From contig NZ_LNTU01000001.1 in the NCBI RefSeq assembly GCF_001558695.1, positions 930,001 to 994,000 of the forward strand: 64,000 bases of DNA, given 5' to 3'. Below, one piece after another: positions 1-64,000 of the stretch. The translations under genes and the position numbers were made by a program. How positions within the stretch are numbered: the first letter of the stretch is position 1; every line of letters begins with the position of its first letter. This DNA is from Paramesorhizobium deserti (GTDB taxonomy: Bacteria > Pseudomonadota > Alphaproteobacteria > Rhizobiales > Rhizobiaceae). The notes beneath the pieces are model-generated. The model did no database searches, was not told where the DNA came from, and worked only from the letters and a program-made list of their open reading frames with translations.

Positions 1-136
1 AGGCGAAACCCGCCGCACGCCCGTGGGAAAGCGCCCGTCCGACGAAGAGCGTCATATCGGGTCCCGGCGTGATCGACAGGATGAAGGTTGCAATCGCAAA
101 CTGGACGAGGACGGGCCAATCGGGAATGAAGGACAT
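1..136 (-). CDS. LysE family amino-acid exporter, N-terminal part
   Basis: The minus strand reads from an ATG at 136 down to the window edge and encodes about 45 residues. They contain the hydrophobic first helix and the ITPGPDM segment that marks the start of LysE/RhtB exporters, followed by a glycine/alanine-rich turn. These inner-membrane proteins export amino acids or related metabolites. The rest lies outside the window, so substrate and integrity cannot be judged. It is divergent from argG, and the 168-bp gap should hold both promoters. Confidence 0.8.
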   Translation of the reverse strand, partial: MSFIPDWPVLVQFAIATFILSITPGPDMTLFVGRALSHGRAAGFA

Positions 137-304
137 GGTTCATGCTCCGCAAACAGGAGCGGAAACTAACGCGCTTTCCGGCTTTTCGCCATCGGTTTTA
201 TGCGCTCAATTTCCCGTCCGTCGCCATGTCGCTTGCGTGCGGGCGCTCAACTGGTAAAAGACCCGTCACACCCCTTTCATCGGCCCATCTTACCGGACAA
301 GAAC

Positions 305-1528
305 ATGAACAAGTGGAAAGACGTCAAGAAGGTCGTGCTCGCCTATTCCGGCGGCCTCGACACCTCGATCATCCTGAAATGGCTGCAGACCGAACTCGGT
401 GCGGAGGTCGTCACCTTCACCGCCGATCTCGGCCAGGGCGAAGAGCTGGAGCCGGCCCGCAAAAAGGCAGAGATGCTGGGCATCAAGGAAATCTTCATCG
501 AGGATGTGCGCGAGGAATTCGTGCGTGATTTCGTCTTCCCGATGTTCCGCGCCAATGCCGTCTATGAGGGCGTCTATCTGCTCGGCACGTCGATCGCCCG
601 CCCGCTCATCTCCAAGCACTTGATCGAGATCGCCAAGAAGACCGGCGCCGATGCGATTGCTCATGGCGCGACCGGCAAGGGCAACGATCAGGTGCGCTTC
701 GAGCTTTCGGCCTATGCGCTGAACCCCGATATCAAGATCATCGCGCCCTGGCGCGACTGGGCGTTCAAGAGCCGCACAGAGCTGCTTGAATTCGCCGAGA
801 AGCACCAGATCCCAGTGGCCAAGGACAGACAAGGCGAGGCGCCCTTCTCCGTCGACGCCAATCTGCTGCACTCCTCTTCCGAGGGCAAGGTGCTGGAAGA
901 TCCGGCCGAGGCCGCGCCGGAATATGTGCATATGCGCACCATTTCGCCCGAGGATGCGCCTGACAAGGCGACCATCATCAGGATCGGCTTCGAGAAAGGT
1001 GATGCCGTTTCCATCAATGGCGAGCGGCTTTCGCCCGCAACGCTGCTGGCCAAGCTCAACGACTATGGCCGCGACAACGGCATCGGCCGTCTGGATCTTG
1101 TCGAAAACCGCTTCGTCGGCATGAAATCGCGCGGCGTCTATGAGACGCCCGGCGGCACGATCCTGCTCGCCGCCCACCGCGCCATCGAGTCCATCACGCT
1201 CGACCGCGGCGCGGCGCATTTGAAGGACGAGCTGATGCCGCGCTATGCCGAGCTCATCTATTACGGCTTCTGGTTCTCGCCGGAGCGCGAGATGCTGCAG
1301 GCGGCGATCGACAAAAGCCAGGAGAATGTCGAGGGCGAAGTGACGCTGAAGCTCTACAAGGGCAATGTCATGGTGATCGGCCGGGAATCGCCGAAGTCGC
1401 TCTATTCCGACAAGCTCGTCACCTTCGAGGACGACCAGGGCGCCTATGACCAGAAGGACGCCGCCGGCTTCATCAAGCTCAACGCGCTGCGCCTGCGCAC
1501 CCTGGCCGCCCGCGACCGCAGGGGCTGA
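305..1528 (+). CDS. argG: argininosuccinate synthase
   Basis: This 407-residue protein has the usual family length. It catalyses ATP-dependent condensation of citrulline and aspartate to argininosuccinate, the penultimate step of arginine synthesis, in the cytosol. The N-type ATP pyrophosphatase loop AYSGGLDTS is at residues 13-21 and the substrate motif [14 protein letters not shown] begins at residue 120. The ATG at 305 was chosen because it starts the conserved [17 protein letters not shown] region; the reading frame is open further upstream (an ATG at 200) but that part is not conserved. It is monocistronic and convergent with ilvD. Confidence 0.97.
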
Positions 1529-1608
1529 GGCTAGTCTAGAAAATTTCGCCCCTCCCGGCAAAGCAGGGGAGAGGCGACACAGCCACAAAACCAGCCCTTG
1601 CAAAGTAT

Positions 1609-1632
1609 GCGGTCCCATTACGACGGGACCGC
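1609..1632. terminator. hairpin between convergent argG and ilvD
   Basis: GCGGTCCC and GGGACCGC form a perfect 8-bp stem around an 8-nt loop, midway between the two convergent stop codons. There is no strong T run, so it is a probable rather than certain bidirectional terminator. Confidence 0.55.
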
Positions 1633-1642
1633 TCTAAGCCAA

Positions 1643-3484
1643 TCAAGGCACCTGCCGCACCGCGCCCTTGGCCGCACTCGTGGCCATGGCGGCGTAGGCG
1701 CGCAGCGCCGTCGTCACCTTGCGCTTGCGCTGCTCGGTAGGCTTCCAGGCATCGGCACCCTTCGCCTCCATCGCCTCGCGGCGGCGGGCGAGTTCGGCAT
1801 CGTCCACCGCCAGATGGATCTTGCGGTTGGGGATATCGATCTCGATGATATCGCCTTCCTCGACCAGCCCGATCGTGCCGCCTTCCGCCGCTTCCGGCGA
1901 GACATGGCCGATGGAAAGGCCGGACGAGCCACCGGAGAAGCGGCCGTCGGTGATGAGCGCGCAGGCCTTGCCGAGGCCCTTCGACTTGAGATAGCTCGTC
2001 GGATAGAGCATCTCCTGCATGCCGGGACCGCCGCGCGGGCCTTCATAGCGGATGAGCACGATGTCGCCAGGCGCGATCTTGCCGTTGAGAATGCCGAGCA
2101 CCGCCGAATCCTGGCTTTCGAAGATGCGGGCCGGGCCGGAGAATTTCAGGATCGATTCATCGACGCCGGCAGTCTTCACGATGCAGCCGTCCTCGGCCAG
2201 ATTGCCATAGAGTACGGCAAGGCCGCCATCCTTGGAATAGGCGTGCTCGACATCGCGGATGACGCCCTTCTCGCGGTCGAGATCGACGCTATCGAAGCGG
2301 CGGTCCTGGCTGAAGGCGACCTGCGTCGGCACGCCGCCGGGAGCGGCACGATAGAAATCATGTACCGATTTGTTCTCGGTGCGCTTCACATCCCAGCGAT
2401 CGAGCGCATCGCCCAGCGTTTCGGCATGAACGGAACCGACCGACGTGTTCAGAAGCCCGGCACGGTCGAGCTCCCCCAGAATGCCCATGATGCCGCCGGC
2501 GTTATGGACGTCTTCCATGTGGACGTTGGCGACAGCGGGCGCGACCTTGCAGAGCACGGGGACACGGCGCGACAGACGGTCGATATCCGACATGGTGAAG
2601 TCGACCTCACCCTCATGCGCGGCGGCGAGGAGATGCAGGACCGTGTTGGTCGAGCCGCCCATGGCGATATCAAGCGTCATGGCGTTTTCGAAAGCCGCGA
2701 AGCTGGCGATCGAACGCGGCAGCACGCTTTCATCGTCCTGCTCGTAATAACGGCGGGCCAAATCGACGATCAGATGCCCGGCCTCCACGAAAAGCCGCTT
2801 GCGGTCTGCGTGCGTGGCGAGCGTCGAGCCATTGCCCGGCAGTGAGAGGCCCAGGGCTTCCGTCAGGCAGTTCATCGAATTGGCGGTGAACATGCCGGAG
2901 CAGGAACCGCAGGTCGGGCAGGCGGAACGCTCGATGACCTTGACCTGCTCGTCGGTATAATGATCGTCGGCGGCGGCGATCATGGCATCGACCAGATCGA
3001 GCTTCTTCACCTGATCGTCCCAGACGACCTTGCCGGCTTCCATGGGGCCGCCGGAGACGAAGACAACGGGAATGTTGAGCCGCAGCGCCGCCATCAGCAT
3101 GCCGGGCGTGATCTTGTCGCAATTGGAGATGCAGACCATGGCGTCGGCGCAATGGGCGTTGACCATGTATTCGACAGAGTCGGCGATGATCTCGCGCGAT
3201 GGCAGCGAATAGAGCATGCCGTCATGGCCCATGGCGATGCCGTCATCGACCGCGATGGTGTTGAACTCCTTGGCGACGCCGCCGGCGCTCTCTATCTCGC
3301 GGGCGACGAGCTGGCCCAGATCCTTCAGGTGCACATGGCCCGGCACGAACTGGGTGAACGAGTTCACCACCGCGATAATCGGCTTGCCGAAATCCGTATC
3401 CTTCATGCCTGTAGCGCGCCAAAGGCCGCGCGCACCGGCCATATTGCGGCCGTGGGTGGTGGTACGTGAACGATAAGCGGGCAT
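1643..3484 (-). CDS. ilvD: dihydroxy-acid dehydratase
   Basis: The 613-residue product matches the long IlvD form. It is an Fe-S dehydratase that converts 2,3-dihydroxy-3-methylbutanoate or -pentanoate to the keto acids of valine and isoleucine synthesis. Cluster cysteines are visible in [10 protein letters not shown] and in [19 protein letters not shown]. The start at 3484 ([19 protein letters not shown]) is the conserved N terminus; the frame stays open 48 codons upstream but without family similarity. An AAGGA sequence lies about 10 nt before the start. Confidence 0.96.
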
Positions 3485-3614
3485 TTCGTGCAATCCTTGC
3501 CGGAATAATCTCGGTTTCAGGTCCTGGTGGACGGTCTTACTTATGTAGGTCAGGCTGCGCAAAGCGCAAATTGCCCCATAGGCAGCGCTTTGAGGGACAT
3601 GCTCTAACACAGAA

Positions 3615-3642
3615 GCAATATAAAGCAAAAGAACAGGGTCAA
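3615..3642 (-). promoter_or_regulatory. possible sigma-70 promoter of ilvD
   Basis: On the minus strand TTGACC (plus 3637-3642) and TATTGC (plus 3615-3620) are separated by 16 bp, about 130 bp upstream of the ilvD start. It was found by eye only. I saw no attenuator-like run of branched-chain codons. Confidence 0.3.
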
Positions 3643-3649
3643 GACGAAA

Positions 3650-4069
3650 CTAAATTTCGTGTGATCCCGTGCCTGCGAGTGCCCGGTCGATCAGCGCATT
3701 GGCAATCTTCATGCGATCGGACGCCCGCTCGCGCAAATGCGGCGCCACCCGGTCGGGATGGTTTCGCGCGGCAAAGCGGCGGCGGATTTGCGCGAGATCG
3801 GCGGGAGACATGCCTGACGACAGCTGCAATTCTTGCGCGATTTCATCCGGATCGGCGCTCGGAAGCGGCAGTTCGGCTTCGGTTTCGGGCTCGAACAGAA
3901 CGAAATCGGGCCGGCGGTCCATTCCATAGGTGGTGCCGAGATGGAGCAAACCGTCGAGAAAATCGAAGGAAACCGGACGCAGATTTTCGGAAGATTCGGC
4001 AGATTGACGCTCGATTTCGCTCAGAATCGACGCGAAATCCGCATGATTTTTTCGTCTTTGCGCTTGCAT
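3650..4069 (-). CDS. J-domain-like protein
   Basis: This 139-residue soluble protein has its only recognisable feature near the C terminus. There, a helix ending in RRRFAARNHPDRVAP is followed by a second charged helix, which resembles helix II, the HPD tripeptide and helix III of a DnaJ domain. HPD is the motif that stimulates DnaK ATPase. The N-terminal two thirds has no recognised fold and is acidic and proline-containing. The ATG at 4069 was preferred over an upstream TTG at 4090 because it has an AGGGCGG-like sequence before it. A co-chaperone role is inferred. Confidence 0.65.
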   Translation of the reverse strand: MQAQRRKNHADFASILSEIERQSAESSENLRPVSFDFLDGLLHLGTTYGMDRRPDFVLFEPETEAELPLPSADPDEIAQELQLSSGMSPADLAQIRRRFAARNHPDRVAPHLRERASDRMKIANALIDRALAGTGSHEI

Positions 4070-4117
4070 CCGCCCTGTTTCCCGTTGCAACGAGCCGAAC
4101 CTACAGGCGGATTTCTT

Positions 4118-5047
<930 letters not shown>

Positions 5048-5096
5048 CGATGAGGAGAAGCGCATATCGACGGCGAAGTTGCAAGAGTCGGATTGA

Positions 5097-5471
5097 TCAC
5101 CCGGTGTGATGCAGCAGCGCGGAAGCGAGGGTGTGGGTGAGCACGGATGGCGGCGTCGGCTTATGGAAGACAGGCAGTTCCGGATAGCGTCTGGCGAGAC
5201 TTTCTGGCAGTCCGCCCCCGGTATAGATCACCATGAAGGTGTGCTGATCGGAAAGCGCATCGACGATCGGCTCGATATCCCCGTCAGGCAGGTTGACATC
5301 GAGAATGGCCGCATCGACGTGATCCTGCTCCAGAAGATCGAGGGCTTGGCGGACGGTAGCGACGGGCCCGACCACGGTGCCGTTCGCATCCTCGATCGTC
5401 GCCGCCATGTCGAGCGCGACGAACACCTCGTCCTCGACAACGAGAACCCGCTTGCGCTCGAGATTGTCCAT
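5097..5471 (-). CDS. single-domain response regulator
   Basis: The protein is one receiver domain with no output domain, about 124 residues. The acidic pocket is in VVEDE near the N terminus, the phospho-acceptor aspartate is in AILDVNLPDG, and the conserved lysine is in HKP. It probably acts as a phospho-shuttle or by protein-protein contact. The ATG at 5471 starts right at the fold; the frame is also open to an ATG at 5522. No histidine kinase is adjacent. A possible stress promoter lies upstream. Confidence 0.85.
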   Translation of the reverse strand: MDNLERKRVLVVEDEVFVALDMAATIEDANGTVVGPVATVRQALDLLEQDHVDAAILDVNLPDGDIEPIVDALSDQHTFMVIYTGGGLPESLARRYPELPVFHKPTPPSVLTHTLASALLHHTG

Positions 5472-5561
5472 AATGCCTACCCAGCCAGTGGAGCGGTTTC
5501 CGCCGCTCTGATCCTCATCCATACCGACGCGGCGATATTCCGCTGGTCCGGTCGAACAGAC

Positions 5562-5586
5562 AATGCGTTCCTCTGGCGGAGGTTCC
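5562..5586 (-). promoter_or_regulatory. possible EcfG-type promoter
   Basis: The minus strand reads GGAAC, 16 nt, then CATT, against the general-stress sigma factor consensus GGAAC-N16-CGTT. It has one mismatch and sits 90 bp upstream of the response-regulator start. It was found by eye. Confidence 0.3.
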
Positions 5587-5650
5587 GCAATCGTTCGAAT
5601 ATGAGCCGATTGTGGTAAATCAATCCTTAAGAAGGATTAGCGCAAGCAAC

Positions 5651-5887
5651 TCAGAATGCGGTGAAGGTAAGCGTCGTCAACGAGCGGACGATGCCCGGGA
5701 TATCGAGGATATTTTCGTTGATGAACTTGCCGATATCCTGGTCTTCCTTGATATAGATCTTCATCAGAAGATCGAATTCCCCGCTCGTGGAATAAAGCTC
5801 GGAGACGATCTCGCGCTCGAACAGGGCATCGGCGACTTCATAAGTCTTGCCAGGAGCGCACTGCAGCTGCAGAAAAACCGGCTTCAT
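5651..5887 (-). CDS. stand-alone Lrp/AsnC ligand-binding (RAM) domain protein
   Basis: The 78-residue protein matches only the C-terminal effector-binding alpha/beta domain of Lrp/AsnC regulators, with GKTYEVADAL, GEFDLLMKIY and IPGIVRSLTTLTF. It has no DNA-binding helix-turn-helix. GGAGAAG lies just before tandem ATGs at 5890 and 5887; the second has better spacing. The upstream open frame has no similarity. Such proteins can bind amino acids and may modulate full-length Lrp partners. The glycine-responsive gene beginning 0.5 kb away is divergent. Confidence 0.8.
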   Translation of the reverse strand: MKPVFLQLQCAPGKTYEVADALFEREIVSELYSTSGEFDLLMKIYIKEDQDIGKFINENILDIPGIVRSLTTLTFTAF

Positions 5888-6092
5888 CATTCTTCTCCAT
5901 TTGCGGGGGCCGTTCGGCATCGATCGGACACCGATCACATAGAGCGCACCAAAACACCCTTGCGGCGGGGAAATCAAGACCGGTTCTCCACCCGCCGGGC
6001 GATGTCGCAATCAACAACGAAAGCGTCGCCCTCACATCAAGACAGTTGTATGGCCTTCGCAACTGCGATATGATCAGCGTGTTCGTTAAGAC

Positions 6093-6341
6093 CATCTGGG
6101 AGAGACCGGTAAAATCCGGCGCCGACGGAGCAACCGCCCCGGAAACTCTCAGGCAAAAGGACCAGAATGGTTTAGAACATCTGGAGAGTGGCCTCCCGCA
6201 TCCTGATCGATGCGGCGCCCACCGAAGGAGAAAGCCCAATCCGGTCAGTACCGCGAGGTCTGCCGGAGTTGGCGGTTGGGACATAGGTGACGAACACCTG
6301 GCCATCCGCTCCGGGCCAAGCTCTCAGGTTCCGTGACAGAT
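6093..6341 (+). promoter_or_regulatory. tandem glycine riboswitch
   Basis: Two glycine aptamers are visible in series. The first (about 6093-6167) has CTGGGAGAGACCGG, GCCGACGGAGCAACCGCCCC, ACTCTCAGGCAAAAGGACCAG. The second (about 6181-6341) has CTGGAGAGTGG, GCGCCCACCGAAGGAGAAA and CTCTCAGGTTCCGTGACAGA. The two-aptamer layout is characteristic of this class, which normally activates glycine catabolism. It ends about 60 nt upstream of the DadA-like gene. Confidence 0.95.
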
Positions 6342-6402
6342 GGGGTTTCGTCGCTGCCCGTGGGGCGGCAAGGCAGAAACCCGGTGTCGCAAGGAACTAG
6401 TT

Positions 6403-7683
6403 ATGACCCGCATTGCAGTTATCGGAGCCGGAATCACCGGCATCACCACCGCATATTCGCTCTCCCGCCAGGGCTACCAGGTAACCGTCTTCGACCGCAA
6501 CCGTTATGCGGCGATGGAAACCTCCTTCGCCAATGGCGGCCAGCTGTCGGCCTCCAATGCCGAGGTCTGGAACAGCTGGGCGACCGTGATGAAAGGCATC
6601 AAGTGGATGTTCCGCAAGGATGCGCCACTCCTGATGAACCCGATGCCTTCCTGGCACAAATATTCGTGGATGGCCGAGTTCGTCATGAACATCCCCAACT
6701 ACGAGAAGAACACGATTGCCACCACGAAGCTCGCCATCGAAGCGCGCAAATATCTCTTCGCCATCGCCGAGGAAGAGAAGATCGATTTCGACCTGGAGCG
6801 CCGCGGCATCCTGCATATCTACCGCACCAGGGCGGGCTACGACCACGCCGCGCGCGTCAACAAATTGCTGGCGGCGGGCGGACTGGAACGCAATCCCGTT
6901 GCGGCAGCGGAGATACGCAATATCGAGCCGGCGCTGACCGGACCGCTTTACGGCGGCTTCTTCACGCCTTCCGATTCCACCGGTGACATCCACAAATTCA
7001 CCCGCGGCCTGGCGGATGCCTGCCTCAAGCGGGGCGTCACCATCATCACCAATGCCGATGTCAGGCAGCTGACGCACGCCGATGACGGCGTCACCGTCGA
7101 ATGGGGCGAGGTTACGCCCGAAGGCGAGAACGCGAAGACCGACAAGGTGCGCTTCGATGGCATCGTGGTGTGCGCCGGCGTCGCCAGCCGCAAATTCGCC
7201 GCGCAACTCGGTGACCGGGTCAACATCTACCCGGTGAAAGGCTATTCGATCACGATCAATCTCAACGACCGTCAGAGCCAGGAGGCCGCACCCTGGGTGA
7301 GCCTGCTCGACGACGACGCCAAGATCGTGACCAGCCGCCTCGGCGCCGACCGGCTGCGCGTCGCCGGCACGGCGGAATTCAACGGCGAGAACCGCGATAT
7401 CCGCTACGACCGGATCAAGCCGCTCATCGACTGGAGCTCCGATCTCTTCCCCGGCATGAACACGTCGAGCACCGTTCCCTGGGCCGGATTGCGGCCGATG
7501 ATGCCTGATATGATGCCGCGCGTCGGATCGGGCAAGCACTCCCGCGTCTTTTATAATACCGGCCACGGCCATCTCGGCTGGACGCTCTCGGCGGCGACGG
7601 CGGAAATCGTGGCGGGTCATATCGCATCCGCCTTGCCAGCGGAGGGCCACTCCAAGCAGGTTTTTAAAATCGCGGCGGAATAG
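6403..7683 (+). CDS. D-amino-acid dehydrogenase (DadA-type FAD oxidoreductase)
   Basis: The 426-residue protein has an N-terminal dinucleotide-binding motif (IAVIGAGITGITTAYSLSRQGYQVTVFDR, within residues 4-32). Its C-terminal DadA/glycine-oxidase signature is NTGHGHLGWTLSAATAEIVA. The length matches the DadA small subunit, which deaminates D-amino acids at the membrane and passes electrons to quinones. AAGGAA precedes the ATG at 6403. The glycine riboswitch upstream suggests that glycine or a glycine-linked amino acid is the physiological signal, perhaps the substrate; that is an inference. Confidence 0.88.
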   Translation: MTRIAVIGAGITGITTAYSLSRQGYQVTVFDRNRYAAMETSFANGGQLSASNAEVWNSWATVMKGIKWMFRKDAPLLMNPMPSWHKYSWMAEFVMNIPNYEKNTIATTKLAIEARKYLFAIAEEEKIDFDLERRGILHIYRTRAGYDHAARVNKLLAAGGLERNPVAAAEIRNIEPALTGPLYGGFFTPSDSTGDIHKFTRGLADACLKRGVTIITNADVRQLTHADDGVTVEWGEVTPEGENAKTDKVRFDGIVVCAGVASRKFAAQLGDRVNIYPVKGYSITINLNDRQSQEAAPWVSLLDDDAKIVTSRLGADRLRVAGTAEFNGENRDIRYDRIKPLIDWSSDLFPGMNTSSTVPWAGLRPMMPDMMPRVGSGKHSRVFYNTGHGHLGWTLSAATAEIVAGHIASALPAEGHSKQVFKIAAE

Positions 7684-7719
7684 CCGGCTCGGCACGATTG
7701 CCGCCCTGACGAAACAACG

Positions 7720-7750
7720 AAGGCCGGGAGATATTTTTCCGGCCTTTGCG
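7720..7750 (+). terminator. intrinsic terminator after the DadA-like gene
   Basis: AAGGCCGG and CCGGCCTT pair across an AT-rich loop, 37 nt after the stop codon at 7683. Few T residues follow the stem. Confidence 0.65.
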
Positions 7751-8085
7751 CTATGCGTCCTATGAACGCATATCTATTGAATTTACCTATATGGGATCCC
7801 TACATTAGCTTTCATGAAAATCATCTCGATTTTCGGCCGGTACCGTCCCCGATCCGGGCGCAATGCCGGCAAATGTGCTAGTCTCGCCGACATCAGGGTG
7901 TTGGGAGACTGCCGCGCTTATGAAGAGAACGACTGCATACGATATCCGCAACGATCTGGGGCATTCTCCACGACACGCGGTGATGGGCAGTTTCAGGTGT
8001 ATCGGGCATAGGGTATTCACACCATTGGTTTCGGACATAGTCCCGGCGGTTCCCGTACCGCTGATTTTCTCGCGTGCATGAACCC
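7751..8085. other. intergenic region without a supported gene
   Basis: The stretch between the terminator and the diguanylate cyclase holds only short open frames with no recognisable products. It should contain the promoter of the downstream gene, but I could not single out a -35/-10 pair. Confidence 0.5.
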
Positions 8086-9270
8086 ATGACATTCGTCCCA
8101 TCCGCATTGCTGGCACTCTTCGCACTGACGTTCTGCGGAATCTGGGGCGCGTGCCGGATCGCGGTACCCGATCACAAATGCAATTACCTGCTGATCTACG
8201 GTGCGGGCTTCCTGGTCTTCAGCATGGCTCTGTTCTCGCAGGTCGCGCATCTGCCGCCCGATGGCGGGTATAATGCAATGATTTCCGGCACACTCTATAT
8301 CGGCGCGTGCCTGATATTGGTCAAAGGCGTTCTGGCACGCTCGGGCCAGGATTTCCCGGTATCGTTCTATCCGGTCGCCCTTCTGGCGATTCTCGTGCCC
8401 CTGTTCTATTTCCAGTATATCGACAAGAACCTCATCGTTCGCATCTATCTCCTGAATTTCGGGATGGGCGCCATCTTCCTGGCACTTGCGGGACGGGCGC
8501 GTTTCCTGCGGTATGGAACCGTCACCGACAGGATTCTCTTCTGGCTCGTGGTGGCGCTGGCGCTGCATTTCTTCCTGCGCACGCTGCTGACCGTGGGGTC
8601 CGTAGCGGCGATCTACAATCTCCCCAGCACCGCCCTGCTGAGCAATTTCGCCGCCAGCAGTTTCTGGAACTGGAGCAAGATTTCCGTCGCCATACTAGGC
8701 GCCGCGGTGGGCCTGGGTCTGCTCACGGTTTCAGGGGCTGACATCATCATGGGGCTGCGCAGCGAGCGTGATAACGACCCGCTCACCGGCGCGTTGAACC
8801 GCAGGGGGCTCGACGGCGAGATGTTACGGCTTCTGGCAAGGAGCAGCCAGGCGCCGGTGAGCGTCATCGTCTGTGATCTTGATTATTTCAAAAGCATCAA
8901 CGATACCTACGGCCACGCCGTTGGGGATGCCGTGCTGGTGAATTTCGCCGATGTGCTGCGGAAATCCGTCCGCTCCACCGATCTCGTCGCCCGGATCGGC
9001 GGCGAGGAATTCGTCATCGTGCTGGGGGGCATGACGGTAGAGAACGCTTATCTCTTCGCCGAGCGCATCCGCAAGGCCGTCCAGAACCGGCATTTCGATC
9101 AGGTCGATTCAGACCAGATCATCACCTGCACTTTCGGTATCACCAGATATCGCAAGAACGAGGATCTGTGGGCGGCGGTCAAGCGCGCCGACGAGATCCT
9201 TTATGCGGCCAAGAAAGCCGGAAGAAACCGAACCTATGCCGAAGGCATCCAACGGCCATTCGCCGCGTAA
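8086..9270 (+). CDS. membrane-bound diguanylate cyclase (GGDEF)
   Basis: The 394-residue protein has six or seven hydrophobic helices over about residues 1-220 and a C-terminal GGDEF domain. The active-site loop GGEEF is at residues 305-309. RSTD at 296-299 lies five residues before it and fits the RxxD product-inhibition site. FKSINDTYGH, the metal/GTP-binding region, is intact. It should therefore make cyclic di-GMP with feedback control. The N-terminal sensor is not one I recognise. Start is uncertain: a GTG at 8074 is in frame, and neither start has a clear ribosome-binding site. Confidence 0.9.
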   Translation: MTFVPSALLALFALTFCGIWGACRIAVPDHKCNYLLIYGAGFLVFSMALFSQVAHLPPDGGYNAMISGTLYIGACLILVKGVLARSGQDFPVSFYPVALLAILVPLFYFQYIDKNLIVRIYLLNFGMGAIFLALAGRARFLRYGTVTDRILFWLVVALALHFFLRTLLTVGSVAAIYNLPSTALLSNFAASSFWNWSKISVAILGAAVGLGLLTVSGADIIMGLRSERDNDPLTGALNRRGLDGEMLRLLARSSQAPVSVIVCDLDYFKSINDTYGHAVGDAVLVNFADVLRKSVRSTDLVARIGGEEFVIVLGGMTVENAYLFAERIRKAVQNRHFDQVDSDQIITCTFGITRYRKNEDLWAAVKRADEILYAAKKAGRNRTYAEGIQRPFAA

Positions 9271-9377
9271 CCGCTGGAAAAATTGCAGGCAGTTACCGGC
9301 GCAATTCTTATTCTGGTCCCATTCCTCGCTGATAGAGCGGCTGCAGTTTTCCGACACATCAGAAGCACGAGACCAAG

Positions 9378-9767
9378 ATGAAGGCATTGCTCATCGCCCC
9401 GTTCATTCTGGCATCAACGGCTCTGCCGGGAGTGGCCATGAGCGGTTCCGTCGTCAAGCAGCTGATGGAGCTCGATCCGGCAACGCGTCTCGAACAAAGG
9501 TGCGATGTGGAGGCCATGGAACGGATCCGGGACGATCCTTCCCGATTTTCGCCGGACAAGGTGCTCGCCTATGCCTATAGCGACCCGATTGTGGGGACTA
9601 ATTCCATCCGCGCCTCGGGGGCGGCATTCCGCAGCAACGGCAAATGGTTTCGCCTTTCCTTCAGCTGCAAGACATCGCCCGACCATCTGAAGGTGCTGTC
9701 ATTTCAATATGCGATCGGCAGCGTTATCCCCGAAAAGGAATGGCCACAGCATTATCTCGTCCCGTGA
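9378..9767 (+). CDS. DUF930 family secreted protein
   Basis: The 129-residue protein has a short signal peptide (about residues 1-20, ending near GVAMS). The segment LDPATRLEQRCDVEAMERIR is the DUF930 signature found in Brucella and rhizobia. A second block, RASGAAFRSNGKWFRLSFSCKTSPDHLKV, holds one of the two mature cysteines and could pair with the cysteine of QRCD. Function is unknown; a periplasmic location is inferred. It stands alone between the cyclase and the convergent L,D-transpeptidase gene. Confidence 0.78.
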   Translation: MKALLIAPFILASTALPGVAMSGSVVKQLMELDPATRLEQRCDVEAMERIRDDPSRFSPDKVLAYAYSDPIVGTNSIRASGAAFRSNGKWFRLSFSCKTSPDHLKVLSFQYAIGSVIPEKEWPQHYLVP

Positions 9768-9885
9768 GCGGAACAAATACGCGATCCGTGCGTTAGAAGT
9801 TGCTGACCTTCGGGTCCGCACGAGGCTCGGATCCATTGCCCCCGCAATCACCCGTCCGGGCCTCACTCTTTCCCGGAAAGCCTGA

Positions 9886-10602
9886 TCAGCCCACCACCAC
9901 CTGCGCCTTGCCGGGGACGCGATTATAGAGATCGATGATATCCTGATTGATGAGGCGGACGCAGCCCGACGACATCGACTGGCCGATCGACCACCATTCC
10001 GGTGAACCGTGGATGCGGTATCCGGTATCAGCGCCGTTCTTGAAGATATAGAGCGCGCGTGCGCCGAGGGGGTTCTCCGGCCCACCCTCCATACCACCCT
10101 GATATTTGATCAGTTCGGGCTTGCGCTGGATCATTTCCGGCGGCGGCGTCCAGCGCGGCCATGCCTTCTTGTACTGGATGTTGGCGCGACCGGACCACAA
10201 AAACCCTTCCTTGCCGATACCGACGCCATAGCGGAGCGCATCGCCGCCAGGCTGAACCAGATAGAGGAAGCGGTCCTTGAGGCTGACGACGATGGTGCCC
10301 GGCGCCTCGCCCGTGGGATCGGGAACGATCTGGCGGCGGAACTGCTTGGGCACTTTGTCATAGGGAATGGCCGGCAGCGAATAAGGGCCTTCCTGCACCG
10401 CCGCATACATCACGTCGGGGGTGGTGACCGCCTTGTCGACGCTGATCTGCGGGCGGATCGCTCCCGTTGGCATGGGATCGATATTCATCTGCAGGGCCGA
10501 CATGTCCATGGACTGCGAGCAGCCCGCCGCGCCGGCGAGCGCCGTTGCACCGGCGCCGAGGATGAACCCACGGCGGTTCAAGTGATCTGGTTGATTCGAC
10601 AT
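9886..10602 (-). CDS. L,D-transpeptidase (YkuD family), Tat-exported
   Basis: The product is about 238 residues. Its N terminus NRRGFILGAGATALAGAAGCS combines a twin-arginine motif with a possible lipobox cysteine, so it may be a Tat-dependent periplasmic protein or lipoprotein. The YkuD catalytic region reads HGSPEWWSIGQSMSSGCVRL, with the expected His and Cys. Such enzymes make 3-3 cross-links in peptidoglycan or attach outer-membrane proteins to it. The ATG at 10602 starts just before the signal; an upstream start at 10644 is in frame. Confidence 0.9.
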   Translation of the reverse strand: MSNQPDHLNRRGFILGAGATALAGAAGCSQSMDMSALQMNIDPMPTGAIRPQISVDKAVTTPDVMYAAVQEGPYSLPAIPYDKVPKQFRRQIVPDPTGEAPGTIVVSLKDRFLYLVQPGGDALRYGVGIGKEGFLWSGRANIQYKKAWPRWTPPPEMIQRKPELIKYQGGMEGGPENPLGARALYIFKNGADTGYRIHGSPEWWSIGQSMSSGCVRLINQDIIDLYNRVPGKAQVVVG

Positions 10603-10731
10603 TGATGTTTCTAACGACCCCAAGCTGAAGCAATGGGACGACATTGCAGCATCATGGTTGATGAAGGGTTAAGCTGCAATCAGCGCGTTATGTGCCCGGT
10701 AGGGTGAAGCATCAGAAGATGCGGCCCGCGA

Positions 10732-13700
10732 TCAATAATCCTTTTCATAGAAGAGGCCGATGCTGGAATCGCTAGTGCCGAGTCCGCCCTTGGCCTTCAA
10801 ATTCTTTGTAATATCGAGATTGATGGTGGCTTTGGTGTTGCCACCCGACCCCGCCTCCACGCCGAGATAGACATTGTCGCGGATATAGCGCCCGGCGCGC
10901 ACGCCGGCATTGCCCTTCGAGTCGGTGACGATATCGAGATCATCGAGGCCGGTGCCGCTCCGAAGGGCACCCAGAAGCGAGGTGTTCTTGCCGCCCGCCA
11001 GCTCTGCCGCGGCGGCTGCAAGCTGGGCGATCTGGAAGGCCGACAATTCACTGATCGAGCGGTCGAAGATCAGCCGCGCCAGGACCTCGTCCTGCGGCAG
11101 TTCGGGCTGCGAGGAGAAGACGATGTCGAGATCGTCCACCGTGCCTGATACGGTGATGAGCACGACGATATCGCTTCTTTCTGCCCGCGCGACGAAATTG
11201 AGCTGCGGGTTGAGATCCCCGACGAGCGTCACTTGGCCTTCATCGAAGGTAATGCGCTGGCCAAGGATGCTGAGCCGCCCGCGACGCAGATCGAAAGCGC
11301 CGACGGGGCGGATATTGGTGACCGGACCGGTCAAGCGCACCTGGCCGCCCAGTTCCGTATCAAGACCACGACCGCGCACGAAGATCCTGTTCGGCGCATT
11401 GACCTCAACGTCCAGCCGCACGACGCTTGGGCGCGCGGTAGGCGTGGGAACGCCACGGGTTTCCACCCTGGCCCGTTCCAGCGTGCGCTCAACGGCCGGC
11501 GGCGTGTGGATATGCTTCACATCGATATCGGCCGCCCCGCCGCCGAGGCTTTCCGGCACGGAAATCTCCGCCCGCTCAACATCGATGCGGCCCGATATCA
11601 GGGGATCGCGCAGGAGCGGTCCCGTAATGGCGAGGCCGCCATTGACGGTCGCCACGATGAGATGGCCGTCCGCATAGCGGGCACGATTGAAGGTGATGCG
11701 GATATCGGCCGGGAAATTGGCAGCGGCATCGGTGGAAATCGTGCCGTTCGCGCTGATCGAGCCGCCGGTGGAAAGCCCAGCCGTGGCCGAGCGTATGGTC
11801 ACCGCCTGCCCGTCCATGCTGCCCGTGACATTGATGTTCTGCAGTTGCACATTGGTTTCCGGATCGATCAGCCGTGCGCCGCTGGTCGAGAACATGCCGC
11901 GGATTGCCGGCCTGTCGAAACTGCCCGAGACGTTGGCGGTCAGCGAAAGCGTTCCCGATACCTGCCCGCCCCGATCGGCGAGGAAACGATTGGCGAGCGC
12001 GAGCGGCACGCTGCCGGTCACGTCGACGCCCAATCCGGAGCCGGAGAACGGCACATGGCCGCTCCCCGATACGGTCAGGCCTTGCGGGCCGTCGATATTG
12101 ACGGAGGAAAGATTGACCGCGTTATCGGCGTAGCGACCCGCTGCGCGAAGCGTGAGCGGCGCCAGACCATTGTCGCGCAATGGCTTTGCGGCAAGCCCGG
12201 TGCCGTTCACGTTGAACTCCGCCGCCGGATTGCGCAGCGGACCGGTGACGCGGGCGGTGCCAGAAACCGTTCCCGCCAGGTCCTGGCCCTTGGCGACGCC
12301 ATTGAGGGCTGCAAGCGGCAGGCGCGCCAGATTGACGTCGAGCGCCAGATCGCCCTGCTGCCCAAGCGGCACACCGCCCGAGACCCGTGCATCAAGGCCA
12401 TTGGAGCCGGTCACCCGGCTATCGACATTCAGCCGATCGGCGGTCGAGGTTCCCCGGGCTTCGAGCTGCAGCGCGTCGATCCCCGCCTGCCTCAATTGCG
12501 CCGCTGTCACCGAGCGCGCGTTGAGATCGAAGGCCACATCGGGCTTGTCGCGCGTGCCGGTGATGCTGGCGGTGCCGTTGACGGTTCCGCCGAGCCCCAG
12601 ATCCGGACGCACGGTATTGGCGATCGCCAGCGGCAGATCCCGGATGCCGACCGAAAGGTTGAGCGCCTCGGCGATCTCGCCGCGCAGATTGACCCGACCA
12701 TTGCCGACATCGAGAAGGATGTCACCAAAGGAGATATTGGAGCCCTGCACATTGATCGTGGCGGGCTGGACGAGATGGGCGGCAAGCCCGCCCTGCCGCA
12801 GATCAGCCGAGCCGAGAGAGAGCAGATAGCCGCCATTCTGCGGCTCCAGCGAGCCCTGTACGGCGGCAGTCGTTCCATTCTTCAGCACCGAATTTGCGGT
12901 GAAATCCGTTTTCGAGCCGGTCTGCGTGGCCCTGGCCTCGAGGCTATCCAGCATCTGCCCGGCGATCGCGATATTGCGGCCGGTGACCGTGCCGTCTGCC
13001 GAGGGAACATTGAAGATGTCGCGCAGATTCGCCGCGATATCCGCCGCTCCGACGCTGGTTCCATTGGTTTTCAGATCGCGGATGGAAGCCTGGACATCCG
13101 CATTCTGGCGGCCGTCTGCATGTTCAAGACTGATATCGGCCTTGGCCGTGCCTGATGCCTCCATGAGAAGCAGGGCGGCGGCGGTGGAAACGTCGGTCGC
13201 GTCGAGCGAAAGCCTGCCCTGGTAAAGGCCCGCGGCCGTCTGCGTCACGCCGCCGGAAATGCGGGTGCCGCCGGCGGTGAAGGAAAGATCACTCAGACGC
13301 CTCTCCCCGCCGACAACCGCAAGCAGGGTCGAGAGATCGACACGCTCGCCATTGAGGAAGGCCAGCCCCTGGAGCTGGCCGCTCAGATTACCCTTGTCGA
13401 GCGCTCCGTTGAAATTGACGGCGGCGTCCGAAAGCCTGCGTCCGACTAGCGTTCCCTGCGGCACGTCCGCCTTGAGCGCCAGTGCGATCACATCATCCTG
13501 CCCCTTGGCGCTGCCGTTCACCGTCAGTCTGCCCGAGGCTTTCTCGGAAAGCAGCACCAGATCGGCGAGATTGACGTCAAAATCGAAATCCGCCGACTTC
13601 GAGGAGAACGTGCCATTGGCGGTGATTTCACTCTGGGGATTGCCGATGCGGAAATTGCGGGCGGTGAGACCGGCTTCGCTGCGCGCGACACCGCCACTGA

Positions 13701-15333
13701 TGCGCGTCTCGCCGGCGATGATGCGGTCAACGATATCGGTGCCGGTCCGCATGCCGGTGGCATTGCCGTCTAGCGAGAGATCAAAGGCGCCGGAGAGAGG
13801 ACGAACCGTGCCATTGGCCTTCAAGTCGAGACGACCGGCAAGATCGCGTCCGGCAAGCGAGGAGAAGGGCGCAATGCTCTCCGCCTTGACGGCGATATCC
13901 CCATTGAAGGCGTAATCGGCGATATCGCCCTTCAGGCCGGCAGTGAGGCCGTTTCCGGTGATCTCCGCCTTTTCGAGATGTATGGGCGTGCCGGCCCGCC
14001 ACAGCCCATCGATGGCGAGCGCGATGCGGTCGCCCAACGCCTCCGCGATGTCCTCGCGCGGCGAGGTGATGCCCGATACGTCACCATTCACATTGAAGGT
14101 GATGTGGCGTGTCGCAGGCAGGGCGAGATTTTCCGCGACACCGCCCATTTTCAGCGAGACCGCCCTGGAAGCGAAATTGCTGGTGTTGAGGCCGACAATG
14201 TCGAGCGAGCCCGTCCAGTCATTGGTGGGCCGGTCGCCGAAAGCGACCTGGAGAGCTGCGTTGTCCACAGTCGTCTGACCGCCGGATACCGGCAATACCA
14301 CCCTTTTGCCTGAGGGATCCGCAACCCGCGCATCGATCCGCAAACGGTTGAGGAAGTTATCGGACCCCGTTTCGGCGGAGGCGGTGAGGTTCAGCGCCGC
14401 GCTCGTCAGATCAATATTATCCACCCGGACGCCGCCCACATCCTTGACGAGGCCATTGGCGGCGAGCGTCGTCTGGGCGCCGAAGAAATCCCGGAAGACG
14501 GGCGGCACCAGGACCGCGATGGGGCCACGGAAATCGGTCCGGAAGCCCAGGCCGTCATTCTGCCGGTCGAGGCTGAGCAGGCCGGTCAGCACGCGATTTC
14601 CCGCCGCGTCCAACGTGAGATCGAGATCGAGATCGTCCAGGGGACCGGAGCCGGTCACCGCGAGATCGACGGGCGGACGCCCTTCGATCTTCAAAAGATT
14701 GGCGACGATACCATTCGCCGGCTCGGAAAGCTTCAAATCCAGATTGAGGTTGCGCGTCTGGTTGGCATAGGCGGCAGTCAGCTGGAGCTGTCCGCCCGGT
14801 CCATCGAGCCGCTGGATCTGAAATGCGGAATCGAGCGAGCCGTCCTCGAGCCGCAGCCTGCCGGTGGCAGACAATTCCGACGCAAGGCCGAAGACCGACT
14901 GGCCGAATGTCAGATGGGCGATATTCAGTTCATCGAGAATGACGGCCAGCGGCAATTCCGGCAGGCTGAAGCTGCTCGATTCCGGATTCGGCAGGCTGTC
15001 GTCCGGCAGGGGCTTGCGAATCACATCGACGCGGTCCGCGGCGAGCGTCTGGATGCTGAGCCGCCCGGTCAGCAAAGCCGTGCGGCTCCATACAATACGG
15101 GCATTGGTGATGCGCAGCCACACGCCCTGGCGATCGGCAATGGTGATCGAGCCGATGGAAGCTTCCGAAGATAGGACGCCCTGGATATTGGAAATGCTGA
15201 TCTGACGGTTGGGCGCGGAAAGCTTGTCTTCCACGAAGGAAAGGAAATACGACTTCTCCTCTTCCGCATTATCCTGTGCAAAAGCGGGAAACGCGAACAG
15301 CAAGAAGGCTATGATAGCGAGCAACCGGGTCAA
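10732..15333 (-). CDS. tamB: translocation and assembly module inner-membrane protein TamB
   Basis: At 1533 residues this is a full-length TamB/DUF490 protein. A hydrophobic anchor (residues 1-19) is followed by a very long repetitive beta-rich region. The conserved C-terminal domain has RGRLSILGQRITFDEGQVTL, PELPQDEVLARLIFD and the C-terminal LGTSDSSIGLFYEKDY. It spans the periplasm from the inner membrane to TamA and acts in outer-membrane protein or phospholipid transport. Its ATG overlaps the tamA stop by 4 nt, so the pair is translationally coupled. Confidence 0.95.
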   Translation of the reverse strand: MTRLLAIIAFLLFAFPAFAQDNAEEEKSYFLSFVEDKLSAPNRQISISNIQGVLSSEASIGSITIADRQGVWLRITNARIVWSRTALLTGRLSIQTLAADRVDVIRKPLPDDSLPNPESSSFSLPELPLAVILDELNIAHLTFGQSVFGLASELSATGRLRLEDGSLDSAFQIQRLDGPGGQLQLTAAYANQTRNLNLDLKLSEPANGIVANLLKIEGRPPVDLAVTGSGPLDDLDLDLTLDAAGNRVLTGLLSLDRQNDGLGFRTDFRGPIAVLVPPVFRDFFGAQTTLAANGLVKDVGGVRVDNIDLTSAALNLTASAETGSDNFLNRLRIDARVADPSGKRVVLPVSGGQTTVDNAALQVAFGDRPTNDWTGSLDIVGLNTSNFASRAVSLKMGGVAENLALPATRHITFNVNGDVSGITSPREDIAEALGDRIALAIDGLWRAGTPIHLEKAEITGNGLTAGLKGDIADYAFNGDIAVKAESIAPFSSLAGRDLAGRLDLKANGTVRPLSGAFDLSLDGNATGMRTGTDIVDRIIAGETRISGGVARSEAGLTARNFRIGNPQSEITANGTFSSKSADFDFDVNLADLVLLSEKASGRLTVNGSAKGQDDVIALALKADVPQGTLVGRRLSDAAVNFNGALDKGNLSGQLQGLAFLNGERVDLSTLLAVVGGERRLSDLSFTAGGTRISGGVTQTAAGLYQGRLSLDATDVSTAAALLLMEASGTAKADISLEHADGRQNADVQASIRDLKTNGTSVGAADIAANLRDIFNVPSADGTVTGRNIAIAGQMLDSLEARATQTGSKTDFTANSVLKNGTTAAVQGSLEPQNGGYLLSLGSADLRQGGLAAHLVQPATINVQGSNISFGDILLDVGNGRVNLRGEIAEALNLSVGIRDLPLAIANTVRPDLGLGGTVNGTASITGTRDKPDVAFDLNARSVTAAQLRQAGIDALQLEARGTSTADRLNVDSRVTGSNGLDARVSGGVPLGQQGDLALDVNLARLPLAALNGVAKGQDLAGTVSGTARVTGPLRNPAAEFNVNGTGLAAKPLRDNGLAPLTLRAAGRYADNAVNLSSVNIDGPQGLTVSGSGHVPFSGSGLGVDVTGSVPLALANRFLADRGGQVSGTLSLTANVSGSFDRPAIRGMFSTSGARLIDPETNVQLQNINVTGSMDGQAVTIRSATAGLSTGGSISANGTISTDAAANFPADIRITFNRARYADGHLIVATVNGGLAITGPLLRDPLISGRIDVERAEISVPESLGGGAADIDVKHIHTPPAVERTLERARVETRGVPTPTARPSVVRLDVEVNAPNRIFVRGRGLDTELGGQVRLTGPVTNIRPVGAFDLRRGRLSILGQRITFDEGQVTLVGDLNPQLNFVARAERSDIVVLITVSGTVDDLDIVFSSQPELPQDEVLARLIFDRSISELSAFQIAQLAAAAAELAGGKNTSLLGALRSGTGLDDLDIVTDSKGNAGVRAGRYIRDNVYLGVEAGSGGNTKATINLDITKNLKAKGGLGTSDSSIGLFYEKDY

Positions 15334-17288
15334 AACGCCTGTCCTATGCCAACATAGAATGCCACACTCGGGTCGCCGGAGCGACGGTTCATCGGAACGG
15401 CGACATCGAAACGGATGGGTCCCAGACCGGTCTGATAGCGCAGGCCGCCGCCGACACCGACCCGCATTTCCTCGGAAAAATCCGGGAAGGTGTCTTCCCC
15501 GACATAGCCGGCATCGACAAAACCCACGACGCCGATGGATTCGGTCGCACGCACGCGGATTTCGCCCGATGTCTCGATCAGCGACCGGCCGCCGATGACA
15601 TCGCCGGTGGAGGTGACAACGCCGATATTGCGGTATCCGTAGCCGCGCACCGACCCGCCGCCGCCGGCGAAGAACAATTTGTCGGGCGGCAATTCCGCAA
15701 TCGACGCTCCGGCCAGCGCGCCGAGCTTCAACCGTCCCGCCAGGACGACACGGTCATCCTCGCCGAAGCCGTAATAAGTGCGCCCTTCGGCGGTGAGCCT
15801 GGTGGCAAAGTTGCCGTATTCGAGCTCATAGAACGGCTCGATGACGCCTTCGAGAAAATAGCCTTTCGTGGCGTCGGCCGGATTGTTGCGGCTGTCATAA
15901 ATAAGGCCGCCGAGCAGGCCGATGGTGAGAAAATCGCGCTTGCCGAAAAAATCATCGTCGAACCGCGCGCGCGACGCATTGGCGAAAATGCGCCCGCTCA
16001 ACTCATCGTTGAAGATGTGGGTGAAGCCGGCCCGGCCTGTCACCGCCGTCCTGGTATAGGCGTCGAGGACTTCACGCTCAGCAATCAGCGACGTGACGAA
16101 ATCGGTGTCGGGCGTGAAGACGCCGGGTTTGGTGAAAGTGACACCGGCCAGATAGCTGTAATTGGCAGGGTCAAAGGAATTATCGTCCGTCGACCCGATG
16201 CCGCTCACCTTGGCGTCGAAGCGCAGGCGCTCGGCCTTGCCGAACAGGTTGCGGTGCATCCAATAGGCCTCGACCCCCGCCCCATCGAGCGTGGAATAGC
16301 TGCCGCCGACGCCGAAGCGGCGCAGCGGGCGCTCCTGCACCGTCAGCGTCATGGGCAGAGTGCCGTCCGGCTCTATCCTGTCGGCCTCGGTAATCGTGGC
16401 GGCACGGAAGACTTCAAGCCGATTCAGCCGCTTCTTGGCGCGCTCGATATCATCAGGGTCATATTCCTGGCCGGGTTTCAGGCCCGTCTGCCGGGCGACG
16501 AATTCCGGGTCCATGCGCTCGGTGCCCCTGACCGCCACTGGGCCGTAATAGGCGCGCTGGCCGGGGTCCACCGTGATGTCGACATCAACCGTATCGTTGG
16601 CATGGTCGGCGGTGATGTCCTGCGCCGTCATCTTCGCCTTGGCGAAACCCTGCTGGCGCCAGCCATCGACGGCCAGGGCCTCGGCTTTCAGAATAGTTGC
16701 CGAACGCGCCACCTCTCCGGGCGCGAACCCTTCGTCCTGCGGCAGCGCGACCACGTCCTTGCGGTCAACCGGCGGCGGTGCCAGACGGCTGATGCTGGTG
16801 CGCGCAAAGAGGAACTGCGGGCCGGGATCGACGGAGATTTCCACCGCCACATCGTCCGGCAACGGCGCATCGGGAGGAATGTCGGACGCTTCGCGGCCAT
16901 TGACCTTGATGCTGATCGTTCCGCCGTAGCGGCCATCGCCATAGAGGGCTGCAAGAATGCGTCGGTAGTCGCCCCTCGCCTTCGCGAGCAGACCGGCGGC
17001 ACCCGAGGCAGGCTTGTCCTCGTCTGTGACGAGGCCCGATGCGCCTTCGACCGTTTCCTTGACGTTGCTTTCGCTGCCGTCGTGTTTCCTGGTGCTTCCG
17101 GTGATGACGACATTGACCTTGTATCGCTTGGGATCGGCGATCACCGCATCCGCGTCGTCCTTCTTTTCCTCGCCCCAAAGCCTGATGCCGAAAATTTCGA
17201 ACGCGGCAGCGGGGGAAAGAACGACGGGGGAAAATTGTGCTGCGAGAAGCAGCACGGCGGCGCCGATTCTTCGAAATGGTCCACGCAT
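15330..17288 (-). CDS. tamA: outer-membrane assembly factor TamA (Omp85 family)
   Basis: The 652-residue protein has a signal peptide (RRIGAAVLLLAAQFSPVVLSPAAAF), a POTRA-containing periplasmic half and an Omp85 beta-barrel in the C-terminal half. The barrel includes GGGGSVRGYGYRNIG, the RGY-type loop motif, and ends in phenylalanine (FYVGIGQAF), as expected for barrel proteins. It pairs with TamB downstream (ATGA overlap). The ATG at 17288 was chosen because it starts immediately before the signal peptide; the frame is open for 39 more codons. Confidence 0.94.
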   Translation of the reverse strand: MRGPFRRIGAAVLLLAAQFSPVVLSPAAAFEIFGIRLWGEEKKDDADAVIADPKRYKVNVVITGSTRKHDGSESNVKETVEGASGLVTDEDKPASGAAGLLAKARGDYRRILAALYGDGRYGGTISIKVNGREASDIPPDAPLPDDVAVEISVDPGPQFLFARTSISRLAPPPVDRKDVVALPQDEGFAPGEVARSATILKAEALAVDGWRQQGFAKAKMTAQDITADHANDTVDVDITVDPGQRAYYGPVAVRGTERMDPEFVARQTGLKPGQEYDPDDIERAKKRLNRLEVFRAATITEADRIEPDGTLPMTLTVQERPLRRFGVGGSYSTLDGAGVEAYWMHRNLFGKAERLRFDAKVSGIGSTDDNSFDPANYSYLAGVTFTKPGVFTPDTDFVTSLIAEREVLDAYTRTAVTGRAGFTHIFNDELSGRIFANASRARFDDDFFGKRDFLTIGLLGGLIYDSRNNPADATKGYFLEGVIEPFYELEYGNFATRLTAEGRTYYGFGEDDRVVLAGRLKLGALAGASIAELPPDKLFFAGGGGSVRGYGYRNIGVVTSTGDVIGGRSLIETSGEIRVRATESIGVVGFVDAGYVGEDTFPDFSEEMRVGVGGGLRYQTGLGPIRFDVAVPMNRRSGDPSVAFYVGIGQAF

Positions 17289-17494
17289 CAAAAAGTACTC
17301 AGGACGAAAAATCCGGCTCACCTTAAAAATCCCGCGTTCAGCGGTTCGGAGCCCCTCCCCCAAAAGGACCAGACAGCCAATAGCACAGCTATCGGCGAAC
17401 AGCAAAACACACGTCTAAAATTTGAATGTTTACGTCAATAAACTGTTAAATATCCGCCACATCCGCTCCTGCCAACTACAACAAAGAGCCGACG

Positions 17495-17520
17495 AAAAAA
17501 TCCCGCCGTTTCCGGCGGGA
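17495..17520 (-). terminator. intrinsic terminator of the SH3b gene
   Basis: On the minus strand CCCGCCG and CGGCGGG form a stem with a short loop, immediately followed by six T residues. It lies 27 nt beyond the stop codon at 17547. Confidence 0.85.
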
Positions 17521-17546
17521 TCGTTCTTCCTGATTCTGCGGATTTC

Positions 17547-18068
17547 TTATCGGCCTATACCCCAGGGGCGGCCGTGGGGGAAAGCTGGCCCCGGACCGAA
17601 GTGCGGGCCACCAAAGTGCGGGCCGCCACCTTGCCAGCGGGGCGGCAGAGCGGGTCCTGGCCCGCCGAAACTCGGGCCGCGGCCGCGCCAGCGTGGGCCA
17701 CCCCAGAAGGGACCGGGACCCCAGCCATGACGGTGACGCCAGAAGGGCGGCGGCCCCCAGACAGGGCCCGGACCGAGAATCACGACGCTGCTGTCACTGC
17801 CATAGCTCGGCGCGGATCCCATATCGAGGTAATTGGCGGAAACCCAGCCTCTGATGCCGCCGGTGCTGACGCGGCACCAGCTGCCGCTGCACACACCGAC
17901 ATCCACCTCGGCGCCGGCTGGCAGCGTCGCAACGCGGGCATAGCCGGTGCTGGGGCCGGTGCGGACATTGACCGATCCGGTGGTGTAGGCGATCTCCGCC
18001 AAGGCGGAAGACGAGAACAGAGCAGCCGAGAAAAGAACAGCTGAAAAAATACCGCCGCGCAAATTCAT
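17547..18068 (-). CDS. secreted SH3b-domain protein with Gly/Pro/Trp-rich tail
   Basis: The 173-residue protein begins with a signal peptide (to about residue 24, SSSALA). A bacterial SH3 domain follows (about 28-82: NVRTGPSTGYARV, WCRVSTGGIRGWVSANYL). The last 75 residues are low complexity, made almost only of Gly, Pro, Trp, Arg, Phe and His (repeats such as GPGPFWGGPRW). SH3b domains often bind peptidoglycan stems, so a cell-wall role is plausible. The tail has no assigned function. The gene has its own terminator. Confidence 0.8.
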   Translation of the reverse strand: MNLRGGIFSAVLFSAALFSSSALAEIAYTTGSVNVRTGPSTGYARVATLPAGAEVDVGVCSGSWCRVSTGGIRGWVSANYLDMGSAPSYGSDSSVVILGPGPVWGPPPFWRHRHGWGPGPFWGGPRWRGRGPSFGGPGPALPPRWQGGGPHFGGPHFGPGPAFPHGRPWGIGR

Positions 18069-18184
18069 GTGAAATCCCTTGCGAAAGATACTCCATCAAA
18101 CGATAGATGCTATCTTCATCCCGGCAAGGAAATTTCATCCATAACGTTTACAATACAATAATATCGATCGAACGTTACTTGAAA

Positions 18185-18493
18185 TTACATTTCCATATCA
18201 AAGACGACGATGCCGTTGATTCCATCCTTTGCTGCAGCGACGAGACTCTGACCGACCTCCACATGGGCAGGATGGGGCAGATAAGCGTCACGCGCAGCGG
18301 CATCCTTGAAATCAACGATGAACCCATGGGCGAAGCCCTTGTCCAGACCTTCGGGGCTGCTGTCGGCGCCGCTCGAGATAGCGAGAATGCCCGGGATCTG
18401 GTCCTTGAGCATATGAACGCTTTTCAACAGCCTCTCGATCCCGGCGTTATCCAGCTCTTCGCGGAAGCGGATGAGAACGATGTGACGGATCAT
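18185..18493 (-). CDS. Dabb family (stress-responsive alpha/beta-barrel) protein
   Basis: The 102-residue cytosolic protein has the Dabb ferredoxin-like fold features: the N-terminal strand IRHIVLIRF, the middle AHGFIVDFKDAAARDAYLPHPAH and a C-terminal strand GIVVFDMEM. HPAH near the end of the second helix is typical. These small dimers are diverse and the biochemical role cannot be read from sequence. It lies 27 nt after the hypothetical membrane gene on the same strand and may share its transcript. Confidence 0.85.
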   Translation of the reverse strand: MIRHIVLIRFREELDNAGIERLLKSVHMLKDQIPGILAISSGADSSPEGLDKGFAHGFIVDFKDAAARDAYLPHPAHVEVGQSLVAAAKDGINGIVVFDMEM

Positions 18494-18520
18494 GGTATAC
18501 CTTTGAAGAAATGAGAGAGA

Positions 18521-18871
18521 TCAATCAGAGAGGTCGAGACCGGCGGTTTCCTCCTTCGTCAGGATGCCGGTTTCGATGCAATAGCGCACTTCGGCGCTGA
18601 GAATATCGCGCGGACGGACATCTTCGGGCACCGTCCCGCCCTGATAGAAGCCAAGTTCCCTGGCGCTCTGCGTGCATCCGGCCTTCTGCAATGCCGCAGT
18701 ATCGTCGGCAGGTGCTGTCGCGGAGGGCGCGGCAGGTGTTTCCGTGGTGCTGTTGTCCTGCGGAAGGGGAGCCGGCGCTTCAAGCCCGGCATTGCTCGTC
18801 AGGAAATAATAGGCGAAAGCGGCAGCCATCAGCGCAAGCGCTCCAAGCCAAAGAACAAGCCGACGATCCAA
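18521..18871 (-). CDS. small membrane-anchored hypothetical protein
   Basis: I do not recognise the family. With a TTG start at 18871, preceded by AAAGGGG at good spacing, the protein is 116 residues. It has a transmembrane helix (LVLWLGALALMAAAFAYYFL), a Pro/Ala/Thr-rich linker and a C-terminal globular part with two cysteines (AGCTQSARELGFYQ and VRYCIETGILTKEE). The frame is open to an ATG at 18967, which would put a basic stretch before the helix. A periplasmic C-terminal domain is inferred from topology. Confidence 0.6.
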   Translation of the reverse strand: MDRRLVLWLGALALMAAAFAYYFLTSNAGLEAPAPLPQDNSTTETPAAPSATAPADDTAALQKAGCTQSARELGFYQGGTVPEDVRPRDILSAEVRYCIETGILTKEETAGLDLSD

Positions 18872-19194
18872 CGCATACCCCTTTATATCTGAATGCCGCC
18901 CGCTGGCTTCTATCGCGTGCCGCACCAACGGCCGCCGCACTTTCGATCCGCGCCCTTCGCGCGTCAATCCCTATATATCCGGTCTTTTCCGCCTGTCCGG
19001 CGCGGCGCGATCAATAAAAAGAGAGGGGGAAGAAGGCACAATAAAAAAGGCCGGGACGAACCCGACCTTTCCTCATCCATCTCGACACCAGTGCCAGTAC
19101 ATCCGTGGTCAAAGGCGGAGACGAATTTCTGAAACCCATGTAGGTTTAGCAGTCATCTGTTTCAAGCATATGACAGCTATTTCTTTATTTATTC
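18872..19194. other. intergenic region with a terminator
   Basis: This stretch contains the intrinsic terminator at 19043-19070 and AT-rich sequence on both sides of it. I see no gene. The part near 18880-19040 should contain the promoter for the minus-strand 18521 and 18185 genes. Confidence 0.5.
19043..19070 (-). terminator. intrinsic terminator of the small CtrA-boxed gene
   Basis: On the minus strand AGGTCGGG and CCCGGCCT pair (one G-U) around a TTCG-containing loop and are followed by six T. It lies about 125 nt downstream of the stop at 19195. Confidence 0.75.
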
Positions 19195-19401
19195 TTATGC
19201 CGCCACACGCGTGTCGGCATTATTCATCACATCGGCAAAGCTGCCCAGCACGTCGCCAAGGCATTGCTGGAAGAGGTCGAGATCCACCGGCCCGATGCGG
19301 CTGAGACAGATATCGATCTCGTCCGGCCCCACACCGCGATTGAGCAATTCAACGATTGCCTCAAGAAGTATGGTCCTGTGATCGAACCTGTATCGCTGCA
19401 T
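19195..19401 (-). CDS. hypothetical protein, 68 residues
   Basis: I do not recognise this protein. It is predicted mostly helical (TILLEAIVELLNRGVGPDEIDICLSRIG, DLDLFQQCLGDVLGSFADVMNN) with no signal or membrane segment. The ATG at 19401 follows a GGGGG-containing sequence. A TTG at 19431 is an in-frame alternative without a good ribosome site. A perfect CtrA box lies 61 nt upstream of the ATG and a terminator downstream, which supports a genuine, cell-cycle-controlled gene. Confidence 0.6.
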   Translation of the reverse strand: MQRYRFDHRTILLEAIVELLNRGVGPDEIDICLSRIGPVDLDLFQQCLGDVLGSFADVMNNADTRVAA

Positions 19402-19461
19402 CGCGTCTGCCCCCAGAAGCCCATCCCTCAACGGAACGAGAAGAGCCTAACGCGATTATGG

Positions 19462-19476
19462 TTAACAAAAGGTTAA
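19462..19476 (-). promoter_or_regulatory. CtrA box
   Basis: The sequence is TTAA, seven bases, TTAA, an exact match to the CtrA consensus TTAA-N7-TTAA. It also forms the perfect inverted repeat GTTAAC-N5-GTTAAC. It precedes the 68-residue protein gene. Confidence 0.65.
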
Positions 19477-19556
19477 CAACTCGCCGAAACGGCCCAAACC
19501 GCAGAAATTGCAGCGCTACTCAGAAAACTTGAAGAAGAATTGTCTCTGGACTTGAT

Positions 19557-19632
19557 TGGTGGAGCCAAGCGGGATCGAACCGCTGACCTCCTGCATGCCA
19601 TGCAGGCGCTCTCCCAGCTGAGCTATGGCCCC
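19557..19632 (-). tRNA. tRNA-Ala(GGC)
   Basis: The minus strand folds as a 76-nt cloverleaf. The acceptor pairs GGGGCC with GGCTCC (G-U containing). The D arm is AGCTCAGCTGGGAGAGC. The anticodon stem CCTGC/GCAGG carries the loop ATGGCAT (anticodon GGC), and the T arm contains GGTTCGATCC. The CCA end is encoded at 19557-19559. It reads GCC alanine codons. Confidence 0.97.
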
Positions 19633-19744
19633 ATCTCGTTGCCGGAGATTCTAGCGGCTGGAACCGCATCCGGCAGGGTTTCATCAGGACCAGCGCCCTG
19701 ACGAGGCGGCTTATTAAAGGGCGCCGCCGTGAAGATCAAGAGCT

Positions 19745-19775
19745 AAATCGCATCTCTTCCGGCGAGATGCGATTT
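19745..19775. terminator. strong hairpin downstream of the FYDLN gene
   Basis: AAATCGCATCTC and GAGATGCGATTT form a perfect 12-bp stem with a 7-nt loop. On the plus strand ATTTTT follows. It lies 60 nt beyond the stop of the minus-strand FYDLN gene, so it probably ends that transcript. Confidence 0.7.
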
Positions 19776-19836
19776 ATTTTTGCGGCACGGGCATTTCCCG
19801 ATCGGAGCCCGCGCCGCAAGGAAATGGAAAAGCGGA

Positions 19837-20226
19837 TCAGCTTTCCTCGTCGTCGGAGCCGACGCCGCCACCGAGAATTCCGGAAACGTCGTCGTCATCC
19901 TCGTCTTCTTCCTCTTCGAGGAACGGATCGTCGTCGCCGTCGTCGATATCAACCTCATCGTCGCCGAGATCGGGCAGATCGTCGCCGCCCTTGGTTTCCT
20001 CATCGGCCTCTTCGAGCGAGACGAAATCCGGCTTTTCGAGAACGGTATCGACCTCTTCCTCTTCGACCTCGTCATCGGTGACGCGAGATTCCGCACCCGA
20101 TTCGAAATAGGAGCGCGGATAGGACATGCCCGTATAGGGCGAGACGATCGGATCGCGGTTCAGATCGTAGAATTTGCGGCCCGTTTCAGGGCAGACACGT
20201 TTTGTGCCAAGTTCGGGTTTTGCCAC
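19837..20226 (-). CDS. FYDLN acidic domain protein (TIGR02300 family)
   Basis: The 129-residue protein starts at a GTG (20226) with GAGG at proper spacing. The N terminus AKPELGTKRVCPETGRKFYDLNRDPIVSPYTG is the family signature. It contains a single cysteine beside the FYDLN motif and resembles half of a zinc-ribbon-like site. The rest is extremely acidic, with long Glu/Asp runs, and ends in Ser/Asp/Glu. The family is restricted mainly to alphaproteobacteria and has no known function. The upstream open frame lacks conservation. Confidence 0.88.
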   Translation of the reverse strand: MAKPELGTKRVCPETGRKFYDLNRDPIVSPYTGMSYPRSYFESGAESRVTDDEVEEEEVDTVLEKPDFVSLEEADEETKGGDDLPDLGDDEVDIDDGDDDPFLEEEEDEDDDDVSGILGGGVGSDDEES

Positions 20227-20421
20227 GGGGAGCCTCGTTGCTGACTGGCTGCGGCATATCCCATTCAACATGCGGGGGTGAAAAGGATAAGCCTTCTTAC
20301 GGTGTTTTCGGTCCTTAAGCGCAATTTGCCGCCTTTGTCAAAGCTTAACGACACACGAATCACATCACCAGTCAAGGAAGTGGGCTTTCTCCCTCCGCAG
20401 CATCGCCATATTGCCGGATGA

Positions 20422-21855
<1,434 letters not shown>

Positions 21856-21857
21856 TC

Positions 21858-22502
21858 ATGTATCAGCCGCCGCATTTTCGTGAAGACGACCTGGGCGTAC
21901 AGCATGCGCTGATTCGGGCGCATCCCCTCGGGCTGCTGATAACGGCGGGCGGCTCAGGTCTGATCGCCAATCCGGTGCCGTTCCACCTGGATGCGGAAGC
22001 ATCCGAAAAGGGGACGCTCAGGCTGCACCTGGCAAAGGCCAATGCACAGTGGCGCGACATTCAGGATGGCGCTCCCGTGCTCGCCGTCTTTCAGGGCGTG
22101 AATTCCTATGTGACACCTTCGTGGTATCAGACCAAGCAGGAGACCGGCAAAGTCGTCCCCACATGGAACTATGTGATCGTCCAGGCGCGGGGGCCTGCCC
22201 GGGTGATCCACGACAGCGACTGGCTGCGGGCGCAGATAGACGCCATTACAGGCCAGCATGAAAGCCGGCGTGAAAAGCCCTGGACCGTTCATGACGCGCC
22301 TGATGATTTCGTCCGGGCGCAGTTGAAGGGCATCGTCGGCATTGAGATCGAGATTGCCTCGATCGAAGGCAAGTGGAAGGTCAGCCAGAACCGGCCGGTC
22401 GCAGACCGCGAAGGTGTAGCGGCTGGCCTCGGCGCAATGGCCGGAGAGGATGAAATGCAGGATCTGGTAAAGCGCTACGGCAAACTGGAAGGAAACCATT
22501 GA
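21858..22502 (+). CDS. FMN-binding negative transcriptional regulator family (PaiB-like)
   Basis: The 214-residue protein has the PaiB layout: N-terminal [11 protein letters not shown], a split-barrel flavin-binding domain with PVPFHLD and [29 protein letters not shown], and a helical C terminus with [10 protein letters not shown] and KWKVSQNRP. PaiB in Bacillus was described as a regulator, but most homologues are uncharacterised flavin- or haem-binding proteins, so a regulatory role is not assured. It starts 2 nt after the aroA stop and its own stop overlaps the cmk TTG start. Confidence 0.85.
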
Positions 22503-23146
22503 GCAGGACGTTTACGATCGCCATCGACGGGCCGGCTGCATCCGGCAAGGGGACACTGGCACGGCGGCTCGCCATGCATTACGGCTTCCATCATCTCGAT
22601 ACCGGGCTCACCTATCGCGCGGTGGCAAAGGCGCTTCTCGATCAGGGCCTGCCGCTCGATGATGAGGCAATTGCCGCCGAAATGGCTGGCAATCTCGATC
22701 TCAGGCATCTGGATCGCAAGGCCCTTGCCGTGCACGAAGTCGGCGAGGCGGCATCGAAGGTGGCGGTAATGCCAACCGTGCGCCGGGCGCTGGTGGCGGC
22801 GCAGCGCGCCTTCGCCGAGACGCCGCCCGGAACGGTGCTCGACGGGCGCGATATCGGCACGGTCGTCTGCCCCGATGCGCCGGTGAAACTCTATGTGACA
22901 GCCTCAGCCGAGGCGCGCGCCAAACGCCGCCATGCGGAGATTGAGGCTGGTGGCGGCGAGGCCGATCCCGCCGAAATCCTGGCCGACCTCAACCGGCGCG
23001 ACGCGCGCGACATGGGCCGCACCGATTCGCCGCTGAAGCCGGCCGAGGATGCGCACTTGCTAGATACGACCGAAATGGATATAGAAGCGGCATTTCTGGC
23101 CGCCAGGCGGCTGGTCGATGAGGCATTGGCGAAACGTCAAGCCTGA
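22499..23146 (+). CDS. cmk: cytidylate kinase
   Basis: The 215-residue enzyme phosphorylates CMP and dCMP. The P-loop is [19 protein letters not shown] (residues 7-25). [12 protein letters not shown] and [21 protein letters not shown] match the CMP site and lid region. The start is a TTG that overlaps the preceding stop (TTGA), with GGAAGGAAA upstream; translational coupling is likely. The cmk-rpsA order is common in proteobacteria. The last 27 bases of the gene are the first unit of a 25-bp triplicate repeat. Confidence 0.95.
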
Positions 23147-23194
23147 GGCATTGGTCAAAAGCCAAGCCTGAGGCATTGGCTGAACGCCGGGCCT
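23120..23194 (+). repeat. three tandem copies of a 25-bp unit at the cmk 3' end
   Basis: Copies at 23120-23144, 23145-23169 and 23170-23194 all begin GAGGCATTGG and end GCCT, with several differences between them. The first copy encodes the end of Cmk and the other two are intergenic. Because 25 is not a multiple of three, the copies are not read in one frame. Confidence 0.85.
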
Positions 23195-23340
23195 GAACCA
23201 TATATGCTATGCAAGAACCTGCCTGCCTCCGGTCCACGCGCCGGATAGCCCATGAAGGGCGGACTGGATGCAAGGCGAAACGAAACACGAACCACCGGCG
23301 CCGTACTCGAGGATGAATTCCGGGTACATCAGGAGTCCAT

Positions 23341-25041
23341 ATGTCACAAGCAAATCCCACGCGGGAGGATTTTGAATCCCTCCTCGCCGAGTCCTTCGCC
23401 AGCCATGACCTTGCGGAAGGTTATGTCGTCAAGGGCCGTATCGTCGCCATCGAAAAGGACATGGCGATCATCGACGCCGGCCTGAAGGTCGAAGGCCGCG
23501 TGCCGCTGAAGGAATTCGGCGCCAAGGGCAAAGACGGCTCGATGAAGCCGGGCGACGAAGTCGAAGTCTATGTCGAGCGCATCGAAAACGCGCTTGGCGA
23601 AGCGGTTCTCTCGCGCGAGAAGGCTCGCCGCGAGGAGAGCTGGGTCAAGCTGGAGCAGAAGTTCAACGCCGGCGAGCGCGTCGAAGGCGTCATCTTCAAC
23701 CAGGTCAAGGGCGGCTTCACGGTCGATCTCGACGGCGCCGTGGCCTTCCTGCCGCGCAGCCAGGTCGATATCCGTCCGATCCGCGACGTCACGCCCCTCA
23801 TGCACAACCCGCAGCCCTTCGAAATCCTCAAGATGGACAAGCGCCGCGGCAACATCGTCGTCTCGCGCCGCACGGTTCTTGAAGAGTCGCGCGCCGAGCA
23901 GCGTTCGGAAATCGTGCAGAATCTCGAAGAGGGCCAGGTGGTCGAGGGCGTCGTCAAGAACATCACCGATTACGGTGCGTTCGTCGATCTCGGCGGCATC
24001 GACGGCCTGCTGCACGTCACCGACATGGCATGGCGCCGCGTCAACCATCCGTCCGAGATTCTGAACATCGGCCAGACGGTCAAGGTGCAGATCATCCGCA
24101 TCAACCAGGAAACCCACCGTATCTCGCTCGGCATGAAGCAGCTCGAGAGCGATCCGTGGGATGGCATCGGCGCGAAGTATCCGGTCGGCAAGAAGATCAC
24201 CGGCACCGTCACGAACATCACCGACTACGGTGCGTTCGTGGAGATCGAGCCGGGCATCGAAGGCCTCATCCACGTTTCCGAAATGTCCTGGACGAAGAAG
24301 AACGTGCATCCGGGCAAGATCCTCTCGACCTCGCAGGAAGTCGAAGTGGTGGTGCTCGAAGTCGATCCGGTCAAGCGCCGCATCTCGCTCGGCCTCAAGC
24401 AGACCCTCGACAATCCGTGGACGACCTTCGCCCAGAAGTACCCGACGGGCACCGTCGTGGAAGGCGAAGTCAAGAACAAGACCGAGTTCGGTCTGTTCAT
24501 CGGCCTCGACGGCGATGTGGACGGCATGGTCCACCTCTCCGACCTCGACTGGAACCGTCCGGGCGAGCAGGTCATCGAGGAATACAACAAGGGTGACGTG
24601 GTCAAGGCGGTCGTTCTCGACGTTGACATCGAGAAGGAGCGCATCTCGCTCGGCATCAAGCAGCTCACCGGCGACAAGGTCGGCGAAGCGGCTGCCTCCG
24701 GCGAACTGCGCAAGAACGCAGTCGTCACCTGCGAAGTCACCGCCATCACCGATGGCGGCATCGAGGTGCGGCTGGTCGATCACGACGTCGACTCGTTCAT
24801 CCGCCGCTCGGACCTGTCGCGCGATCGCGACGAGCAGCGCCCCGAGCGCTTCTCGGTCGGCCAGAAGGTTGACGCCCGCGTCATCGCTTTCGACAAGAAG
24901 ACCCGCAAGCTGCAGGTCTCGATCAAGGCACTGGAAATCGCCGAAGAGAAGGAAGCGGTTGCCCAGTACGGCTCGACCGACTCCGGCGCTTCGCTCGGCG
25001 ACATCCTCGGCGCTGCGCTGAAGAAGCAGGAAAAGAACTGA
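23341..25041 (+). CDS. rpsA: 30S ribosomal protein S1
   Basis: The 566-residue protein has six S1 (OB-fold) repeats. Repeats 3-5 carry the strong signatures EGVVKNITDYGAFVDLGGIDGLLH, TGTVTNITDYGAFVEIEPGIEGLIH and EGEVKNKTEFGLFIGLDGDVDGMVH. It binds mRNA and the small subunit to help start translation. AGGAG lies 7 nt before the ATG. A strong terminator follows. Upstream 23195-23340 should contain its leader and promoter. Confidence 0.97.
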   Translation: MSQANPTREDFESLLAESFASHDLAEGYVVKGRIVAIEKDMAIIDAGLKVEGRVPLKEFGAKGKDGSMKPGDEVEVYVERIENALGEAVLSREKARREESWVKLEQKFNAGERVEGVIFNQVKGGFTVDLDGAVAFLPRSQVDIRPIRDVTPLMHNPQPFEILKMDKRRGNIVVSRRTVLEESRAEQRSEIVQNLEEGQVVEGVVKNITDYGAFVDLGGIDGLLHVTDMAWRRVNHPSEILNIGQTVKVQIIRINQETHRISLGMKQLESDPWDGIGAKYPVGKKITGTVTNITDYGAFVEIEPGIEGLIHVSEMSWTKKNVHPGKILSTSQEVEVVVLEVDPVKRRISLGLKQTLDNPWTTFAQKYPTGTVVEGEVKNKTEFGLFIGLDGDVDGMVHLSDLDWNRPGEQVIEEYNKGDVVKAVVLDVDIEKERISLGIKQLTGDKVGEAAASGELRKNAVVTCEVTAITDGGIEVRLVDHDVDSFIRRSDLSRDRDEQRPERFSVGQKVDARVIAFDKKTRKLQVSIKALEIAEEKEAVAQYGSTDSGASLGDILGAALKKQEKN

Positions 25042-25073
25042 TCCTGCCCTTTTTAAAGGCTGAAAAATCGAAA

Positions 25074-25100
25074 CCCGCCGGTACAAGCCGGCGGGTTTTT
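25074..25100. terminator. bidirectional intrinsic terminator between rpsA and marR
   Basis: CCCGCCGG and CCGGCGGG form an 8-bp stem with a 6-nt loop followed by five T on the plus strand. On the minus strand a T-rich stretch also follows, so it can serve both convergent genes. Confidence 0.88.
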
Positions 25101-25123
25101 CTTTGATTTTTTAACATCGATCC

Positions 25124-25534
25124 TTATCCGGCCTTTGTGAAGCTCGCCGACAGCAATTCATCGCAGCCATGTTCCTTAATGGCGGCGGTCAAGGCTGCCT
25201 CATAGTCGGGCTGCGCGCTTTCAAGGCGTGACCGCCCCTTGTCGGTAAGAACCGCATAAACTCCCCGTTTATCGTCGGGGCAGAGATCGCGAACGGTCAG
25301 CTTGCCCCGTTCCAGACGCTCGACCATTCGCGAAACCGAACTCTGGTTCAGGCGCAGATGGGAGGCCAGCTCCTGCATTCTCATTTCCGACTTCGGGGAT
25401 CGCGATAATATCTGGAGCGCACGATATTCCGACAGGCCAAGTCCATGCCTGTCTTGCAGCATCCTGCCCAATGCGGCTTCCACGTCCGTCACAATATGAA
25501 CCAGTTTGAGCCATGCATCACTTCTCTTCGGCAT
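25124..25534 (-). CDS. MarR family transcriptional regulator
   Basis: The 136-residue protein has the MarR winged helix: LSEYRALQILSRSP, MRMQELASHLRLNQSSVSRMVERLERGKLTVRD as recognition region, and DDKRGVYAVLTDKGRSRLE as wing. The ATG at 25534 was preferred because the frame upstream runs into a palindromic operator half-site at 25574-25589. It lies downstream of the two SMR genes on the same strand, and similar palindromes precede both transcription units. Autorepression and control of the SMR pump are therefore likely. Confidence 0.9.
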   Translation of the reverse strand: MPKRSDAWLKLVHIVTDVEAALGRMLQDRHGLGLSEYRALQILSRSPKSEMRMQELASHLRLNQSSVSRMVERLERGKLTVRDLCPDDKRGVYAVLTDKGRSRLESAQPDYEAALTAAIKEHGCDELLSASFTKAG

Positions 25535-25573
25535 GATTGGCAACGACTCCTCTCGAGCATCAGCGATAACTCC

Positions 25574-25589
25574 ATGTATGCCCATGCAA
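25574..25589 (-). promoter_or_regulatory. putative MarR operator at its own promoter
   Basis: ATGTATG-CC-CATGCAA matches 14 of 16 positions of the TTGCATG-NN-CATGCAA palindromes upstream of the SMR genes, and lies 40 bp upstream of the marR start. Confidence 0.5.
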
Positions 25590-25703
25590 GCACTGGCTCA
25601 AGGGACCCTGTGCATTATGGTATGCAACCCCTGGACCAAATGGCCTGTGGGGATGGCGACCGCCAATGCCACGGGACAGTGTGTGGCAAAGAACCGGTGG
25701 CCG

Positions 25704-26078
25704 TCAGACCTGCTCCTGCAGCTTTACGCTATCGGCGAGTTTCAGCCAGACGACCCCGACGATGATGACTGCCAGCCAGAATGCCTGGACGAGCGTGAGT
25801 GGTTGATCGAGCAGGCTGCTGCCGAGGACCGCCGCGCCGACAGAGCCGATGCCCGCCCAAACCGCGTAGCCAATGCTAACGTCGATGGTTCGCAGGGCAG
25901 CGCTAAGGAAATAGAGCGTGAGCAGGAAGAAAATGAAGGCGGCGACAGACCAGCTCAATACCGTAAACGCCTGGCTCCCCCCTACACTGAGCGCGTAGCC
26001 GATTTCAAAAGCGCCGGCGAGCAGCAACATGAGCCATGCGCGACCGCTGCCTTGATAGTTTTCATTGGTTGTTGTCAT
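25704..26078 (-). CDS. SMR family efflux protein, subunit B
   Basis: The 124-residue protein has four hydrophobic helices of the small multidrug resistance fold and the helix-1 glutamate in LLAGAFEIGYALSVGG that carries protons and substrate. SIGYAVWAGIGSVGAAVLG is the helix-3 signature. It has an extended hydrophilic N terminus of about 12 residues. Together with the adjacent SMR gene it looks like a heterodimeric pair of the EbrAB/YkkCD/MdtIJ type. Substrate (quaternary cations, guanidinium or polyamines) cannot be decided from sequence. Confidence 0.88.
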   Translation of the reverse strand: MTTTNENYQGSGRAWLMLLLAGAFEIGYALSVGGSQAFTVLSWSVAAFIFFLLTLYFLSAALRTIDVSIGYAVWAGIGSVGAAVLGSSLLDQPLTLVQAFWLAVIIVGVVWLKLADSVKLQEQV

Positions 26079-26126
26079 GTCTGGTTCCTTTCAGGTGGGG
26101 TGGGAATTGAATAAAGAAGTCGCTCT

Positions 26127-26450
26127 CTATGCGGCACCGCTGAGCCGCAGGCCGGCAACACCTCCGATCACCAGAACAATCCCGAGAACCTTTTTCCAGT
26201 TCAGTCGCTGTCTGAAAAACAGGGAGCCCAGAACGATGATCCCTACCCCTGAAATGGAAGTCCAAATGGCATAGCCCACGCCAACGTCAAAGGTAAGAAG
26301 GGCAAGGCTGAGGAAGTAAGTCGCGATTGCCCCGCTGACGAGGGTGGCAATACTCCATCCTATTTTCGTGAACCCCTTTGCGTTGCCGGCGCTGATTGCA
26401 ACCGCGATCTCGAAAATCACGGCGATTCCAAGATAGAGCCAGCTCATCAT
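26127..26450 (-). CDS. SMR family efflux protein, subunit A
   Basis: The 107-residue protein has four transmembrane helices, the helix-1 glutamate in LYLGIAVIFEIAVAISAGNAKGF and the helix-3 motif GVGYAIWTSISGVGIIVLG. AAGGAAAA precedes tandem ATGs at 26450 and 26447. It is the first gene of the SMR-SMR-marR group, 48 bp ahead of its partner. The promoter lies between two palindromic operators upstream. Confidence 0.9.
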   Translation of the reverse strand: MMSWLYLGIAVIFEIAVAISAGNAKGFTKIGWSIATLVSGAIATYFLSLALLTFDVGVGYAIWTSISGVGIIVLGSLFFRQRLNWKKVLGIVLVIGGVAGLRLSGAA

Positions 26451-26507
26451 GTTTTCCTTTCATCACTGGTTTGGTTTGCCAAGGCATGGCTTGGCATGGT
26501 TATCTAT

Positions 26508-26568
26508 TTGCATGCGCATGCATATAATTATCGAAATTTCGAGTCAATGTACTTGCATGCTCATGCAA
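26508..26568 (-). promoter_or_regulatory. SMR promoter flanked by two MarR-type palindromes
   Basis: TTGCATG-CG-CATGCAT (26508-26523) and TTGCATG-CT-CATGCAA (26553-26568) are centred 45 bp apart. Between them on the minus strand TTGACT (plus 26542-26547) and TATGCA (plus 26519-26524) are spaced 17 bp, a good -35/-10 pair whose -10 lies inside the downstream palindrome. A third palindrome, TGCCAAG-N6-CTTGGCA, is at 26477-26496 in the leader. Confidence 0.65.
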
Positions 26569-26697
26569 ATTGCTATGAGCCTCACGTATATCAAAATGAC
26601 GGGGTCAACCCGGATGAGCTCGCCGATCAAAGGCGTTGGAAATCACGAGAAGAAAGATGCAGGCCGCTCAATATGGCCGGCCCCACCCTCGCTATAT

Positions 26698-27756
26698 TCA
26701 CACTCCGAGCATTAAGATGAGCGCGTAGCTCACCGCTCCAAGCGCAAACAGCGACAGCACGGCGGCGAGCGTCACCCGACCACCTGCGCGGGCGACGGTG
26801 CGCACATCGACGCCGAGACCGAGGGCTGCCATGGAAATGACGGTCAGGAATGTCGAAGCCTTCTCGATGGGCGCATGGAGCGCTTCCGGGATGAAGCCGG
26901 AGGAGCGCAGCGCCATCATCGCCAAAAAGCCGATGATGAACCAGGGTATGAGATGGCGGAGCGACAGACTTGCGTCCCGACGCCCCTCGCCCAATAGGGC
27001 AAGCGCGAGAATGACCGGACCGAGCATCAGGACGCGCACCAGCTTGACCAGCGTGCCGAGCTGGACGCTCAGTTGAGCAACGGGTGCCGTCGCAGCCAGG
27101 ACCTGCGGCACGGCATAGACGGTGAGCCCGGCAAAAACACCGTACTGCGCCACCGAAAGGCCGAGGAGCGGCACGAGCAGCGGCAGACAGAGAACCACAA
27201 TAACGCCCAGAACCGCGGTGAAGGCGATCGACGCCGCTACATCGTCGCCATGGGCACCGATGACGGGCGCCGTAGCGGCGATGGCCGAGTTGCCGCAGAT
27301 CGAATTGCCACAGGCGACCAGCACCGACATTCGGTGCGGCAGGCGCAGAAGCCGGCCAATGCCGTAGCTCAAGACGATGGCGATGGCCACGACGCCCGCA
27401 ATGCCGGCGATCAGCCCCGGACCGGCGGCGACCACGGCGCTGGTGCTGATCGAGGCGCCGAGCAGGACGATGGCGATCTCCAGCAACGTCTTGGCGGAAA
27501 AGCCGACGCCTGCATCAAAATACGCGCCCGGACGGAAAAAGCTGCGGATCGCCGCACCGATAAGGATGGCCAGAACAAGCCCTTCGAGCCAGGCGCGACC
27601 CGTGAAGTGGATCTCCAGCATCTGCAACAGAATGGCCAAGCCGGCCACGACACCGCTCAGAACAATTCCCGGCAGAAGATTAGTGATTTTTAGATGATTT
27701 TTGGCGAGCACTGCCGAACCCTTGGAACAATTTTCCAATATTATCGGAGAAATCAT
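26698..27756 (-). CDS. YeiH family putative sulfate exporter
   Basis: The 352-residue integral membrane protein has about ten hydrophobic helices. It shares the YeiH/UPF0324 features GLVLAILIGAAIRSF, VACGNSICGNSAIAATAPVIGA and YAVPQVLAATAPV. Family members have been proposed to export sulfate or related anions, but this is not firmly shown. The divergent LysR gene is arranged as yeiE-yeiH in enteric bacteria, which supports the assignment. The true start could be an internal GTG near residue 15; the ATG at 27756 is the longest option. Confidence 0.85.
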   Translation of the reverse strand: MISPIILENCSKGSAVLAKNHLKITNLLPGIVLSGVVAGLAILLQMLEIHFTGRAWLEGLVLAILIGAAIRSFFRPGAYFDAGVGFSAKTLLEIAIVLLGASISTSAVVAAGPGLIAGIAGVVAIAIVLSYGIGRLLRLPHRMSVLVACGNSICGNSAIAATAPVIGAHGDDVAASIAFTAVLGVIVVLCLPLLVPLLGLSVAQYGVFAGLTVYAVPQVLAATAPVAQLSVQLGTLVKLVRVLMLGPVILALALLGEGRRDASLSLRHLIPWFIIGFLAMMALRSSGFIPEALHAPIEKASTFLTVISMAALGLGVDVRTVARAGGRVTLAAVLSLFALGAVSYALILMLGV

Positions 27757-27820
27757 CTATTCAATCCATTCCATAATATGGCATATTTCGTTCGATTCTA
27801 CCGAACATTCGGATAGACCG

Positions 27821-28735
27821 ATGACGCTCGAGCAGCTCAGAATCTTCATCGCCGTTGCCGAGCGCGAGCATCTCACCCGCGCCGCGGAGGCCTTGCGGCT
27901 GACGCCGTCTGCGGTGAGCTCCGCAATCCGCGCGCTGGAGGACCGCTACGGCGCGATGCTCTTCAACCGGATCGGACGGCGTATCGAGATAACCGACGCC
28001 GGACGGATTTTCCTCGATGAGGCGCGGGCCGTGCTGGCTCGGGCGCATGCAGCGGAGCTTGCGCTCGCCGAACTGGGCGGGCTGAAGCGGGGCTCATTGC
28101 GCATTCACGCCAGCCAGACGATCGCGAGCTATTGGCTGCCGCCATTTCTGGCGCGCTTTCATGCTGCCTATCCGGCTGTCACCGTCAGCCTGACGGTCGG
28201 CAACACGCAGAGCGTCGCCCGCGCAACGGTGGAAGGCGATGCGGATGTGGGCTTCGTAGAGGGCGAAGTGGACGAACCTGCCCTCGCTGTCCGGCCGGTG
28301 GGCGAAGACCATCTGGTCGCCATCGTTTCCGCTTCCCACCCCTGGGCTGACGGCCATTTGCTGGGCTGGCGGGACATTGCGCAGGCCGACTGGATCATGC
28401 GCGAGCAGGGCTCGGGAACGCGCTCCGTGTTCGAAAGTGCGATGCGGGCACAAGGTTTCGACCCGCTCGCATTGAAGATCGCGTTGGAACTGCCTTCCAA
28501 CGAAGCGGTGCTTTCGGCAGTGCAATCGGGAACTTACGCTGCCGTCCTATCCGAACTCGCGGCGGCTCCGCACCTCGCCACCGGGCGGCTCACCAAGGCC
28601 AATTTCAACCTGCCGCGAAGGCGTTTTCTCATGCTCTCGCACAAGGAGCGGTACCGCAGCAGGGCCTTCCATTCACTGGCTGAGATGCTGCCGGATTCCC
28701 GCCCTATTCCAGTATCGTATACCGGTACAAGATAA
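27821..28735 (+). CDS. LysR family transcriptional regulator (YeiE-like)
   Basis: The 304-residue protein has an N-terminal LysR winged helix (TLEQLRIFIAVAEREHLTRAAEALRLTPSAVSSAIRALE, residues 2-40) and a periplasmic-binding-like effector domain. The ATG at 27821 starts the conserved helix. It is divergent from yeiH across 64 bp that include the palindrome CCATA-A-TATGG at 27771-27781, a candidate binding site. Control of yeiH is inferred from this layout. Its 3' end overlaps the convergent membrane protein gene by 32 bp. Confidence 0.9.
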   Translation: MTLEQLRIFIAVAEREHLTRAAEALRLTPSAVSSAIRALEDRYGAMLFNRIGRRIEITDAGRIFLDEARAVLARAHAAELALAELGGLKRGSLRIHASQTIASYWLPPFLARFHAAYPAVTVSLTVGNTQSVARATVEGDADVGFVEGEVDEPALAVRPVGEDHLVAIVSASHPWADGHLLGWRDIAQADWIMREQGSGTRSVFESAMRAQGFDPLALKIALELPSNEAVLSAVQSGTYAAVLSELAAAPHLATGRLTKANFNLPRRRFLMLSHKERYRSRAFHSLAEMLPDSRPIPVSYTGTR

Positions 28736-29306
28736 ACGCGGCCTCATAAACGAGCACCAGCGTCACGAATATGGCGTGAAAGCGCTGATTGCGCGTGAAC
28801 ATGGCGACAATGCTCCCCACGACGAACACGATGGTCCGAAGCGGATATTCGATACCGAAGGAATGATAATGGTCCCGGCCCTTCAGCAGGGTGTCGCCAA
28901 TGTCAGCAAGGAGTATCAGTACTAAAATGCTGAAGAACGCCTTGCGACGCGACATGAAATAATCGCGGTAGCCGGTGTATTCCGCCATATTGTCTGGGAA
29001 CAGCAGCGTGCTGGCGAGAAAATAAAGGCTCGCGTAGAAGATCACGTAGAAATAGGTTTCGAAGTCCCAGACCTTGATCCAGTGCAGGTGGAATTCGAAC
29101 CACCAGAAATGCACGATCGCCAGGAATATGAAGCCGACCCATGCCAGATGGATGGGATAGATGATCTGTGATCCTGGATGCTGAACGAAGCGCGCAAAGC
29201 CGGTGAGCAGTCGCGAAATGCATAAGCCAAGAATAATACCGACAATGATCCGGACATGAACGAATATATCCGGCGTCATTCCATGGCTGACTGAGGGTGC
29301 TTCCAT
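28704..29306 (-). CDS. multi-pass membrane protein of unknown function
   Basis: I do not recognise the family with certainty. The 200-residue protein has five or six hydrophobic segments (IIVGIILGLCISRLL, IHLAWVGFIFLAIVHFWWF, YFYVIFYASLYFLASTLLF, FFSILVLILLADIGDTLL, TIVFVVGSIVAMF, IFVTLVLVYEAAFILY) and is rich in aromatic residues. AAGGGGAG precedes the ATG. The gene stands alone, and its stop lies inside the 3' end of the LysR gene on the other strand. Confidence 0.7.
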   Translation of the reverse strand: MEAPSVSHGMTPDIFVHVRIIVGIILGLCISRLLTGFARFVQHPGSQIIYPIHLAWVGFIFLAIVHFWWFEFHLHWIKVWDFETYFYVIFYASLYFLASTLLFPDNMAEYTGYRDYFMSRRKAFFSILVLILLADIGDTLLKGRDHYHSFGIEYPLRTIVFVVGSIVAMFTRNQRFHAIFVTLVLVYEAAFILYRYTILE

Positions 29307-29402
29307 CTTCTCCCCTTAGCAGAAGAGAATATTCAACCGTATAAATGTTAATAAGCCATGGAAAGGCTTCGGTGGTTGCCTCGGGCGAGCCGCCGGACTG
29401 CT

Positions 29403-30359
29403 TCACATCCCGACATGATCATCGAGGGCAGGCTGCCGTTTCAGCCATTCCAGAGCCGTCTGCGGCTTGACGAAGAGAAGGGTGACGTCAGGCCGCCGGG
29501 ACCGCAGGCGCGTTTCGATGCGATCCACGCATTTCTCTATGCCGGAGGCGGTGAGCCTGTCCCTGAATTCAACGCTGAGCGCCGTTAGGATCTCCTCCGG
29601 TCCCAGATGGACGGTCAGCACATCATTGACCTTCCGCACGTCCCGGTCGGCTTGCGCAACAGCCAGGATTTCCGCCTGGACCTCGGGAACCGCCGCCTCG
29701 CCGATCAGCAGCCCCTTGCTTTCCAAGGCCAGGGATATGGCCGTGGTCGCAAGGACCAGCGCAATGCAAATGGAGGCGACGCCGTCGAGAACCGGCATAT
29801 CGAACATATGTGCCGTGACAATGCCCAGGAACGCGAAGATCAGGCCGAGAAGATCGGCACTGTTCACGAAGAGAACCGTGAAAACCATGGAATCCTTGCT
29901 GCGGCGGAAGGTCGTGAGATAGCTGTAGCTGCCTTTAGTCCGGCGGAACTCCTCAAAGGCGACCAGCCATGCCCAGGCCTCGAACAGGAACGACAGGCCC
30001 AGCACCACATAATTGACCAGCGGATTGCTCATCGGCTCGGGATTGAGAATATGCCTGACACCTTCATAAAAAGACACGCCCGCGCCGAGCGCGAAAACGA
30101 GAAGCGCGACGATGAAGCTCCAGAAATAGAGTTCCCGTCCATAGCCGAAAGGATGGCCGCTATCGGCCGGACGTCCTGCCCGATGAAGCCCAAAAAGCAG
30201 AAGAACTCCGTTTCCCGTATCGACAAGCGAATGCACGCCCTCCGACAGCATGGCGGAACTGCCGGTGAAGACCGCCGCGCCGAATTTGGTCAGCGTGACC
30301 AGCAAGTCACCGATCAAGGCGGCATAGATCACTTTTCGGGAACCGGAACGCGAAGCCAT
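29403..30359 (-). CDS. cation diffusion facilitator (ZNT9-like branch)
   Basis: The 318-residue protein has six transmembrane helices and a cytosolic C-terminal domain. The first metal-site half in helix 2 is SEGVHSLVDTGN (HxxxD). In helix 5 the usual HxxxD is replaced by VNSADLLGLIFAFLGI, and the sequence RRSKDSMVFTVLFVNSAD resembles the SLC30A9/ZNT9 branch rather than zinc-exporting FieF or CzcD. Substrate is therefore uncertain. The ATG at 30359 was chosen over one at 30380. Palindromes lie upstream. Confidence 0.86.
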   Translation of the reverse strand: MASRSGSRKVIYAALIGDLLVTLTKFGAAVFTGSSAMLSEGVHSLVDTGNGVLLLFGLHRAGRPADSGHPFGYGRELYFWSFIVALLVFALGAGVSFYEGVRHILNPEPMSNPLVNYVVLGLSFLFEAWAWLVAFEEFRRTKGSYSYLTTFRRSKDSMVFTVLFVNSADLLGLIFAFLGIVTAHMFDMPVLDGVASICIALVLATTAISLALESKGLLIGEAAVPEVQAEILAVAQADRDVRKVNDVLTVHLGPEEILTALSVEFRDRLTASGIEKCVDRIETRLRSRRPDVTLLFVKPQTALEWLKRQPALDDHVGM

Positions 30360-30395
30360 CGTGCTCTCTTGTCGCAGCAATCAGGATATCGCGTA

Positions 30396-30430
30396 TAAGT
30401 TGCACTATACTTATTAATACAATTTGTATT
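30396..30430 (-). promoter_or_regulatory. palindromic operator candidates upstream of the CDF gene
   Basis: AATACAA-T-TTGTATT (30416-30430) is a perfect 15-bp inverted repeat in an AT-rich stretch 57 bp before the start codon; TAAGT-N8-ACTTA overlaps the same stretch. No regulator gene is adjacent. Function is inferred only from symmetry and position. Confidence 0.4.
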
Positions 30431-30484
30431 TGAGAAGCGAAAGTGTGCAGCCCGCCCGCGCAAAGCATACGCGGCGTTGGACCA

Positions 30485-31747
30485 TCATTTGATTGCGCCG
30501 ATCAGGGCTTTCTCGGGAAAGCAGGTGGCCGGCTGGCCATGCTTGGCCTGCCAATCGCCGATGGACCGGCGCGTCTTGAAGCCGGGAAGGCCATCGGCTT
30601 TGCCGACGTCGTATCCCTTCGTCTGCAGCGCCCTCTGCATGGCGGCGATATCGGAGCGATACATGCCGCCGACATCGCCCCATTGCCGCGAGAAGCCACG
30701 CGCCCCATAGGCAATGCGGTCACCGGCATGGCCGATGAACAACGCGTAGAGATCGCTCATATTATAGCTTTTCAGCACATAGAAATTGGGCGTGACGATA
30801 AAGGCCGGGCCATGCCGGCCAGCTGGCATCAGAAGATATCCCTCGCCAGAAAGCTCGTTCGCCGGGAAGGGTTTGCCATTGACGCGGGTAATGCCCATCT
30901 CAGCCCAATCGGCTATTTTCAGCCCCTGATCTGGGCCTTCCAGCGCGCAGGTCAGCCCCGCCGGCACGTTGACCTCGAAACCCCAGTCGCGCCCGCGCTG
31001 CCAACCATGCAGACGCAGATAATTGGCGATCGAGGCGAGCGTGTCGGGCACGGAGTTCCAGATATCACGCTTGCCGTCGCCATTGAAATCGACGGCGTGC
31101 TTCAAATAGGAGGTCGGCATGAATTGCGGCTGGCCCATGGCGCCGGCCCATGAGCTCTTCATTGCTCCGGCATCGATATAGCGATGCTGCACGATCTCCA
31201 GCGCGGCCAGGAGCTCCTGACGGAACATTTCCTTGCGCGTCGCCATGAAGGCCTTGGTGCCCAGCACTTCGAAGGCATTATAGGGAATCTTGACGCCGCC
31301 GAAGCCTGATTCCCTGCCCCATATGGCAAGGACGACCGCGCCCGGCACGCCATATTGCTTCTCGATCGCCGCGAGAGTGCTTGCATGTTGCCCGGCGCGC
31401 GTCTTTCCGCCGGCAGCGACATGACCAATGGTCTTTTCGTTGAAATATTTGCCCGGCGAGCCGAATTCCGCCTGAACCTGTTCTTTCGGCGTCGTCGGTT
31501 TTGTGCCCGGGGGGACCAGATCGGGCAGCTTCCAGTTGAGCTTCACCCCAGCGAAAGCCTTGTCGAAAGTGGAACGGGAAACGCCGTTGGCCTTCGCCTC
31601 CGGCCAGAGATCACGGTCGAGCCATGTACGGAACTGCGCTTCCGTCTCGGCTTTCGAAGGTGCTGCGGCGGCAGGTCCGGCCAGAAGGAATGGCAGGCAG
31701 AAAACGGCCACACCCAAACGTTTTAAAGCCGCTCCGAATCTTCGCAT
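30485..31747 (-). CDS. lytic murein transglycosylase (MltB-type) with peptidoglycan-binding domain
   Basis: The 420-residue protein has a signal peptide (to about residue 29, AGPAAAA) and an SLT_2 catalytic domain with the glutamate in LAIWGRESGFGG. AMGQPQFMPTSYLKHAVDFNGDGKRDIW is typical of the family. A C-terminal peptidoglycan-binding domain follows (DIAAMQRALQTKGYDVGKADGLPG, about 355-410). It cleaves glycan strands to anhydromuropeptides. Absence of a lipobox suggests a soluble periplasmic enzyme. It lies 8 nt downstream of recR on the same strand. Confidence 0.92.
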   Translation of the reverse strand: MRRFGAALKRLGVAVFCLPFLLAGPAAAAPSKAETEAQFRTWLDRDLWPEAKANGVSRSTFDKAFAGVKLNWKLPDLVPPGTKPTTPKEQVQAEFGSPGKYFNEKTIGHVAAGGKTRAGQHASTLAAIEKQYGVPGAVVLAIWGRESGFGGVKIPYNAFEVLGTKAFMATRKEMFRQELLAALEIVQHRYIDAGAMKSSWAGAMGQPQFMPTSYLKHAVDFNGDGKRDIWNSVPDTLASIANYLRLHGWQRGRDWGFEVNVPAGLTCALEGPDQGLKIADWAEMGITRVNGKPFPANELSGEGYLLMPAGRHGPAFIVTPNFYVLKSYNMSDLYALFIGHAGDRIAYGARGFSRQWGDVGGMYRSDIAAMQRALQTKGYDVGKADGLPGFKTRRSIGDWQAKHGQPATCFPEKALIGAIK

Positions 31748-31755
31748 CCGATCTC

Positions 31756-32361
31756 CTACAACGCCGTGCGCGCCCGCAAGGCTGCCGCCAATGTCCCTTC
31801 GTCGAGATAGTCAAGCTCGCCGCCGACCGGCACGCCATGGGCGAGCCTGGTCACACGCACGTCGAAGCCGGAAAGCTGGTCGGTGATATAATGGGCGGTC
31901 GTCTGGCCCTCGACGGTGGCGTTGACGGCGAGGATCACTTCCTTCACCTCCCCCGCTCCGACCCGCTCGACCAGGCCGCGGATATTGAGATCGTCAGGCC
32001 CGATGCCGTCGAGCGGCGACAGCCGGCCGCCGAGCACATGATAGCGCACGTTCATCGTGCCGGCGCGTTCCAGCGCCCAGAGGTCCGACACGTCCTCGAC
32101 GACGATGAGCGTCGCCGGATCGCGGCGCGGATCGGTGCAGACGGTGCAGGGATCGCTGGTATCGACATTGCCGCAGGTCGAGCAGACGCGCACCTTCTCG
32201 GCGGCATCCTGCATGGCGCTGCCGAGCGGAATCAGCAACGCTTCCTTTTTCTTGATGAGATGGAGCGCCGCACGCCGCGCCGATCGCGGCCCCAGGCCCG
32301 GCACACGGGCAAGGAGCTGGATCAGGCGTTCAATTTCAGGGCCGGCGATTCGTTTGGACAT
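31756..32361 (-). CDS. recR: recombination mediator RecR
   Basis: The 201-residue protein shows the RecR order: an N-terminal helix-hairpin-helix ([18 protein letters not shown]), a C4 zinc finger ([17 protein letters not shown]), a TOPRIM domain ([33 protein letters not shown]) and the Walker-like end [16 protein letters not shown]. It acts with RecF and RecO to load RecA at gaps. The dnaX-ebfC-recR order is widely conserved. A repetitive inverted repeat fills the space upstream, and no Shine-Dalgarno sequence is visible. Confidence 0.96.
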
Positions 32362-32366
32362 GATTC

Positions 32367-32477
32367 AGTGAGTAGTGAGATAGGGAATAGTGAGATAGAG
32401 GGAAAAAATCTTTGGAATCAATTTCCTCGATCGTTTACGCACTGACTACCTCACTATCTCACTATTCCCTACTCACT
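32367..32477. repeat. AGTGAG-type inverted repeat between ebfC and recR
   Basis: Left arm 32367-32402 and right arm 32440-32477 are built from AGTGAG/ATAGTGAG-like units. An 18-bp stretch, TAGGGAATAGTGAGATAG at 32381-32398, is perfectly complementary to 32454-32471. The right arm reaches into the ebfC stop codon and the left arm ends 5 nt before the recR start. It looks like an inserted palindromic repeat. Confidence 0.8.
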
Positions 32478-32799
32478 AAAATGGTAGCTTAAAGCCAGGA
32501 GGCAACGGCAGACCGGCGGTTAGCGCCTGCGTCTTCTCGGCCATCAGTGCCTCGATCTTGGTCTTCGCCTCGTTGTGAGCCGCGACGATCAGATCCTCGA
32601 GGATTTCGGCCTCGTCCTCTTTGAGAAGCGAGGGATCGATCTTGAGCGCACTCATCACGCCCTTGCCGGACAATGTGACGCTGACCAAGCCACCGCCGGA
32701 CGTTCCCGTCGCTTCGAGATTGGCGATCTCATCCTGCATGGCCTGCATCTTGGCCTGCATTTCCTTCGCCTGTTTCAGCATACCCATCATGTCACGCAT
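32476..32799 (-). CDS. YbaB/EbfC family nucleoid-associated protein
   Basis: The 107-residue protein has the family pattern [43 protein letters not shown] and [23 protein letters not shown], with helices flanking a beta-sheet. Homologues bind DNA as dimers. It lies 26 nt after dnaX and before recR, the classic arrangement. The stop codon overlaps the right arm of the inverted repeat. Confidence 0.94.
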
Positions 32800-32825
32800 G
32801 GGTCGAACTCCTGCTTCTATTTTTA

Positions 32826-34652
32826 TTAGTCGTCATCGTCCGGCGTCAGCGAGACATCCGGCAATTCGGCATCCAGATCAACGCCGGCATCCTCCTGCGC
32901 CTCGCTCGTGGCGATGCGGACATCGGTGATCCGGGCGCCGGGGAACTGGGCGAGGATCGCCGCCACGTCGGGATCGGCGCGGGCGTCGGTGACGAGCATG
33001 TCACGGCGCGCGGCCTCCACTTCGGCAATGGTCTGGCCGCCTGCCTCACGCGACACCGACACCATCCAGCGAACCCCGGTCCAAGCGAGAAGCTTCTGCG
33101 CGATATCGCTTGGCAGCGTCTTCGGCGCATCTTCGGTCAGGCCGATCTCCAGCCGTCCCGGCGCGATGGCGACGAGGCGCACGCAGTTCTTGATCATGAT
33201 CTTGAGCTGCATGTCACGGTGTTTGTCGGCCAATGCCACGATATCGGCAAGGCCGCTCAACGGCACCGCGGGCGTTGCGGCTTCGGCGGCAGGCTCCGGC
33301 TGCGGCCGGGGTTCGGGCGCGGGCCGCGCCTGCTGCTCCGGCTGGACGAGACGCATCGCCGTCGAGCCGTTGCCGCCGGTCACGCCCATGGAAGACGATG
33401 CCACCGCGTCGGCAGGACGACTGCCCGACATGACCGCCCCGCCGTTCGGCCGCGGAGCATCGGCACTGGGACGTGGTGCGGACACGGCGCCGCTCTCGAG
33501 CGCCTTCAGCGCTTCATCGAGCGTCGGCAGATCCGCAGCATGCGCCAAACGGATCAGCAGCATCTCGGCAGCCTGGATCGGACGGGAAGCGGTCTCCACC
33601 TCGCCGATACCCTTCAACAGCATCTGCCAGGTACGCGACAGGACGCGGATCGACAGTTTTTCGGCGAAATCACGGCCGCGCACGCGCTCGTCTTCCGACA
33701 GCGACATGTCGTCCGCTACTTCCGGCGTGAAGCGCAGCCGCGTCACCAGATGGTTGAATTCGGCCAAGTCGGTCAGCACGACAGCCGGATCGGCTCCGAC
33801 ATCATATTGCGCGCGGAACTCCTTCAGCGCCGCCGCCACATCGCCGCGCATCAGCATCTCGAACAGGTCGATGATGCGGGCGCGGTCGGCAAGGCCCAGC
33901 ATGGCGCGCACCGTCTCCGCCTCGACCCTGCCGCCGCCATGGGCGATCGCCTGATCCAGAATCGACAGCGAATCGCGCGCCGAGCCCTCGCCTGCGCGCG
34001 CGATCATCGCCAGCGAGACGTCATCGATGTCGATCCCCTCCTGCCCGGCGATATTTCTCAAATGCCCGGCGAGAAGCCCGGAATCGATACGCCGCAGATC
34101 GAAGCGCTGGCAGCGCGACAGGACCGTGATCGGAACCTTGCGGATCTCGGTGGTGGCGAAGATGAACTTCACATGCGGCGGCGGTTCCTCAAGCGTCTTC
34201 AGCAGGCCGTTGAAGGCCTGGTTCGACAGCATGTGAACCTCGTCGATGATATAGACCTTGTAGCGCGCCGAAACCGGACGGTAGCGCACCTGCTCGATGA
34301 TTTCGCGGATATCGTCAATGCCGGTATGGGAGGCGGCGTCCATCTCGATGACATCGACATGGCGGCCTTCCATGATCGCCTGGCAATGCTCGCCCGGGAT
34401 CGAAAGATCGATTGTGGGCTGGTCTATGGCGTCGGTCTTGTAATTAAGCGCGCGCGCGAGGATGCGCGCCGTCGTCGTCTTGCCGACCCCGCGGACGCCG
34501 GTCAGCATCCAGGCCTGGGCGATGCGCCCGGTATGGAAAGCGTTTGTGAGCGTGCGGACCATCGGCTCCTGGCCGACGAGATCGCCGAAATTCTGCGGAC
34601 GGTACTTCCGGGCGAGAACGCGGTAGGCGCCGTCTGCCGTTTTCGTCTCCAT
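32826..34652 (-). CDS. dnaX: DNA polymerase III subunit gamma/tau
   Basis: The 608-residue clamp-loader ATPase has a Walker A ([19 protein letters not shown]), Walker B/DEAH-like [24 protein letters not shown] and sensor region [12 protein letters not shown]. The zinc-module region reads [26 protein letters not shown], so only one of the four usual cysteines remains. A Pro/Ala-rich linker (about 380-450) precedes the C-terminal tau domain. The SRP RNA gene lies upstream on the same strand. Confidence 0.95.
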
Positions 34653-34789
34653 GCCGAGCGTTCCGATTCCTTGTTTGCACCCTGTGCCACGGAGTTTGGA
34701 CCGCCGGGCATGGCACCGTCAATGTTACATCGAGGCGAACATCGGCCAAGAACCCGCGACCGCAAACCATACCCGCAAAAGGGAAGAGG

Positions 34790-34888
34790 GTGGGAGGCTG
34801 GCACGGTGACCCGTGCCCGGCTCGTTAGGGCTGCTTCCTTCCGGACCTGACCCGGTTGGCGAGTGGCTCGTCCACCACCAACCTCCCG
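34790..34888 (-). ncRNA. ffs: signal recognition particle RNA, small bacterial type
   Basis: The minus strand contains the highly conserved apical region GGGTCAGGTCCGGAAGGAAG followed by CAGCC, flanked by complementary arms (GGGAGGTTGGTGG near the 5' end, CAGCCTCCCACC at the 3' end) forming one long hairpin of about 99 nt. It binds Ffh for co-translational protein targeting. It is located upstream of dnaX, a frequent position in alphaproteobacteria. Confidence 0.95.
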
Positions 34889-34955
34889 AGCTTCATATCG
34901 TCAATCGGCACGCAAAAAGCAAGCCAAAGCACAAAAAAACTGCTATTTGAAGCGC

Positions 34956-35360
34956 ATGACGACATTCGTGCTTGATGAGAAACTCACTGCGGACACAATT
35001 GCGGTCGCCACGCTGGGGCTCTGCGACCTCAGGCTCATGAACGACCGCCGCTGGCCCTGGCTCATCCTCGTGCCGCAGCGGCCCGACAAGGTGGAACTGC
35101 ACGACCTGACGCCGCTCGACCAGACCATGCTGACCTTCGAGTTGGCGATGGCCGCGCAGGCGCTCAAATCCGTAACGGCTTGCGAGAAGATCAACACCGG
35201 CGCGCTCGGCAATATCGTGCGGCAGCTTCACGTGCACATCATCGCCCGCAACAGCGGCGATCCCGCCTGGCCCGGACCGGTCTGGGGCCACGGCACAAGC
35301 GAGCCCTACCAGCCGGAGGTTGCGGAACAATTCGCCCTCGCCATCAGAAACGCGCTTTAG
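34956..35360 (+). CDS. HIT family hydrolase
   Basis: The 134-residue protein has the histidine-triad motif in VRQLHVHIIAR (H-x-H). DRRWPWLILVPQRP and LELHDL-like sequence around residues 32-50 also fit the family. HIT proteins cleave nucleotide phosphoramidates or related substrates; the specific one is unknown. The ATG at 34956 was chosen because the conserved region starts right after it and the upstream frame crosses the SRP RNA. It is followed by nudC after 28 nt, so both probably share a transcript. Confidence 0.88.
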   Translation: MTTFVLDEKLTADTIAVATLGLCDLRLMNDRRWPWLILVPQRPDKVELHDLTPLDQTMLTFELAMAAQALKSVTACEKINTGALGNIVRQLHVHIIARNSGDPAWPGPVWGHGTSEPYQPEVAEQFALAIRNAL

Positions 35361-35388
35361 ATATTTGACAGCCTCACCCGGAGTTTCC

Positions 35389-36330
35389 ATGAGATTGCGC
35401 CTGTTCGACCTGCCGGAGATCGAGCCGAGCCAGGCGGTCGGCTTTGCCGGCAACATCATCGACCGGCTGTCGGAGAAGCGTTCAGACGATGCGGCCGAGA
35501 AAGCGCTGGCCGAGCCGGAAGCGCTGATCATGCTGCTCGGCAAGGGCCGCGTGCATCTCTCCTTCAGGAATGGATCCCGGCCGAAAATCTTTTTCACCGC
35601 GAGCGAGATCGCACACTTCGAGCCGCTGCTGCATGAGGCGGTGCTGCTCGGTCGGCAGGACGAGCGGCCGCTGCTTGCCGCCGTCACCACATCAGATCCG
35701 GAAAAGCTGCCTGAGCCTTTCAAGGCCGTCGACTACCGCTCGGTCTATATGCAGGGGCTTATTCCGGGCGACGAGCTCGGAGCGCTGGCGCAGGCGGCAG
35801 CCCTCATCGCGTGGCACGAGAACTACCGCTATTGCGGCCGCTGCGGAACGCTTACCGAAATGCGAGCCGGGGGCTACAAGCGCGTCTGTCCACATTGCGA
35901 GGCCCAGCACTTTCCGCGTACAGATCCGGTAGCGATCATGCTGGCGGTGCGCGGCGATCGCTGTCTTCTGGCGAGAAGCCCGCATTTCGCGCCTGATATG
36001 TATTCATGTCTCGCCGGTTTCATCGAGCCCGGCGAAACCATCGAGGCGGCAGTGCGCCGCGAAACGCGCGAGGAAGCGGGCGTGCCGATCGGCCGCGTCG
36101 CCTATCACGCGAGCCAGCCCTGGCCCTTCCCCTATTCGCTGATGATCGGCTGCCATGCCGAGGCGCTGTCGGACGAGATCATCATCGACCGCACGGAGCT
36201 GGAGGACGGACGCTGGTTCGAGCGCGGCGAAGTGCTCGCCATGCTCGACCGCACGCATCCGCAAGGGCTGATGACGCCGCCGCCGGGCGCCATCGCCGCC
36301 CATCTCATCCGGAGCTGGGCGGAAAGCTGA
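35389..36330 (+). CDS. nudC: NAD(+)/NADH pyrophosphatase NudC
   Basis: The 313-residue protein has a four-cysteine zinc ribbon (CGRCGTLTEMRAGGYKRVCPHC) followed by the Nudix box GFIEPGETIEAAVRRETREE. The NudC-specific array SQPWPFPYSLMIG follows. NudC hydrolyses NADH and removes NAD caps from RNA. The ATG at 35389 has GGAG nearby (CCCGGAGTTTCC). It is convergent with pheA with only 30 bp between stops and no obvious terminator. Confidence 0.95.
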   Translation: MRLRLFDLPEIEPSQAVGFAGNIIDRLSEKRSDDAAEKALAEPEALIMLLGKGRVHLSFRNGSRPKIFFTASEIAHFEPLLHEAVLLGRQDERPLLAAVTTSDPEKLPEPFKAVDYRSVYMQGLIPGDELGALAQAAALIAWHENYRYCGRCGTLTEMRAGGYKRVCPHCEAQHFPRTDPVAIMLAVRGDRCLLARSPHFAPDMYSCLAGFIEPGETIEAAVRRETREEAGVPIGRVAYHASQPWPFPYSLMIGCHAEALSDEIIIDRTELEDGRWFERGEVLAMLDRTHPQGLMTPPPGAIAAHLIRSWAES

Positions 36331-36360
36331 TCCGCCGTCAGAGCACGAGGATCAGTTGCG

Positions 36361-37230
36361 CTACTCCCCCAGCTCGTTCTGCGTATCGCGGAAAGAGCTG
36401 CCAGGATAGACGCCGACGATGCGCATCTCCCTGGAAAAGAATTCCAGTTCCTCGAGCGCAAGCTTCACCGGCCGCTCGTCCGGATGGCCCTCGATATCCG
36501 CATAAAATTGCGTGGCGGTGAAGGTGCCGCCAATCTGATAGCTCTCGAGCTTGGTCATATTGATACCGTTGGTGGCGAAGCCGCCCATGGCCTTATAGAG
36601 CGCGGCCGGGACGTTCCGCACCCGGAAGACAAAGGTCGTGACGATGCGGCTGCCATCGGCCGGGCGCGGCGCCCATTTCTTTGATTTCGACAGGACGACG
36701 AAACGGGTGATATTGTTTTCCATATCCTCGACATTCTCGGCCAGGATGTCGAGGCCGTAGAGACCGGCGGCCAGACGCGGCGCGAGCGCCGCCATGGTCT
36801 TGTCGCCCGCTTCCGCGACGATACGGGCGGCACCTGCCGTATCGCCCGCCACCATCGGCTTCCAACCGTGCTTGCGGATGACCTTCCGGCATTGGCCGAG
36901 CGCATGGATATGGCTGTGGACCGACCTGATTTCGTCCAGCTTGGTGCCCGGCAGGGCCATCAGCTGGAAATGGATGGGCAGGAAATATTCGCCGACGATA
37001 TGCAGCCGCGATTCGGGCAGGAGATGGTGGATATCGGCGACGCGGCCGGCGATCGTGTTCTCGATCGGGATCATCGCCAGATCGGCGGTCCCTGTCTCAA
37101 CCGCATTGAACGCATCCTCGAATGTCGGGCAGGGCAGCGGCTCCATGTCCGGAAACATGTTGCGGCAGGCCGTATCGGAATTTGCCCCCGGCTCGCCCTG
37201 GAACGAGATTTTGTTGGTCTTTCCCGCCAT
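36361..37230 (-). CDS. pheA: prephenate dehydratase
   Basis: The 289-residue monofunctional enzyme converts prephenate to phenylpyruvate in phenylalanine synthesis. The catalytic domain (about residues 7-185) has FQGEPGANSDTA, PIENTIAGRVADIHHLL and ENNITRFVVLSK, which includes the T-R-F catalytic triplet. The C-terminal ACT domain (about 200-280) includes NGINMTKLESY, the phenylalanine-binding ESR-like motif. No chorismate mutase domain is present. It lies 15 nt after kdsB. Confidence 0.95.
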   Translation of the reverse strand: MAGKTNKISFQGEPGANSDTACRNMFPDMEPLPCPTFEDAFNAVETGTADLAMIPIENTIAGRVADIHHLLPESRLHIVGEYFLPIHFQLMALPGTKLDEIRSVHSHIHALGQCRKVIRKHGWKPMVAGDTAGAARIVAEAGDKTMAALAPRLAAGLYGLDILAENVEDMENNITRFVVLSKSKKWAPRPADGSRIVTTFVFRVRNVPAALYKAMGGFATNGINMTKLESYQIGGTFTATQFYADIEGHPDERPVKLALEELEFFSREMRIVGVYPGSSFRDTQNELGE

Positions 37231-37245
37231 GTCGGATGTCTTTCC

Positions 37246-37983
37246 TTAAATGTCCTGAGATATAAGTGCGCGCGCCCGTTCGAGATCGGCAGGCGTATCG
37301 ACGCCGAGCGGCACGGATTTGACGATTTCCACGTCAATCCGCATGCCGGCCTCCAATGCGCGGAGCTGCTCCAGCTTCTCGCGCCGCTCCAGCGGCGACG
37401 GCCCGAGCCGGACGAATCGCTCCAGCGCGGCGCGGCGATAGGCATAGAGCCCGATATGATGATAGAGCGGCCCCTCGCCCCACGGCGCGGTGGCGCGGGT
37501 GAAATAAAGCGCGCGCAGCCGCTTGTCCCCGACAAGCGGCGAACCGACGATCTTGACCACGCTCGGGTTGGTTTTCTCGCTCTCTTCAGTGATCTCGACG
37601 CCAAGCGTTGCGATATCGGCCGGGCCGTCCTCGAGCGGCCGCAGCGCCCTGACGATGATCTCGGGGTCGATGGTCGGCAGATCGCCCTGCACATTGATGA
37701 TGGCGTCAATTTCTCCATCGGGATCGAGCGACTGAAGCGCCTCATAGATGCGATCGGAACCCGATTCGTGATCGGCGCGGGTCATCACGGCCTCGAAGCC
37801 GTGGGCGCGAATCGCAATGGCGATATCCTCACTGTCGGTGGCGACGACCGTGCGGCCCAGGCGGGCAGCGGCGGCTCGCTCGGCGACATGGACGATCATC
37901 GGCTTGCCCGCGATATCGGCCAGCGGCTTGTTGGGCAGGCGCGTGGATGCTAGGCGCGAGGGAATAAGCGTCAGGGTTTTCAT
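37246..37983 (-). CDS. kdsB: 3-deoxy-manno-octulosonate cytidylyltransferase
   Basis: The 245-residue enzyme activates Kdo with CTP for lipid A/core synthesis. It has the nucleotidyltransferase start [19 protein letters not shown], then [30 protein letters not shown] and [16 protein letters not shown]. The ATG at 37983 begins the family N terminus; an in-frame ATG at 37995 would add four residues. It precedes pheA on the same strand. Confidence 0.95.
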
Positions 37984-38178
37984 GGTCTGGAGCATGAGGC
38001 TTGGTTTTCCAAAAGTGTCAAAAAGTCACGGGCCTGAGCGTCCTTATAGGTGTTGCAAGTGCGGAGCAAAAGACCTAGTTTCCGCGCCATCTTGGACAAG
38101 GAGGGGACCGGCCCAGGCTATATGGGCTTGCGTTTCCCGAAGATGAGGACCTCTCAAAAGGGGGAGCGCTGACTGCAG

Positions 38179-38922
38179 ATGGAATCTCAAACCTATAAAT
38201 ACACCGGAGCCTTTCTCGCGGCGACTTTTGTCGTCATGACGGTCAGCCTGTTGTCCGATGTCATTTTTGATAGCCCCAAGCCCGAGAAGGAAGGCTATGC
38301 CATCCAGGCGATGGAGCAGCCCGCCGGTGGCGAAGAGAAGGCCGCACCGGCAGCCGTGCCGATCGCCACGCTGCTGCAGACCGCCGACCCGAAGAAAGGC
38401 GAAGCCGTTTTCAAGCGCTGCCAGGCCTGCCATACCGGCGAGAAGGGCGGACCGAACAAGGTCGGTCCGGACCTGTGGGATATCGTCAACCGTCCGATCG
38501 CATCTCATCCGGGCTTCAGCTATTCGGCCGGCATGAAGGAATTCGCCAAGGACAACAAGGTCTGGGATTACGAGCATCTCAACGGCTTCCTCACCTCGCC
38601 CAAGAACTACGTCAAGGGCACGGCGATGGGCTTCGCCGGCGACAAGAACGATAGCGAGCGCGCCGATCTGATCGCCTATCTGCGTACGCTTTCCGACAAT
38701 CCGGCACCGCTGCCGGCAGCACCGGCCGCCGAGCCTGCCGCAACCGAGGGTGCTGCGCCGGCTGAAGACGCCAAGCCTGCCGAAGGTGGAGCCGAACAGC
38801 CCGCCGGCGAGACCGAGAAGCCCGCAGAGAACACTGCGCCTGCGCAGGGCGAACAGCCCGCGCCGGCTCCAGGTGGAGAAACAGCCCCGGCAGAGGGCGG
38901 GCAGCCTGCTACCAATCAGTAA
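38179..38922 (+). CDS. membrane-anchored cytochrome c (CycM type) with acidic Pro/Ala tail
   Basis: The 247-residue protein has one N-terminal membrane helix (about 9-28), a class I cytochrome c domain with haem motif CQACH and axial methionine in GTAMGFAG. A roughly 70-residue Ala/Pro/Glu-rich tail of low complexity follows. CycM-type proteins carry electrons from the bc1 complex to terminal oxidases at the periplasmic face. The tail makes the protein longer than the 180-190 residues I would expect. Confidence 0.92.
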
Positions 38923-38942
38923 TCATATCGATCATCTCATTG

Positions 38943-38970
38943 AAAAGCCGGGCTTTCAGCCCGGCTTTTT
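38943..38970 (+). terminator. intrinsic terminator after cytochrome c
   Basis: AAAGCCGGGCT and AGCCCGGCTTT pair with a 3-nt loop, followed by a run of T, 20 nt after the stop codon. Confidence 0.92.
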
Positions 38971-39056
38971 TCATTTTTCGCGTAAGAATGCCTTTCTTCC
39001 TCCGCAAAATGCCATAGTCTTTTCCAAATGGGTTCCACTCATCGGAGGCAAGAGGC

Positions 39057-40928
39057 ATGAGGGCAATGTTGGCAGGCGCGATGGCGCTGGCTGTGGTGGC
39101 GGGGTTCCCGACAGGCGGAGCCGCGCAAAGTCCGGAGCCGGCCTGGCGAACCGCCACCAGCCTCGTCGGCGAGCCGAAATATGCCTCCGATTTCAAGCAT
39201 TACGACTATGTCAACCCGGACGCGCCGAAGGGCGGGACGCTCAACCAGGTGGCAGAGGGGACCTTCGACAGCCTCAACCCTTATGTTGTTCAGGGCGTGG
39301 CCGCTGCGGGTTTTGTCGGTTTCGGCGGCGGGATGCTCTACGATACGCTGATGTCGGATTCGACCGATCAGGGCTCGACCAGCTACGGGCTGATCGCCGA
39401 GGCGACGCAATATCCCGACGATTTCTCCTGGGTGAAATTCCGCCTCAACCCGGCGGCGCGCTGGCATGACGGCGAACCGATCACGGTAGAGGACGTGATC
39501 TGGTCGTTTGAAACGCTGAAAAGCCAAGCGCCGACCTACAACAAATATTACGGCGATGTGGTCAAGGCGGAAAAGACCGGGGAGCACGAAGTCAAATTCA
39601 CCTTTTCCGAAACGGGCAACCGGGAACTGCCGCAGATCATGGGGCAGCTGGCCGTGCTGCCGAAGCACTGGTGGGAAGGAACCGATGCCCAGGGTCGAAA
39701 GCGCGACATCTCGCGCCCGACGCTCGAAATCCCGCTCGGCTCCGGCGCCTACAAGGCCGAGAAAGTGGTGCCCGGCCGCACCATCGTCTGGGCCCGCGTC
39801 GAGGATTATTGGGGCAAGGATCTGCCTGTCCATGTCGGCCGCAACAATTTCGACCGCATCCAGTACGATTACTATCTCGACGCCAACGCCACATGGGAGG
39901 CTTTCAAGAAAGGCGGCCTCTACGACTACAGGGCGGAAAACCGCATCCAGCGCTGGATGGAGCAGTATAATTTTCCCGCCGTGCAGCGCGGCGACGTGAT
40001 CAAGCATTCCTTCCCGTACCATGCGGTCGGGCGCATGCAGGCCTATTTCCTGAATACGAGACGCGAAAAGTTCAGCGACCGGCGCGTGCGCGAGGCGCTG
40101 AACTGGGTCTACGATTTCCAGTCGATGAACCGCCTTCTGTTCTTCGACCAGTATAAGCGGATCGAGAGTTATTTCGCCGGCAACGATCTTGCCCTGGAGG
40201 GCGGGCTACCCAAGGGGAAGGAACTGGAAATCCTGGAAACGGTGCGTGACGAGATACCGCCCGAAGTCTTCACCAAAGAGTTCAAGGAACCGGTTTTCGA
40301 CACACCGCAAGCGACGCGCGAAAATCTGCGGCACGCGCTGCAGCTCTTCCAGGAGGCGGGGTACGCCCTCAAGGACGGCGTTCTTCTCGATAAGAACGGC
40401 AGGCCTTTTACCATCGAGTTCCTCGGCAATGACCCGAGCGACGAGCGTATCTTCAATCCCTTCGTCGCCAACCTGCGCCGGGTCGGCATCCGGGCCACGG
40501 TGCGCATCGTCGATGCCGCGCAATATCAGGCGCGGGTGAACGATTTCGACTATGATTCGATTGCGACGGTCATTGCGCAAAGCCAGTCGCCCGGCAACGA
40601 GCAGCGTGAGTTCTGGAGCTCTGCGGCGGCTGACCTCAAGGGCAGCCGGAATTATTCAGGCATCAAAAACCCGGCAGTCGACAAGCTCATCGACCGTGTG
40701 GTCTATGCCAAGGACCGCGACGATCTCGTTGCCGCGACCCATGCGCTCGACCGGGTACTGTTGTGGAACTATTACGTGGTGCCGCAATGGTATGACGACA
40801 AAATCAACGTCGCTTATTGGAACAAATTCGGAATCCCCGAGAAACAGCCGGATTATTCCGGTATCGATCCGTTCTCCTGGTGGATCGATCCGGCCAAGGA
40901 AAAGGCGTTGAAGGTCAGCGGCGAATGA
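39057..40928 (+). CDS. yejA: peptide ABC transporter substrate-binding protein YejA1 (Sec-exported)
   Basis: The 623-residue protein has a Sec signal peptide (about residues 1-23) and the family 5 solute-binding fold. YASDFKHYDYVNPDAPKGGTLNQ, WVKFRLNPAARWHDGEPITVEDVIWSFETL and PLGSGAYK-like sequence are typical of YejA. YejABEF imports oligopeptides, including microcin C in E. coli, and affects antimicrobial peptide resistance in Brucella. GGAGG lies upstream of the ATG. The stop overlaps the next SBP start (ATGA). Confidence 0.92.
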   Translation: MRAMLAGAMALAVVAGFPTGGAAQSPEPAWRTATSLVGEPKYASDFKHYDYVNPDAPKGGTLNQVAEGTFDSLNPYVVQGVAAAGFVGFGGGMLYDTLMSDSTDQGSTSYGLIAEATQYPDDFSWVKFRLNPAARWHDGEPITVEDVIWSFETLKSQAPTYNKYYGDVVKAEKTGEHEVKFTFSETGNRELPQIMGQLAVLPKHWWEGTDAQGRKRDISRPTLEIPLGSGAYKAEKVVPGRTIVWARVEDYWGKDLPVHVGRNNFDRIQYDYYLDANATWEAFKKGGLYDYRAENRIQRWMEQYNFPAVQRGDVIKHSFPYHAVGRMQAYFLNTRREKFSDRRVREALNWVYDFQSMNRLLFFDQYKRIESYFAGNDLALEGGLPKGKELEILETVRDEIPPEVFTKEFKEPVFDTPQATRENLRHALQLFQEAGYALKDGVLLDKNGRPFTIEFLGNDPSDERIFNPFVANLRRVGIRATVRIVDAAQYQARVNDFDYDSIATVIAQSQSPGNEQREFWSSAAADLKGSRNYSGIKNPAVDKLIDRVVYAKDRDDLVAATHALDRVLLWNYYVVPQWYDDKINVAYWNKFGIPEKQPDYSGIDPFSWWIDPAKEKALKVSGE

Positions 40929-42787
40929 TCGACAGGCGCTCGTTCCTCTCGCTTTCCGGCAGTGCGGCGATCGCCGCCTTCCTGCCGGGGCGCGCCTTCG
41001 CCGACGCGCCCACAGATAAGCCGCTGCACGGGCTTTCGGCTTTCGGCGAACTGAAATATCCCGCCGATTTCACCCATTTCGATTATGCGAGCCCCGAGGC
41101 GCCGAAGGGCGGGACCTTCACCTTCGGTCCGCCGAACTGGGTATTCAACCAGAGCCCGCTCACTTTCAACACGCTGAACAGCTTCTCCAACAAGGGCGAT
41201 GCGCCGCCGCGCATGGAGCTCTGCTTCGATTCGCTGATGGCTTCGGCGCTGGACGAGCCCGATGCCATCTACGGCCTTGTTGCCGAAACCGTGACGATCT
41301 CAGGCGACCGTAACTCCTATGTCTTCAAGCTCAGGCCGGAAGCCCGGTTTTCCGACGGCACACCGCTTACGGCTGAAGATGCCGCCTTCAGCTATCAGAC
41401 GCTCAAGGAGAAAGGCCATCCGGAACTGCTGCTGGCGCTGACCGAACTCGATGAAGCGGTAGCGGAAGATGCCCAGACGCTGCGCCTCACCTTTTCCGGC
41501 AAGCATTCGGCCCGGGCGATTCTCGATGCAGCGGGGATGCCGATTCTTTCGAAGGCCTGGTATGGGACCCGTGATTTCTCCGCCTCGACGCTGGAGCCGC
41601 CGCCGGGCTCGGGGCCCTACAAGGTCGGACGGTTTTCCCCGGCGCAGTTCATCGAATATGAGCGCAACAAGGATTATTGGGCGCGGGAGCTGCCGGTCAG
41701 CCGTGGTTTCTATCATTTCGACCGCATCCGCATCGAGTTCTACCGCGACCGGCAGCCAGCATTCGAAGCTTTCAAGAAGGGCGCGCTCGACTGGCGCTCG
41801 GAAAGCGTGGCGAAAACCTGGGTAACGGAATATGATTTCCCGGCAATCCGCGAGAAAAAGGTGGTGAAGCGGACCTTCCCGCGCGAGAAGCGGCCGAGCA
41901 TGCAGGCATGGGCGCTCAACCAGCGGCGCGAGCGCTTCCACGATCCGCGGGTGCGCGAGGCGATCGCGCTTTGCTTCGATTTCGAGTGGACCAACAAGAA
42001 CCTCTTCTACGGAGTGTATCGACGCTCGCAGTCCTGCTTCGGTGGTTCGGATTTCGAGGCCCGGGGAAAGCCCTCACCGGACGAACTCGCCATTCTGGAG
42101 CGTTATCGCGACCGCGTGCCGGAAGCGATCTTCGGCGAGGTGGTGACCATGCCGGTCAGCGACGGCTCCGGCCGTGATCGCAAATTGTTTCGCCGGGCCA
42201 TCGAGCTTATGACCGAAGCGGGCTTCAAGCGGGATGGCGGGCGATTTACCGACAAGGACGGCAGGCCCTTCGATCTGGAAATCCTCAGCGATACGGAAGC
42301 CTTTACCCGCATCTACAATCCCTTCATGCAGAATTTGCGGGCGATCGGCATCAATGCATCGCTGCGGCTCGTCGATCCCGTCCAATACCAGGCGCGCACC
42401 CTGAATTTCGATTTCGACATGATGGGCATGGCTGTCTCGATGACGGCGACACCGACGCAGGATTCGCTCGGCACCATGTTTTCATCGAAATCGGCGGGCA
42501 TTCCCGGCACACGCAATTATCCGGGAACCGCAGATCCGGTGATCGACGAGTTGATCCAAGAAGCCGGCAAGGCGAGCTCTCGCGACGAGCTCGTGCCTAT
42601 CCTGCAGGTTCTCGATCGCCTCTTGCGTCTCAGGCGCGACTGGATTCCAAATTGGACTTCGGCGAATCACCTGGTCGCCTATTGGGACAGGTTCGGGTTC
42701 AAGGAGCCGAAACCCGATTACGGATTTCCGGTAGAGACACTCTGGTGGGTGGATGAAGAAAAGGCACGGGCTATTGGCAAGGCTTAG
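40925..42787 (+). CDS. peptide ABC transporter substrate-binding protein YejA2 (Tat-type signal)
   Basis: The 620-residue paralogue of the upstream gene keeps the same blocks (YPADFTHFDYASPEAPKGGTF, KLRPEARFSDGTPLTAEDAAFSYQTL, PPPGSGPYKVGRFSP). Its N terminus MIDRRSFLSLSGSAAIAAFLPGRAFA has the RRSFL twin-arginine motif instead of a plain Sec signal. Tandem duplication is the simplest origin. It starts on the ATGA overlap with yejA1 and is followed by the RIME-like repeat before yejB. Confidence 0.9.
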   Translation: MIDRRSFLSLSGSAAIAAFLPGRAFADAPTDKPLHGLSAFGELKYPADFTHFDYASPEAPKGGTFTFGPPNWVFNQSPLTFNTLNSFSNKGDAPPRMELCFDSLMASALDEPDAIYGLVAETVTISGDRNSYVFKLRPEARFSDGTPLTAEDAAFSYQTLKEKGHPELLLALTELDEAVAEDAQTLRLTFSGKHSARAILDAAGMPILSKAWYGTRDFSASTLEPPPGSGPYKVGRFSPAQFIEYERNKDYWARELPVSRGFYHFDRIRIEFYRDRQPAFEAFKKGALDWRSESVAKTWVTEYDFPAIREKKVVKRTFPREKRPSMQAWALNQRRERFHDPRVREAIALCFDFEWTNKNLFYGVYRRSQSCFGGSDFEARGKPSPDELAILERYRDRVPEAIFGEVVTMPVSDGSGRDRKLFRRAIELMTEAGFKRDGGRFTDKDGRPFDLEILSDTEAFTRIYNPFMQNLRAIGINASLRLVDPVQYQARTLNFDFDMMGMAVSMTATPTQDSLGTMFSSKSAGIPGTRNYPGTADPVIDELIQEAGKASSRDELVPILQVLDRLLRLRRDWIPNWTSANHLVAYWDRFGFKEPKPDYGFPVETLWWVDEEKARAIGKA

Positions 42788-42887
42788 AGCATTTTGCAGT
42801 CAGGTGGAATCACCTGACGTCCGCATAAATGCGGCGCAACATAAAGAAGGAGCGGCCGCGCGAGCCAAAGCGAACGCATTCCGCTCC
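42788..42887. repeat. RIME-like intergenic palindromic element
   Basis: Three palindromes follow each other: GTCAGGTG-GAAT-CACCTGAC (42799-42818), CCGCAT-AA-ATGCGG (42821-42834), and GGAGCGG (42849-42855) paired with CCGCTCC (42881-42887). The layout and the GCATTTTGCAGTCAGGTGG start resemble the short mosaic elements dispersed in rhizobial and Brucella genomes. It sits directly after the yejA2 stop. Confidence 0.7.
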
Positions 42888-42922
42888 GGACGAAACAGCG
42901 ATAACCTTGGAATGGATATCTG

Positions 42923-44023
42923 ATGGGCGCCTACATCCTGCGCCGCCTGCTCCTGATGATACCGACGATGTTCGGCATCATGGCCATCTCCTTCGTCGTG
43001 GTTCAATTCGCCCCCGGCGGACCGGTCGAACGGGTCATCGCGCAACTTTCCGGACAGGGCGGCGATGCGATGGACCGCCTCTCCGGCGGCGGCAGCGATC
43101 TCGGCCAAGGGAACAGCTTCGACAGTGGCGGCGCCAATTCCAGATATCGCGGTGCGCAGGGGCTCGACCCGCAGTTCATCGCCAGCCTTGAAAAGCAGTT
43201 CGGTTTCGACAAGCCACCACTGGAGCGCTTCGGCCAGATGCTGTGGAATTATCTGCGCTTCGACTTTGGCCGTTCCTATTTCCGCGATATCGGCGTGCTC
43301 GACCTCATTCTAGAGAAGATGCCGGTCTCGATCTCGCTCGGCCTGTGGCTGACGCTCCTGTCCTACATCATCTCGATCCCGCTCGGCATCCGCAAGGCGA
43401 TCAAGGACGGATCGCATTTCGACGTGTGGACCAGCGCCGTCATCATCGTCGGCTATGCCATTCCGAGCTTCCTCTTCGCCATATTGCTGATCGTGCTCTT
43501 CGCCGGCGGCTCGTTTTTCGACTGGTTCCCGCTGCGCGGCCTGACCTCGCCGGATTTCGACCAACTCTCGCTCTGGGGCAAGATCGTCGACTATCTCTGG
43601 CATATCGCGTTGCCGGTGACGGCACTGGTGCTCTCCGCCTTCGCCACCACGACATTGCTCACCAAGAACTCCTTCCTGGAGGAAATCCGCAAGCAATATG
43701 TGATCACGGCGCGGGCCAAGGGGTTGACCGAGCGGCAGGTGCTCTATCGCCACGTTTTCCGCAACGCCATGCTCATCGTCGTCGCCGGCTTCCCGGGCGC
43801 CTTCATCTCCGCATTCTTCACCGGCGCGCTGCTCATCGAAACCATCTTCTCGCTCGACGGGCTCGGACTGCTCGGCTACCAATCGGTGCTCAATCGCGAC
43901 TATCCCGTCGTCTTCGCCAATCTCTACATTTTCTCGCTTCTCGGCCTCTTCGTCGGGCTTCTCTCCGACCTGATCTATACATGGATCGACCCACGCATCG
44001 ATTTCGAGCGGAGGGACGTGTGA
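42923..44023 (+). CDS. yejB: peptide ABC transporter permease YejB
   Basis: The 366-residue permease has the N-terminal [31 protein letters not shown] typical of DppB/YejB and a Gly/Ser-rich periplasmic loop (about 55-80). Five further helices follow. The EAA coupling loop is [31 protein letters not shown]. YejB forms the inner-membrane channel with YejE. The stop and the yejE start share one base pair pattern (TGATG). Confidence 0.95.
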
Positions 44024-45174
44024 TGGCGCAGATATCCGCAAAGGCCGAAGCCGGACCTCAGGTATCGCCGGTGCGCCGCCCTTGGTTGTCGCCGCTCAAT
44101 CAGCGGCGCTGGCAGAATTTCAAATCCAACCGCCGCGGCTGGTGGTCGCTGTGGCTGTTCCTCTTCCTGTTCATCGCGTCGCTCTTCGCCGAGTTCATCG
44201 CCAATGACAAGCCGATCCTCGCTTCCTATAAGGGCGAGCTCCTGATGCCTGTGCTGGTCGATTACCCCGAGGAGAAATTCGGCGGGTTCTACGCCGTCAC
44301 CGATTATCGCGATCCCGTCATATCGGACGAGATCAAGGCCCATGGCTGGATGATCTGGCCGCCGATCCGCTATTCCTACCGCACGGTGAACAACGAAATC
44401 CCCGAAGCAGCACCCTCAAAGCCCTTCTGGCTCTACAGCAAGGAGGAGCGTTGTCAGCGCTATCCGCAAGGGGTGAACGATGAGAACTGCATTTTCGGCA
44501 ACTGGAACCTGCTCGGCACCGACGATCAGGCGCGCGACGTCTTCGCCCGCGCACTCTACGGCTTCCGCATCTCCGTCCTGTTCGGCCTCGCCCTGACGGC
44601 GGCCTCGGCGCTCATCGGCGTGACGGCGGGCGCGGTGCAGGGCTATTTCGGCGGCTGGGTGGATCTCCTCTTCCAGCGTTTCATCGAGATCTGGTCGGCG
44701 ATCCCCGTGCTCTACCTACTGCTCATCATTGCGGCCGTGCTGCCGCCGGGCTTCTGGATCCTGCTTGGCATCATGCTGCTCTTCTCCTGGGTCGCCTTCG
44801 TCGGCGTGGTGCGGGCGGAGTTCCTGCGCGCACGCAATTTCGAATATGTGAATGCCGCGCGCGCACTCGGCGTGCCGAACGGGACGATCATGCTGCGGCA
44901 TCTGCTGCCGAACGCCATGGTGGCGACGCTGACCTTCCTGCCCTTCATTCTCAACGGCTCGATCACGACGCTCACCTCGCTTGATTTCCTCGGCTTCGGC
45001 CTGCCGCCCGGCTCTCCCTCGCTCGGTGAATTGCTGGCGCAGGGCAAGAACAATCTGCAGGCGCCATGGCTCGGCCTCACCGGCTTCGTGGTCATCTCGC
45101 TGATGCTGTCGCTGCTGATCTTCATCGGCGAGGCGACGCGCGACGCCTTCGACCCGCGAAAGGCGTTCAAATGA
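44023..45174 (+). CDS. yejE: peptide ABC transporter permease YejE
   Basis: The 383-residue permease starts with the OppC_N helix (RRGWWSLWLFLFLFIASLFAEF) and a large periplasmic loop (about 60-165) containing YRDPVISDEIKAHGWMIWPPIRYSY and GNWNLLGTDDQARDVFARALYGFRIS. The EAA loop reads EFLRARNFEYVNAARALGVPN. The 1-nt overlap with yejB and ATGA overlap with yejF indicate one coupled operon. Confidence 0.95.
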   Translation: MAQISAKAEAGPQVSPVRRPWLSPLNQRRWQNFKSNRRGWWSLWLFLFLFIASLFAEFIANDKPILASYKGELLMPVLVDYPEEKFGGFYAVTDYRDPVISDEIKAHGWMIWPPIRYSYRTVNNEIPEAAPSKPFWLYSKEERCQRYPQGVNDENCIFGNWNLLGTDDQARDVFARALYGFRISVLFGLALTAASALIGVTAGAVQGYFGGWVDLLFQRFIEIWSAIPVLYLLLIIAAVLPPGFWILLGIMLLFSWVAFVGVVRAEFLRARNFEYVNAARALGVPNGTIMLRHLLPNAMVATLTFLPFILNGSITTLTSLDFLGFGLPPGSPSLGELLAQGKNNLQAPWLGLTGFVVISLMLSLLIFIGEATRDAFDPRKAFK

Positions 45175-46802
45175 GCGGTACCCCCCTCCTTTCCGTCCGT
45201 GATCTTTCCGTCGCCTTCACGCAGGGCGGCAAGGAAACGCTCGCCGTCGATCACATCTCTTTCGACATCGCCAAGGGCGAGACGGTTGCGCTGGTCGGTG
45301 AATCCGGTTCCGGCAAGTCGGTTTCGGCGCTTTCGATCCTGAAGCTTCTGCCCTATCCCTCGGCGAGCCATCCTTCCGGGCAGATCCTGTTCAACGGCAA
45401 TGATCTCCTGGACAAGGACGAAAGCGATCTGCGGCGGGTGCGCGGCAACGATATCGCCATGATCTTCCAGGAGCCGATGACCTCGCTCAATCCGCTGCAT
45501 ACGATCGAGCGGCAGGTCGGCGAAATCCTGAAAGTGCATCAGGGGATGAGCGACAGGGCGGCGCGGGCGCGCACGCTGGAACTGCTGAACGAAGTGGGCA
45601 TCCGCGAGCCGGAAAAACGGCTCAATGCTTATCCGCACCAACTCTCGGGCGGGCAGCGCCAGCGCGTAATGATCGCCATGGCGCTCGCCAACAAGCCGGC
45701 GCTGCTGATTGCCGACGAGCCGACCACCGCGCTCGACGTGACCGTGCAGGCACAGATCCTGAAGCTCCTCGCAGAGCTAAAGGCGGCGCAGGACATGTCT
45801 ATGCTGTTCATCACCCATGACCTCGGCATCGTGCGCAAGATCGCCGACCGGGTCTGTGTGATGACCAAGGGCAAGATCGTCGAAGCCGGGCCGACCAAGG
45901 AGATCTTCGAAAACCCGCAGCATGAATATACCAAACACCTCCTTGCCGCGGAGCCCAAGGGCGAGCCACCGGCCGCCAATCCGGCCGCGACATCCGTCAT
46001 GGAAGGCCGGGATGTGAAGGTCTGGTTCCCGATCAAAAAGGGCTTCCTGCGCCGCACGGTCGATCATGTGAAGGCGGTGGACGGGATCGATGTCACGATC
46101 CGTGCCGGCCAGACGCTCGGCGTCGTCGGCGAATCCGGTTCCGGCAAGACGACGCTCGGGCTGGCGCTGGCGCGCATGATCTCCAGCCAGGGCGATATCC
46201 GCTTCACCGGGCGCGAGATCGAAGGCTTGAGCTTCAAGCAGATGCGGCCGCTCCGGCGCGAATTGCAGATCGTCTTCCAGGATCCGTTCGGTTCCCTCAG
46301 CCCACGCATGTCGATCACCGAGATTATCGCGGAGGGCCTGCAGATCCATGAGCCCGGCCTTTCGGCGGACGAGCGCGACGCACGCGTGGTGGCGGCGCTG
46401 AAGGAGGTCAATCTCGATCCCGAGACCCGCTTCCGCTACCCGCACGAATTTTCAGGCGGACAGCGCCAGCGCATCGCGATCGCACGGGCTATGGTGCTCA
46501 ATCCGCGCTTCGTCATGCTGGACGAGCCGACATCGGCGCTCGACATGAGCGTGCAGGCGCAGGTGGTGGACCTTCTGCGCGCGCTGCAGAAAAAGCACGA
46601 TCTCGCCTATCTCTTCATCAGCCATGATCTGAAGGTGGTGCGGGCGCTCGCCAATGACGTTCTCGTCATGCGCAACGGCAAGGCTGTGGAATATGGCCCG
46701 GCGGTGGAAATTTTCGCCCGGCCGAAAGAGGAATATACGAAAGCGCTGATGGCGGCGGCGTTCCGCATGGAGGCAGCAGACGGGGGAGTGGTTGCGCAAT
46801 GA
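45171..46802 (+). CDS. yejF: peptide ABC transporter duplicated ATP-binding protein YejF
   Basis: The 543-residue protein contains two complete ABC domains. The first (about 6-260) has [28 protein letters not shown] and [14 protein letters not shown]. The second (about 285-535) has [29 protein letters not shown] and [14 protein letters not shown]. Both also have the QDP/QEP Q-loops. It energises the YejBE channel. Start and end both overlap neighbours by ATGA. Confidence 0.95.
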
Positions 46803-47773
46803 CAGACATGGGCAAAGGCAGCGACAAGGGACGTATCCTCCTGTCGGTCACGGATTGGGATCCGGAAGTCTGGCGCGCGGAATTCGCCAAGGCGGCGCCC
46901 GACCGGCCGATCGTGCTGGCGCCCGATCATCCGGGCGACGAAACGATCCGCTATGCGCTCGTCTGGAAGCAGAAGCCCGGCTCACTGGCCAATCTGCCCA
47001 ATCTCAAGGCGATCTTCTCGCTCGGCGCAGGCGTCGACCATATCTTCCATGATCCGCATATCCCTGATGTGCCGATCGTCCGCATCGTCTCGGACGATCT
47101 GTCGATGCGGATGAGCGAATATGTCGTCTGGCAGGTGCTGGACCACCATCGGCTGGGGCCGCGTTACCGCCGGCAGCAGCAGGCCCGCATCTGGCATGAG
47201 GACCGGCGGCAGCCGGCCGCTAACGAGGTGACGGTCGGTATCCTCGGCCTCGGCGTGCTTGGCCGCGATGCGGCGGAAAAGCTTCTGGCGCTCGGCTTCC
47301 GCGTCACAGGTTGGAGCCGGCGGCCACATCAAATGGAGGGCGTCGAAACCTTTCACGGGAAGGAGGGATTGGGCGATTTCCTCGCCGGCGCGGATATCAT
47401 CGTCTGCCTTCTGCCGCTGACGTCCGAGACGAAGGGCGTTCTCTCCATGTCGATGTTCGCCCGGATGAAGCAGGAAGGCCCGCTCGGCGCGCCGGTGCTG
47501 ATCAATGCCGGACGCGGCGGGCTGCAGAACGAGGCCGACATCCTGGCGGCGCTCGACCGGGGTCTCCTTTCAGCTGTTACACTCGACGTTTTCGAGAAGG
47601 AGCCCTTGCCGGCCGATAGTCCGCTCTGGACGCATCCGAAGGTCACGGTGACACCACACGCAGCCGCGAGCTCGGCGCCCGGGGCACTCGTGCCGCTGAT
47701 CGTCAAGCAGATCGAGGCCTACGAGCGCGGCGAACCGCTGACAAATCTGGTGGACCGTAACGCGCAGTACTGA
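46799..47773 (+). CDS. ghrA: glyoxylate/hydroxypyruvate reductase A
   Basis: The 324-residue D-2-hydroxyacid dehydrogenase has the GhrA-type N-terminal half (FSLGAGVDHIF, VRIVSDDLSMRMSEYVVWQVL) and the NAD(P) motif VGILGLGVLGRDAAEKLLALGFRVTGWSR. The active-site region is NAGRGGLQNEADILAAL and TPHAAASSAP, with the catalytic His. It reduces glyoxylate or hydroxypyruvate. The 4-nt overlap with yejF places it in the peptide-importer operon, which is a curious partner; a metabolic link is not evident. Confidence 0.92.
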   Translation: MTDMGKGSDKGRILLSVTDWDPEVWRAEFAKAAPDRPIVLAPDHPGDETIRYALVWKQKPGSLANLPNLKAIFSLGAGVDHIFHDPHIPDVPIVRIVSDDLSMRMSEYVVWQVLDHHRLGPRYRRQQQARIWHEDRRQPAANEVTVGILGLGVLGRDAAEKLLALGFRVTGWSRRPHQMEGVETFHGKEGLGDFLAGADIIVCLLPLTSETKGVLSMSMFARMKQEGPLGAPVLINAGRGGLQNEADILAALDRGLLSAVTLDVFEKEPLPADSPLWTHPKVTVTPHAAASSAPGALVPLIVKQIEAYERGEPLTNLVDRNAQY

Positions 47774-47811
47774 TGGACATTGCGTCCAAATCAACGCGGT
47801 TGCCCTGCATC

Positions 47812-47852
47812 TTCACCCCCCTTCCGGCCTGCCGGCCACAGAGGGGGGTGAA
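47812..47852. terminator. bidirectional terminator between ghrA and the aconitase X small subunit
   Basis: TTCACCCCCCT and AGGGGGGTGAA pair around an inner CCGG/CCGG stem, between two convergent stop codons. Confidence 0.75.
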
Positions 47853-47858
47853 AACAGC

Positions 47859-48290
47859 CTAAAGCGCCTCAATCAGGATACCTCCATCCGCATTGATAGA
47901 AAGTACCCGGCTTGCGAAGCGAGGGAACTCCTCTTTATCCAAACATAGCCCAGGTGGCACCGCATGGCCCATTTCACGCGCCACGATCAGCCCGAGCAGC
48001 AGGATGGCATCCGGCTCATTCAGGATGATTGCGGCGGGCGCGAGACCGGCATAAACCAGCTCGAGAAGCACGGCGGCGGCCGATGAGGAGCCGATCGTGC
48101 CCGGCAGGCAGAGGATGCGCCCGCTGATCGAAACACCGTGCTGGGGGTGGCGGACATCGGCGATCAAGCCCGTCTGCGGATTGACCCCGCCCCAGAAGCT
48201 GATCGGCGCCGTCAGCACCAGCGCCTCGGCGCGCACCGCGCTGCCGGGCACCAGAACATCCGCCTGAAGCACCGTCTTCGTCGCTGTCAT
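47859..48290 (-). CDS. aconitase X small (swivel) subunit
   Basis: The 143-residue protein matches the aconitase X swivel domain (formerly DUF126): LVLTAPISFWGGVNPQTGLIADVRHPQHG, the glycine/serine loop LPGTIGSSSAAAVLLEL and LNEPDAILLLGLIVA. Its ATG at 48290 overlaps the stop of the large subunit (ATGA), so the two are coupled in equal amounts. The frame upstream of 48290 lies inside the large-subunit gene and is spurious. In bacteria this two-chain form is linked to cis-3-hydroxy-L-proline dehydration. Confidence 0.9.
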   Translation of the reverse strand: MTATKTVLQADVLVPGSAVRAEALVLTAPISFWGGVNPQTGLIADVRHPQHGVSISGRILCLPGTIGSSSAAAVLLELVYAGLAPAAIILNEPDAILLLGLIVAREMGHAVPPGLCLDKEEFPRFASRVLSINADGGILIEAL

Positions 48291-49546
48291 GCCGCTTCTT
48301 TCACAAAGACCGGACGGCCGGCGACAGCGCTTTCCACGCATTCGGCGAGCGAGCCGTAGAGGACGCCGTATCCAGTATTGCCAGGCGCGTAATGAGCGAA
48401 TTTGCCCGAATTGGTCATCAGCACCGCGCCATCCTTCTCCGGCAGGATCGGCGTGACCACGACGCAGGTATCGGCGACGATAATGACGCCACAATCCTCG
48501 AGCCTCCGCCGCCGGCCTGCTTCATCGAGAAGGTTCAGCGCATGGCGGCCGGTGCAGGCATAAAGCGGAACACGCAGGCGGCGGCCGGCGATCAGCGCTT
48601 CCAGCCGGTCGAACTCGGCGATCGAAAGATGCGGGCTGCCGATGGCGACGGCATCGATGGCGGAGACATCCGCGACCGTCGAAAGCCTGCGCCGTGTTTC
48701 CGCGAGCATTTCAGGGGTGACGCGGATGATCTCTTCCGGCTCCTGATGATGGAGCGCAGTGGCCAAATCCGGCGCTTCCGGCGTCACGCCCGCCACATGG
48801 AAGAGACCAACCGCGCCTGATGAGGCCGAGGCCGCACCGAAGGCCTTCAGCGCATCCTCGTCCGGATGGACCGCCGCGCCGGCGACCACACCCACGGCAT
48901 CGCCGAGCAAGCGGCCATAAAGATTACCGAGGATCGGCCACGCCACCTCGGAGGCGAGAAAGGCAGGATCGATGGCGGAGATATCGAAAACGATGCGCGC
49001 CCGTCGATTTTCTGCCCGATGCAGGCCATAATAGGGCGCTTTTCCCGCAATTGCGCAGGCAATATCGAGGAAATCACCGTACCGGTTGGTACGCCCACCC
49101 AAAACCGAATTGCAGAACACCACCGCATTGGATTCACCCCAAGCGACATCGCTGCCCAAAGCCGGGCGGTGACCCGCCTGGTAGGGTGCGCAGGTCCAGC
49201 TCGGCTCACAGCCGAGCCTGCGGTAGGCATCCATCATGCGCCGCGCCATGGCGCGCTCATGGTCGCCCAGGCGGTTCTTTGAACAGCCGGTCAGGTCGAT
49301 GGAGCCGACATTGAGCGTGGAGCGCACCGTCACCCGCGCGCCGCCCTCCACCAATCTTTCGGCAAAGAGCGTGCCACTGTCGCCATGATAAAGCGCGCCA
49401 TCGATGTGGGCCGAGGCTATCGGGAGAAGCCGCGGCGCGCCCATCAGCCGGGCGGTCTCGGCGACGATGCGCATAGCCATCGCAGCCCCCTCGCCCGTGC
49501 CGCCGGAGGCGATTGCACGCTCTTCTTCGGTCAGCGTCAACGCCAT
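48287..49546 (-). CDS. aconitase X catalytic (large) subunit
   Basis: The 419-residue protein (formerly DUF521) has LTEEERAIASGGTGEGAAMAMRI, ASAHIDGALYHGDSG, VRSTLNVGSIDLTGC, TCAPYQAGHRPALGSDVAWGESNAVVFCNSVLGGRTNRYGD and TNSGKFAHYAPG. Cysteines in these blocks are candidates for the Fe-S cluster. Characterised bacterial homologues dehydrate cis-3-hydroxy-L-proline; archaeal ones act on mevalonate 5-phosphate. The former is more likely here, but no other proline-degradation gene is adjacent. Confidence 0.9.
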   Translation of the reverse strand: MALTLTEEERAIASGGTGEGAAMAMRIVAETARLMGAPRLLPIASAHIDGALYHGDSGTLFAERLVEGGARVTVRSTLNVGSIDLTGCSKNRLGDHERAMARRMMDAYRRLGCEPSWTCAPYQAGHRPALGSDVAWGESNAVVFCNSVLGGRTNRYGDFLDIACAIAGKAPYYGLHRAENRRARIVFDISAIDPAFLASEVAWPILGNLYGRLLGDAVGVVAGAAVHPDEDALKAFGAASASSGAVGLFHVAGVTPEAPDLATALHHQEPEEIIRVTPEMLAETRRRLSTVADVSAIDAVAIGSPHLSIAEFDRLEALIAGRRLRVPLYACTGRHALNLLDEAGRRRRLEDCGVIIVADTCVVVTPILPEKDGAVLMTNSGKFAHYAPGNTGYGVLYGSLAECVESAVAGRPVFVKEAA

Positions 49547-49559
49547 GGACGATTATCCT

Positions 49560-50333
49560 TCAAGGCTTCGTCCGTGCACTGTAGCGGATCGTCTCGAAAC
49601 GCGCGGCAAGCGCATCATAGAGCAGGAGCCGGCCAACAAGCGGCTTGCCGATGCCGGCGATGAGCTTGATCACCTCCATCGCCTGCAGGGTGCCGAGGAC
49701 GCCGGGCAGCACGCCGAGTACACCGGCCTCCGCGCAGGAGGGCACCAGGCCGGGCGGCGGTGGGCTGGGAAAGAGGTCGCGATAGGAGGGATTCGGCTTG
49801 CCATTCTCATCCGTCGCGAAGGGCTTCAGCACCGTCACCGATCCATCAAAGCGCCCGATCGCCGCCGTGACCAATGGCCGCTCGGCGCTCGCCGCCGCAT
49901 CGGCCACCGCATAGCGCGTATCGAAATTGTCGGAACCGTCGGCGACGACATCATAGCCGGCGATCAGCGCCTCGGCATTGGCTGCATCGAGCCGCAGGAG
50001 ATGGGTCTCGACCTTCACATGCGGATTGATGCGGGCAAGGCCGCGCGCAGCGCTTTGCGTCTTCGCTTCCCCGACGCTTTCGGTATCGTGGATCACCTGC
50101 CGCTGCAAATTCGAAAGGGAAACCTGGTCGTCGTCGACGATACCGAGCGTGCCGACGCCCGCCGCCGCAAGATATTGCAATACTGGCGCGCCCAGGCCGC
50201 CAGCGCCGACCACCAGCACACGGGCACGCTTCAGCTTCTGCTGCCCCGGCCCGCCGATCTCCGGCAGCACGATATGGCGTGCATAGCGCTCCAGTTCGGG
50301 GCCGGACAGAATGGTTTCGTCATGATGGCTCAT
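49560..50333 (-). CDS. moeB: HesA/MoeB/ThiF family adenylyltransferase
   Basis: The 257-residue E1-like protein adenylates the C terminus of a ubiquitin-like sulfur carrier (MoaD or ThiS). The ATP site is VLVVGAGGLGAPVLQYLAAAGVGTLGIVDDD, and SNLQRQVIHDTESVGEAK and ADGSDNFDTRY are family blocks. The region PNPSYRDLFPSPPPPGLVPSCAEAGVLG lacks the CxxC pair found in E. coli MoeB, so zinc binding is doubtful. Whether it serves molybdopterin or thiamine synthesis cannot be told from context. Confidence 0.85.
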   Translation of the reverse strand: MSHHDETILSGPELERYARHIVLPEIGGPGQQKLKRARVLVVGAGGLGAPVLQYLAAAGVGTLGIVDDDQVSLSNLQRQVIHDTESVGEAKTQSAARGLARINPHVKVETHLLRLDAANAEALIAGYDVVADGSDNFDTRYAVADAAASAERPLVTAAIGRFDGSVTVLKPFATDENGKPNPSYRDLFPSPPPPGLVPSCAEAGVLGVLPGVLGTLQAMEVIKLIAGIGKPLVGRLLLYDALAARFETIRYSARTKP

Positions 50334-50386
50334 GGCCGGACAATAGAACCGGCCCAGATACTTGTCAGCCGGATTCTTGCGGACAG

Positions 50387-51553
50387 CTACTCAGCGCTCA
50401 GCGTCCCGCCGGAAACGGTGAAGAACTGCGCGCGGTTGCCAAGGGCATCGAACAGCGCGCGGTCGGTGCCGGTCATGAAGGACTGGCCGCCGAGATCATC
50501 GATGATGCCAAAAAGGGCGGCCCGACGGCCCTCATCGAGATGAGCGGCGATCTCATCGAGAAGCAGGATCGGCGCCATGCCCGACAATTCGCCGGTGAGC
50601 CTCGCATGGGCAAGGATCAACCCAATCAGCAGTGCCTTCTGCTCGCCTGTCGAGCAAAGCGCGGCCGGCATCGCCTTCGGCCGGTGATGGACGACGAGGT
50701 CGGTTCTATGCGGCCCATCCAGCGTGCGCCCGGCGGCGCGGTCGCGTGACCGCCCGTCACGCAAGGAGCGGCGGAAATCCTCCTCCAGATCGATCGCGGC
50801 TTCGATCGCGATGCGGCTCTCCAGCGCGCCTTCCAGGAAACATTCGGATTTCGGAAACGGTCCTTCCTGCGGCAGCCGCTCGATCATGGCGGTGATGAGC
50901 CGCATCATCTCGGCGCGGGCGGCGGCGATGGCCGTGCCGAGTTCCGCCATCTGCGCCTCGATCGCATCGAGCCAGCGAGCGTCATTGCGTTCCTCGGCCA
51001 GAAGCCGGTTGCGGCTGCGCATCGCCTTCTCGTAATCGAGCACGCGCTTGCCGTGCGAGGTGTCGATTGCAAGCACCATGCGGTCGAGAAAGCGTCGCCT
51101 GTCGCCTGCTGTTCCGGTGAAGAGCCCATCCATGGCCGGCACCAGCCAGACAATGCGGGAATAATCGAGAAGCGCATCGCTCGACGTCGCCGGCACGCCG
51201 TTGATGCGGACCTTGCGGGCGGTATCGCCGACGGCATTGCCGGCAAGCCCGGTGCCGATCTCGACCTCACCATAGGCAGCACTTTCCAGCGTCGCATGGA
51301 TGGCGAAACCATCCGGCGCGCCATTCTCAGTCACATCAGGATAGGTGGCGCGGCGCAGGCCACGACCGGGCGAGAAAAAGGAGACGGCTTCAAGAAGATT
51401 GGTCTTGCCCGACCCGTTCTCTCCGGTCAGGACGACATGTGCCGGCGAAAGCGTGAGTGAAAGGCTGGGATAATTGCGGAAATGCGCCAACCGCAGGCGC
51501 CGGACCGCAACCCGATCCGGGCGCCTTCCCTCGCTCTGGATGTTGTCAGTCAC
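50387..51553 (-). CDS. recF: DNA replication and repair protein RecF
   Basis: The 388-residue SMC-like ATPase has Walker A in LTGENGSGKTNLLEAV (about residue 42-57), the signature-like STGEQKALLIGLILAHA and Walker B in PILLLDEIAAHLDEGRR. It works with RecO and RecR at stalled forks and gaps. The start is a GTG at 51553, with no clear Shine-Dalgarno sequence. It follows dnaN by 49 nt on the same strand, the conserved dnaA-dnaN-recF order. Confidence 0.95.
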   Translation of the reverse strand: MTDNIQSEGRRPDRVAVRRLRLAHFRNYPSLSLTLSPAHVVLTGENGSGKTNLLEAVSFFSPGRGLRRATYPDVTENGAPDGFAIHATLESAAYGEVEIGTGLAGNAVGDTARKVRINGVPATSSDALLDYSRIVWLVPAMDGLFTGTAGDRRRFLDRMVLAIDTSHGKRVLDYEKAMRSRNRLLAEERNDARWLDAIEAQMAELGTAIAAARAEMMRLITAMIERLPQEGPFPKSECFLEGALESRIAIEAAIDLEEDFRRSLRDGRSRDRAAGRTLDGPHRTDLVVHHRPKAMPAALCSTGEQKALLIGLILAHARLTGELSGMAPILLLDEIAAHLDEGRRAALFGIIDDLGGQSFMTGTDRALFDALGNRAQFFTVSGGTLSAE

Positions 51554-51602
51554 TTTACTGCCAGCGGGGGGGTGTTTTGCACGTCATTAAAAGCAAACGG
51601 CT

Positions 51603-52721
51603 CTAAACGCGCATCGGCATCAGCACGTAAAGCGCGTTCTCGTCGCCGGTATCACGCACCAAGGTCGGCGATCCGGCATCGGCCAGCATGAAGATGGCAT
51701 CGCTGCCGGAGAGCTGGCTGGTGATATCGAGGAGATATTTCGAATTGAAGCCAATCTCGATAGGATCGGCATCATATTCGGCCGGCAGTTCGTCGGTAGC
51801 GCTGCCGGAATCCGGATTGTTGACGGTGAGCGTCAGCTGGCCGTCGGCGATGGCGAGCTTCACCGCCCGTCCGCGCTCGCTCGAAATGGTGGAGACACGA
51901 TCGACGGCCGAGGCGAAGCTCTGTCGGTCGATGGTGAGCTTCTTGTCGTTGCCCGAGGGGATGACGCGCTGGTAATCCGGGAACGTGCCGTCGATCAGCT
52001 TCGAGGTCAGGACGACTGAACCGATCGTGAAGCGGATCTTGGCGTCAGAGAGCTCTACCGTGACCGCAACGTCGGGATCATCGACCAACTTCTGCAACTC
52101 GGCGACTGTCTTGCGCGGGATGATGATCCCCGGCATGCCCTCTGAGCCGGCGGGCGCATCGAGCTCGGCACGCGCCAGGCGATGGCCGTCGGTGGCCACG
52201 GCGCGCAGCTTCAGCGCGCCATCGCTCTCGATGGCATGCAGATAGATGCCGTTGAGATAATAGCGGGTCTCTTCGGTGGAAATGGCGAATTGCGTGCGGT
52301 CGATCAGCCGCTTCAGCGCGGTCGACTCCAGCCGGAAAGTATGGGTGAAGGAGCCGGCGGTCAGCTCGGGGAAATCCGACTGCGGCAGGCACTGCAGCCG
52401 GAAATTCGAGCGACCGGAGAGGACGGCGAGCGAATTGCCGTCCGGATTGGTGGCAAGCTGCACCTCGGCACCGTCAGGCAGCTTGCGCACGATGTCATAG
52501 AGCAGATGGGCGGGCACGGTGGTGGCACCGGCCTGCTCGACCATCCCCGCCGTCGCCTCGGTAATCTCCAGATCGAGATCGGTCGCTTTCAGCTGGAGGC
52601 TCGCGCCATCGGCCTGTAGCAGCACGTTCGACAGAATGGGTATGGTGTTGCGTCGCTCGACGACGCGATGAACGTGATTGAGCGACTTCAAGAGATTGGA
52701 ACGTTCGAGAGTGACACGCAT
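51603..52721 (-). CDS. dnaN: DNA polymerase III beta sliding clamp
   Basis: The 372-residue protein has three clamp domains and the family end DENALYVLMPMRV. RNTIPILSNVLLQADGASLQLKATDLDLEI and AVATDGHRLARAEL are typical. The ATG at 52721 (MRVTLERSNLLKSLNHVHRVVERR) is the conserved start; the open frame upstream is not conserved. It is separated from dnaA by 199 bp that contain a strong hairpin. Confidence 0.96.
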   Translation of the reverse strand: MRVTLERSNLLKSLNHVHRVVERRNTIPILSNVLLQADGASLQLKATDLDLEITEATAGMVEQAGATTVPAHLLYDIVRKLPDGAEVQLATNPDGNSLAVLSGRSNFRLQCLPQSDFPELTAGSFTHTFRLESTALKRLIDRTQFAISTEETRYYLNGIYLHAIESDGALKLRAVATDGHRLARAELDAPAGSEGMPGIIIPRKTVAELQKLVDDPDVAVTVELSDAKIRFTIGSVVLTSKLIDGTFPDYQRVIPSGNDKKLTIDRQSFASAVDRVSTISSERGRAVKLAIADGQLTLTVNNPDSGSATDELPAEYDADPIEIGFNSKYLLDITSQLSGSDAIFMLADAGSPTLVRDTGDENALYVLMPMRV

Positions 52722-52785
52722 GATAACCGGACTCGCTGGCTTCTGACCGGGCAGAGCGGACAGCATCTGCCCGCCTGGCCGGAAC

Positions 52786-52803
52786 GGGGCGGGAGCCCGC
52801 CCC
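52786..52803. terminator. GC hairpin between dnaA and dnaN
   Basis: GGGGCGGG-AG-CCCGCCCC is a perfect 8-bp stem in the leader of dnaN, 118 bp after the dnaA stop. No T run follows on the minus strand, so it may attenuate rather than end transcription. A DnaA-box-like TGTTGATAA is at 52883-52891. Confidence 0.45.
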
Positions 52804-52920
52804 AAGGGGGTGTAAAGTGGCAGATATCGAGGCTCAAAAGCAAGTCCGTGAGAGGCCGCAAGCCCCGCACGAACCGGCTTTCTGTTGATAACGCTGCTTT
52901 AATCAGCCTTGGAAGAAGGA

Positions 52921-54387
52921 TCAGGCTGCCTGATCGTTGATGAGCCGCTTCAGGAGTTCAAGCTCCTGCGCCAGCTTCTGATCGGCGCCGACCAGATCCT
53001 CGATCTTGCGCACGGCGTGCAGGACCGTCGTATGATCGCGCCCGCCGAAGCGGCGACCGATTTCCGGCAGCGAACGGGGGGTCAGCATCTTGGCGAGATA
53101 CATCGCCACCTGCCGCGGCTTCACGATGGTGCGCGTGCGGCGGTTGGACAGGAGATCCTGCTTGGAGACATTGTAATGGCGCGCCACGATGCGCTGGATT
53201 TCCTCGATGCGGATACGCTTCGGCTCGCCGGCACGGGTGAGGTGGCCGAGCAGTTCATCGACGCGATCGATGGAAAGGTGGGGTTCGAAGGACTGGCGGA
53301 AAAGCAGCTGGTTGAAAGCGCCTTCCAGCTCGCGGCCCGATCCGGTGACGGTCTGCGCCACATGGGCGAGGATTTCATCGGGAATGTCGAGGCTATGATC
53401 TTCGGCCTGCGCGGCGATGAGGCGACGCTTGAGGATTTCAAGACGCATCTCATAGTCCGGCGCGGCGATTTCCAGCGCGACGCCGCCCTGGAGCCGCGAG
53501 CGCACGCGCACATCAAGCGATTCCAGCTCGGAGGGTGCGCGGTCGGCGGCGACGACAACCTGCTTGGCGCTGTCGAGCAGCGTATTCAGGAGATGGCAGA
53601 ATTCATGCTGGATCGACTTGCCCTGCAGGAACTGCATGTCGTCGATGATGAGCAGGTCGATATCGCGCAGCTGCTCCTTGAAGGAGAGCGCATTGTTGTC
53701 GCGGATGGCGGTGGCGAAACGCCACATGAAATATTCGGCGGTCAGATAGACGACCCGCGCCTTTTCATGGCGCTTCAGCGCGGCAGCGGCGATCGCCTGC
53801 AGGAGATGGGTCTTTCCGAGGCCGACCGAGGCATGGATGAAGAGCGGGTTGAAGCGTATCGCGCTGGAGCCTGCCTCGGCGATAGTGCGGGCAGCGGCGA
53901 GGACGACACGGTTGGAAGCGCCGTCGACGAAGCTCTCGAACGTATAGCGCGGATCGAGCGGCGAACCGAATACGGCGCCCTGGCTTGCGGCTTCCGCGAT
54001 GGCCTGCGGGATGCGCTTTTCGCTGCTGGTCTGGCCGACGGGGAAAGCGATCTTCTCGCGAACAGGCACCCGCGTTTCGGTGGTCTCGCCCGACGCCGCC
54101 ACAAGCGGCACCCGTGCAGCACGGCTGACGCTGCGCACGACAACCTCGACCTTCAGGATCTGATCGTTTTCTTCCTGCCAGAGCTGCGTCAGGAGATCGG
54201 CATAATGATTGTTGATCCACGAACGCAGGAACGCCGTGGGGACGGAGAGGCGGACGACGCTCTTGGATATCTCGTCAAGCTTCAGGCGACCGAACCAGCT
54301 GGAATAGATTTCGCTGCCGACACGCGCTTTCAGTTTGCTTGTCAGCCGTTCAAATGCCGCCTCGCCGGTACTGACGCTCGGATCCAT
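52921..54387 (-). CDS. dnaA: chromosomal replication initiator protein DnaA
   Basis: The 488-residue protein has an N-terminal DnaB-interaction domain ([21 protein letters not shown]), a variable linker (about 100-150) and the AAA+ domain with Walker A in [14 protein letters not shown] and Walker [14 protein letters not shown]. The C-terminal helix-turn-helix has the DnaA signature [19 protein letters not shown]. The ATG at 54387 was chosen because AGAGGA lies just upstream; in-frame ATGs at 54453 and 54501 would extend it. It opens oriC and regulates its own transcription in many species. Confidence 0.96.
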
Positions 54388-55238
54388 TGCATTCCTCTCG
54401 CAAGCTGAAGTCGGTATTGCCGGAATGGCGGTGTTGTACGCCTCGTTGCGCATCTCTTTGTTCGCCTTGCTGCTCAATATCATTCTCGCCTCGCCTGTCA
54501 TTCTAAATCCGGCGCGCCGTTTCAGCGCTTTCTCATTTCCTGGTCCCTCGGACCCCGCATCATCCAGCCGACCGGCTGGCCCAACGACTCAGTCTCCTTT
54601 CACTCCATGCTGATTGCCTGTACGCCGCCGCTCAACAACCACTCAATTTTCATTTGCCGCGCAAAAGTTCGTTCCGGTAAACAACCGGTAAATGAATGAA
54701 AACGCACTACAGCGCACCCCGCCTCGAACAGCCATATTTCGACAACAGAATCCTGTTCGCAGACATCGCCTACGTTCGAACTGGACGGCTGTTTTTGCTT
54801 GACACTGGACCCACGGGGCCCATCCCTCTTGATGAGAGGACATTACAAAACCCTAGGTGTCGAGGGCAAGTGCGAAGGTAACCGTTTTTTAAGTGTTTGC
54901 TGCGGTCAGGAGGCTCCTCAATTTGGCGGATAAAAATGGCAAATGAGATAAGGTCTTCGGATTCAATGCGTTTTTCGGTGGCCTGTTTTGTCCTTCCGGC
55001 AATTGCCGCAGGCTTGAAAAAAAATTTAAAAAACTGCTTGACATTCTGCGGCTTCGCGGATTCCCGGCCAGCCTGTGGATATCTGTTGATAAAGATACGC
55101 AACTCATTGATAATATTAAAAAAATTACGCCAACGTCTTTTCAGGATACAAACGCTTTTTTACACAATTATTACCCGTATGTGGATGCGGACGATCGCCC
55201 CATCAAGCCGGGATTTTGCCAACCCATTGCGCCGAAAA
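54388..55238. other. AT-rich region upstream of dnaA with degenerate DnaA boxes
   Basis: This 850-bp stretch has no convincing gene. The half near rpsT is AT-rich, with A/T tracts at about 55015-55035 and 55095-55130. It holds the near-consensus DnaA boxes TGTGGATAT (55074-55082), TGTTGATAA (55084-55092) and TGTGGATGC (55180-55188). The half near dnaA is GC-richer. It should contain the dnaA promoter and may be involved in autoregulation or replication initiation. Confidence 0.5.
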
Positions 55239-55268
55239 CAAAAAACCCGGCTAATGATAAGCCGGGTT
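55239..55268 (-). terminator. intrinsic terminator of rpsT
   Basis: On the minus strand AACCCGGCT and AGCCGGGTT form a 9-bp stem with a 7-nt loop, followed by a T run. It lies 27 nt beyond the rpsT stop and separates rpsT from dnaA transcription. Confidence 0.9.
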
Positions 55269-55294
55269 CCTATAAAATTGCGCCAAAAAAATGG

Positions 55295-55561
55295 TCAGGC
55301 GGTCAGAGTCTTGAGCCGCTTGGCAAGACGGGAGATCTTGCGGGAAGCCGTGTTCTTGTGAACAACGCCCTTGCTCGCAGCACGCATCATCTCCGGCTCG
55401 GCCACCTTGAATGCAGCCTGCGCGGCTGCCTTGTCACCGCTGGCAACCGCATCCTCGAACTTGCGCAGGAAGGTGCGGACGCGCGAGCGGCGCGCCTTGT
55501 TGACTTGCGTGCGGGCGTCGATCTTGCGCACCGCTTTCTTGGCCGAAGGAGTGTTGGCCAT
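55295..55561 (-). CDS. rpsT: 30S ribosomal protein S20
   Basis: The 88-residue basic protein starts [19 protein letters not shown] and contains [20 protein letters not shown] near the C terminus, both diagnostic of S20. The ATG at 55561 was chosen by similarity; the frame is open 27 codons further but is not conserved. It has its own strong terminator. Its position upstream of dnaA is conserved in Hyphomicrobiales. Confidence 0.96.
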
Positions 55562-55782
55562 GAATGCCTCTCTTTTTCTGTCAGCTAGCCGGCCGATAGC
55601 GCCGGGCACAAAACTATTAGGGCAGCCACGAAGGGCCGCCAAACCGTGGCGGGCTTATAGATCAGCTTTCCCTTCGCGTCAATGCATTCCCGCAGGATTC
55701 TCGCGGCCATGGCGCACCGATCGCAGCATGATGGTTTTCATTACCATTCATTTGGGTTCCCCCGAGGTCGCTTGAGGATTTT

Positions 55783-56556
55783 TCATCGGTTTTTGAAGTA
55801 CGGCGTCCGCTTGCCGGTGAAGGCCGCCATGCCCTCCTTCTGGTCCTCGAGCGCGAACATGGAATGGAAGAGCCGCCGCTCGAAGCGCAGGCCCTCGGCA
55901 AGTGTCGTCTCATAGGCGCGGTTGACCGTCTCCTTGGTCATCATGACGACGGGCTGCGAGAAGGACGCGATCTTTTCGGCGGCCTGGATCGCCTCCTCAA
56001 GGAGATCCTGGCCCGGCACCACACGCGCCACCAGCCCGCAGCGTTCCGCCTCCTCGGCATCCATCATCCGCCCGGTCAGGCAGAGGTCCATCGCCTTGGC
56101 CTTGCCGACAAAGCGGGCGAGACGCTGCGTGCCGCCCATGCCCGGCATCACGCCCAGCGTGATTTCCGGCTGACCGAACTTGGCGGTCTTCGCCGCAATG
56201 ATGAAATCGCACATCATCGCCAGCTCGCAACCGCCACCGAGCGCGTAACCGGCCACGGCCGCAATGATCGGCTTGCGGATGCGCGTCACCTTTTCCCAAT
56301 CACCGAGGAAATCCTTCGTATAGGCATCGACGAATTCCAGCGACTGCATCTCCTTGATGTCGGCGCCGGCGGCGAAAGCCTTTTCCGAACCGGTGATGAC
56401 CATCGCGCCGATCCGCCCATCGGCGTCGAAGGCGGCAAGCGCGGCGTTCAGCTCGCCGAGGAGGGCTGAATTGAGCGCATTGAGCGCCTGCGGGCGGTTG
56501 AGCTTTATCAGGCCGACGGGGCCGCGTGTTTCGACGATGATATTCTCATAGGCCAT
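55783..56556 (-). CDS. enoyl-CoA hydratase
   Basis: The 257-residue crotonase-fold protein has the CoA/oxyanion segment [14 protein letters not shown] and the catalytic segment [56 protein letters not shown] carries the second catalytic glutamate. All residues expected for a true hydratase are present. The substrate range (short-chain fatty acid or branched-chain degradation) is not determined by sequence. It lies 36 nt after mutM on the same strand. Confidence 0.92.
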
Positions 56557-56592
56557 GGCAGGTCCTCCTGGAAAGCGTGGTACCGGTGATGA

Positions 56593-57486
56593 TTACGTCT
56601 GGCAGCGGGAGCAGAAGAAGGTCGAACGTCCGCTTTGCACGATGCGCTCCACCGTGCCACTACAGCCGGGCCGCGGGCAAGGTGCGCCTTCGCGGTCATA
56701 GACGGAAAAGCTGTGCTGGAAGTAGCCGAGCGTGCCGTCGGTCTGAATGTGGTCGCGCAGGCTCGATCCGCCCGCGGCGATCGCATCGGCGATGACATCG
56801 CGCACGGCGAAGGCGAGAGCCTCGGCCCTGGCGGCTTTGCGGCCTGTCGGCGTGGCGATGGTAGCCGCCTTGCGCAAGGGGGAGAGGCCGGCGCGCCACA
56901 GCGCCTCGCAGACATAGATATTGCCGAGGCCGGCGATGAGCCGCTGGTCGAGGAGAGCCGCCTTCAGTGGCGCCTGCCGGCCGGCGAAGAGGCCCGCCAG
57001 CAATGAGCCGCTCAACGCGTTGCCCGTCGGCTCGATGCCCAGCCCCTTCAGCATCGGGTGGCTGTCGAGCATTCCCGGCTCGGCCAGGGCCATGAAGCCG
57101 AAGCGCCGGGGGTCATTATAGATAATGCGTGCCGCGCCGCCGCCCTCGCGCTCGATATTCATGACGAGATGATCGTGCCGCGTGTTCTTCGAGCGGTCGT
57201 GGTGGAACGCTCCAGGCGTTTCAGCCCCGTCATCCAGTTCGATGCGGTAGGAGCCGGACATGCCGAGATGGCTGATGATGCAGAGACCGCCCTCGAGGTG
57301 GATCGTCAGATATTTGGCGCGCCGCCCCAGCGCCTCGATGCGCCGACCCGTGAGCCGCTCCACAAAATGCTCGGGAAAGGGAAAACGCAGATCGGCGCGG
57401 TTCTGCTCGACGGAAACGAGCCGCGCGCCCTCCATGACCGGCTGCAGGCCGCGCCGGACGGTCTCCACCTCCGGCAATTCAGGCAT
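56593..57486 (-). CDS. mutM: formamidopyrimidine-DNA glycosylase
   Basis: The 297-residue enzyme excises 8-oxoguanine. It begins [13 protein letters not shown] after the initiator Met, giving the catalytic Pro1 and Glu2. The helix-two-turn-helix region [18 protein letters not shown] and the C-terminal zinc finger ([13 protein letters not shown] through FFCSRCQ) are complete. The start overlaps the deoB stop by 8 nt. In many relatives the mutM neighbour is ubiE rather than deoB, so the arrangement here may be lineage-specific. Confidence 0.96.
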
Positions 57487-58714
57487 TCTGCACCGCGTCG
57501 TTCAGGAAATTCGTACCATGCCTGCCCCGGGGCAGGCCGAGATGGGCGGCGACGGTCTCGCCTATGTCGGCAAAGGTCGGCCGGATGCCGATCGTGCCCG
57601 CCCCCGCGCCATGGACCAGAACGGGCACGCGCTCGCGCGTGTGGTCTGTGCCCCTCCAGGTCGGATCGCAACCGTGATCGGCCGTCAGGACAAGGAGATC
57701 GCCCGCTTTCATCAGGGCAAACGCCTCGGGCAGCCGGTGGTCAAAGGCTTCGAGCGCGGCGGCATATCCCGGCACGTCGCGGCGATGACCGTAGAGCATG
57801 TCGAAATCGACGAAATTGGTAAACACCAGATCGCCGTCGCGCGCATCCTTCATCGCCTGAAGCGTGGCATCGAACAGCGCCATATTGCCATTGGCCTTGC
57901 GCACATCAGGCACGCCGCGATGGGCGAAGATATCGCCGATCTTGCCGACGCCAATGACATTACGCCCGGCCTCGGTCAGCCGGTCGAGGACGGTCGGTTC
58001 CGGTGGCGGCACGGAATAGTCGCGGCGGTTGCCGGTGCGCTGGAAGGTCGATGCCGTTTCGCCGGTGAAAGGCCGAGCGATGACCCGGCCGATATTGAGC
58101 GGATCGACAAGCTTCCGCGCGACCACGCAAAGCGCATAAAGGCGCTCCAGACCGAAATGCGTCTCATGGGCGGCGATCTGCAGGACGGAATCCGTCGATG
58201 TGTAGAAAATCGGCTTGCCGGTGCGGATATGCTCCTCGCCAAAGCGCTCGATGATCTCGGTGCCCGAGGCGTGGCAATTACCGAGCGTGCCCGGGATTTC
58301 TGCATGGCGAGCAATCTTTTCAAGGAGATCGGCCGGGAAGGCCGGGATTTCATGCGGGAAATAGCCCCAGTCGAAAGACACGGGAACACCGGCGATCTCC
58401 CAGTGGCCGGACGGCGTATCCTTGCCGCGCGAAATCTCCTCTGCCGCGCCCCACATGCCCCGCGGCTGCACATTGCCGTCAAGCCCTTCAGGAACCCTGC
58501 CCGTCGCCAGCTCCGCGGCCCTGGCAAGGCCGAGCGCGGTCAGATTCGGCAGCGCGAGCGGCCCCTTGCGCAAGCCTTCCCGGTCACCCGCGCCTGCAGC
58601 GCAGGCGGCAGCGATATGACCGAGCGTGTCAGCGCCCGCATCACCGAATTGTCCGGCATCCGGCGCGCCGCCGATGCCGAAGGAATCAAGTACGAAAAGG
58701 AAGACCCGTGCCAT
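57479..58714 (-). CDS. deoB: phosphopentomutase
   Basis: The 411-residue alkaline-phosphatase-superfamily enzyme interconverts ribose or deoxyribose 1- and 5-phosphates in nucleoside salvage. It has [32 protein letters not shown] with the metal-binding Asp, [38 protein letters not shown] and [19 protein letters not shown]. The ATG at 58714 begins the conserved N terminus; a TTG five codons upstream is less likely. Its 3' end overlaps mutM. Confidence 0.95.
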
Positions 58715-58825
58715 GCAGTTTTCTTTCAATGCCTGGCATAGAGATAGGAGAAGACCGGTCCGAAGACAAACGGCGAACCAATTCTTATCGGGATGACCGA
58801 TATGGTTAATGCCGCCGGGTGAATT

Positions 58826-58840
58826 TTAACTCTTTCTTAA
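58826..58840 (+). promoter_or_regulatory. CtrA box upstream of the PhnD-like gene
   Basis: TTAA-CTCTTTC-TTAA matches the CtrA consensus exactly. It lies about 92 bp upstream of the PhnD-like gene in the pilus locus and 112 bp upstream of the divergent deoB start. Confidence 0.65.
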
Positions 58841-58931
58841 GATTTGAACCGGCAAGATCAAGTTCAGGGCGAACAAAGCATTGCCATCAAAGGGCAACCA
58901 ACCAAGTGGGCAACCATCGGGGATTTGGACA

Positions 58932-59861
58932 ATGCTTTCTGTGCTTTCGGCTCGTGCTCTTTCCAGAACGATATTTCTCGGCGCTATCGCCATCCTGGGG
59001 TTCAGCAGCCCCGCCGAGGCCGACTGGCGCAAGGAAATGGGGCGCTTCCGCATCGGCGTGGCGGCGCCGCGCGTGGCCGAGCTCAATCCCGCGGAGATCA
59101 GCAAGCTGAAATCGGCCTATGCGACGGCGCTGGGCGTGCCCGTAGACCTGGTGGTCCTGCCTGACATACCTGCCCTGATCGACGCGCAGGCGACCGAGCG
59201 CATCGACTACGCGATGGAGACCTCGGCCGCCTATGCCGCCGCCTATCTGGCCTGCGAATGCGTGGAGCCTCTGGTCGCCCCTGTCGGCACCGACGGCTCC
59301 CTCGGCATCCGCTCGATCCTGCTTGTGCGCCCGGGCGTCGATGCAAAGGACCTGAAGAACGCGGAGATCGCCCTGCCGTCCGATACGGCCAAGGCGGCGT
59401 CACTCGTTCCGGTCTCGACCTATATGCTGTCGGGCAAGGAAGCCGATGCTGCCCATGACAAATTCATCAATGCCGGGTCGCTCGAAAAGGCCGAAAAACT
59501 GTTCGCATCAGGCAAGATCGACGGCTTTTTCGGCTGGGTGCCGGCAAACGGAGCCGAAAAGCAGCCCCAGGGCGGAACGCTGGCGCGGCTTTCCGAGCAG
59601 GGGCTCGGTCAGGACAGCTATCGCATCGCCTGGGAATCCTCGCTTCTGCGCTACGGACCGCATGCCGTACGGGCCAATCTCGCGCCCGACGCGAAGCTGA
59701 TCCTGCGCCGTTTTCTGGTTTCACTCTCCACCAGCGATCCCGAAACCTACGATCTTATCGACCGGGTGCATGGCGGCGGTTTCGTTGCCGTCGGGACCCA
59801 TGACTACCGCCTGCCGCTCAAGATGCTCTCGGCCATAACCGGCCAGACGAAAGAACTTTGA
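58932..59861 (+). CDS. PhnD-like periplasmic substrate-binding protein in the pilus locus
   Basis: The 309-residue protein has a signal peptide (about residues 1-31, GFSSPAEA). Its fold is of the phosphonate/phosphite-binding PhnD type: FRIGVAAPRVAELNPAEISKLKSAYATALG, DYAMETSAAYAAAYL, VRPGVDAKDLKNAEIALPSDTAKAASLVP and DGFFGWVP. No ABC permease or ATPase is adjacent. Convergent TadE genes end 11 nt away and a CtrA box precedes it. A role in pilus function or sensing is inferred from location only. Confidence 0.82.
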   Translation: MLSVLSARALSRTIFLGAIAILGFSSPAEADWRKEMGRFRIGVAAPRVAELNPAEISKLKSAYATALGVPVDLVVLPDIPALIDAQATERIDYAMETSAAYAAAYLACECVEPLVAPVGTDGSLGIRSILLVRPGVDAKDLKNAEIALPSDTAKAASLVPVSTYMLSGKEADAAHDKFINAGSLEKAEKLFASGKIDGFFGWVPANGAEKQPQGGTLARLSEQGLGQDSYRIAWESSLLRYGPHAVRANLAPDAKLILRRFLVSLSTSDPETYDLIDRVHGGGFVAVGTHDYRLPLKMLSAITGQTKEL

Positions 59862-59872
59862 AAGCCTGCCGC

Positions 59873-60472
59873 TCAGCAACTCTGGCAGGCGATGGTTATC
59901 GAATTGATCGGCGCGAAGTAATAGGTTTCCGCGAGCGGGAGGCCGCCATCCATCGATACGATGTTGCGCATGCCCCATGTGGTGACAGGCACGTAGGTCA
60001 GCGCGACATCGACCTTTATGAGAAACGTATCGTTGGTGCGGAACCCCGAGGGGATATCGATCGTGCTGTTCTTCGGGTCCGGCGACAGCTTGCCGCTGGC
60101 ATATGACCAGGCGACGGTGGCCGGCGGATTGGCCGAAGGTGTCGAAGCGACCTGAATGGCCGTTATCCTGATACCCGGTTTGGCGCGATCATAGGGGAAA
60201 AGCGTGGCTTCCCCGATCTTCACGATATCGTCCAGTTGCGTCCTTGATACGCTCGATTGCTGGGCAGCGACGATATTGGCGATGATCCCGGCGGTCCGGC
60301 TGACATTCTTGTCGGTTTCGATGCCTTCGGTCAGGTCGATCGCCCCGAGATAGGCAAGGACAATCAGCGGCACGACCAGAACGAACTCCACCGCTGCGGC
60401 GGCAGATCTGTCGTCTTTGAACCGGCTAACAATATCCGCAAGCCTTCTCCGGCAGTTCTGAAATCTCGGCAT
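59873..60472 (-). CDS. TadE/TadF-like minor pseudopilin
   Basis: The 199-residue protein has a cytosolic leader, then SAAAAVEFVLVVPLIVLAYLGAIDLTEG, which is the type IVb pseudopilin start with Glu at +5 followed by a membrane helix. A periplasmic C-terminal domain of about 150 residues has two closely spaced cysteines at the very end (IACQSC). The residue before the predicted cleavage site is Ala rather than the usual Gly. GGGGGA lies 7 nt before the ATG at 60472. It follows the next TadE gene by 34 nt. Confidence 0.85.
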   Translation of the reverse strand: MPRFQNCRRRLADIVSRFKDDRSAAAAVEFVLVVPLIVLAYLGAIDLTEGIETDKNVSRTAGIIANIVAAQQSSVSRTQLDDIVKIGEATLFPYDRAKPGIRITAIQVASTPSANPPATVAWSYASGKLSPDPKNSTIDIPSGFRTNDTFLIKVDVALTYVPVTTWGMRNIVSMDGGLPLAETYYFAPINSITIACQSC

Positions 60473-60506
60473 ATCCGTTCCCCCAATCCCCATCCGCTGG
60501 ACGCTG

Positions 60507-61040
60507 TTATCGATCATCCGGAAAAGGTTCGTTCTGCCAGGTATTGGTGGCGAACAGCGGAAATCTACCGTCGCCGCCGGCGCTTTGCATTTGCCGGCGC
60601 ATGATGTCGGTCAGCAGAGGCCAACGATAGAGCACGTTAATCTGGTTGATCGACGTCGCGCCGCCTGGATCGACCGTATCGCCGAGACGCAGATGGCCCG
60701 TGGCATCGACGATGCCGCTCTTCGGCACACTTTCGTAGTTCGGATAGGTCTTGAGATTGGCGGAGAGTTCGGGGCAGCCCGCCGGCACGAAAATCTCCAG
60801 CCGCGCGCAGATCAAATCATGCAGCTTCCTGCCCTCCACATCCGTCGCCCTCAACTCGCCGGTGCGCAGCTGCCGTGCGATCCTGTCGGTCGTGTCCGAA
60901 AGGAGCTGCTGCCCCATGAAGCTGATGCAGACCTCGATGACCGAGAAAATGAGGATCATGAAGGGAAAGATCAGCACGGCGAATTCGACCGCCGTCGTGC
61001 CGCTGCGGTCGCGCCTGAAGCCACGCAACAAGGCGGCCAT
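60507..61040 (-). CDS. TadE family pseudopilin
   Basis: The 177-residue form begins MAALLRGFRRDRSG and continues TTAVEFAVLIFPFMILIFSVIEVCISF, a canonical Tad pseudopilin with Gly at -1 and Glu at +5. The periplasmic part has ICARLEIFVPAGCPELSANL. It probably primes or tunes Flp pilus assembly after cleavage by CpaA. The frame is open to an ATG at 61115; GAGGA before 61040 is rather far, so the start is uncertain. Confidence 0.87.
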   Translation of the reverse strand: MAALLRGFRRDRSGTTAVEFAVLIFPFMILIFSVIEVCISFMGQQLLSDTTDRIARQLRTGELRATDVEGRKLHDLICARLEIFVPAGCPELSANLKTYPNYESVPKSGIVDATGHLRLGDTVDPGGATSINQINVLYRWPLLTDIMRRQMQSAGGDGRFPLFATNTWQNEPFPDDR

Positions 61041-61264
61041 GCGCGCTGAAATCCTCAACCGTGTCGATTGCTCGTTGGCGGCCTCATTCCCCGCCGCAAA
61101 TCCCGCGCCCCGCATATCCCACTGCCCCTACCCTTTATTATGGCCGGGATCATAGGCACGGATATCTTGCTTTCCCGTATGAGCGAGACGTCAAATTCGA
61201 ACGGAAATATTCACGCTCCGTCAACCATGACGAGGGCGCGGAAACTGATCGCGATCTTCGATTG

Positions 61265-61681
61265 TCAATTGACGGCGCCACTGCCCTGATAGGCTTTCTC
61301 GCAGAATGGCGTGCAGGAGAGCATCTGCACGTCGGCACGGCGATAGACCCGCGTGGTCTTGGTATCATCGCGGCCGACGACGATCTGATCATCGACGATG
61401 GCGCTGCCGTCTGCATCGATAATAACGATATTGGTGACGCCGAAGCCCTTGCCGGTCAGCACCACGGTCCTGGCGTCCTGCACCACGGCATCGGCGATCT
61501 CCGGATTGCCGACGACGACCGTATCCGCCGGGCGCGCCAAACGCAGGACACGCGCCTGATTGGTGACCAGCTTGATGCCCTCATCGGCGGACGCGCCTGC
61601 CGTTCCGGCCAACGAAGCCATAAGAAAGGCCGAGGCCCCGACTATCGCGCCTCGCAAATCGTATCGCCCCTTATATGACAC
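61265..61681 (-). CDS. stand-alone pilus secretin N-terminal domain protein
   Basis: The 138-residue protein starts at a GTG (61681) with AGGAG at ideal spacing. It has a signal peptide (GAIVGASAFLMASLAGTAGASA) and then only the secretin-associated pilus N-domain (KLVTNQARVLRLARPADTVVVGNPEIADAVVQDARTVVLTGKGFGVTNIVIID) seen at the front of CpaC/RcpA. No secretin domain follows. The C terminus contains CTPFC, which could form a disulfide. It is divergent from pilA. Confidence 0.85.
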   Translation of the reverse strand: MSYKGRYDLRGAIVGASAFLMASLAGTAGASADEGIKLVTNQARVLRLARPADTVVVGNPEIADAVVQDARTVVLTGKGFGVTNIVIIDADGSAIVDDQIVVGRDDTKTTRVYRRADVQMLSCTPFCEKAYQGSGAVN

Positions 61682-62051
61682 GCGGTTTCTCCTGCCCCCG
61701 GTGGTTCCTGCCCGAAAATGAAGGAGATTGGTGAAGGAACGATTAAGCCGGTTCTCCCGTGGATCGACCCTTCTCATCGAGCTCGTCCAATAATGGCGAC
61801 GCACGAAATCCGGGAACATTCAGAAGCCCTAAAATTCGGGGGAAAAACAACAACCTTACGTTACTTCAAAACATCAGGAAAATATTTGCCTTGGATTAAC
61901 CAATTCCATGCAAGGGGCGGATTTACCTTTTCCTAAGGCTGTTTTTTAAGCCGATTGCAATTCCGTGCTTCTAGGTTCCGGCCATCCGATCAACGAGATC
62001 AAAAACAGTTGACGGGGTGCTGTAACAACAAAGATTTCAGGAGCCAAAAAC
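61682..62051. other. pilA upstream region
   Basis: This 370-bp stretch is AT-richer than its surroundings and has no gene. It must hold the pilA promoter and that of the divergent N-domain gene. A possible CtrA half-site TTAACC lies near 61897 and a TTGACG at about 62008, but I could not define a complete promoter. AGGAG is 9 nt before the pilA ATG. Confidence 0.5.
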
Positions 62052-62258
62052 ATGAAGAACCTTTTCGTTCGTTTCGCCAAGGATGAATCCGGCGCGACCG
62101 CCATCGAATACGGCCTGATCGCCGCCCTCATCTCCGTCGCCGTGATCGGCGGTGCTACCGTTCTCGGCAACAACATTGACGCGAAGTTCGGTAAGATCGC
62201 TACGACCATCGGCGGCGGCACAGACGACGACATCAACAAGGGCACGACGCCGAATTAA
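62052..62258 (+). CDS. pilA: Flp/Tad pilin
   Basis: The 68-residue prepilin has a short positively charged leader ending in DESG. The mature type IVb sequence ATAIEYGLIAALISVAVIGGATVLG follows, with cleavage after Gly and Glu at +5. The C-terminal part is short and hydrophilic (DDINKGTTPN). It is the major subunit of the Tad pilus used for surface attachment. AGGAG precedes the ATG and a hairpin follows the stop. Confidence 0.96.
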   Translation: MKNLFVRFAKDESGATAIEYGLIAALISVAVIGGATVLGNNIDAKFGKIATTIGGGTDDDINKGTTPN

Positions 62259-62278
62259 TATTCCGCCATGTCGAACAT

Positions 62279-62307
62279 AATTGCCGCCTTTCATGTAGGC
62301 GGCAATT
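62279..62307 (+). terminator. hairpin between the two pilin genes
   Basis: AATTGCCGCCT and AGGCGGCAATT form a perfect 11-bp stem around a 7-nt loop. It lies 20 nt after the pilA stop. Only scattered T residues follow, so it may be a partial terminator that gives pilA excess over downstream genes. Confidence 0.7.
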
Positions 62308-62334
62308 ATCATTTCTGTTTCAGGATGCGCCTCG

Positions 62335-62502
62335 ATGACAGTTTTTAAAGCTCTTCTTCATGATCGAGCTGGTTCGGCTGCGGTTGAATACGGTCTGATA
62401 GGCGCACTCGTCTCGATTGCTATTCTTGCAGGAATCCTGCAGCTCGCCGCGAGCCTTAGTTTGGATTCCATCGCGACACTTGTTTCCGACGCGATGAAAT
62501 AG
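62335..62502 (+). CDS. second, very small Flp-type pilin
   Basis: This 55-residue open frame was found by reading the gap. It encodes MTVFKALLHDRAG followed by SAAVEYGLIGALVSIAILAGI, a type IVb prepilin with cleavage after Gly and Glu at +5. The rest is a 20-residue tail (LSLDSIATLVSDAMK at its end). It is shorter than pilA but keeps every feature needed for processing by CpaA. It lies between pilA and cpaA and is probably a minor pilin or an alternative subunit. Confidence 0.85.
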   Translation: MTVFKALLHDRAGSAAVEYGLIGALVSIAILAGILQLAASLSLDSIATLVSDAMK

Positions 62503-62538
62503 CAGCGCCATGCGCGCATTTTTGGTTTTGGGGGAGCC

Positions 62539-63060
62539 ATGATCGAAGCGGCCATTCTCATTGTGTTTCCTTTCGCGATGGCATTCGCTGCGGTCTCCGA
62601 CCTCCTGTCGATGACCATCCAGAATCGGGTATCGCTGATCCTGGTCGGCGCTTTCGCCGTTCTCGCGCCGCTGACCGGCATGGCATGGGATGTCTATTCC
62701 CTGCATTTCGCCGCCGGCCTTGCCATATTGGCAGTGACCTTCGGCCTCTTCGCCATCCGCGCCATGGGCGGGGGAGACGCCAAGCTGATGGCGGCGACCG
62801 CCGTCTGGTTCGGCTGGGATATCCAGCTGGTCGCCTATCTTGCCACGGCCTCCGTGCTGGGCGGCATGCTGACGCTGGCCATCCTGGCCTATCGCAGATC
62901 GCCCATCGCCGTCGTCGCGGGGCGCTTCGAGTTCATGCGCCGCCTGGCGCAGCACGATATCGGCATTCCCTACGGCATCGCGTTGGGTGCGGCCGGCCTT
63001 CTCACCTTCCCGCAATCCGCGCCCGGCGCCTGGGTTCTCGACCGGCTTTCATCCATCTGA
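62539..63060 (+). CDS. cpaA: prepilin peptidase CpaA
   Basis: The 173-residue membrane aspartyl protease has the two catalytic aspartates in AVSDLLSMTIQNR (helix 1/2) and AMGGGDAKLMAATAVW. It lacks the N-methylase domain, as expected for TadV/CpaA peptidases. It should cleave both pilins and the TadE-type pseudopilins. It lies 36 nt after the small pilin gene. Confidence 0.94.
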   Translation: MIEAAILIVFPFAMAFAAVSDLLSMTIQNRVSLILVGAFAVLAPLTGMAWDVYSLHFAAGLAILAVTFGLFAIRAMGGGDAKLMAATAVWFGWDIQLVAYLATASVLGGMLTLAILAYRRSPIAVVAGRFEFMRRLAQHDIGIPYGIALGAAGLLTFPQSAPGAWVLDRLSSI

Positions 63061-63100
63061 ACTCAACCATTAAATTTTTCTGCCCGGCGATAAGATTGCG

Positions 63101-63108
63101 TTAACCAT
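63101..63108 (+). promoter_or_regulatory. CtrA half-site upstream of cpaB
   Basis: TTAACCAT is the CtrA half-site 8-mer. It lies 66 bp before the cpaB start in the cpaA-cpaB gap. The second TTAA at 7-nt spacing is absent (TACA). Confidence 0.4.
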
Positions 63109-63173
63109 AATTACACGATTCCCGCTGCATGTTCGGCTCGCGTATTGGGGCGCAGTTGTGCAGGGTGGGAAAA

Positions 63174-63980
63174 ATGAGATCAGCACGCCTGGTCGTTCTG
63201 GCCGTCGCGGTCGTTGCCGCCGCAGGGGCAGGCTATATCGCGATGAGCATGTCGGCAGCGCCGCCACCCGTCGTCGAGACCGCCGCGCCCGCACCACAGA
63301 TCGAATTGCGGGATGTTCTCGTCGCCACCGAAAATCTCGGTGTCGGCACGGAAGTGCGCGACCAGATGCGCTGGCAGTCCTGGCCGGCCGAGGCGATCAG
63401 CGACGGCTATATCACGCGCAGCGCCGAACCGCAGGCTATGGATGAGCTCAAGGGATCGACCGTCCGGCTGCAGTTCATGGCGGGCGAGCCCATCCGCAAG
63501 GCCAAGCTGATCGGCCCCGGACAGAGCTTCATGTCGGCGATGCTGCCGCCCGGCATGCGCGCCGTGGCGACGCAGATCTCCGCCGATACGTCCGCCGGCG
63601 GCTTCATCCTTCCCAATGATTTCGTCGACGTGATCATGACGCGCAGGCAGGAGGGCGACGGCGGCGGGCGACGCTTCCTGACCGAAACGATCCTGGAGAA
63701 CATTCGCGTCCTGGCCATCGACCAGGCCATCCAGGAAGACGAAAAGGGCAACAAGGTCATCGTCGGCCAGACCGCGACGCTGGAAGTGACGCCGCAGCAG
63801 GCGGAGATCATTACGGTTGCGCAGCAGATGGCGGATCGTCTGAGCCTCGCGCTGCGCTCGACACTTGACGCGCAGGAGCCCGCGGAAAAGGAAGCCGACT
63901 ATCTGGTTTCAGCACCCGGGCGGCGCGGAACGGTGAAACTCATCAAATCGGGAACCGTGATTGAAGTGGGGGCGAAATGA
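63174..63980 (+). CDS. cpaB: Flp pilus assembly protein CpaB (RcpC)
   Basis: The 268-residue protein has an N-terminal membrane anchor (VLAVAVVAAAGAGYIAMSM), an SAF domain (about 45-115, VLVATENLGVGTEVRDQMRWQSWP) and the RcpC/CpaB block AVATQISADTSAGGFILPNDFVDVIMTR. It supports secretin assembly in the periplasm. The ATG at 63174 was chosen because the anchor begins immediately after it. The stop overlaps the next start by ATGA. Confidence 0.93.
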   Translation: MRSARLVVLAVAVVAAAGAGYIAMSMSAAPPPVVETAAPAPQIELRDVLVATENLGVGTEVRDQMRWQSWPAEAISDGYITRSAEPQAMDELKGSTVRLQFMAGEPIRKAKLIGPGQSFMSAMLPPGMRAVATQISADTSAGGFILPNDFVDVIMTRRQEGDGGGRRFLTETILENIRVLAIDQAIQEDEKGNKVIVGQTATLEVTPQQAEIITVAQQMADRLSLALRSTLDAQEPAEKEADYLVSAPGRRGTVKLIKSGTVIEVGAK

Positions 63981-64000
63981 ATAGGAAAAGCAACCCGCTT
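63977..64000 (+). CDS. start of the next pilus gene, probably secretin cpaC
   Basis: An ATG overlapping the cpaB stop opens a frame (MNRKSNPL) that runs off the window. The cpaA-cpaB-cpaC order of Tad loci and the ATGA overlap suggest CpaC, but eight codons cannot prove it. Confidence 0.5.

Follow-up and report, generated by a model that had tools for sequence, protein, structure and literature searches.

A stretch of 64,000 nucleotides from a Paramesorhizobium deserti contig, referred to here as the window, carries next to a Tad pilus locus a gene for a PhnD-like periplasmic protein that belongs to a real, well-marked subfamily, recognizable in sequence comparisons by two cysteines separated by one residue (CxC); the same comparisons do not demonstrate that its members are pilus proteins. 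We put it at slightly better than even that this is a vertically inherited, order-specific clade of orphan periplasmic proteins of the PhnD fold that no longer feed a transporter and would work instead as sensors or adaptors. PhnD-like proteins are usually annotated as parts of phosphonate transporters, a label that is probably wrong for the CxC clade, whose members have lost the transporter along with the anion site and carry an invariant pair of cysteines. With so clean a sequence marker, the clade allows one to ask directly whether Tad pili, or some other envelope task, have recruited a binding-protein fold.

The gene and its neighbourhood

The open frame extends from 58881 to 59861 on the forward strand, and the ATG at 58932 is taken as the start because the N-terminus of the resulting 309-residue protein then resembles a signal peptide, read by eye at about residues 1-30. 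In a Pfam profile search, PF12974 covers residues 61-292 at a score well clear of its cut-off of 27 bits (Table 1), while the more specific profiles TIGR03431, the PhnD equivalog, and TIGR01098 give 74.7 and 52.2 bits, below their cut-offs of 261.1 and 112.05. A phage origin of the gene was rejected, the protein having no match in PHROGs at E 0.01.

Table 1. Features around the CxC gene, in window positions
Feature	Position	Strand	Basis
deoB, phosphopentomutase; flanks the CxC gene on the non-Tad side and in relatives belongs to a nucleoside-salvage block	57479..58714	-	NF003766 550 bits
CtrA-type TTAA-N7-TTAA site, TTAACTCTTTCTTAA	58826..58840	+	exact match; between the divergent deoB and CxC genes
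CxC-type PhnD-like periplasmic protein gene	58932..59861	+	PF12974 68 bits; CxC = residues 108-110
cpaK-like TadE-type pseudopilin gene, convergent	59873..60517	-	PF07811 20.0 bits, cut-off 22.9 not reached; placed beside cpaJ/cpaI/pilA
cpaJ-like TadE-type pseudopilin gene	60507..61115	-	PF07811 34.8 bits
cpaI-like pilus protein gene	61265..61819	-	PF13629 76.1 bits
pilA, Flp pilin	62052..62258	+	PF04964 68.9 bits
cpaA, prepilin peptidase	62539..63060	+	PF01478 55 bits
cpaB/rcpC	63129..63980	+	TIGR03177 239.9 bits

On one side, the neighbouring genes make up a Tad/Cpa/Ctp type IVc pilus locus of the kind represented by cpa in Caulobacter, ctp in Agrobacterium and flp-1 in Sinorhizobium (S.) meliloti, and beyond the window end this locus continues with a secretin, CpaD, a CpaE-like protein, a T2SSE gene and two T2SSF genes. 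Judged by place, cpaJ and cpaK correspond to the cpaJ/cpaK genes that precede pilA1 in S. meliloti (PMC10934763); that paper gives the S. meliloti components, and 'substrate-binding' does not occur in its main text. Between pilA and cpaA stands another Flp-pilin-like open frame, a weaker one (62299-62499, forward strand, 33 bits), and loci L035, L036, L037, L056 and L057 have a second pilin frame as well. On the deoB side, fpg, ech, rpsT and dnaA were named by eye. Neither the deoB-dnaA side nor the cpa/secretin/T2SSF side showed an ABC permease or ATPase gene among the flanking genes, and no histidine kinase or response regulator gene adjoins the CxC gene, whose neighbours are deoB and the Tad genes. 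The layout described in the initial annotation, a PhnD-type periplasmic protein gene with no transporter nearby, 11 nt from convergent TadE-type genes (the gap between the two stops is 59862-59872) and with an exact TTAA-N7-TTAA sequence upstream, is thereby confirmed.

This sequence pattern, which we take to be the CtrA consensus, is found twice in exact form in the window, where 0.05 occurrences are expected; the other copy lies at 19462-19476. The copy upstream of the CxC gene ends 91 nt before the ATG and could serve deoB or the CxC gene because it lies between the two divergent genes. All six loci of the genus have a box 76-97 nt ahead of the start, exact in four and one mismatch off in two; among the 39 clade loci outside the genus a single one, the AT-rich L045, has a box, with one mismatch, and 31 of these 39 loci use approximate starts. 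Over the 45 loci together, the expectation is 0.085 exact boxes, or 1.6 if one mismatch is allowed. L056 and L057 carry a differently placed pair of half-sites. The number of exact sites was rejected as evidence in itself, given 34 in the whole genome and 41 for the reversed control pattern. With six of six genus loci set against one of 39 others, and with no genome-wide enrichment, the sequences make CtrA control of the CxC gene plausible for this genus only, and the cell-cycle control first proposed survives as a property of the genus at most.

A two-cysteine clade within one order

In 41 genomes, that of the window and 40 relatives, all 14 hits at E 1.4e-23 or better lie in Tad loci and the weaker hits outside them, a count of weaker hits that leaves out L031 (E 4e-4). 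Two alignments of Tad-linked proteins, the first with 14 rows and the second with 42, show C108 and C110 to be invariant. The second, whose rows mostly share 24-40% identity with the window protein, also has Trp202 and Gly42 without exception; like the tree, it includes all of the 45 linked loci but L036, L057 and L117. Read directly in fetched loci, the CxC motif is present at all 45 Tad-linked and all five unlinked clade loci, in the top 30 hits of the order survey without exception, and at the motif place in none of the 25 generic PhnD-like loci of the same set. The CxC strings of L047 and L149 fall outside the motif column. A survey of the class found 41 genomes outside the order with a match, and none of the 26 loci fetched there has CxC; on this sequence evidence the clade is found, within the surveys of that class, only in the order of the window. 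The 50 fully read clade loci were picked for spread rather than at random, six of them from the window's genus, and the frames are open throughout the loci read, in eleven families.

In a quick tree of 52 CxC rows and 21 others, in which the generic rows stand for 15 of the 25 loci and four long rows were flagged, the CxC proteins form one clade with an SH-aLRT of 100. A survey of 397 genomes of the order places the clade in 102, about a quarter, counted by profile score down to 5e-74 with the addition of five lower-scoring genomes of family f39; genome G373, whose locus L123 has no CxC, scores between these two groups and was left out. Within the explanation that we prefer, the clade is inherited vertically and is specific to the order. 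Separately, the PhnD-like proteins without CxC at L141 (genome G800) and at L142-L144 and L146 (family f89, with genomes of 1.3-1.4 Mb) score high on the clade profile, at E 8e-61 to 1e-76.

A tight grouping with the PhnD of the source genome itself, named in the initial annotation as an outcome that would refute it, was rejected. That protein (253.6 bits) is encoded on another contig, C37, beside phnC and phnM, both read by eye, and beside the sole PhnE of the genome above the family cut-off, which leaves no spare PhnE; the two proteins separate in the tree, and the CxC protein as a query against its own genome gave no other match at E 0.001. Matches to PF12974 in the source genome number ten, and the A1 profile gives two, including one generic relative.

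Fold, pocket and proposed mode of action

The AlphaFold2 model of the protein has a mean pLDDT of 88.6, and its nearest fold is apo PtxB (Z 22.5, rmsd 2.9 Å over 249 residues). PtxB, HtxB and E. coli PhnD stand at Z 20-22, ArrX comes next, and then XAC2383 and AioX, at Z 17-19. With PtxB, HtxB and PhnD, the PF12974 binding proteins of ABC phosphite and phosphonate transporters, the window protein shares the two-lobed fold and a profile match (to PtxB, E 3e-28), and the clade retains their IWxS motif. It departs from them in that no permease or ATPase accompanies the window protein and that the clade has lost the STS and histidine of the pocket and fixed CxC.

The anion is held in PhnD by residues that we take to be S127, S129 and H157. 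Aligned with the PhnD of its own genome, the window protein has A153-K154-A155 and L184 at these oxyanion positions. STS is found in none of 47 clade rows, where SVA is commonest (11 rows) and Ser or Thr occupies both outer positions in six; the pocket histidine is kept in a single row and is mostly replaced by proline (25 rows). In contrast, Ser, Ser and His are retained in all seven generic rows, which represent seven of the 25 generic loci, and in the genome's own PhnD. All 47 clade rows have CxC and Trp202, the latter also present in the generic rows, while His244 occurs in 38 of the 47 and in none of the seven generic rows. Because the anion residues of PhnD are lost, the alignment makes oxyanion binding by the CxC protein doubtful.

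AioX and ArrX, arsenic-oxyanion sensors that serve a histidine kinase, likewise have the PhnD fold without a transporter, and one of them comes from a Rhizobium. The resemblance has limits: no kinase gene was seen beside the CxC gene, and the pocket residues Ser161, Ser163 and His192, as listed for AioX (PMC5908839), are retained there and lost in the CxC clade. In AioX, Cys106 links to the bound arsenite from the position of PhnD Gly65 (PMC5908839), whereas in the clade CxC follows a tyrosine belonging to the next conserved motif and sits where a helix ends. On the position given in that paper, CxC is thus probably not the counterpart of the arsenite cysteine of AioX, an idea that was rejected. 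In the model, CxC falls where helix 98-108 turns into strand 111-119, which would place it outside the cleft, as read from secondary structure and not from coordinates. The fold puts the protein among the PhnD-like proteins, and its probable mode of action recalls orphan sensors such as AioX; for each of the two groups it lacks some of the features that were checked.

The role that we favour is that of a non-transport sensor or adaptor, such as AioX and ArrX are. The changed cleft, with Trp202, Trp234, Ser236 and the His244 of the clade, may bind a ligand other than a phosphonate, or a protein; the C108-x-C110 pair might act as a disulfide or thiol, or as a metal site; and an inner-membrane partner encoded away from the CxC gene would register the state of the protein. 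The Tad genes would then be neighbours by old synteny, joint use with the pilus being possible and not required, and transcription in this genus would probably be under CtrA. No partner protein was found, so the sensor role is one of analogy. Two observations on the protein itself count against this explanation. His244 is variable, and TIGR01098 is exceeded by two of the six clade members scanned (L081 and L095, both unlinked to Tad genes, at 125.7 and 148.5 bits against 112.05), so not every clade member is remote from transporter proteins. With TIGR03431, the five members other than the window protein score 99-146 bits, and all six remain under the cut-off.

Linkage to pilus and salvage genes, and the alternatives it suggests

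The initial annotation asked for a comparison of the locus across the order, and the layout proved to be conserved, so that neither outcome named there as refuting came about. Tad genes are adjacent or within 3 kb at 45 of the 50 fully read clade loci, in ten families, and at 44 of these 45 the CxC gene is convergent with cpaK-cpaJ-cpaI; L098 (genome G190) is the sole Tad-linked locus of the set with the CxC gene and cpaJ/cpaK on the same strand. Measured between open frames and not called genes, the gap to the cpaK/cpaJ-like gene is at most 130 nt in 33 of the 45 linked loci, again in ten families, which also weighs against the preferred explanation; at L108 the cpaK/J-like hit is 914 nt away, yet cpaI is directly beside the CxC gene. 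The first order survey found cpaJ/cpaK in the 1.5 kb flank of 21 of the 30 best hits. Acetate kinase and phosphotransacetylase-like genes, identified by eye, lie between the CxC gene and cpaK at L106, L109, L110, L111, L113 and L120, and the second of them alone at L117, the carriers being family f40 and two f26 genomes; a pilus gene hidden in the f40 gap of 2.7-3.0 kb was rejected, since these are the genes that the gap holds.

The other flank often carries deoB, add and upp, and sometimes deoA, a nucleoside-salvage block, so part of the Tad linkage is regional synteny, and in many genomes the CxC gene lies where two old blocks meet. The gap is tighter on the Tad side than on the other flank, which could mean a Tad function. 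At several loci the Tad side stays adjoining while upp or deoB is 7-10 kb off or unseen within about 15 kb. A dedicated Tad accessory, that is, a periplasmic protein that would contact CpaJ/CpaK or the secretin and couple a ligand or redox state to assembly, is the possible but rather unlikely reading that draws on this neighbourhood, on its retention where the salvage genes are distant, and on the CtrA-type box of the genus, CtrA driving pilA1 directly in S. meliloti (PMC4433202). A more specific form of it is more tentative again and we think it unlikely: the CxC clade would be an undescribed, order-specific Tad accessory that responds to a ligand or to the envelope's thiol/redox state and signals to CpaJ/CpaK or the secretin, with cell-cycle control in the genus and a second, older envelope role kept where Tad has been lost. 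Searches of titles and abstracts returned no report of a PhnD-like protein in a Tad locus, which does not prove its absence in print.

The distribution of the clade speaks against an accessory of this kind. Among the 397 genomes of the order, 93 have both the clade and RcpC, nine the clade without RcpC, 246 RcpC without the clade and 49 neither, which gives an odds ratio of 2.06 (p 0.07, kinship ignored) and leaves 246 of the 339 RcpC-positive genomes without a hit in the clade range. The nine genomes, seven of genus g101 together with G328 and G182, are 98-100% complete and gave no RcpC match (E 1e-10), no TadE match (E 0.001) and no Flp pilin above the cut-off, five of them having Flp matches of 18.8-22.3 bits against a cut-off of 32.2. 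In G229 and G144, Tad-positive members of g101, the CxC gene is unlinked, the Flp genes being about 212 kb away in G229 and on another contig in G144, and on the tree the Tad linkage has changed at least three times. The mostly convergent orientation, moreover, sets the CxC gene outside the cpa operon. The genomes G157 and G063 of family f39 have RcpC and TadE and no Flp match at E 0.01; their Tad locus may have a divergent pilin or none at all, and Flp alone is for this reason a weak test.

The protein is retained by nine genomes in which no Tad genes were detected and missing from 246 of the 339 RcpC-positive ones, so it is not an obligate pilus part. Pairwise dN/dS is 0.10-0.42 in five of the nine, mostly higher than the 0.16-0.20 found within the window's genus, a point against the preferred explanation. 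Purifying selection on the gene in these genomes implies a role that does not need Tad. Of the pilus-linked role first proposed, the conserved linkage stands, and a role specific to the pilus is not supported as the main conclusion, in view of these nine genomes, of the many absences and of the salvage flank. Conserved linkage alone can mislead, since the obvious reading fails in the genomes where no Tad genes were detected.

The salvage flank suggests in turn a binding protein for nucleoside salvage (deoA-deoB-add-upp), perhaps for a nucleobase, a nucleoside or a sugar phosphate in the periplasm, which we consider improbable. Members unlinked to Tad genes do keep salvage genes near: deoB-add is directly ahead of the CxC gene on the same strand in five of the five Tad-less g101 loci (L080, L081, L082, L084 and L085), and add is found at L095, deoB at L101 and upp at L096, with upp about 3 kb off at L136 and about 15 kb off in the other two f39 genomes, G157 and G063. 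Yet deoA, deoB, add and upp all went unmatched in ten stretches, each about 15 kb long, from the non-Tad side of other clade loci (L201-L207, L210, L213 and L214), no nucleoside transporter was seen with the CxC gene, and old synteny may also account for the salvage block. A substrate-binding protein in decay, without any role today, is very improbable: the anion-binding residues are lost and dN/dS reaches its upper values in some Tad-less pairs, but the ratios in these genomes and in the window's genus, the invariance of CxC, Trp202 and Gly42 in 42 mostly distant rows and the open frames in eleven families all stand against it.

One further gene recurs on the salvage side. A retropepsin-like aspartic protease, its family (TIGR02281) checked in two loci, is frequent in the deoB-add-upp neighbourhood in this order, as at L118 (5266-5892), at L091 (4384-4989) and in many relatives.
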